From the NCBI GenBank assembly GCA_900770535.1, contig CAAHDV010000150.1, positions 1-16,605 of the forward strand: 16,605 nucleotides of DNA. Direction: 5' to 3'. Below are positions 1 through 16,605 of this stretch, piece by piece. The first letter of the stretch is position 1. Every line of letters begins with the position of its first letter. The translations under genes were made by a program, and so were the position numbers. Source of the DNA: Lachnospiraceae bacterium. GTDB taxonomy: Bacteria > Bacillota > Clostridia > Lachnospirales > Lachnospiraceae. Below the pieces are notes generated by a model. The model saw only the letters and a program-made list of their open reading frames with translations, was not told the origin of the DNA and searched no databases.

Positions 1-454
1 GCTCAAACGGATCTCTCGCCTCACGGTCCATCTTGTTGATAAAGGTGAAGATCGGGATGCCTCTCATAACGCAGACCTTGAACAGCTTGATGGTCTGGGC
101 CTCAACACCCTTGGAACCGTCAATGACCATGACCGCGCTGTCGGCAGCCATGAGGGTACGGTAGGTATCCTCAGAGAAGTCCTGATGTCCCGGGGTGTCC
201 AGGATGTTGATGCAGTAGTTGTCGTACTCAAACTGCATAACGGAAGAGGTAACGGAAATACCTCTCTCCTTCTCGATCTCCATCCAGTCGGAAACCGCAT
301 GTTTTGCGGCCTTTCTGCCCTTTACGGTACCAGCCAGGTTGATGGCGCCTCCGTAAAGAAGGAATTTCTCCGTCAGGGTTGTCTTACCTGCATCCGGGTG
401 GGAAATGATCGCAAAGGTTCTTCGTTTCTTAATTTCTTCTGTGATATTTGACAA
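1..454 (-). CDS. prfC: Peptide chain release factor 3 (RF3), N-terminal part, cut by the window edge
   Basis: RF3 is a translational GTPase that removes RF1/RF2 from the ribosome after peptide release. The visible 151 residues form the G domain. They show the P-loop HPDAGKTT (19-26), the switch region with ERGIS (63-67), DTPGH (86-90) and NKMD (140-143). The stretch [20 protein letters not shown] (41-60) is typical of RF3 rather than EF-G, LepA or TypA. The start is the TTG at 452-454: a GGAGG at 463-467 sits 8 bases before it and no in-frame ATG is as well placed. RF3 is usually about 525 residues, so more than two thirds lies outside the window. It lies downstream of coaBC on the same strand but has its own promoter and a structured leader. 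Family assignment is firm; the rest of the protein cannot be judged. Confidence 0.93.
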
Positions 455-480
455 AAATAAGTCCTCCGTTCTATAGGTGA

Positions 481-555
481 AAGCGGTCTGAATCCGTCCG
501 CTTTTTCTGCTCGTTTCCATTGGCTGACTACGCATACCCGCGCAGTTACTCCAAT
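481..555 (-). promoter_or_regulatory. Structured 5' leader of prfC (two stem-loops)
   Basis: Two inverted repeats fill the prfC leader. The first pairs 551-555 with 519-523 (ATTGG/CCAAT) and, inside it, 540-546 with 527-533 (7 pairs, one wobble, 6-base loop). The second pairs AAGCGG with CCGCTT (481-486 with 498-503, 11-base loop). The first begins almost at the predicted transcription start. Neither is followed by a convincing U-run in the prfC direction, so an attenuator is not shown. I could not match it to a known riboswitch class. Confidence 0.4.
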
Positions 556-560
556 CTTAC

Positions 561-589
561 ATTCTATCAGACATATGAATCTTTGACAA
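561..589 (-). promoter_or_regulatory. Sigma-A promoter of prfC
   Basis: On the minus strand TTGTCA (584-589) and TAGAAT (561-566) are separated by exactly 17 bases. The predicted start is near 554, giving a leader of about 100 nt before the TTG start codon of prfC. Confidence 0.6.
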
Positions 590-639
590 GAGCCAGAGTT
601 GCCGGAAACAATGGCTTTTTGATTGGAAAATCCCTGTTT

Positions 640-1833
640 TTAGTGCTTTGCAGCAAAAATCCGGTTCAGCAGCTCATGCGCTACCTGATCCTTGCTCATG
701 AGCGCCAGCTCTTCTGCCCCGTCTTTCGTAATGACCGTCACGATATTGGTATCCGTGCCAAATCCGGCTCCGGCGGTGCGCAGGCTGTTGGCCACGATCA
801 TGTCCACGTTCTTTTTTACAAGCTTTGCCCGGGAGTTCTCCAGCATATTCTGGGTCTCCATGGAGAAGCCACAGAGTACCTGCCCCTCTCTCCGGTGAGC
901 CCCCAGCCATGCCAGAATATCATCGGTGCGCTCCAGTTCTATATTCATATTGCCGTCGCTCTTCTTGGTTTTCTCAGCGCCCACCACAGCCGGACGGTAA
1001 TCAGCCACAGCCGCCGCCTTGATGATGGCATCCTGCTCCGCACTGACAGAGGTCACGGCGTCAAACATATCCCTTGCGCTGACTACCGGCACCAGCTTTA
1101 CGCCCATCGGCGCTTTTAAATCCACCGGTCCGCTCACCAGCGTTACCTCTGCGCCGCGTCTTGCCGCCGCCCGGGCAATGGCATAACCCATCTTTCCGGT
1201 GGAGTGATTGGTAATGTAGCGCACCGGGTCAATGGCTTCCCGGGTTGGTCCTGCCGTCACCAGAACCTTCTTTCCGGCCAGATCTTTCTCACAGACCAGC
1301 TCCTGTAAAATGTATTCCAATAATGTCTCCGGCTCCGGCATCTTTCCGGCTCCGGTATCGCCGCAGGCCAGATAGCCGCTGGCCGGTTCGATGATGTGCA
1401 TGCCGTATTTCCGGCAGATATTCAGGTTATCCTGGGTGATGGGATTCTCATACATCCGGGTATTCATGGCCGGTGCCAGATACTTCGGGGCCTTGCAGGC
1501 CAGGAAGGTAGTCGTCAGCATATCATCCGCAAGACCATGGGATACTTTCGCGATCACATTGGCGGTAGCCGGGGCGATCATGAAGATGTCTGCCTGCTTG
1601 GCCAGGGATACATGCTCCACTTGAAACTCAAAGTTCCGGTCAAAGGTGTCAACCAGACACTTCTGTCCGGTGAGGGTTTCAAAGGTCGTTGGGGTAATGA
1701 AATTGGTTGCGTTCTGTGTCATGATGACCCGCACATTGGCGTGCTGCTTTACCAGCATGCTGGCCAGATTTGCGATCTTGTAGGCTGCGATGCTGCTGCT
1801 CACACCCAGAACTACGGTTTTTCCTTTTAACAT
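640..1833 (-). CDS. coaBC: Bifunctional phosphopantothenoylcysteine decarboxylase / phosphopantothenate-cysteine ligase
   Basis: This cytoplasmic enzyme carries out two consecutive steps of coenzyme A synthesis: it joins cysteine to 4'-phosphopantothenate (CoaB) and decarboxylates the product (CoaC, FMN-dependent). The 397-residue length is normal. The CoaC half (about 1-180) has the SSSIAAYK flavin-binding start, the active-site His74 in VEHVSL, PAMN (121-124) and the Cys157 flap ACGDTGAGKM. The CoaB half (about 187-397) opens with KKVLVTAGPTREAIDPVR and has NHSTGKMG (209-216) and the AAAVADYRP and KTKK motifs. The ATG at 1833 is chosen over the upstream in-frame extension because GGAGG lies at 1846-1850 and family proteins begin here. 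It diverges from coaX, the kinase that supplies its substrate. Confidence 0.95.
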   Translation of the reverse strand: MLKGKTVVLGVSSSIAAYKIANLASMLVKQHANVRVIMTQNATNFITPTTFETLTGQKCLVDTFDRNFEFQVEHVSLAKQADIFMIAPATANVIAKVSHGLADDMLTTTFLACKAPKYLAPAMNTRMYENPITQDNLNICRKYGMHIIEPASGYLACGDTGAGKMPEPETLLEYILQELVCEKDLAGKKVLVTAGPTREAIDPVRYITNHSTGKMGYAIARAAARRGAEVTLVSGPVDLKAPMGVKLVPVVSARDMFDAVTSVSAEQDAIIKAAAVADYRPAVVGAEKTKKSDGNMNIELERTDDILAWLGAHRREGQVLCGFSMETQNMLENSRAKLVKKNVDMIVANSLRTAGAGFGTDTNIVTVITKDGAEELALMSKDQVAHELLNRIFAAKH

Positions 1834-1875
1834 AAGAGTAAAATTCCTCCTCGATCTATCGTAAACAGTTTTTTC

Positions 1876-1884
1876 AGTATACCA
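1876..1884 (-). promoter_or_regulatory. Extended -10 promoter of coaBC
   Basis: TGG followed by TATACT on the minus strand (-10 at 1876-1881) forms an extended -10 element. No good -35 box lies 16-18 bases upstream. The predicted start near 1869 gives a leader of about 36 nt. Confidence 0.45.
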
Positions 1885-1936
1885 TATTTTATCCGTCAAT
1901 AAAAGAGTGATCGTTGCCAGAAAACCCCGTTTTTCA

Positions 1937-1965
1937 TTGTCATTCGCTCTAAAATATGGTAGGAT
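1937..1965 (+). promoter_or_regulatory. Sigma-A promoter of coaX
   Basis: TTGTCA (1937-1942), 17-base spacer, TAGGAT (1960-1965). The predicted start near 1972 gives a leader of about 66 nt. It faces away from the coaBC promoter, so both CoA genes are driven from one 204-bp region. Confidence 0.55.
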
Positions 1966-1979
1966 GTAACATAACGCAC

Positions 1980-1997
1980 ACAGGCTTTTACGCCTGT
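1980..1997 (+). promoter_or_regulatory. Small hairpin in the coaX leader
   Basis: ACAGGC (1980-1985) pairs with GCCTGT (1992-1997) around a 6-base loop, just after the predicted transcription start. It is not followed by a U-run. It may only stabilise the 5' end of the mRNA. Confidence 0.35.
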
Positions 1998-2037
1998 CCC
2001 ACACGAAAATTTTCACGAATAAAAGGAGCTTCTTTCC

Positions 2038-2805
2038 ATGATTTTAGCACTGGATATGGGAAATACCAACATCGTCATCGGCTGTATCGATTCTCATAAA
2101 ACTTATTTTGTAGAGCGTGTCACCACCGACCACGCAAAAACCGGAACCGAGTACGCCATTAATATCAAGAACATTCTGGAAATCCACCAGATCGACCCGT
2201 CCGAGATCGAGGGTGCCATCATGTCCTCTGTCGTTCCGCCGTTAAACGCGGCCATCTCTTCCGCCGTGAAGAAGATCCTGGGCTATCATCCCATGCTGGT
2301 GGGCGCCGGAATCAAAACCGGCATGAACATCATCATGGATAACCCAAAAACCGTGGGAAGCGACATGATCGTAGACGCCGTGGCTGCCATAAAGGAATAT
2401 CCGGGTCCCATCATTATCATCGATATGGGTACCGCAACCACCATGTCCGTTGTCGATAAGGGCGGTAACTACATCGGCGGCATCATCTATCCGGGTCTCC
2501 GTGTGTCCCTGGACTCCTTAAGCAGCAACACCGCGCAGCTTCCATTCATCAGCCTGGATATTCCAAAGCACGTCATTGGCAAAAACACCATCGACTGCAT
2601 GCGCAGCGGCATTATGTACGGCAATGCCGGCATGATTGACGGAATTCTGGACCATATGGAAGAAGAGCTGGGGGAACCGGCCACCATCATTGCCACCGGC
2701 GGTCTCTCCCGCTTTGTGGTTCCGCTCTGCCGCCACAAGATTCTCTACGATGATGCCCTTCTCTTAAAAGGGCTCATGATCCTTTACGAAAAGAATAAAG
2801 CATAA
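2038..2805 (+). CDS. coaX: Type III pantothenate kinase
   Basis: CoaX phosphorylates pantothenate, the first committed step of CoA synthesis. Type III enzymes belong to the ASKHA fold and, as a family, need a monovalent cation and are not inhibited by CoA. The 255-residue length is typical. The phosphate loop DMGNTN (6-11) opens the protein. The catalytic Asp lies in GSD (107-109), the second phosphate motif is IDMGTATT (128-135), and GGIIYPGL (147-154) is the family's substrate-lid signature. The family's usual GxDR is GSDM here, so the Arg is replaced by Met110. The ATG at 2038 has AGGAG 9 bases upstream. It is divergent from coaBC and ends at a strong terminator shared with the DnaJ-like gene. 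No neighbouring gene continues the operon. Confidence 0.94.
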   Translation: MILALDMGNTNIVIGCIDSHKTYFVERVTTDHAKTGTEYAINIKNILEIHQIDPSEIEGAIMSSVVPPLNAAISSAVKKILGYHPMLVGAGIKTGMNIIMDNPKTVGSDMIVDAVAAIKEYPGPIIIIDMGTATTMSVVDKGGNYIGGIIYPGLRVSLDSLSSNTAQLPFISLDIPKHVIGKNTIDCMRSGIMYGNAGMIDGILDHMEEELGEPATIIATGGLSRFVVPLCRHKILYDDALLLKGLMILYEKNKA

Positions 2806-2871
2806 CAACTGGGGAAGACGGGTTCTGAACGGAGGAGCGCATTATGGCAATCATATAGGGACGGAACGAAA

Positions 2872-2915
2872 AAAGTTCTGCACTTTGAGAAGTTACTCTC
2901 ATTGTGCAGAACTTT
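2872..2915. terminator. Bidirectional terminator between coaX and the DnaJ-like gene
   Basis: A 12-bp perfect stem (2872-2883 with 2904-2915) continues inward, after a 2x2 internal loop, as TGAGA/TCTCA (2886-2890 with 2897-2901). The minus-strand side is followed by TTTTTT, and the plus side by a weaker T-rich stretch. It ends both convergent transcripts. The remaining 2806-2871 holds only an orphan start-like site (see findings). Confidence 0.85.
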
Positions 2916-2930
2916 CTATTTTACTTTCTA

Positions 2931-4094
2931 TTATGCGGCGTGAAACCCGCTTTTTTTGCGATTGCTCGCTGCTTCAAACTCTTTCAGCTTTGTCAGGGCC
3001 TCCGCGCTTAAATTGGTCGGCACTTCAATCTGAACGGTTACATAAAGATCACCGAAGGTCTTCGGATCCCGCATATTGGCTACGCCTTTGCCCTTCAGAC
3101 GGATCTTGGAACCGGACTGGGTGCCCGGTTTGATGCGGCAGGATACGCGGCCGTTTAAGGTCTGGATGATGGCTTCACCGCCCAGCACTGCTGTAGTGAA
3201 CGGAATATTTGCTGTGGTATAGACATCCGCGCCTTTTCTGGTGAATCCAGGCTTCTCCGCAACATGAATGCAGATCAGCAGGTCGCCCGCCGGAGCACCA
3301 TTCATTCCTACGCCGCCCTTGCCCTGCAGGCGAAGGCTCTTGCCGTCCTCCATGCCTGCCGGGATGTGAAGCTGCAGTGTCTGCTTCCGTCCGTCGGAAC
3401 CGGTCAATGTGATCATCTTGTCGCAGCCGAAAGCCGCTTCGTCGAATGTCACAGTCAGGTCAGAGGTAATATCCCGGCCACGGCTCTGGTATTCGCCGTT
3501 AGAAGCAAAACCATCGAATCCACCGCTTCCAAAACCACCATGAAAGCTGCCGCCCTGATAGCCGCTGCTGTGGAAACCACTGCCGCCAAAACCACCATGG
3601 AATCCGCTGCCCTGAGAGCTGCTTCCGCTGGCACCGGATGTTCTCCGCTTTCCGCCATGTCCTCCAAACATTCCACCGAACATCCCTCCAAGGATGTCAT
3701 CCATATCTTCCGGGTTGCCCTCAAAATGGAACTCCTGGTACCCGCTGTTCGGATTGCCCGAATAACTGTGGAATCCACCGGTTCCGCTGCCAAAACCACC
3801 GTGGAATCCACCGAAACCGCCAAAGCCGCCATATCCTCCAGCTGCCGCCTTCGGATCAAATCCGGCCTCAAACGCTGCCGCGCCAAACTGGTCGTACAAT
3901 TTCTTCTTTTCCGGATCACTCAAAACGTCATAGGCTTCATTTATCTCTTTAAACCGCTCTGCTGCCACGGCATCGTTCGGATTGCTGTCCGGATGATACT
4001 TTTTGGCAAGTTTACGGTATGCTTTTTTAATTTCTGCATCACTCGCTGTCTTGGACACACCGAGTACTTCATAAAAATCTTTCTTTGCAGCCAT
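2931..4094 (-). CDS. Class B DnaJ/CbpA-type co-chaperone with a long Gly/Phe region
   Basis: J-proteins bring unfolded substrates to DnaK and stimulate its ATPase. The 387 residues show a J domain (about 5-70) with HPD at 34-36, a Gly/Phe-rich region (about 75-200) and a C-terminal substrate-binding part (about 207-365) beginning [12 protein letters not shown]. The four CxxCxGxG zinc-binding repeats of classical DnaJ are absent, so this is class B (CbpA/DNAJB type). The ATG at 4094 is chosen because the J domain begins right after it and AGGGTGAG precedes it; the in-frame extension to 4214 covers the promoter. It stands alone, not in a hrcA-grpE-dnaK operon, with its own promoter, a hairpin leader and a terminator. 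No CIRCE operator lies in front of it. Confidence 0.92.
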
Positions 4095-4118
4095 TGTTCT
4101 CACCCTGCTTTCTAAATT

Positions 4119-4153
4119 GGCTGCTGCCTGCGCAACGCATATGGACAGCAGCC
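4119..4153 (-). promoter_or_regulatory. Stem-loop in the leader of the DnaJ-like gene
   Basis: GGCTGCTG (4146-4153 read on the minus strand) pairs perfectly with CAGCAGCC (4119-4126), enclosing a second small stem TGCG/CGCA (4129-4139). It lies about 25 nt upstream of the start codon in a 93-nt leader. Function unknown; it does not cover the ribosome binding site. Confidence 0.45.
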
Positions 4154-4193
4154 TGAATGTATTTATATTACAATACCATCTTGTTCTATTTGT

Positions 4194-4221
4194 ATTATAA
4201 CACGTATTTTCCAAATAGCAA
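4194..4221 (-). promoter_or_regulatory. Sigma-A promoter of the DnaJ-like gene
   Basis: TTGCTA (4216-4221), 16-base spacer and a consensus TATAAT (4194-4199) preceded by TGT, an extended -10. The predicted start is near 4187. Confidence 0.65.
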
Positions 4222-4299
4222 GGGAATAGAAAAAATTTAACAAAGAAAACACAATTTTCACTTCAATTTGAACAGAACTAATCCGCAACTGCGAATTTT

Positions 4300-4839
4300 C
4301 TAGAAATCGTACCGCACCACTTCACAGTTCTTCACGCCATACCCTGCAAACTCTTCATTGGTCATATCCGTAAAATAAGACTGCACCACTCTTGCAATGC
4401 CATTGTGAGCCACCAGAATATAGGTCTTTTCCTCAGACTGTGCTTTGACCTCATCTAATAAATTGTAAATTCTCTGTGCCAGGCGCAGCATGGACTCGCC
4501 GCCCTCATAGCTGCAGGCAAAAGACTGCTTTGCCACTTTAAACTCAGCTCCGCCTCTTGGCGTGGACTCCCACTTGCCAAAGTTCTGTTCCTTTAAACGC
4601 GGCTCCACCCGCGCCGGAATGCCGGTCACCTCTGAAATATGCTTTGCCGTGTCCGCCGCCCGCATCAGCGGGGAATACAAAATTTCATCCGCATGGATAT
4701 GCTCTTCGAGAATTTTTTTGCCAGTCGCAATAGCCTGCTCATGTCCCAGTTCAGTCAGGGCAATATCTGTGGCTCCGCAAATTTTTCCTTCCACATTCCA
4801 TACCGTCTGTCCGTGTCTTACAAAATAAAAATGTCCCAT
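4300..4839 (-). CDS. Histidine phosphatase family protein (phosphoglycerate mutase-like)
   Basis: Branch of the histidine phosphatase superfamily that transfers phosphate through a histidine. The 179 residues carry the signature RHG (8-10) with nucleophile His9, Arg60 in SPLMRA, the acidic residue Glu84 in KEQNFGKWE and the second catalytic His145 in LVAHNG. This is the complete catalytic set. The size fits small phosphatases of the GpmB/CobC/PhoE type; the substrate cannot be read from sequence, and there are no cobalamin genes nearby to support CobC. GGAG lies 7 bases before the ATG. It is monocistronic, with its own promoter at 4887-4915. No clear terminator follows it before the DnaJ-like promoter. 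Confidence 0.88.
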   Translation of the reverse strand: MGHFYFVRHGQTVWNVEGKICGATDIALTELGHEQAIATGKKILEEHIHADEILYSPLMRAADTAKHISEVTGIPARVEPRLKEQNFGKWESTPRGGAEFKVAKQSFACSYEGGESMLRLAQRIYNLLDEVKAQSEEKTYILVAHNGIARVVQSYFTDMTNEEFAGYGVKNCEVVRYDF

Positions 4840-4886
4840 GGGTCTGCTCCTTTATGTTTCTTATCGTATTGTGGTCTCATAGCATC

Positions 4887-4915
4887 ATCATAAACAGGCA
4901 GCCGTAAAAAAGCAA
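4887..4915 (-). promoter_or_regulatory. Sigma-A promoter of the histidine phosphatase gene
   Basis: TTGCTT (4910-4915), 17-base spacer, TATGAT (4887-4892) on the minus strand. The predicted start is near 4880. Confidence 0.55.
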
Positions 4916-4940
4916 CGGCAAAATTGGAGACAGCCAATTT
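4901..4940. repeat. Two adjacent short inverted repeats upstream of sigG
   Basis: GCCGT/ACGGC (4901-4905 with 4915-4919) is directly followed by AAATTGG/CCAATTT (4921-4927 with 4934-4940, 6-base loop). They lie between the divergent phosphatase and sigG genes and overlap the phosphatase -35 region. They could be operator sites or hairpins; no regulator can be named. Confidence 0.35.
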
Positions 4941-5026
4941 CTGGAAGTATAATTCCCCCCATTTCCGTAAATCATGTTCTATGTATCACATCCCGGAACA
5001 TTACACAATTTGCGGAGGTAAGGAAC

Positions 5027-5803
5027 ATGGCAGGCTACAAAGTGGAAATCTGCGGAGTCAATACGGCGAAGCTGCCCCTGCTTACGAATGAGGAAAAGGA
5101 CGCGCTGTTTCAGAGGATTCTGGAAGGTGACGAAGAAGCAAGAGAACAGTACATCAAAGGAAACCTGCGTCTGGTCCTGAGTGTGATCCAGCGCTTTTCC
5201 GGCAGCAATGAAAATGTGGATGACCTGTTTCAGATCGGATGCATCGGCCTGATCAAGGCCATCGACAATTTTGATATTACCCAGAATGTCCGCTTCTCCA
5301 CCTACGCGGTGCCCATGATCTTAGGAGAGGTCCGGCGCTATCTGCGGGACAACAATTCCATCCGGGTCAGCCGCTCCCTGCGGGACACAGCCTACAAGGC
5401 CATTTACGCCAGAGAAGGCCTGACCCGCAAAAACTCCAGAGAACCAACCCTCATGGAAATTGCCCAGGAAATCGGTGTAAGCAAAGAGGACATTACCTAC
5501 GCCCTGGATGCCATCCAGAGCCCGGTCAGTCTCTACGAGCCCATCTACACCGATGGCGGAGACCCGCTCTATGTCATGGACCAGATTAAAGATAAGAAGA
5601 GTTCCGAGGAGAACTGGGTGGAAGAAATCTCCCTGCGGGAAGCCATGAACCGGCTGCCCCACCGGGAGCGCCATATCATTGATCTGCGTTTCTTTGAGGG
5701 CAAGACCCAGACCGAGGTTGCCGAGGAGATTCACATCAGCCAGGCACAGGTGTCAAGGCTGGAGAAAAATGCGCTGAAAACCATGCGGAATTACCTGAAT
5801 TGA
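5027..5803 (+). CDS. sigG: RNA polymerase sporulation sigma factor SigG
   Basis: SigG directs late gene expression in the forespore after engulfment. The 258-residue protein starts with the SigG hallmark KVEICGVNTAKLPLL (5-19). Region 2 contains NLRLVLSVIQRF, DDLFQIGCIGLIKAIDNFD and FSTYAVPMILGEVRRYLRDN, region 3 VSRSLRDTAYKA, and region 4 the helix-turn-helix TQTEVAEEIHISQAQVSRLE (about 229-248). This N-terminus separates it from SigF and SigE. GGAGG lies 8 bases before the ATG. In Bacillus and many clostridia sigG follows spoIIGA-sigE; here its upstream neighbour is a divergent phosphatase, so it is transcribed alone. I found no convincing SigF/SigG promoter in 4941-5026. A weak hairpin with T-run follows the stop (5805-5825). 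Confidence 0.95.
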   Translation: MAGYKVEICGVNTAKLPLLTNEEKDALFQRILEGDEEAREQYIKGNLRLVLSVIQRFSGSNENVDDLFQIGCIGLIKAIDNFDITQNVRFSTYAVPMILGEVRRYLRDNNSIRVSRSLRDTAYKAIYAREGLTRKNSREPTLMEIAQEIGVSKEDITYALDAIQSPVSLYEPIYTDGGDPLYVMDQIKDKKSSEENWVEEISLREAMNRLPHRERHIIDLRFFEGKTQTEVAEEIHISQAQVSRLEKNALKTMRNYLN

Positions 5804-5827
5804 AGCCATATTGGCCTTTTGTTTTCT

Positions 5828-5948
5828 TTGGTTTCATAGCGTTATATGATATAATTATAATGTAGTCAACGCGTTTCTTCCGGCCATCTGATCTGCTTAT
5901 GAAATGAAAAACAGGGCGAAGCTTCTTGAAAAGCTTCGCCCCTTTTTT
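5828..5948 (+). ncRNA. Possible small RNA between sigG and the isomerase gene
   Basis: TTGGTT (5828-5833), 16-base spacer and TATAAT (5850-5855) make a promoter-like unit, with a second TATAAT at 5856-5861. It points at the strong terminator 5914-5948 with no open reading frame between them. If used, it would make an RNA of roughly 85 nt starting near 5862. The -35 box is poor and AT-rich intergenic DNA often imitates a -10, so this is only a candidate. Confidence 0.25.
5914..5948. terminator. Strong bidirectional terminator between sigG and the isomerase gene
   Basis: An 11-bp perfect stem GGGCGAAGCTT/AAGCTTCGCCC (5914-5924 with 5931-5941) with a 6-base loop. TTTTTT follows on the plus strand and TGTTTTTC on the minus strand, so it can end transcripts from both sides. 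Confidence 0.92.
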
Positions 5949-5981
5949 ATTTCACAGGTTCCCACATCCCGGAAAATCACA

Positions 5982-7466
5982 TTACGCAAATGGATTTTCT
6001 GTCGGATAGCGCACGCCGGCCGGCTGGTTGTAGCCGATCTCTTTTACATCAACTCCGACATACTTAAATACCTCATACAGTGCCTTTCCGTAATGTCCGA
6101 ATGCCACTGCGCCATGATGCGGGAAGTTGCCTTCGATCAGGACATGGCGGTAAAAGCGCTTCATCTCCGGGATGGCGAATACACCGATGCTGCCGAAGGA
6201 ATGGGTTGCCACCGGCAGAACCTCACCGTTTGCCACATAGGCCCGCAGCTTGTTGTCTGCGGTGCTCTGCAGGCGGAAGAAGGTGATGTCACCCGGAACA
6301 ATATCGCCCTCCAGGGTTCCCTGGGTTACTTCTTCCGGAAGGCTTCTTGCCATGATCAGCTGGTACTTCATCTGGCAGAAGGACAGCTTCTTTGTGGTGG
6401 TGTTGCCGCAGTGGAAGCCCATGAAGACATCGTGGCTCTTATAATCGAATTTTCCTTTGATTTCGGTATCGTAAAGGTCATACGGCACAGTGTTATTGAT
6501 GTCCAGAAGGGTAACCGCATCCTGGCTGACACAGGTTCCGATGAACTCACTTAAGCAGCCGTAGATATCTACCTCACAGGATACCGGGATGCCGCGGCCG
6601 GTCAGACGGCTGTTGACGTAGCACGGCACAAAGCCAAACTGGGTCTGGAATGCAGGCCAGCATTTTCCGGCAATGGCCACGTATTTGCGGTAGCCCTTAT
6701 GTGCCTCGATCCAGTCAAGCAGAGTCAGTTCATACTGGGCCAGTTTCGGCAGGATTTCCGGCTTCTTGTTGCCTTCGCCCAGTTCTTGCTCCATGTCTGC
6801 CACAACATCCGGGATTCTCGGGTCTCCCTCATGCTTATTAAATGCTTCAAACAGATCCAGCTCGGAGTTTTCCTCAATCTCCACACCCAGATTGTAAAGC
6901 TGCTTGATTGGTGCGTTGCATGCCAGGAAGTTTAATGGTCTCGGTCCAAAGCTGATGATTTTTAAGTCAGACAGGCCGATGACGGCTCTTGCGATCGGTA
7001 AAAACTCGTGGATCATATCCGCGCACTCATCAGCAGTTCCCACTGGATACTCCGGAATATACGCCTTAATGTTGCGCAGAGCCAGGTTATAGCTTGCGTT
7101 CAGCATACCGCAGTACGCGTCACCGCGTCCCTGTACCAGATTGTCCTTGCTCTCCTCTGCGGCGGCAACAAACATTTTCGGCCCATCAAAATGTTTTGCC
7201 AGCAGGGTCTCGGAAATCTCCGGTCCGAAGTTTCCAAGATATACGACCAGCGCGTTGCAGCCGGCTGCCTTGATATCCTCCAGTGCCTGTACCATATGGA
7301 TCTCACTCTCCACGATGCAGACTGGGCACTCATAGATATCCTTTGCGTCATACTTTTTGCTGTAAGCGTCCACTAGCGCTTTTCTGCGGTTCACGGACAG
7401 AGACTCCGGGAAACAGTCACGGCTCACCGCAACAATGCCTGCTTTCACTTCTGGAATGTTGTTCAT
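5982..7466 (-). CDS. L-fucose/L-arabinose isomerase family protein (FucI-like sugar isomerase)
   Basis: A 494-residue metal-dependent aldose-ketose isomerase of the FucI/AraA superfamily, nearer in size to AraA-type and FucI-related proteins than to the roughly 590-residue E. coli FucI. The expected metal and catalytic residues are present: Glu298 in SCEVDIYG, Asp322 in LLDINN and His450/His451 in FPHHGAVAFGHYG. A sugar-binding N-terminal domain with LGNFGPE (78-84) precedes them. AGGAGG lies 8 bases before the ATG. It is the second gene of an operon, 42 bases after xylB, and is followed by the terminator at 5914-5948. The partner suggests a product that is a ketopentose such as D-xylulose, but the true substrate is not readable. 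It is not a XylA-type xylose isomerase. Confidence 0.85.
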   Translation of the reverse strand: MNNIPEVKAGIVAVSRDCFPESLSVNRRKALVDAYSKKYDAKDIYECPVCIVESEIHMVQALEDIKAAGCNALVVYLGNFGPEISETLLAKHFDGPKMFVAAAEESKDNLVQGRGDAYCGMLNASYNLALRNIKAYIPEYPVGTADECADMIHEFLPIARAVIGLSDLKIISFGPRPLNFLACNAPIKQLYNLGVEIEENSELDLFEAFNKHEGDPRIPDVVADMEQELGEGNKKPEILPKLAQYELTLLDWIEAHKGYRKYVAIAGKCWPAFQTQFGFVPCYVNSRLTGRGIPVSCEVDIYGCLSEFIGTCVSQDAVTLLDINNTVPYDLYDTEIKGKFDYKSHDVFMGFHCGNTTTKKLSFCQMKYQLIMARSLPEEVTQGTLEGDIVPGDITFFRLQSTADNKLRAYVANGEVLPVATHSFGSIGVFAIPEMKRFYRHVLIEGNFPHHGAVAFGHYGKALYEVFKYVGVDVKEIGYNQPAGVRYPTENPFA

Positions 7467-7508
7467 GTGCTTACCCTCCTGATATAAATGTGAATTTCTA
7501 TAACATGT

Positions 7509-8978
7509 TTATTGGATCAGCTGAAATAATGACTTGCACGCCGGATAAATCTGTTTGAATGTCTGATAACGTTTTTCGTACTTTGTCGCCAGCTCCGGTT
7601 CCGGCTCCACCGTTCCGGTAACCTTCACCAGTTTCCGCGCTGCTGCTTCCACGCTCTCATATTCTCCGCAGGCAACCGCCGCCAGCATAGCACCGCCCAG
7701 CGCCGGTCCTTCCTCGCTCTCGATCATATCGACTTTTAAGTTCATGACATTGGCAATGATCTTTCTCCAAAGCGGACTCTTGGCTCCGCCACCGCAGATC
7801 TTGGTCCGCTCAATCTGAATGCCAAGGGACTTTGCCACTTCCAGGGAATCCCTCAGCGCAAAAGCCACGCCCTCCAGCACTGCCTGGGTCATATCTGCCC
7901 GGCTGGTGTCCATGGTCATGCCGATGAAGGTACCGCGGGCATTCGGGTCATTGTGCGGGGAACGCTCTCCCATCAGATACGGCAGAAAATACACATGGTT
8001 CTCCCCCAGTTTTGTGATGGCTTCCTGCTCCTTTGCATAGTCCGAAGTTTCAAGAATCCCGTCCATCCACCATTTGTTGCAGGATGCCGCGCTGAGCATG
8101 CAGCCCATCAGGTGATAATGACCGTCGGCATGGGCAAAGGCGTGTAGGGCGTTGTGACTGTCTACACCGAATTTTTCCGAAGAAATGAAAATGGTTCCGC
8201 TGGTACCCAGGGAAATGTTGCACATGCCATCTCCCACCGTACCGGTTCCGACTGCCGCCGCCGCATTGTCTCCGGCACCGGCCGCTACCCGGACAGTATG
8301 GGGAATTCCCAGTTCATCGGCAATGGCCGGAAGCACCGTTCCCACCGTCTCATAAGATTCATAGACCTTCGCCAGCTGATCCGGGCGCACACCGCAGATC
8401 TCACACATCTCCTTTGACCAGCATCGGTTCTTCACATCAAACAACAGCATGCCGGACGCATCCGACACATCGGTGCAGTGTACACCGGTCAGGCGATACG
8501 CGATGTAATCCTTCGGAAGCATGACCTTCGCAATCCGGGCAAAGTTCTCCGGTTCCTTGTTTCTGACCCATAAAATCTTCGGCGCGGTAAATCCCGTAAA
8601 GGAAATATTGGCTGTATATTCGGAAAGTTTCTCTTTGCCGATCACGTTGTTCAGGTAATCGCATTCCTCCCAGGTCCGGCCGTCATTCCAGAGAAGGGCC
8701 GGGCGGATCACGTTGTCTGCCTTGTCCAGGATGACGAGTCCATGCATCTGCCCGCCAAAGCTGATGCCTGACACCTGCTCTTTGTCACTGCCATCCAGCA
8801 GTTCCTTCAGCCCATCCATGGTCCCCGCAAACCAGTCTTCCGGCTTCTGCTCTGACCAGCCCGGATGTGGAAAATAAATAGGATACTCTTTCGAAACGAT
8901 CTTTTTGATCTGGCCTGCTCCGTCCATCAAAAGCAGCTTCACCGCCGATGTTCCAAGATCTATTCCAATATAAAGCAT
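7509..8978 (-). CDS. xylB: Xylulokinase (FGGY family)
   Basis: XylB phosphorylates D-xylulose to D-xylulose 5-phosphate, feeding the pentose phosphate pathway. The 489 residues start with the ATP-domain motif YIGIDLGTSAVK (3-14). XylB-type signatures are SFGGQMHGLVILD (73-85) and ALLWNDGRTWEE (94-105). The catalytic Asp237 lies in GAGDNAA and the second phosphate loop is SLGTSG (256-261). The FGGY family also includes ribulo- and fuculokinases, but QMHG with LLWNDGR favours xylulokinase. The ATG at 8978 has AAGGAGGG 7 bases upstream; the longer in-frame extension would cover this site. It is the first gene of the xylB-isomerase operon, with a promoter at 9039-9067. Confidence 0.92.
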   Translation of the reverse strand: MLYIGIDLGTSAVKLLLMDGAGQIKKIVSKEYPIYFPHPGWSEQKPEDWFAGTMDGLKELLDGSDKEQVSGISFGGQMHGLVILDKADNVIRPALLWNDGRTWEECDYLNNVIGKEKLSEYTANISFTGFTAPKILWVRNKEPENFARIAKVMLPKDYIAYRLTGVHCTDVSDASGMLLFDVKNRCWSKEMCEICGVRPDQLAKVYESYETVGTVLPAIADELGIPHTVRVAAGAGDNAAAAVGTGTVGDGMCNISLGTSGTIFISSEKFGVDSHNALHAFAHADGHYHLMGCMLSAASCNKWWMDGILETSDYAKEQEAITKLGENHVYFLPYLMGERSPHNDPNARGTFIGMTMDTSRADMTQAVLEGVAFALRDSLEVAKSLGIQIERTKICGGGAKSPLWRKIIANVMNLKVDMIESEEGPALGGAMLAAVACGEYESVEAAARKLVKVTGTVEPEPELATKYEKRYQTFKQIYPACKSLFQLIQ

Positions 8979-9038
8979 GTCCGGCCCTCCTTTTCCGACA
9001 CACATATTGTTTTTTTATTCATACATAATTCTGTTCTT

Positions 9039-9067
9039 ATCTTATCGTTTTTGCACGCATTTTTCAA
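9039..9067 (-). promoter_or_regulatory. Sigma-A promoter of the xylB-isomerase operon
   Basis: TTGAAA (9062-9067), 17-base spacer, TAAGAT (9039-9044). The predicted start near 9032 gives a 54-nt leader. I found no catabolite-repression (cre) box over it. Confidence 0.55.
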
Positions 9068-9097
9068 CACAAATGTCCAAATTCTGCCAGTGCATTA

Positions 9098-9124
9098 TTA
9101 GCAGTCTGCATAAAAGAGTGCTAA
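9098..9124. promoter_or_regulatory. CIRCE element (HrcA operator), one mismatch
   Basis: The CIRCE consensus is TTAGCACTC, nine bases, GAGTGCTAA. Here TTAGCAGTC (9098-9106), exactly nine bases, and a perfect GAGTGCTAA (9116-9124) are seen: 17 of 18 conserved positions. It lies 31 bp upstream of the xylB -35 box and about 80 bp upstream of the rplY -10 box, so which promoter it serves is unclear. Confidence 0.8.
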
Positions 9125-9204
9125 TTTCTGAAAATATAGATAATTTTATTATTTTGTATGTTTGTTTTTTTGGTACTTTTTGAAGGTTCACTTTTTCCCG
9201 GAAG

Positions 9205-9213
9205 TGCTATAAT
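9205..9213 (+). promoter_or_regulatory. Extended -10 promoter of rplY
   Basis: TGC followed by a consensus TATAAT (9208-9213); no good -35 box. The predicted start near 9220 gives a leader of about 110 nt containing a GGCCGGCC palindrome (9301-9308). The intergenic stretch 8979-9330 otherwise holds the xylB promoter and the CIRCE element. Confidence 0.55.
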
Positions 9214-9330
9214 ACAGTCAGTGCAAAAAGAAGAACTTCCTCATAAAGCAAGCTCTCCATCTACACGAATGAAGAAAGATTATAAGACCGGATGGATTTT
9301 GGCCGGCCATTCAAGTAGGAGGCAATTATT

Positions 9331-9915
9331 ATGATGACGTTAGCAGCTGAAAAAAGAGATCCTGAGGTTAAGGCTAAAAAATTAAGAAGAGAGGGTTACA
9401 CCACCGGTGTTCTGTACGGTCGTGAAATGAAAGAAAACGTAGCCCTGAAATACGCAGAAAAAGATGCTTTAAGCTTCATTAAGAAAGCAAAAGAAGGCGC
9501 ACAGACCATGCTGGATATCTCCGGTGAAAAGGTCGATGCCCTGGTAAAGAATATTGATTACGATCCGCTCAGCAAGAAGATTCTGGCACTGGATTTCCAG
9601 GCTCTGGTTGCTGGTGAAGTGGTAGCCGCCACCGTTCCGGTTACCTTCCTCAATGAAGAGGTTGTACAGGGTGTCTTCGAACCGGAGATTACCGAGATCC
9701 ACTACAAAGCAGATCCGGCACATCTTCTTGACCCGATTGAAATTGATCTGGCTAAGCTTCCGCAGGGAACCAAGACTCTGTATGTGAAGGATCTGAAACT
9801 GGAAGAGAAAGGTGTTACCGTAACCACCACTGCTGATTCCCAGCTGTTCCACATTGGCGAATACGCAAAGGCTGAGGAAGAGGACGAAGAAACGGAAGAA
9901 AAACCGGCTAAATAA
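9331..9915 (+). CDS. rplY: 50S ribosomal protein bL25 / general stress protein Ctc
   Basis: bL25 binds 5S rRNA in the large subunit; the longer two-domain form is called Ctc or TL5. The 194 residues contain the L25 5S-binding domain (about 4-90, with KLRREGYTTGVLYG at 18-31) and a C-terminal beta domain (about 95-175, with PVTFLNEEVVQGVFEPE). A strongly acidic tail of Glu/Asp residues ends in KPAK. AGGAGG lies 8 bases before the ATG at 9331; the adjacent ATG at 9334 is a possible alternative. It is monocistronic, with a consensus -10 and a strong terminator. In Bacillus subtilis ctc is a SigB stress gene; here a CIRCE operator lies in the upstream region, which suggests another route to stress control. 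Confidence 0.93.
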   Translation: MMTLAAEKRDPEVKAKKLRREGYTTGVLYGREMKENVALKYAEKDALSFIKKAKEGAQTMLDISGEKVDALVKNIDYDPLSKKILALDFQALVAGEVVAATVPVTFLNEEVVQGVFEPEITEIHYKADPAHLLDPIEIDLAKLPQGTKTLYVKDLKLEEKGVTVTTTADSQLFHIGEYAKAEEEDEETEEKPAK

Positions 9916-9928
9916 GTCTGGCAAAACA

Positions 9929-9971
9929 AAAGTCCCGGAAAGCAGGCATTCTCGCTGCTTTCCGGGACTTT
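9929..9971. terminator. Strong bidirectional terminator between rplY and the HD-domain gene
   Basis: A 17-bp perfect stem (9929-9945 with 9955-9971) with a 9-base loop. The minus strand continues TTTTGTTTTG and the plus strand has a weaker T-rich tail. It serves both convergent genes. Confidence 0.92.
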
Positions 9972-9991
9972 CTGCTTTGCAGTTTTTCAGT

Positions 9992-10582
9992 CTATTCCTG
10001 TCTCAGATTTCCCTTTGCGATATTCTCTTTCAGAATTCTGTCTGTCACCTCAAACAGCTTCTCCGATCCTTCGCGGGTCCGGGACTGTCTTCCGTATACC
10101 TGCTTTGCGGTCACATCGTGGTTTTTCCAGTCGCCACCGTCGTTGCTGTTGTTTAAGATAAGTGGCTGCAGATTATCCAGTGCTCTGGCAAACTTCGCCT
10201 CCGGGGTCTTTCGCTCCTCGAACTCGTCGAAAATTGTCACCAGATCTGCCTTCTGATCTTCCGGAAGCATGGAATACAGGCGCTCTTTCGCTGCCTCTTC
10301 CCGCGTTTTCTGGGTCTTTAAGCCCTCCGCATCGTAAGCATAAGTGTCTCCCGCGTCAATCTCCACCACATCGTGGATCAGGCACATGAGCATAACCCGG
10401 GCCACATCAATCTTTTCATTGGAATACTCCTGTAACAGATAGGCCATGATGGCCATGTGCCAGGCATGCTCCGCATCGTTCTCATTGCGCCCGTGGCCGC
10501 TTAAATGGGTCTGGCGGAAAATATTTTTCTCTTTATCAATCTCCAGAATAAAATCCAGCTGCTTCTGTAAACGCTCGTCCAT
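9992..10582 (-). CDS. HD-domain phosphohydrolase (YfbR/5'-deoxynucleotidase-like)
   Basis: HD-domain proteins are metal-dependent phosphohydrolases. The 196 residues show the metal ligands His39 in ENDAEHAWHMA, His70-Asp71 in CLIHDVVEIDAGDT and Asp136 in ARALDNLQP, with the order and spacing of the YfbR-type group. The single-domain length also fits. Some members dephosphorylate deoxynucleoside monophosphates, but the substrate here is not shown. The ATG at 10582 is used because GGAGG lies 7 bases upstream; the longer in-frame form would include that site. It has its own promoter at 10628-10656, diverges from kdgK and shares a terminator with rplY. Confidence 0.85.
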   Translation of the reverse strand: MDERLQKQLDFILEIDKEKNIFRQTHLSGHGRNENDAEHAWHMAIMAYLLQEYSNEKIDVARVMLMCLIHDVVEIDAGDTYAYDAEGLKTQKTREEAAKERLYSMLPEDQKADLVTIFDEFEERKTPEAKFARALDNLQPLILNNSNDGGDWKNHDVTAKQVYGRQSRTREGSEKLFEVTDRILKENIAKGNLRQE

Positions 10583-10627
10583 GATGTTTCCTCCGCTTTC
10601 TGTCTTCAGCAATTTTTTCCGTTCCTT

Positions 10628-10656
10628 ATCATACCATACTTTTTACGGTCTTTCAG
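10628..10656 (-). promoter_or_regulatory. Promoter of the HD-domain gene
   Basis: CTGAAA (10651-10656), 17-base spacer, TATGAT (10628-10633) preceded by TGG, an extended -10, on the minus strand. Confidence 0.5.
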
Positions 10657-10685
10657 GCATAACCTGCAGAAAAATTCCTACCCAC

Positions 10686-10713
10686 TGTACAGTGACAAAA
10701 TCCATGTTATAAT
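10686..10713 (+). promoter_or_regulatory. Promoter of kdgK
   Basis: TGTACA (10686-10691), 16-base spacer and a consensus TATAAT (10708-10713) preceded by TGT. The predicted start near 10720 gives a 60-nt leader. Confidence 0.6.
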
Positions 10714-10779
10714 ATAACGAGTAAGAAGAAACACCACACATCAAATACAGAAATCTCACTCTGAAAGGATGATCTTTTC

Positions 10780-11799
10780 GTGAAAATACTTACCTTTGGA
10801 GAAATCATGCTCCGTTTAAAAACTCCGGAACACCTTCGTATCGTGCAGGCAGACGGTTTTGAAGCCAGCTATGGAGGCGCCGAATCCAATGTAGCCGTAT
10901 CTCTCGCCAACCTGGGTGATGATGCCGCATTTCTGACAAAGCTTCCGAAAAATCCGGTGGGCGATGCCGCCTTCAATGAGCTTCGCCGCTACGGTGTCGA
11001 TACCTCCCGCATTCTGCGGGGCGGCGCGCGGCTTGGCATCTATTTCTTTGAAAAAGGAAGCGATATCCGCCCCACAAGTGTCCTCTATGACCGGGCCGGA
11101 AGCGCCCTGGCTGAGGCAGACGCAGACGAATTTAACTGGGAGGCACTGCTTTCCGGCATTGATATCTTCTTCTTTTCCGGCGTGACTCCGGCCATCAGCC
11201 CTTCCGTGGAGCAGGCTGTTTTTGGCGCACTGAAATACTGCCACAGCCACGGCATTACCGTCATCTGTGACTTAAACTACCGGGCAAAAATGTGGTCTCA
11301 GGAAAAGGCCCAGTCTGTCATGAAGGAGCTGATGCAGTACGTGGACCTGTGCATTGCCAATGACGAGGACTTTGAAGCCACCCTGGGCATTCACGCCTTT
11401 GACGGTGACATGGCCCACGGCATCGACCAGATTGAGACCTACCGCCAGGGCATACTGAAAATTCAGGAGCTTTACCCGAACTGCAAGGCTGTAGCCAGTG
11501 TTCTGCGCAATCTGAAAACCGCTGAGGACGGCGAATGGATGGGCATTTACTTAAAGGATGGACACTTCTACGAAAGTCCCATCCATACCGTACACAGCCT
11601 GGAAGCCGTGGGCGCTGGAGATGCCTTCGCCGGAGCTTTGATCCACGGTCTGGTGCACGGGTTCTCCCCCCAGAAGCTCATCGACTTTTCCATCACCGCC
11701 AGTGTCATGAAACTGATGATCCAGCACGACTTCAACCTGGTGAGCGAGGAAGAAATTCTCCGGATCATGAAAACCGGGGAAACCAACGTGATTCGGTAA
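10780..11799 (+). CDS. kdgK: 2-keto-3-deoxygluconate kinase (PfkB family sugar kinase)
   Basis: KdgK phosphorylates 2-keto-3-deoxygluconate from uronate breakdown to KDPG, which an aldolase then splits. The 339 residues have PfkB signatures: the sugar-binding YGGAESNVAVSLANLG (31-46), DLNYRAKMW (164-172, the DxNxRxxxW pattern common in KdgK) and the anion hole with catalytic base GAGDAF (278-283, Asp281). The start is the GTG at 10780, giving MKILTFGEIMLR; AAAGGA lies about 10 bases upstream and no in-frame ATG matches the family N-terminus. It is a single gene; no KDPG aldolase or uronate isomerase is next to it. Other PfkB substrates such as fructose are possible but less likely. Its stop is one base from the stop of the convergent carbonic anhydrase gene. 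Confidence 0.85.
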   Translation: MKILTFGEIMLRLKTPEHLRIVQADGFEASYGGAESNVAVSLANLGDDAAFLTKLPKNPVGDAAFNELRRYGVDTSRILRGGARLGIYFFEKGSDIRPTSVLYDRAGSALAEADADEFNWEALLSGIDIFFFSGVTPAISPSVEQAVFGALKYCHSHGITVICDLNYRAKMWSQEKAQSVMKELMQYVDLCIANDEDFEATLGIHAFDGDMAHGIDQIETYRQGILKIQELYPNCKAVASVLRNLKTAEDGEWMGIYLKDGHFYESPIHTVHSLEAVGAGDAFAGALIHGLVHGFSPQKLIDFSITASVMKLMIQHDFNLVSEEEILRIMKTGETNVIR

Positions 11800-11800
11800 C

Positions 11801-12346
11801 TTATTCTTCTACTCTGGTCAGCTCTCCGGTTGCGGAATCCATGATAAATCCGCTGATCCGTACATCCTTCGGCATCAGCGGGTGTTCTTTCAGTCTGCGG
11901 ACCGTCTCATGTACGGAAGACTCCACGGACTCAAAGCCGCCAAGCCAGCGCTCCAAGTCAATACCGCTGTGACGCACAATGTCGATGTGCTGCTGGTCAA
12001 TGCCGCGCTCCACCAGCTTCTCTAACATCTCATTTCCGTCCATGCCCTGCACGCCACAGTCGGTATGGCCGATGACCATAACCTCTTCCACGCCCAGCTC
12101 CAGAATGCCGACCAGCAGGCTTCGCACCACGCTGCCGTAGGGATGCACGATCACGCCGCCGGCGTTCTTGATGATCTTGGCATCACCATTTTTAATGCCC
12201 AGCGCCGCCGGAAGAAGTTCCAGGAGGCGGGTATCCATACAGGTTAAAATAGCCAGTTTCTTATCCGGATACTTGCTGGTCAGATACGGCGCATAGCCTT
12301 TGTTCTCCACAAATTTCCGGTTATATTCCATAATTTCATCAATCAT
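11801..12346 (-). CDS. Beta-class carbonic anhydrase
   Basis: Beta-carbonic anhydrases interconvert CO2 and bicarbonate, often to supply carboxylases. The 181 residues contain all zinc and catalytic positions: Cys36, Asp38 and Arg40 in CMDTR, then His94 and Cys97 in GHTDCG. IKNAGGVI (59-66) is the usual conserved loop. It is somewhat shorter than the common 200-220 residues but appears complete. The ATG at 12346 has only a weak upstream purine stretch (AAAGTGAG), so translation may be inefficient. A good promoter (12434-12462) and a leader with a perfect 8-bp stem precede it. It converges with kdgK, and there is no room for a terminator between them. Confidence 0.9.
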   Translation of the reverse strand: MIDEIMEYNRKFVENKGYAPYLTSKYPDKKLAILTCMDTRLLELLPAALGIKNGDAKIIKNAGGVIVHPYGSVVRSLLVGILELGVEEVMVIGHTDCGVQGMDGNEMLEKLVERGIDQQHIDIVRHSGIDLERWLGGFESVESSVHETVRRLKEHPLMPKDVRISGFIMDSATGELTRVEE

Positions 12347-12372
12347 GTGTTATCACTCACTTTCTGTCATAC

Positions 12373-12408
12373 CAGGGCTGGTTCCATTTCACAACAGCCC
12401 TGTGTTTT
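12373..12408 (+). terminator. Hairpin in the carbonic anhydrase leader; terminator-like on the plus strand
   Basis: CAGGGCTG (12373-12380) pairs perfectly with CAGCCCTG (12395-12402) around a 14-base loop. On the plus strand TGTTTTTC follows, as in an intrinsic terminator. On the minus strand the same hairpin sits in the carbonic anhydrase 5' leader without a U-run. It is the first terminator-like structure I can see downstream of kdgK on the plus strand. Confidence 0.5.
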
Positions 12409-12433
12409 TCTCCAAACAATTTGCCGCCTCATC

Positions 12434-12462
12434 AATATACCAGATTTCTGTTCTATTGTCAG
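12434..12462 (-). promoter_or_regulatory. Sigma-A promoter of the carbonic anhydrase gene
   Basis: CTGACA (12457-12462), 17-base spacer, TATATT (12434-12439) preceded by TGG. The predicted start near 12427 gives a leader of about 80 nt. Confidence 0.6.
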
Positions 12463-12478
12463 TAGATCAGAGGATTCT

Positions 12479-12844
12479 TTATGGAAAATTTAGAAACCCG
12501 TTGCTGTTCACACGTTGCGCAAACGCGTCAGGCAAGCTATTATTGTTCGGAAGAAGTCCTCTCAAAAACTGGTTCATATACTGATACCATGCCTTGCCGT
12601 CATGAACAGGAGGAGCAGACGTATAATACTCGATAACCTCTATCGTTTCTCCATCCAGCTGCTTTACCTCATGATCCAGCAGCGTATGTTCGTACCCTTG
12701 TTCATCTTCCTTCTGGTACTGTCGCTCTTTTCGTATCAGAAGGATTCGGGAAGAGGGCAGTTGCGCGTCATCGGACGCGCTAATGGCGACTCCTCGATGT
12801 GCACAGCAACCAAAAGCCAACAACTCCTGCGCGTTATCTCGCAA
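12479..12844 (-). CDS. Unrecognised ORF, possibly a gene remnant
   Basis: A 121-codon frame on the minus strand, bounded upstream by an in-frame TAG and opened by a TTG at 12844. I do not recognise the protein. It has ordinary soluble composition: charged in the middle (RKERQYQKEDEQGYEH), then YYTSAPPVHDGKAWYQYMN, ending in FLNFP. There is no convincing ribosome binding site, and the TTG lies inside a small hairpin (AAAAGC/GCTTTT, 12843-12859). Arginine codon CGA is used several times, unlike neighbouring genes, which prefer CGC/CGG/CGT. This fits the C-terminal remnant of a foreign gene or a chance frame. It lies downstream of the VanW gene on the same strand. Confidence 0.3.
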   Translation of the reverse strand: MRDNAQELLAFGCCAHRGVAISASDDAQLPSSRILLIRKERQYQKEDEQGYEHTLLDHEVKQLDGETIEVIEYYTSAPPVHDGKAWYQYMNQFLRGLLPNNNSLPDAFAQRVNSNGFLNFP

Positions 12845-12899
12845 AAGCTATCGGCTTTTCCTGCTGTTTTCATGTTTTGTTGTAATTTTGTTTCTTTCT

Positions 12900-14669
12900 C
12901 TACTGCGCAGAAGTTTCCGGCGCGGTCGGCTTTGCTACGGCCTGTCCTTCTGCAGGTACATTGCTTTTTTCTGGCGCAGTTGTGCCTTTTTCAGCCGTGT
13001 TTTCTGCTTCAGTTGTTTTCTCTGCCACCGTGGTTTCTTTCGCTGCTGTCGTCTTCTCTGCCGCTGTTGTTTTTTCTGCTGCCGTTGTTTTTTCTGCTGC
13101 CGTGGTTTTCTCTGACGCAGTTGTTTTTTCTGACGTTCCTTTTGTGGCAGCTGCAGAGCTTTCCGGCGCTACCTTCTCTTTCTGGCCAGGAACGTAATCA
13201 TCCGGCATGCCGTCCACCGTTGCTGCCACCGTAGTCTTTGCTGCTGCGGAGGTCTCCTTCACCTGAGTCTTTCCGCTGTTGCGGCGGATGATGGCTGCAT
13301 GCCCCTTGTACTCCTTGGAGTGGTCCTCGGTCCGCTCTACTACTTCGCCATTCTTCTTCACCACCTTATAAGTGATCCAGCGGCTTCCCTTGGTTCCGGC
13401 TTTCTTTACCACCTCGGTTCCCGGCGCAAGCGTCGGGTCTTCCTCGTAGGTTGGTTCCGGCGTATCCAGTTCCTCCACCTTTTCTGATTCCAGACTCCAG
13501 GTCACTCCATCTTCCAGAATCGGAACTCCGTAAATGGCCACCGTAGTCTTCCGGTTGCTGTAGCTGGCCCGGATGCCAATAGCTACCTCCGAAGTATTCA
13601 CAAACCGGAAATCCGGGTAATCCCAGCTGATGGCCGCATCCTGGCCCGGAGTGACATAGTTTGGCTCAAAGGTATGAGACCGGCGGTAGGTAATGTTCAT
13701 ACCGGAGCGGAACGCCACCTGATATAAAGTAGAAGACACCTGGCAGACACCGCCGCCCAGTTCCTGCACCACCTCTCCGCTGTTGTAGGCCGCCGCCTCC
13801 TGGTATCCCTTCTCTGCCGTTCTCGGCCCGACGATCTTATTAAACGAGAATTCCTCGCCCGGCTTTACAACCGTTCCGTTGATGGCTTCTGCCGCCAGCC
13901 GCACGTTGGTGTTGCGCTTTTCGTTGGCTGTCGTTTCCGTGGTGAAAGAAGCCAGCTTCTCATAGCGCGCCCGCGCCTCTGCCTCGGAATACTTCGGCTG
14001 GGTCGTGCTCACCTCTGCCGCAATCACAGCGTCATAACTGCCATTTACCGCTGCGTCTGCCAGATCTGACGCCAGTTTTTCCTGGTTTACCGCAATTCCC
14101 GGCGTTCCCTCAGAAAAGAGGAATTTATCACTCGCCGCATCGTAATCATAAATGGTACTGCTCTTCGCCTTTACATCCCAGACCGCCGCAATTTTCTCCG
14201 CAGCTGCCTTTGCGCTCTCCCGCAGTGTTTCCGTATCCGTTACCGAAAATGTATAATCTCCAGCTGCTTTCACCGTACAGATGCCATCTAAAAATGTTTC
14301 CAGCTCCGCATCCAGAATGTTGTCTGCTTCCAGTGTTTCCCCGTTGTAAGTCACAGTAACCTTCCACGGATACTCCTTCGCAATGGCCTCCTTCGCCTCC
14401 GCCCGGGTCATACCGGTCAGGGAGATGCCATTCACCCGGATGTCATCCGACGCAAAGGTTGTCTCGATCACCATACTGCTCTCCGGCTCCACATTGCTGC
14501 TCTTTTTCCCTGACAGCATGTGCGCCGCAGCAAACACCACTGCAACCAGGGCCACCGCAGCGCCGCCCACCATCATGCGCTCCCGCTGCACCCGTTTTTT
14601 CCGCATTTTCTCCACCCGCTGCATAGCAGGGGATTTTCCTCTGTAAGATTCCTTCTGTCTGTCACGCAT
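12900..14669 (-). CDS. VanW family protein with G5 domain and repeat tail, membrane-anchored
   Basis: A 589-residue envelope protein. Positions 1-31 are a basic cytoplasmic tail, 32-51 a single membrane helix, and the rest is outside. About 75-220 resembles the N-terminal domain of YoaR-type VanW proteins (peptidoglycan-binding-like). The VanW domain spans about 250-375, with GTVVKPGEEFSFNKIVGPRT, GGGVCQVSSTLYQVAF (305-320) and RRSHTFEPNYV. A G5-like domain follows at about 390-465 (GTKGSRWITYKVVKKNGEV), a module that binds cell-wall sugars in other proteins. The tail (about 470-589) is low complexity, with EKTTAA repeats. Despite the name, VanW has no proven resistance role and no other van genes are nearby. 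AAGGA lies 7 bases before the ATG. A cell-wall role is inferred from domains. Confidence 0.88.
   Translation of the reverse strand: MRDRQKESYRGKSPAMQRVEKMRKKRVQRERMMVGGAAVALVAVVFAAAHMLSGKKSSNVEPESSMVIETTFASDDIRVNGISLTGMTRAEAKEAIAKEYPWKVTVTYNGETLEADNILDAELETFLDGICTVKAAGDYTFSVTDTETLRESAKAAAEKIAAVWDVKAKSSTIYDYDAASDKFLFSEGTPGIAVNQEKLASDLADAAVNGSYDAVIAAEVSTTQPKYSEAEARARYEKLASFTTETTANEKRNTNVRLAAEAINGTVVKPGEEFSFNKIVGPRTAEKGYQEAAAYNSGEVVQELGGGVCQVSSTLYQVAFRSGMNITYRRSHTFEPNYVTPGQDAAISWDYPDFRFVNTSEVAIGIRASYSNRKTTVAIYGVPILEDGVTWSLESEKVEELDTPEPTYEEDPTLAPGTEVVKKAGTKGSRWITYKVVKKNGEVVERTEDHSKEYKGHAAIIRRNSGKTQVKETSAAAKTTVAATVDGMPDDYVPGQKEKVAPESSAAATKGTSEKTTASEKTTAAEKTTAAEKTTAAEKTTAAKETTVAEKTTEAENTAEKGTTAPEKSNVPAEGQAVAKPTAPETSAQ
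13002..13130 (-). repeat. Tandem 18-bp repeats encoding EKTTAA in the VanW protein tail
   Basis: Residues 514-556 consist of about seven units of a Glu-Lys-Thr-Thr-Ala-Ala hexapeptide, with drift at both ends (EKTTAS, KETTVA, EKTTEA). At DNA level the unit is 18 bp. The central copies are nearly identical, so copy number may vary by slippage without breaking the frame. Confidence 0.8.
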
Positions 14670-14701
14670 TTTTCGTTCCTTTGTAATTCATTTTGTATCC
14701 A

Positions 14702-14730
14702 AATATAACAGATTTCACATTTTCTGTCAT
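14702..14730 (-). promoter_or_regulatory. Sigma-A promoter of the VanW gene
   Basis: ATGACA (14725-14730), 17-base spacer, TATATT (14702-14707) preceded by TGT. It lies just downstream of the antiporter stop, and no terminator separates the two genes, so read-through from the antiporter is also possible. Confidence 0.6.
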
Positions 14731-14773
14731 CAGGTGGAAAACGAATTCAAAAAAACTTAATAATCGATCAAAA

Positions 14774-15970
14774 TCATTCCTTCTCCAGCAGCTTCTCAAA
14801 CGTACTGTCCATCCCCAGCGCTCCCAGCGGCGCCGTGATCAGAATAGCCATGACCGCCACGGAAAGCACAATCTGACCACAGGGAAGTCCCATAGCCATT
14901 GGCACGGACCCAATTGCGGCCTGAACCGTTGCCTTTGGCAGATAAGCGATGACGCAGAACAGGCGCTCTTTCCAGTTCAGCTCGGTTCCCACAAGGCAGA
15001 GCAGCACACCCACAGTACGGAATAACAGTGCCGTAAAGATCATGAAAACTGCCGCCAGCCCCGCTCCCATGGTGTAGCGGATATCTACTGCCGCCCCCAC
15101 CAGCACGAACAGCAGCAACTCTGCCGCCAGCCACAGCTTGCCAAATTTCTCGGACAGGCGCGCCGATACTGCTTTGATGCTCCGCAGCTTCAGCACACAG
15201 GCCATACCGACCACAGCCAGAAGCCCGGACACGGAAAGATACGGCTTCACCCAGGTTTCCACGGACATCAGCAGGAACGATACTCCCAGCACAATAATGA
15301 CCTTCATGCTATTGCGGACGTAATGTTTTTTCGCATAGGCCGTCTCAAAGAACAGGCTTAACAGCCATCCGGCTGCCGCACCCAGCAAAATGCCGCTCAC
15401 AATGGACACCGGAATGTTGGCGAAATCCATCAGCCGCGCGCTTCCGCCCTGGGCCATGCCCGAAAAGGTAGAAAACAGGACAATGACAAAAATATCGTCG
15501 CAAGATGCCCCGGCCAGAATCATCTGCGGAATGCTCTTCTTTGTTCCGTAGCCCGTTTCCATCAGCTTCACCATACGGGGAACTACCACCGCCGGGGAAA
15601 CTGCCGCTAACACCGCCCCCATTACAGCCGCCTCGATGCGGTTGACGCCAAGAATCATGGGCGCAAACAGCACATAGCCCAACAGTTCAAAGCTCGCCGG
15701 TACGCAGGACAACATGACGGCAGGCCGTCCCACCTTCTTTAAATCTGCCAGATTCAGCGACAGTCCCGCCTTCACCAGAATGATGATCAGCGCCATCTGC
15801 CGCAGCTCTGACGAAATCGAAAGAATGGACGGATCCAGAAGGTCCAGCACATAGGGACCAAGTACAATACCGGTCAGGAGCATACCGATGATGCGCGGCA
15901 GGCGGATGCGCTGGCAGATGGCCGCCATGGCCAGGCCCACCAGAAAAATAAATGAAAGTGACGTTAACAT
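14774..15970 (-). CDS. Cation:proton antiporter (CPA/Kef-NhaP type), under fluoride riboswitch control
   Basis: An integral membrane protein of 398 residues with about 12 hydrophobic segments and no soluble C-terminal domain, the size of the core CPA antiporter fold. Family landmarks are LPRIIGMLLTGIVLGPYVLD (25-44), ILVKAGLSLNL (64-74), VSPAVVVPRMVKL (124-136) and the paired acidic residues of the ion path, Asp158-Asp159 in GASCDDIF. A DD pair is usual in electrogenic members, but I do not infer the cation. The start is the ATG at 15970, because AAGGAGG lies 7 bases before it; the longer in-frame version would include that site. The leader carries a fluoride riboswitch, which implies a role in fluoride tolerance, by expelling fluoride or by correcting the proton load it causes. 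Confidence 0.9.
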   Translation of the reverse strand: MLTSLSFIFLVGLAMAAICQRIRLPRIIGMLLTGIVLGPYVLDLLDPSILSISSELRQMALIIILVKAGLSLNLADLKKVGRPAVMLSCVPASFELLGYVLFAPMILGVNRIEAAVMGAVLAAVSPAVVVPRMVKLMETGYGTKKSIPQMILAGASCDDIFVIVLFSTFSGMAQGGSARLMDFANIPVSIVSGILLGAAAGWLLSLFFETAYAKKHYVRNSMKVIIVLGVSFLLMSVETWVKPYLSVSGLLAVVGMACVLKLRSIKAVSARLSEKFGKLWLAAELLLFVLVGAAVDIRYTMGAGLAAVFMIFTALLFRTVGVLLCLVGTELNWKERLFCVIAYLPKATVQAAIGSVPMAMGLPCGQIVLSVAVMAILITAPLGALGMDSTFEKLLEKE

Positions 15971-15995
15971 AAATTTTCCTCCTTTTTTCACAGGG

Positions 15996-16090
15996 AAAAA
16001 GAAAAAGCCAATGACCCTGTGATTTTCTCACAGAAGTCATCAGCTTTGTATAAGCGGTTCTGGTTTCCCAAGGGAGAACTTCATTCCCTG
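15996..16090 (-). promoter_or_regulatory. Fluoride riboswitch (crcB motif) with transcription terminator
   Basis: Read on the minus strand, the aptamer begins GGGAAUGAAG (from 16088) and closes with UCUCCC. A small GAAA-loop hairpin and AACCGCUU follow, then loop AUACA, then AAGCUGAUGACUUCUG. These match the conserved crcB blocks (AUG near the 5' end, AACCGC, GCUGAUGAC). The long-range helix GAAGU (16082-16078) with ACUUC (16037-16033) and the GCUU/AAGC stem both form. The 3' strand of the aptamer is also the 5' strand of a terminator stem (16028-16040 with 16011-16022) followed by CTTTTTCTTTTT. Fluoride binding should therefore block termination and switch the antiporter on. Confidence 0.87.
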
Positions 16091-16095
16091 ACGGT

Positions 16096-16124
16096 ATTCT
16101 ACTTGATTTTACCCGATTTGTAAA
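16096..16124 (-). promoter_or_regulatory. Sigma-A promoter of the riboswitch-antiporter unit
   Basis: TTTACA (16119-16124), 17-base spacer, TAGAAT (16096-16101). The predicted start at about 16089 coincides with the first bases of the riboswitch aptamer, which supports both calls. Confidence 0.7.
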
Positions 16125-16165
16125 GTTATTTTTTGTTTGCCGTCTTATTTTTCATTTTAAAACGC

Positions 16166-16200
16166 AAAAAAATGCGGCTCCATTTTTCATGGAAACCGCA
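16166..16200 (-). terminator. Intrinsic terminator on the minus strand
   Basis: TGCGG/CCGCA (16173-16177 with 16196-16200) encloses TCCAT/ATGGA (16179-16183 with 16189-16193) with a 5-base loop. On the minus strand it is followed by seven T's. It ends transcripts coming from the MarR-like gene side. Confidence 0.8.
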
Positions 16201-16205
16201 AGATA

Positions 16206-16385
16206 CAGATGAAAAATCTGCTTAACTAAATGACATTGGCAAAATACTTCTGCCATAGATTAATTTTATCAGCAAACAGCATATCTTGAAACAAAGTATG
16301 ACCGGAAACAGAGAAAAAGACTGTTTATCCGGTCATACTCGTTAAAATTACGCTTTCAGCATTATCAATGTCTCCAGCTAATGCT
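16206..16385. repeat. Row of four inverted repeats downstream of the MarR-like gene
   Basis: The gene-free stretch holds CAGAT/ATCTG (16206-16220), TGGCA/TGCCA (16237-16255), a long stem AGTATGACCGG/CCGGTCATACT (16295-16305 with 16329-16339) extended inward by AAACAG/CTGTTT, and AGCATTA/TAATGCT (16358-16364 with 16379-16385). The long one may be a first terminator (TTTGTTTC follows on the minus strand). No ORF is visible here. Confidence 0.6.
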
Positions 16386-16390
16386 TATTT

Positions 16391-16605
16391 CTATCTTTTC
16401 ATTTTTGATTTATTTTCTAGATATTCGATTCGAAGAGCTGTGACTTTATAAAAGCTTTCGATCTCTTCCATTGTACAATTTTTCAACAATACCTCAAGCA
16501 TCTCCATCGTCTTAATCCGGTCATAGGCACGATGCATCTCATTTGCTTTCAGCCCTTCATTAGTAGGAACAAAATATACCCATTTTCTATTTCCATTCTT
16601 CTGCA
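16391..16605 (-). CDS. C-terminal end of a probable MarR-type transcriptional regulator (partial)
   Basis: An open frame enters from the right edge and ends at a TAG (16391-16393), giving 70 complete residues. It reads WVYFVPTNEGLKANEMHRAY near its start and ends EYLENKSKMKR. The pattern of a basic wing, then T-x-EG, then a long amphipathic helix with CTMEEIESFYK resembles the wing and dimerisation helix of MarR-type winged-helix regulators (the 'lT..G' and 'eEl..l' positions). The DNA-binding helices lie outside the window, so the family call is moderate. It is on the same strand as the antiporter but separated by about 420 bp and a terminator. Confidence 0.5.
   Translation of the reverse strand, partial: QKNGNRKWVYFVPTNEGLKANEMHRAYDRIKTMEMLEVLLKNCTMEEIESFYKVTALRIEYLENKSKMKR

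Follow-up and report, generated by a model that had tools for sequence, protein, structure and literature searches.

The window analysed here is the whole 16,605-nucleotide stretch of a Lachnospiraceae contig. Its minus strand carries a fluoride riboswitch followed by a gene for an NHA2-like cation:proton antiporter, and the features of this locus are listed in Table 1. A VanW-like protein with a G5 domain is encoded on the same strand at 12900-14669, approximately 105 bases downstream of the antiporter. The window also encodes an L-fucose isomerase C-terminal domain protein (5982-7466), which has a weak match under the cut-off to sulfoquinovose isomerase and is adjoined by a xylulokinase gene.

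Table 1. Features of the riboswitch-antiporter locus, with coordinates in the window.
Feature	Coordinates	Strand	Basis
-35 hexamer TTTACA	16119..16124	-	position conserved in relatives
-10 hexamer TAGAAT, predicted start ~16089	16096..16101	-	spacing conserved in relatives
Fluoride riboswitch aptamer (RF01734)	16024..16097	-	49.8 bits, model 1-64
P1 hairpin GGGA-AUGAAGUUC-UCCC	16072..16088 (16088-16085/16075-16072)	-	Rfam and sequence reading
Inserted UGG-GAAA-CCA hairpin, GAAA loop, typical of the clade	16060..16071	-	sequence and relatives
P3 hairpin GCUU/AAGC	16043..16055	-	Rfam match and folding
ACUUC, 3' pseudoknot strand, common to the terminator 5' arm	16033..16037	-	Rfam match and folding
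Predicted intrinsic terminator, stem 16047-16004 then U5-C-U5 (16006-15996)	15996..16047	-	folding, arm swaps
Alternative hairpin UCACAGGG (16022-16015)/CCCUGUGA (15995-15988)	15988..16022	-	sequence, swap test
Shine-Dalgarno AAGGAGG	15978..15984	-	sequence
NHA2-like (CPA2-type) cation:proton antiporter, 398 aa, ATG 15970	14774..15970	-	profile, fold, alignment

An Rfam scan of the whole window matched the fluoride riboswitch model RF01734 at 16097-16024 (minus strand) with 49.8 bits, an E value of 2.2e-11, and 64 of 64 model positions covered. The gathering cut-off of this model is 34 bits, and no other Rfam family reached its gathering score in the window. The conserved crcB aptamer blocks and helices described in the first-pass annotation were thereby recovered. 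Read along the minus strand, the promoter is followed by P1, the inserted hairpin, the conserved AACCGC, P3, and GCUGAUGACUUC, the last of which is also part of the 5' arm of the hairpin at 16047-16004. The 5' pseudoknot strand is GAAGU in the P1 loop (16082-16078). Across the 71 leaders described below, 354 of 355 pair cells of the GAAGU/ACUUC pseudoknot are standard, with little variation. When the aptamer is folded by itself as a nested structure, its stability does not exceed that of shuffles (z 0.04), the pseudoknot being outside the fold model. A chance match to RF01734 was ruled out by the score and by conservation in relatives. The region 16097-16024 is confirmed, on the basis of its sequence, as a fluoride (crcB) riboswitch and an ordinary member of the known class.

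Two details of the aptamer had been called unusual, namely AAUG instead of GAUG and the inserted hairpin. Both are ordinary in this clade, since AAUGAAG is present in 64 of the 71 leaders and an inserted hairpin of at least two pairs, in many differing sequences, in 60 of the 71 (a permissive search without a chance control). The window aptamer is like the RF01734 family in the 64 model positions, P1, P3, the pseudoknot, the overlapping terminator, and the ON logic. It differs by the clade-typical AAUG loop and the inserted variable hairpin, and nothing in it falls outside the family.

The stem at 16047-16004 has a predicted energy of −24.0 kcal/mol (z −5.98), and none of 200 shuffles was equally stable. 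Together with the U5-C-U5 that follows, it bears out the earlier description of ACUUC as common to the aptamer and to a terminator stem with two T-runs after it. Overlap of this kind is widespread among RF01734 riboswitches, though some members lack it. A simple terminator scan did not list this stem, in our reading because an internal UU/G bulge breaks the scan pattern. The sole site listed was 16255-16237, which lies between the upstream open frame and the riboswitch promoter (one site found, 0.6 expected). When 3' arms were exchanged among the 71 leaders, the mean stem energy rose from −23.7 to −21.1 kcal/mol, the best of 200 swaps reaching −22.1, in a comparison that is biased towards the unswapped set by the choice of each leader's U-run by its own best pairing. 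The terminator arms co-vary over the 71 leaders. In five loci (L004, L007, L016, L019, and L046), the stretch from aptamer to antiporter was seen by eye to hold two tandem terminator-like hairpins, of which the first shares GACUUC (GACGACUUC in L016) and the second is independent.

The promoter TTTACA-17-TAGAAT (16124-16096) is, taken alone, at chance level, with two sites found and 2.0 expected. A -10 element with at least five of six matches is present within the 22 bases before P1 in 52 of the 71 leaders, and 45 of those 52 also have a -35 element with at least four of six matches. Among the 68 leaders having any -10 candidate, 50 have its end 7-9 nucleotides before the first G of P1. That transcription starts on the first aptamer base (~16089), as had been proposed, is therefore well supported by the conserved placement of the -10 element in the leaders, and not by the window sequence alone.

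This arrangement very probably acts as an ON switch by which fluoride controls transcription of a single gene, the antiporter. RNA polymerase would start at the first aptamer base, and the aptamer would fold. With fluoride and Mg2+ bound, the GAAGU/ACUUC pseudoknot would hold, ACUUC would be barred from the terminator stem, and transcription would enter the antiporter gene. If fluoride is missing, displacement of the pseudoknot by the 3' arm would let the 16047-16004 hairpin form, and transcription would stop at the U-runs. The simple ON logic and the cation:proton antiporter target, both put forward in the first-pass annotation, hold as far as sequence goes, through the aptamer and the overlapping terminator; the ligand step is carried over from the riboswitch family. 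Within the text available from each source, an exchange between pseudoknot and terminator is described in PMC11077080, and overlapping terminators and ion-transport genes are noted by Weinberg 2010 (PMC2864571). The available parts of PMC5533749, PMC9495176, and PMC13104614 served as background only.

A further pairing was identified just past the U-run, where the terminator 3' arm sequence UCACAGGG finds a perfect complement in CCCUGUGA. In a swap test of this post-U hairpin, 1 of 500 swaps was as good, a figure from which the relatedness of the leaders was not removed. Several relatives have a similar post-U pairing made of other sequences (for example, GGUCACA/UGUGGCC and GACGCA/UGCGUC). 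In the window, the predicted openness of the Shine-Dalgarno site changes from 0.11 to 0.67 when the 5' arm is held, and the post-U hairpin then forms. A second, translational layer was considered and rejected as a family-wide feature. In the 21 of the 71 leaders that are short enough and have a recognisable Shine-Dalgarno site, mean openness was 0.25 versus 0.31, and it moved by more than 0.1 upwards in six leaders and downwards in three.

The antiporter has the same length, 398 residues, as most of its close database relatives among the matches listed. A profile search assigned it to PF00999 (CPA/NHA antiporters) with 145.5 bits against a cut-off of 26.2 and an E value of 2.6e-42. The NCBIfam cut-offs were not reached by NF003716 (65.6 of 355 bits), NF003715 (47.8 of 309 bits), or TIGR00932 (48.7 of 238.3 bits). 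The predicted structure has the CPA fold. The best PDB sequence match is NHA2/SLC9B2 (7b4l, 7p1i) with 130 bits, and in the fold comparison the antiporter shares 32-33% identity with NHA2 structures over 381-390 residues. All 50 fold matches listed are cation/H+ antiporters; no fluoride exporter is among those 50, which rules nothing out. In the alignment rows, numbered in the 405-residue GTG frame, the site residues are D165 (43 of 44), D166 (42 of 44), E102 (44 of 44), R325 (44 of 44), and K353 (43 of 44). The DD pair, Arg, Glu, and Lys align to NHA2 and form a plain NHA2-type ion site; we take the DD pair with its supporting Arg, Glu, and Lys to be the NHA2 site residues. The predicted fold and site mark the protein as an NHA2-like Na+(K+,Li+)/H+ antiporter, which presumably transports these ions. 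It has the same site residues as NHA2/SLC9B2 and is unlike it in being bacterial, approximately 400 residues long, and located behind a fluoride riboswitch.

A search also returned plasmid relatives (787 records, with 68% identity over 24% of the query among the 20 listed). The one record examined, a Klebsiella plasmid (L111), carries at 7839-8387 a short putative Na+/H+ antiporter gene (by annotation), 68% alike over 347 bases of DNA. This gene adjoins rmtB and other resistance genes, and the plasmid relatives were set aside.

The pairing of riboswitch and antiporter was followed in 80 orthologous loci from named genomes, with 71-80% identity, these being the best 80 of 263 relatives. RF01734 was found over the cut-off in 45 of 50 and 26 of 30 orthologue genomes, and the riboswitch is usually the sole one in each of the 80. 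In 71 of the 80 loci, the antiporter is preceded by the aptamer, which was recognised in 70 by pattern and in one (L016) by eye. Between GCUGAUGAC and the matched start lie a median of 67 bases (range 49-746; 71 leaders, with the window included). No riboswitch over the cut-off was found in eight of the 80 loci despite a sufficiently long contig. A degenerate RF01734 match under the cut-off is present in L013, and no aptamer lies upstream of the antiporter in L036, L049, L050, L052, L057, L065, and L078. The contig of L014 ends 15 bases upstream of the antiporter. Terminator remnants are visible upstream of the antiporter in L052 and L065, and the leader remnants of L052, L065, and L013 retain the terminator half, while the aptamer half is lost or decayed.

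The same pairing was sought in a class sample of 196 genomes drawn evenly from the class of G040, the Enterocloster genome that holds locus L040. Searches across more than 40 genomes ran with stricter filters that lose weak matches, and under these the riboswitch was over the cut-off in 35 of the 196 genomes and the antiporter was present in 27 at E ≤ 1e-40. By coordinates, the riboswitch is directly upstream in 23 of these 27, down to 44% identity, including one (G092) in which it is under the cut-off. It is not directly upstream in the remaining four (G099, G174, G212, and G267). Read from the other side, 22 of the 35 genomes with a riboswitch over the cut-off have a linked antiporter. The pairing looks old, since linked members sit in both deep branches of the tree. 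Genome G195 (L145, L162, and L164) has three antiporter copies; two are complete and have a riboswitch apiece, and the other is partial.

In 41 of the 80 loci, the next open frame downstream of the antiporter is on the opposite strand. In a further 25 the gap to the next frame exceeds 60 bases, in 12 it is at most 60 bases, and in two loci no downstream frame lies within the sequence. Each of the 12 neighbour families with the widest distribution lies adjacent (under 600 bases) in five cases at most. No gene neighbour is fixed, and the antiporter is a single-gene module. Fluc/CrcB and CLC-F are common products of fluoride riboswitch operons, and the window antiporter is likewise riboswitch-linked. 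They belong to other families, and CrcB does not co-occur with the antiporter in two genome samples.

The first of these is the class sample, in which CrcB was counted by PF02537 over its cut-off. There, 27 genomes have the antiporter, 39 have CrcB, and none has both (5.4 expected). CrcB is thus present in 0 of 27 genomes with the antiporter and 39 of 169 without it (p 0.003, uncorrected for shared ancestry). The second is a family sample of 299 genomes from the family of G040, in which 73 have the antiporter, 55 have CrcB, and none has both (13.4 expected), or 0 of 73 against 55 of 226 (Fisher p 4e-8, likewise uncorrected for shared ancestry). Three of those 73 (G335, G439, and G471) have only pieces of the antiporter gene, and the riboswitch was searched in the class sample, not the family sample. 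Among the orthologue genomes, CrcB is over the cut-off in 1 of 50 and 0 of 30. One further genome (G078) has a CrcB fragment under the cut-off. Metagenome bins, which may be incomplete, account for many of the genomes. The exclusion of the antiporter and Fluc/CrcB appears new, in that no earlier report was found in the literature searched, a scope outside which most subscription journals fall; riboswitch-antiporter targets are already in print.

One explanation of this exclusion is lineage sorting, in which clades inherited one gene or the other without functional replacement. The exclusion counts ignore phylogeny, and lineage effects exist in the class sample, because CLC proteins above 265 bits associate positively with CrcB (16 together, 6.0 expected, p 7e-6). 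Against sorting, a tree of 77 antiporters has 18 changes of bacterial family where the least possible is seven, the carriers, by record title, come from at least eight families in four classes, and the exclusion persists inside one family. We consider sorting rather unlikely. The mixing of families in the tree would fit with transfer and is no proof of it.

A second explanation makes the antiporter an accessory for pH homeostasis that handles protons brought in by HF, with most of the defence left to an exporter elsewhere. The available text of PMC11139923 interprets riboswitch-linked Na+/H+ antiporters in this way and ranks them as the commonest class after exporters. An accessory role has a precedent in C. 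difficile, since in the accessible part of PMC11477304 a CLC-type gene and the NhaP-type antiporter of CD0656-7 share one apparent operon and are riboswitch-linked. That locus, likened here without a protein comparison, also has a fluoride riboswitch upstream of a cation:proton antiporter; its antiporter follows the CLC-type gene, whereas the window antiporter stands alone. Some CLC is present in 53 of the 80 orthologue genomes (35 of 50 and 18 of 30), mostly of the GREGA type. However, CrcB over the cut-off is missing from 79 of 80, 27 of 27, and 73 of 73 antiporter genomes, and 26 of the 80 orthologue genomes (G078 among them) have neither CrcB over the cut-off nor any CLC.

The CLC proteins themselves also bear on an accessory role. 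Of 52 CLC loci fetched, 48 proteins were inspected; four loci (L130, L132, L133, and L134) gave no protein, and CLC places in G028, G021, G039, G011, and G002 are outside the inspected set. Forty of the 48 are of the GREGA type, four are of the Cl-type (GSGIP/GREGP), and four have GREGV, GKEGV, or GKEGT. None of the 48 has all three CLC-F motifs as given in the available text of PMC11139923, with the first motif unread in three; the closest is L093 with GMGLV, GREGV, and GEVAP. By comparison, three riboswitch-linked CLCs (L165, L166, and L167) have GREGT and GEVTP, with GNNLI in L166 and L167, the sequence view of L165 ending before that site. The inspected proteins were therefore rejected as hidden CLC-F by their lack of the full motif set, which does not prove the GREGA types to be non-fluoride. 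The GREGA CLC subfamily (L081-L131), where read, has mostly GT[ND] replacing the chloride and fluoride motifs and is common in the gut genomes examined here. As a control in the class sample, CLCs of 180-240 bits, taken as GREGA-like by score rather than protein by protein, co-occur freely with CrcB (nine together, 7.8 expected) and with the antiporter (five together, 5.4 expected). An accessory role is possible and in our judgement clearly short of an even chance.

The CrcB exclusion and the lack of a fixed neighbour make the antiporter look like a fluoride defence that works on its own. The first-pass annotation had suggested that this antiporter may be the main fluoride-responsive transporter of the locus. 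That suggestion gains indirect support from the near absence of CrcB in the three genome sets and from the riboswitch, which for the most part has no second copy in the 80 orthologue genomes, but it is not proven. That it is the main, self-sufficient defence, replacing Fluc/CLC-F, has in our estimate a roughly even chance, drawn from the CrcB exclusion. Its physiological role is much less sure than the switch and its target.

The pH difference sets how much of the HF entering the cell is trapped inside as F-. H+ in/Na+ out antiport would therefore lower inside fluoride without an exporter, and an antiporter pumping H+ out would raise the trapping, so either direction of action is conceivable. 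Most likely, the antiporter would exchange Na+ and H+ and lower the pH difference that traps F- inside. Less likely, it would carry fluoride itself, with H+ or Na+, and its clade would be a third bacterial exporter family. The CrcB exclusion resembles that of Fluc and CLC-F, of which approximately 3% of strains have both in the available part of PMC11139923, and a dedicated riboswitch and a single-gene module also speak for export. The retained NHA2-type site and the 50 cation/H+ antiporters among the fold matches speak against it. Direct fluoride transport is possible and the ion site lends it no support; we regard an exporter clade as quite improbable.

For the clade as a whole, the proposal is more tentative, and we place it somewhat below even. 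The riboswitch-linked NHA2-like clade may be a third self-sufficient answer to fluoride, replacing Fluc/CLC-F in many gut Clostridia, either via collapse of the pH difference that traps F- or via carrying fluoride. That the antiporter and the Fluc channel are found apart in two genome samples poses the sharp question of whether this antiporter replaces an exporter. The gut bacteria studied here would be an exception, or would bear an unrecognised device.
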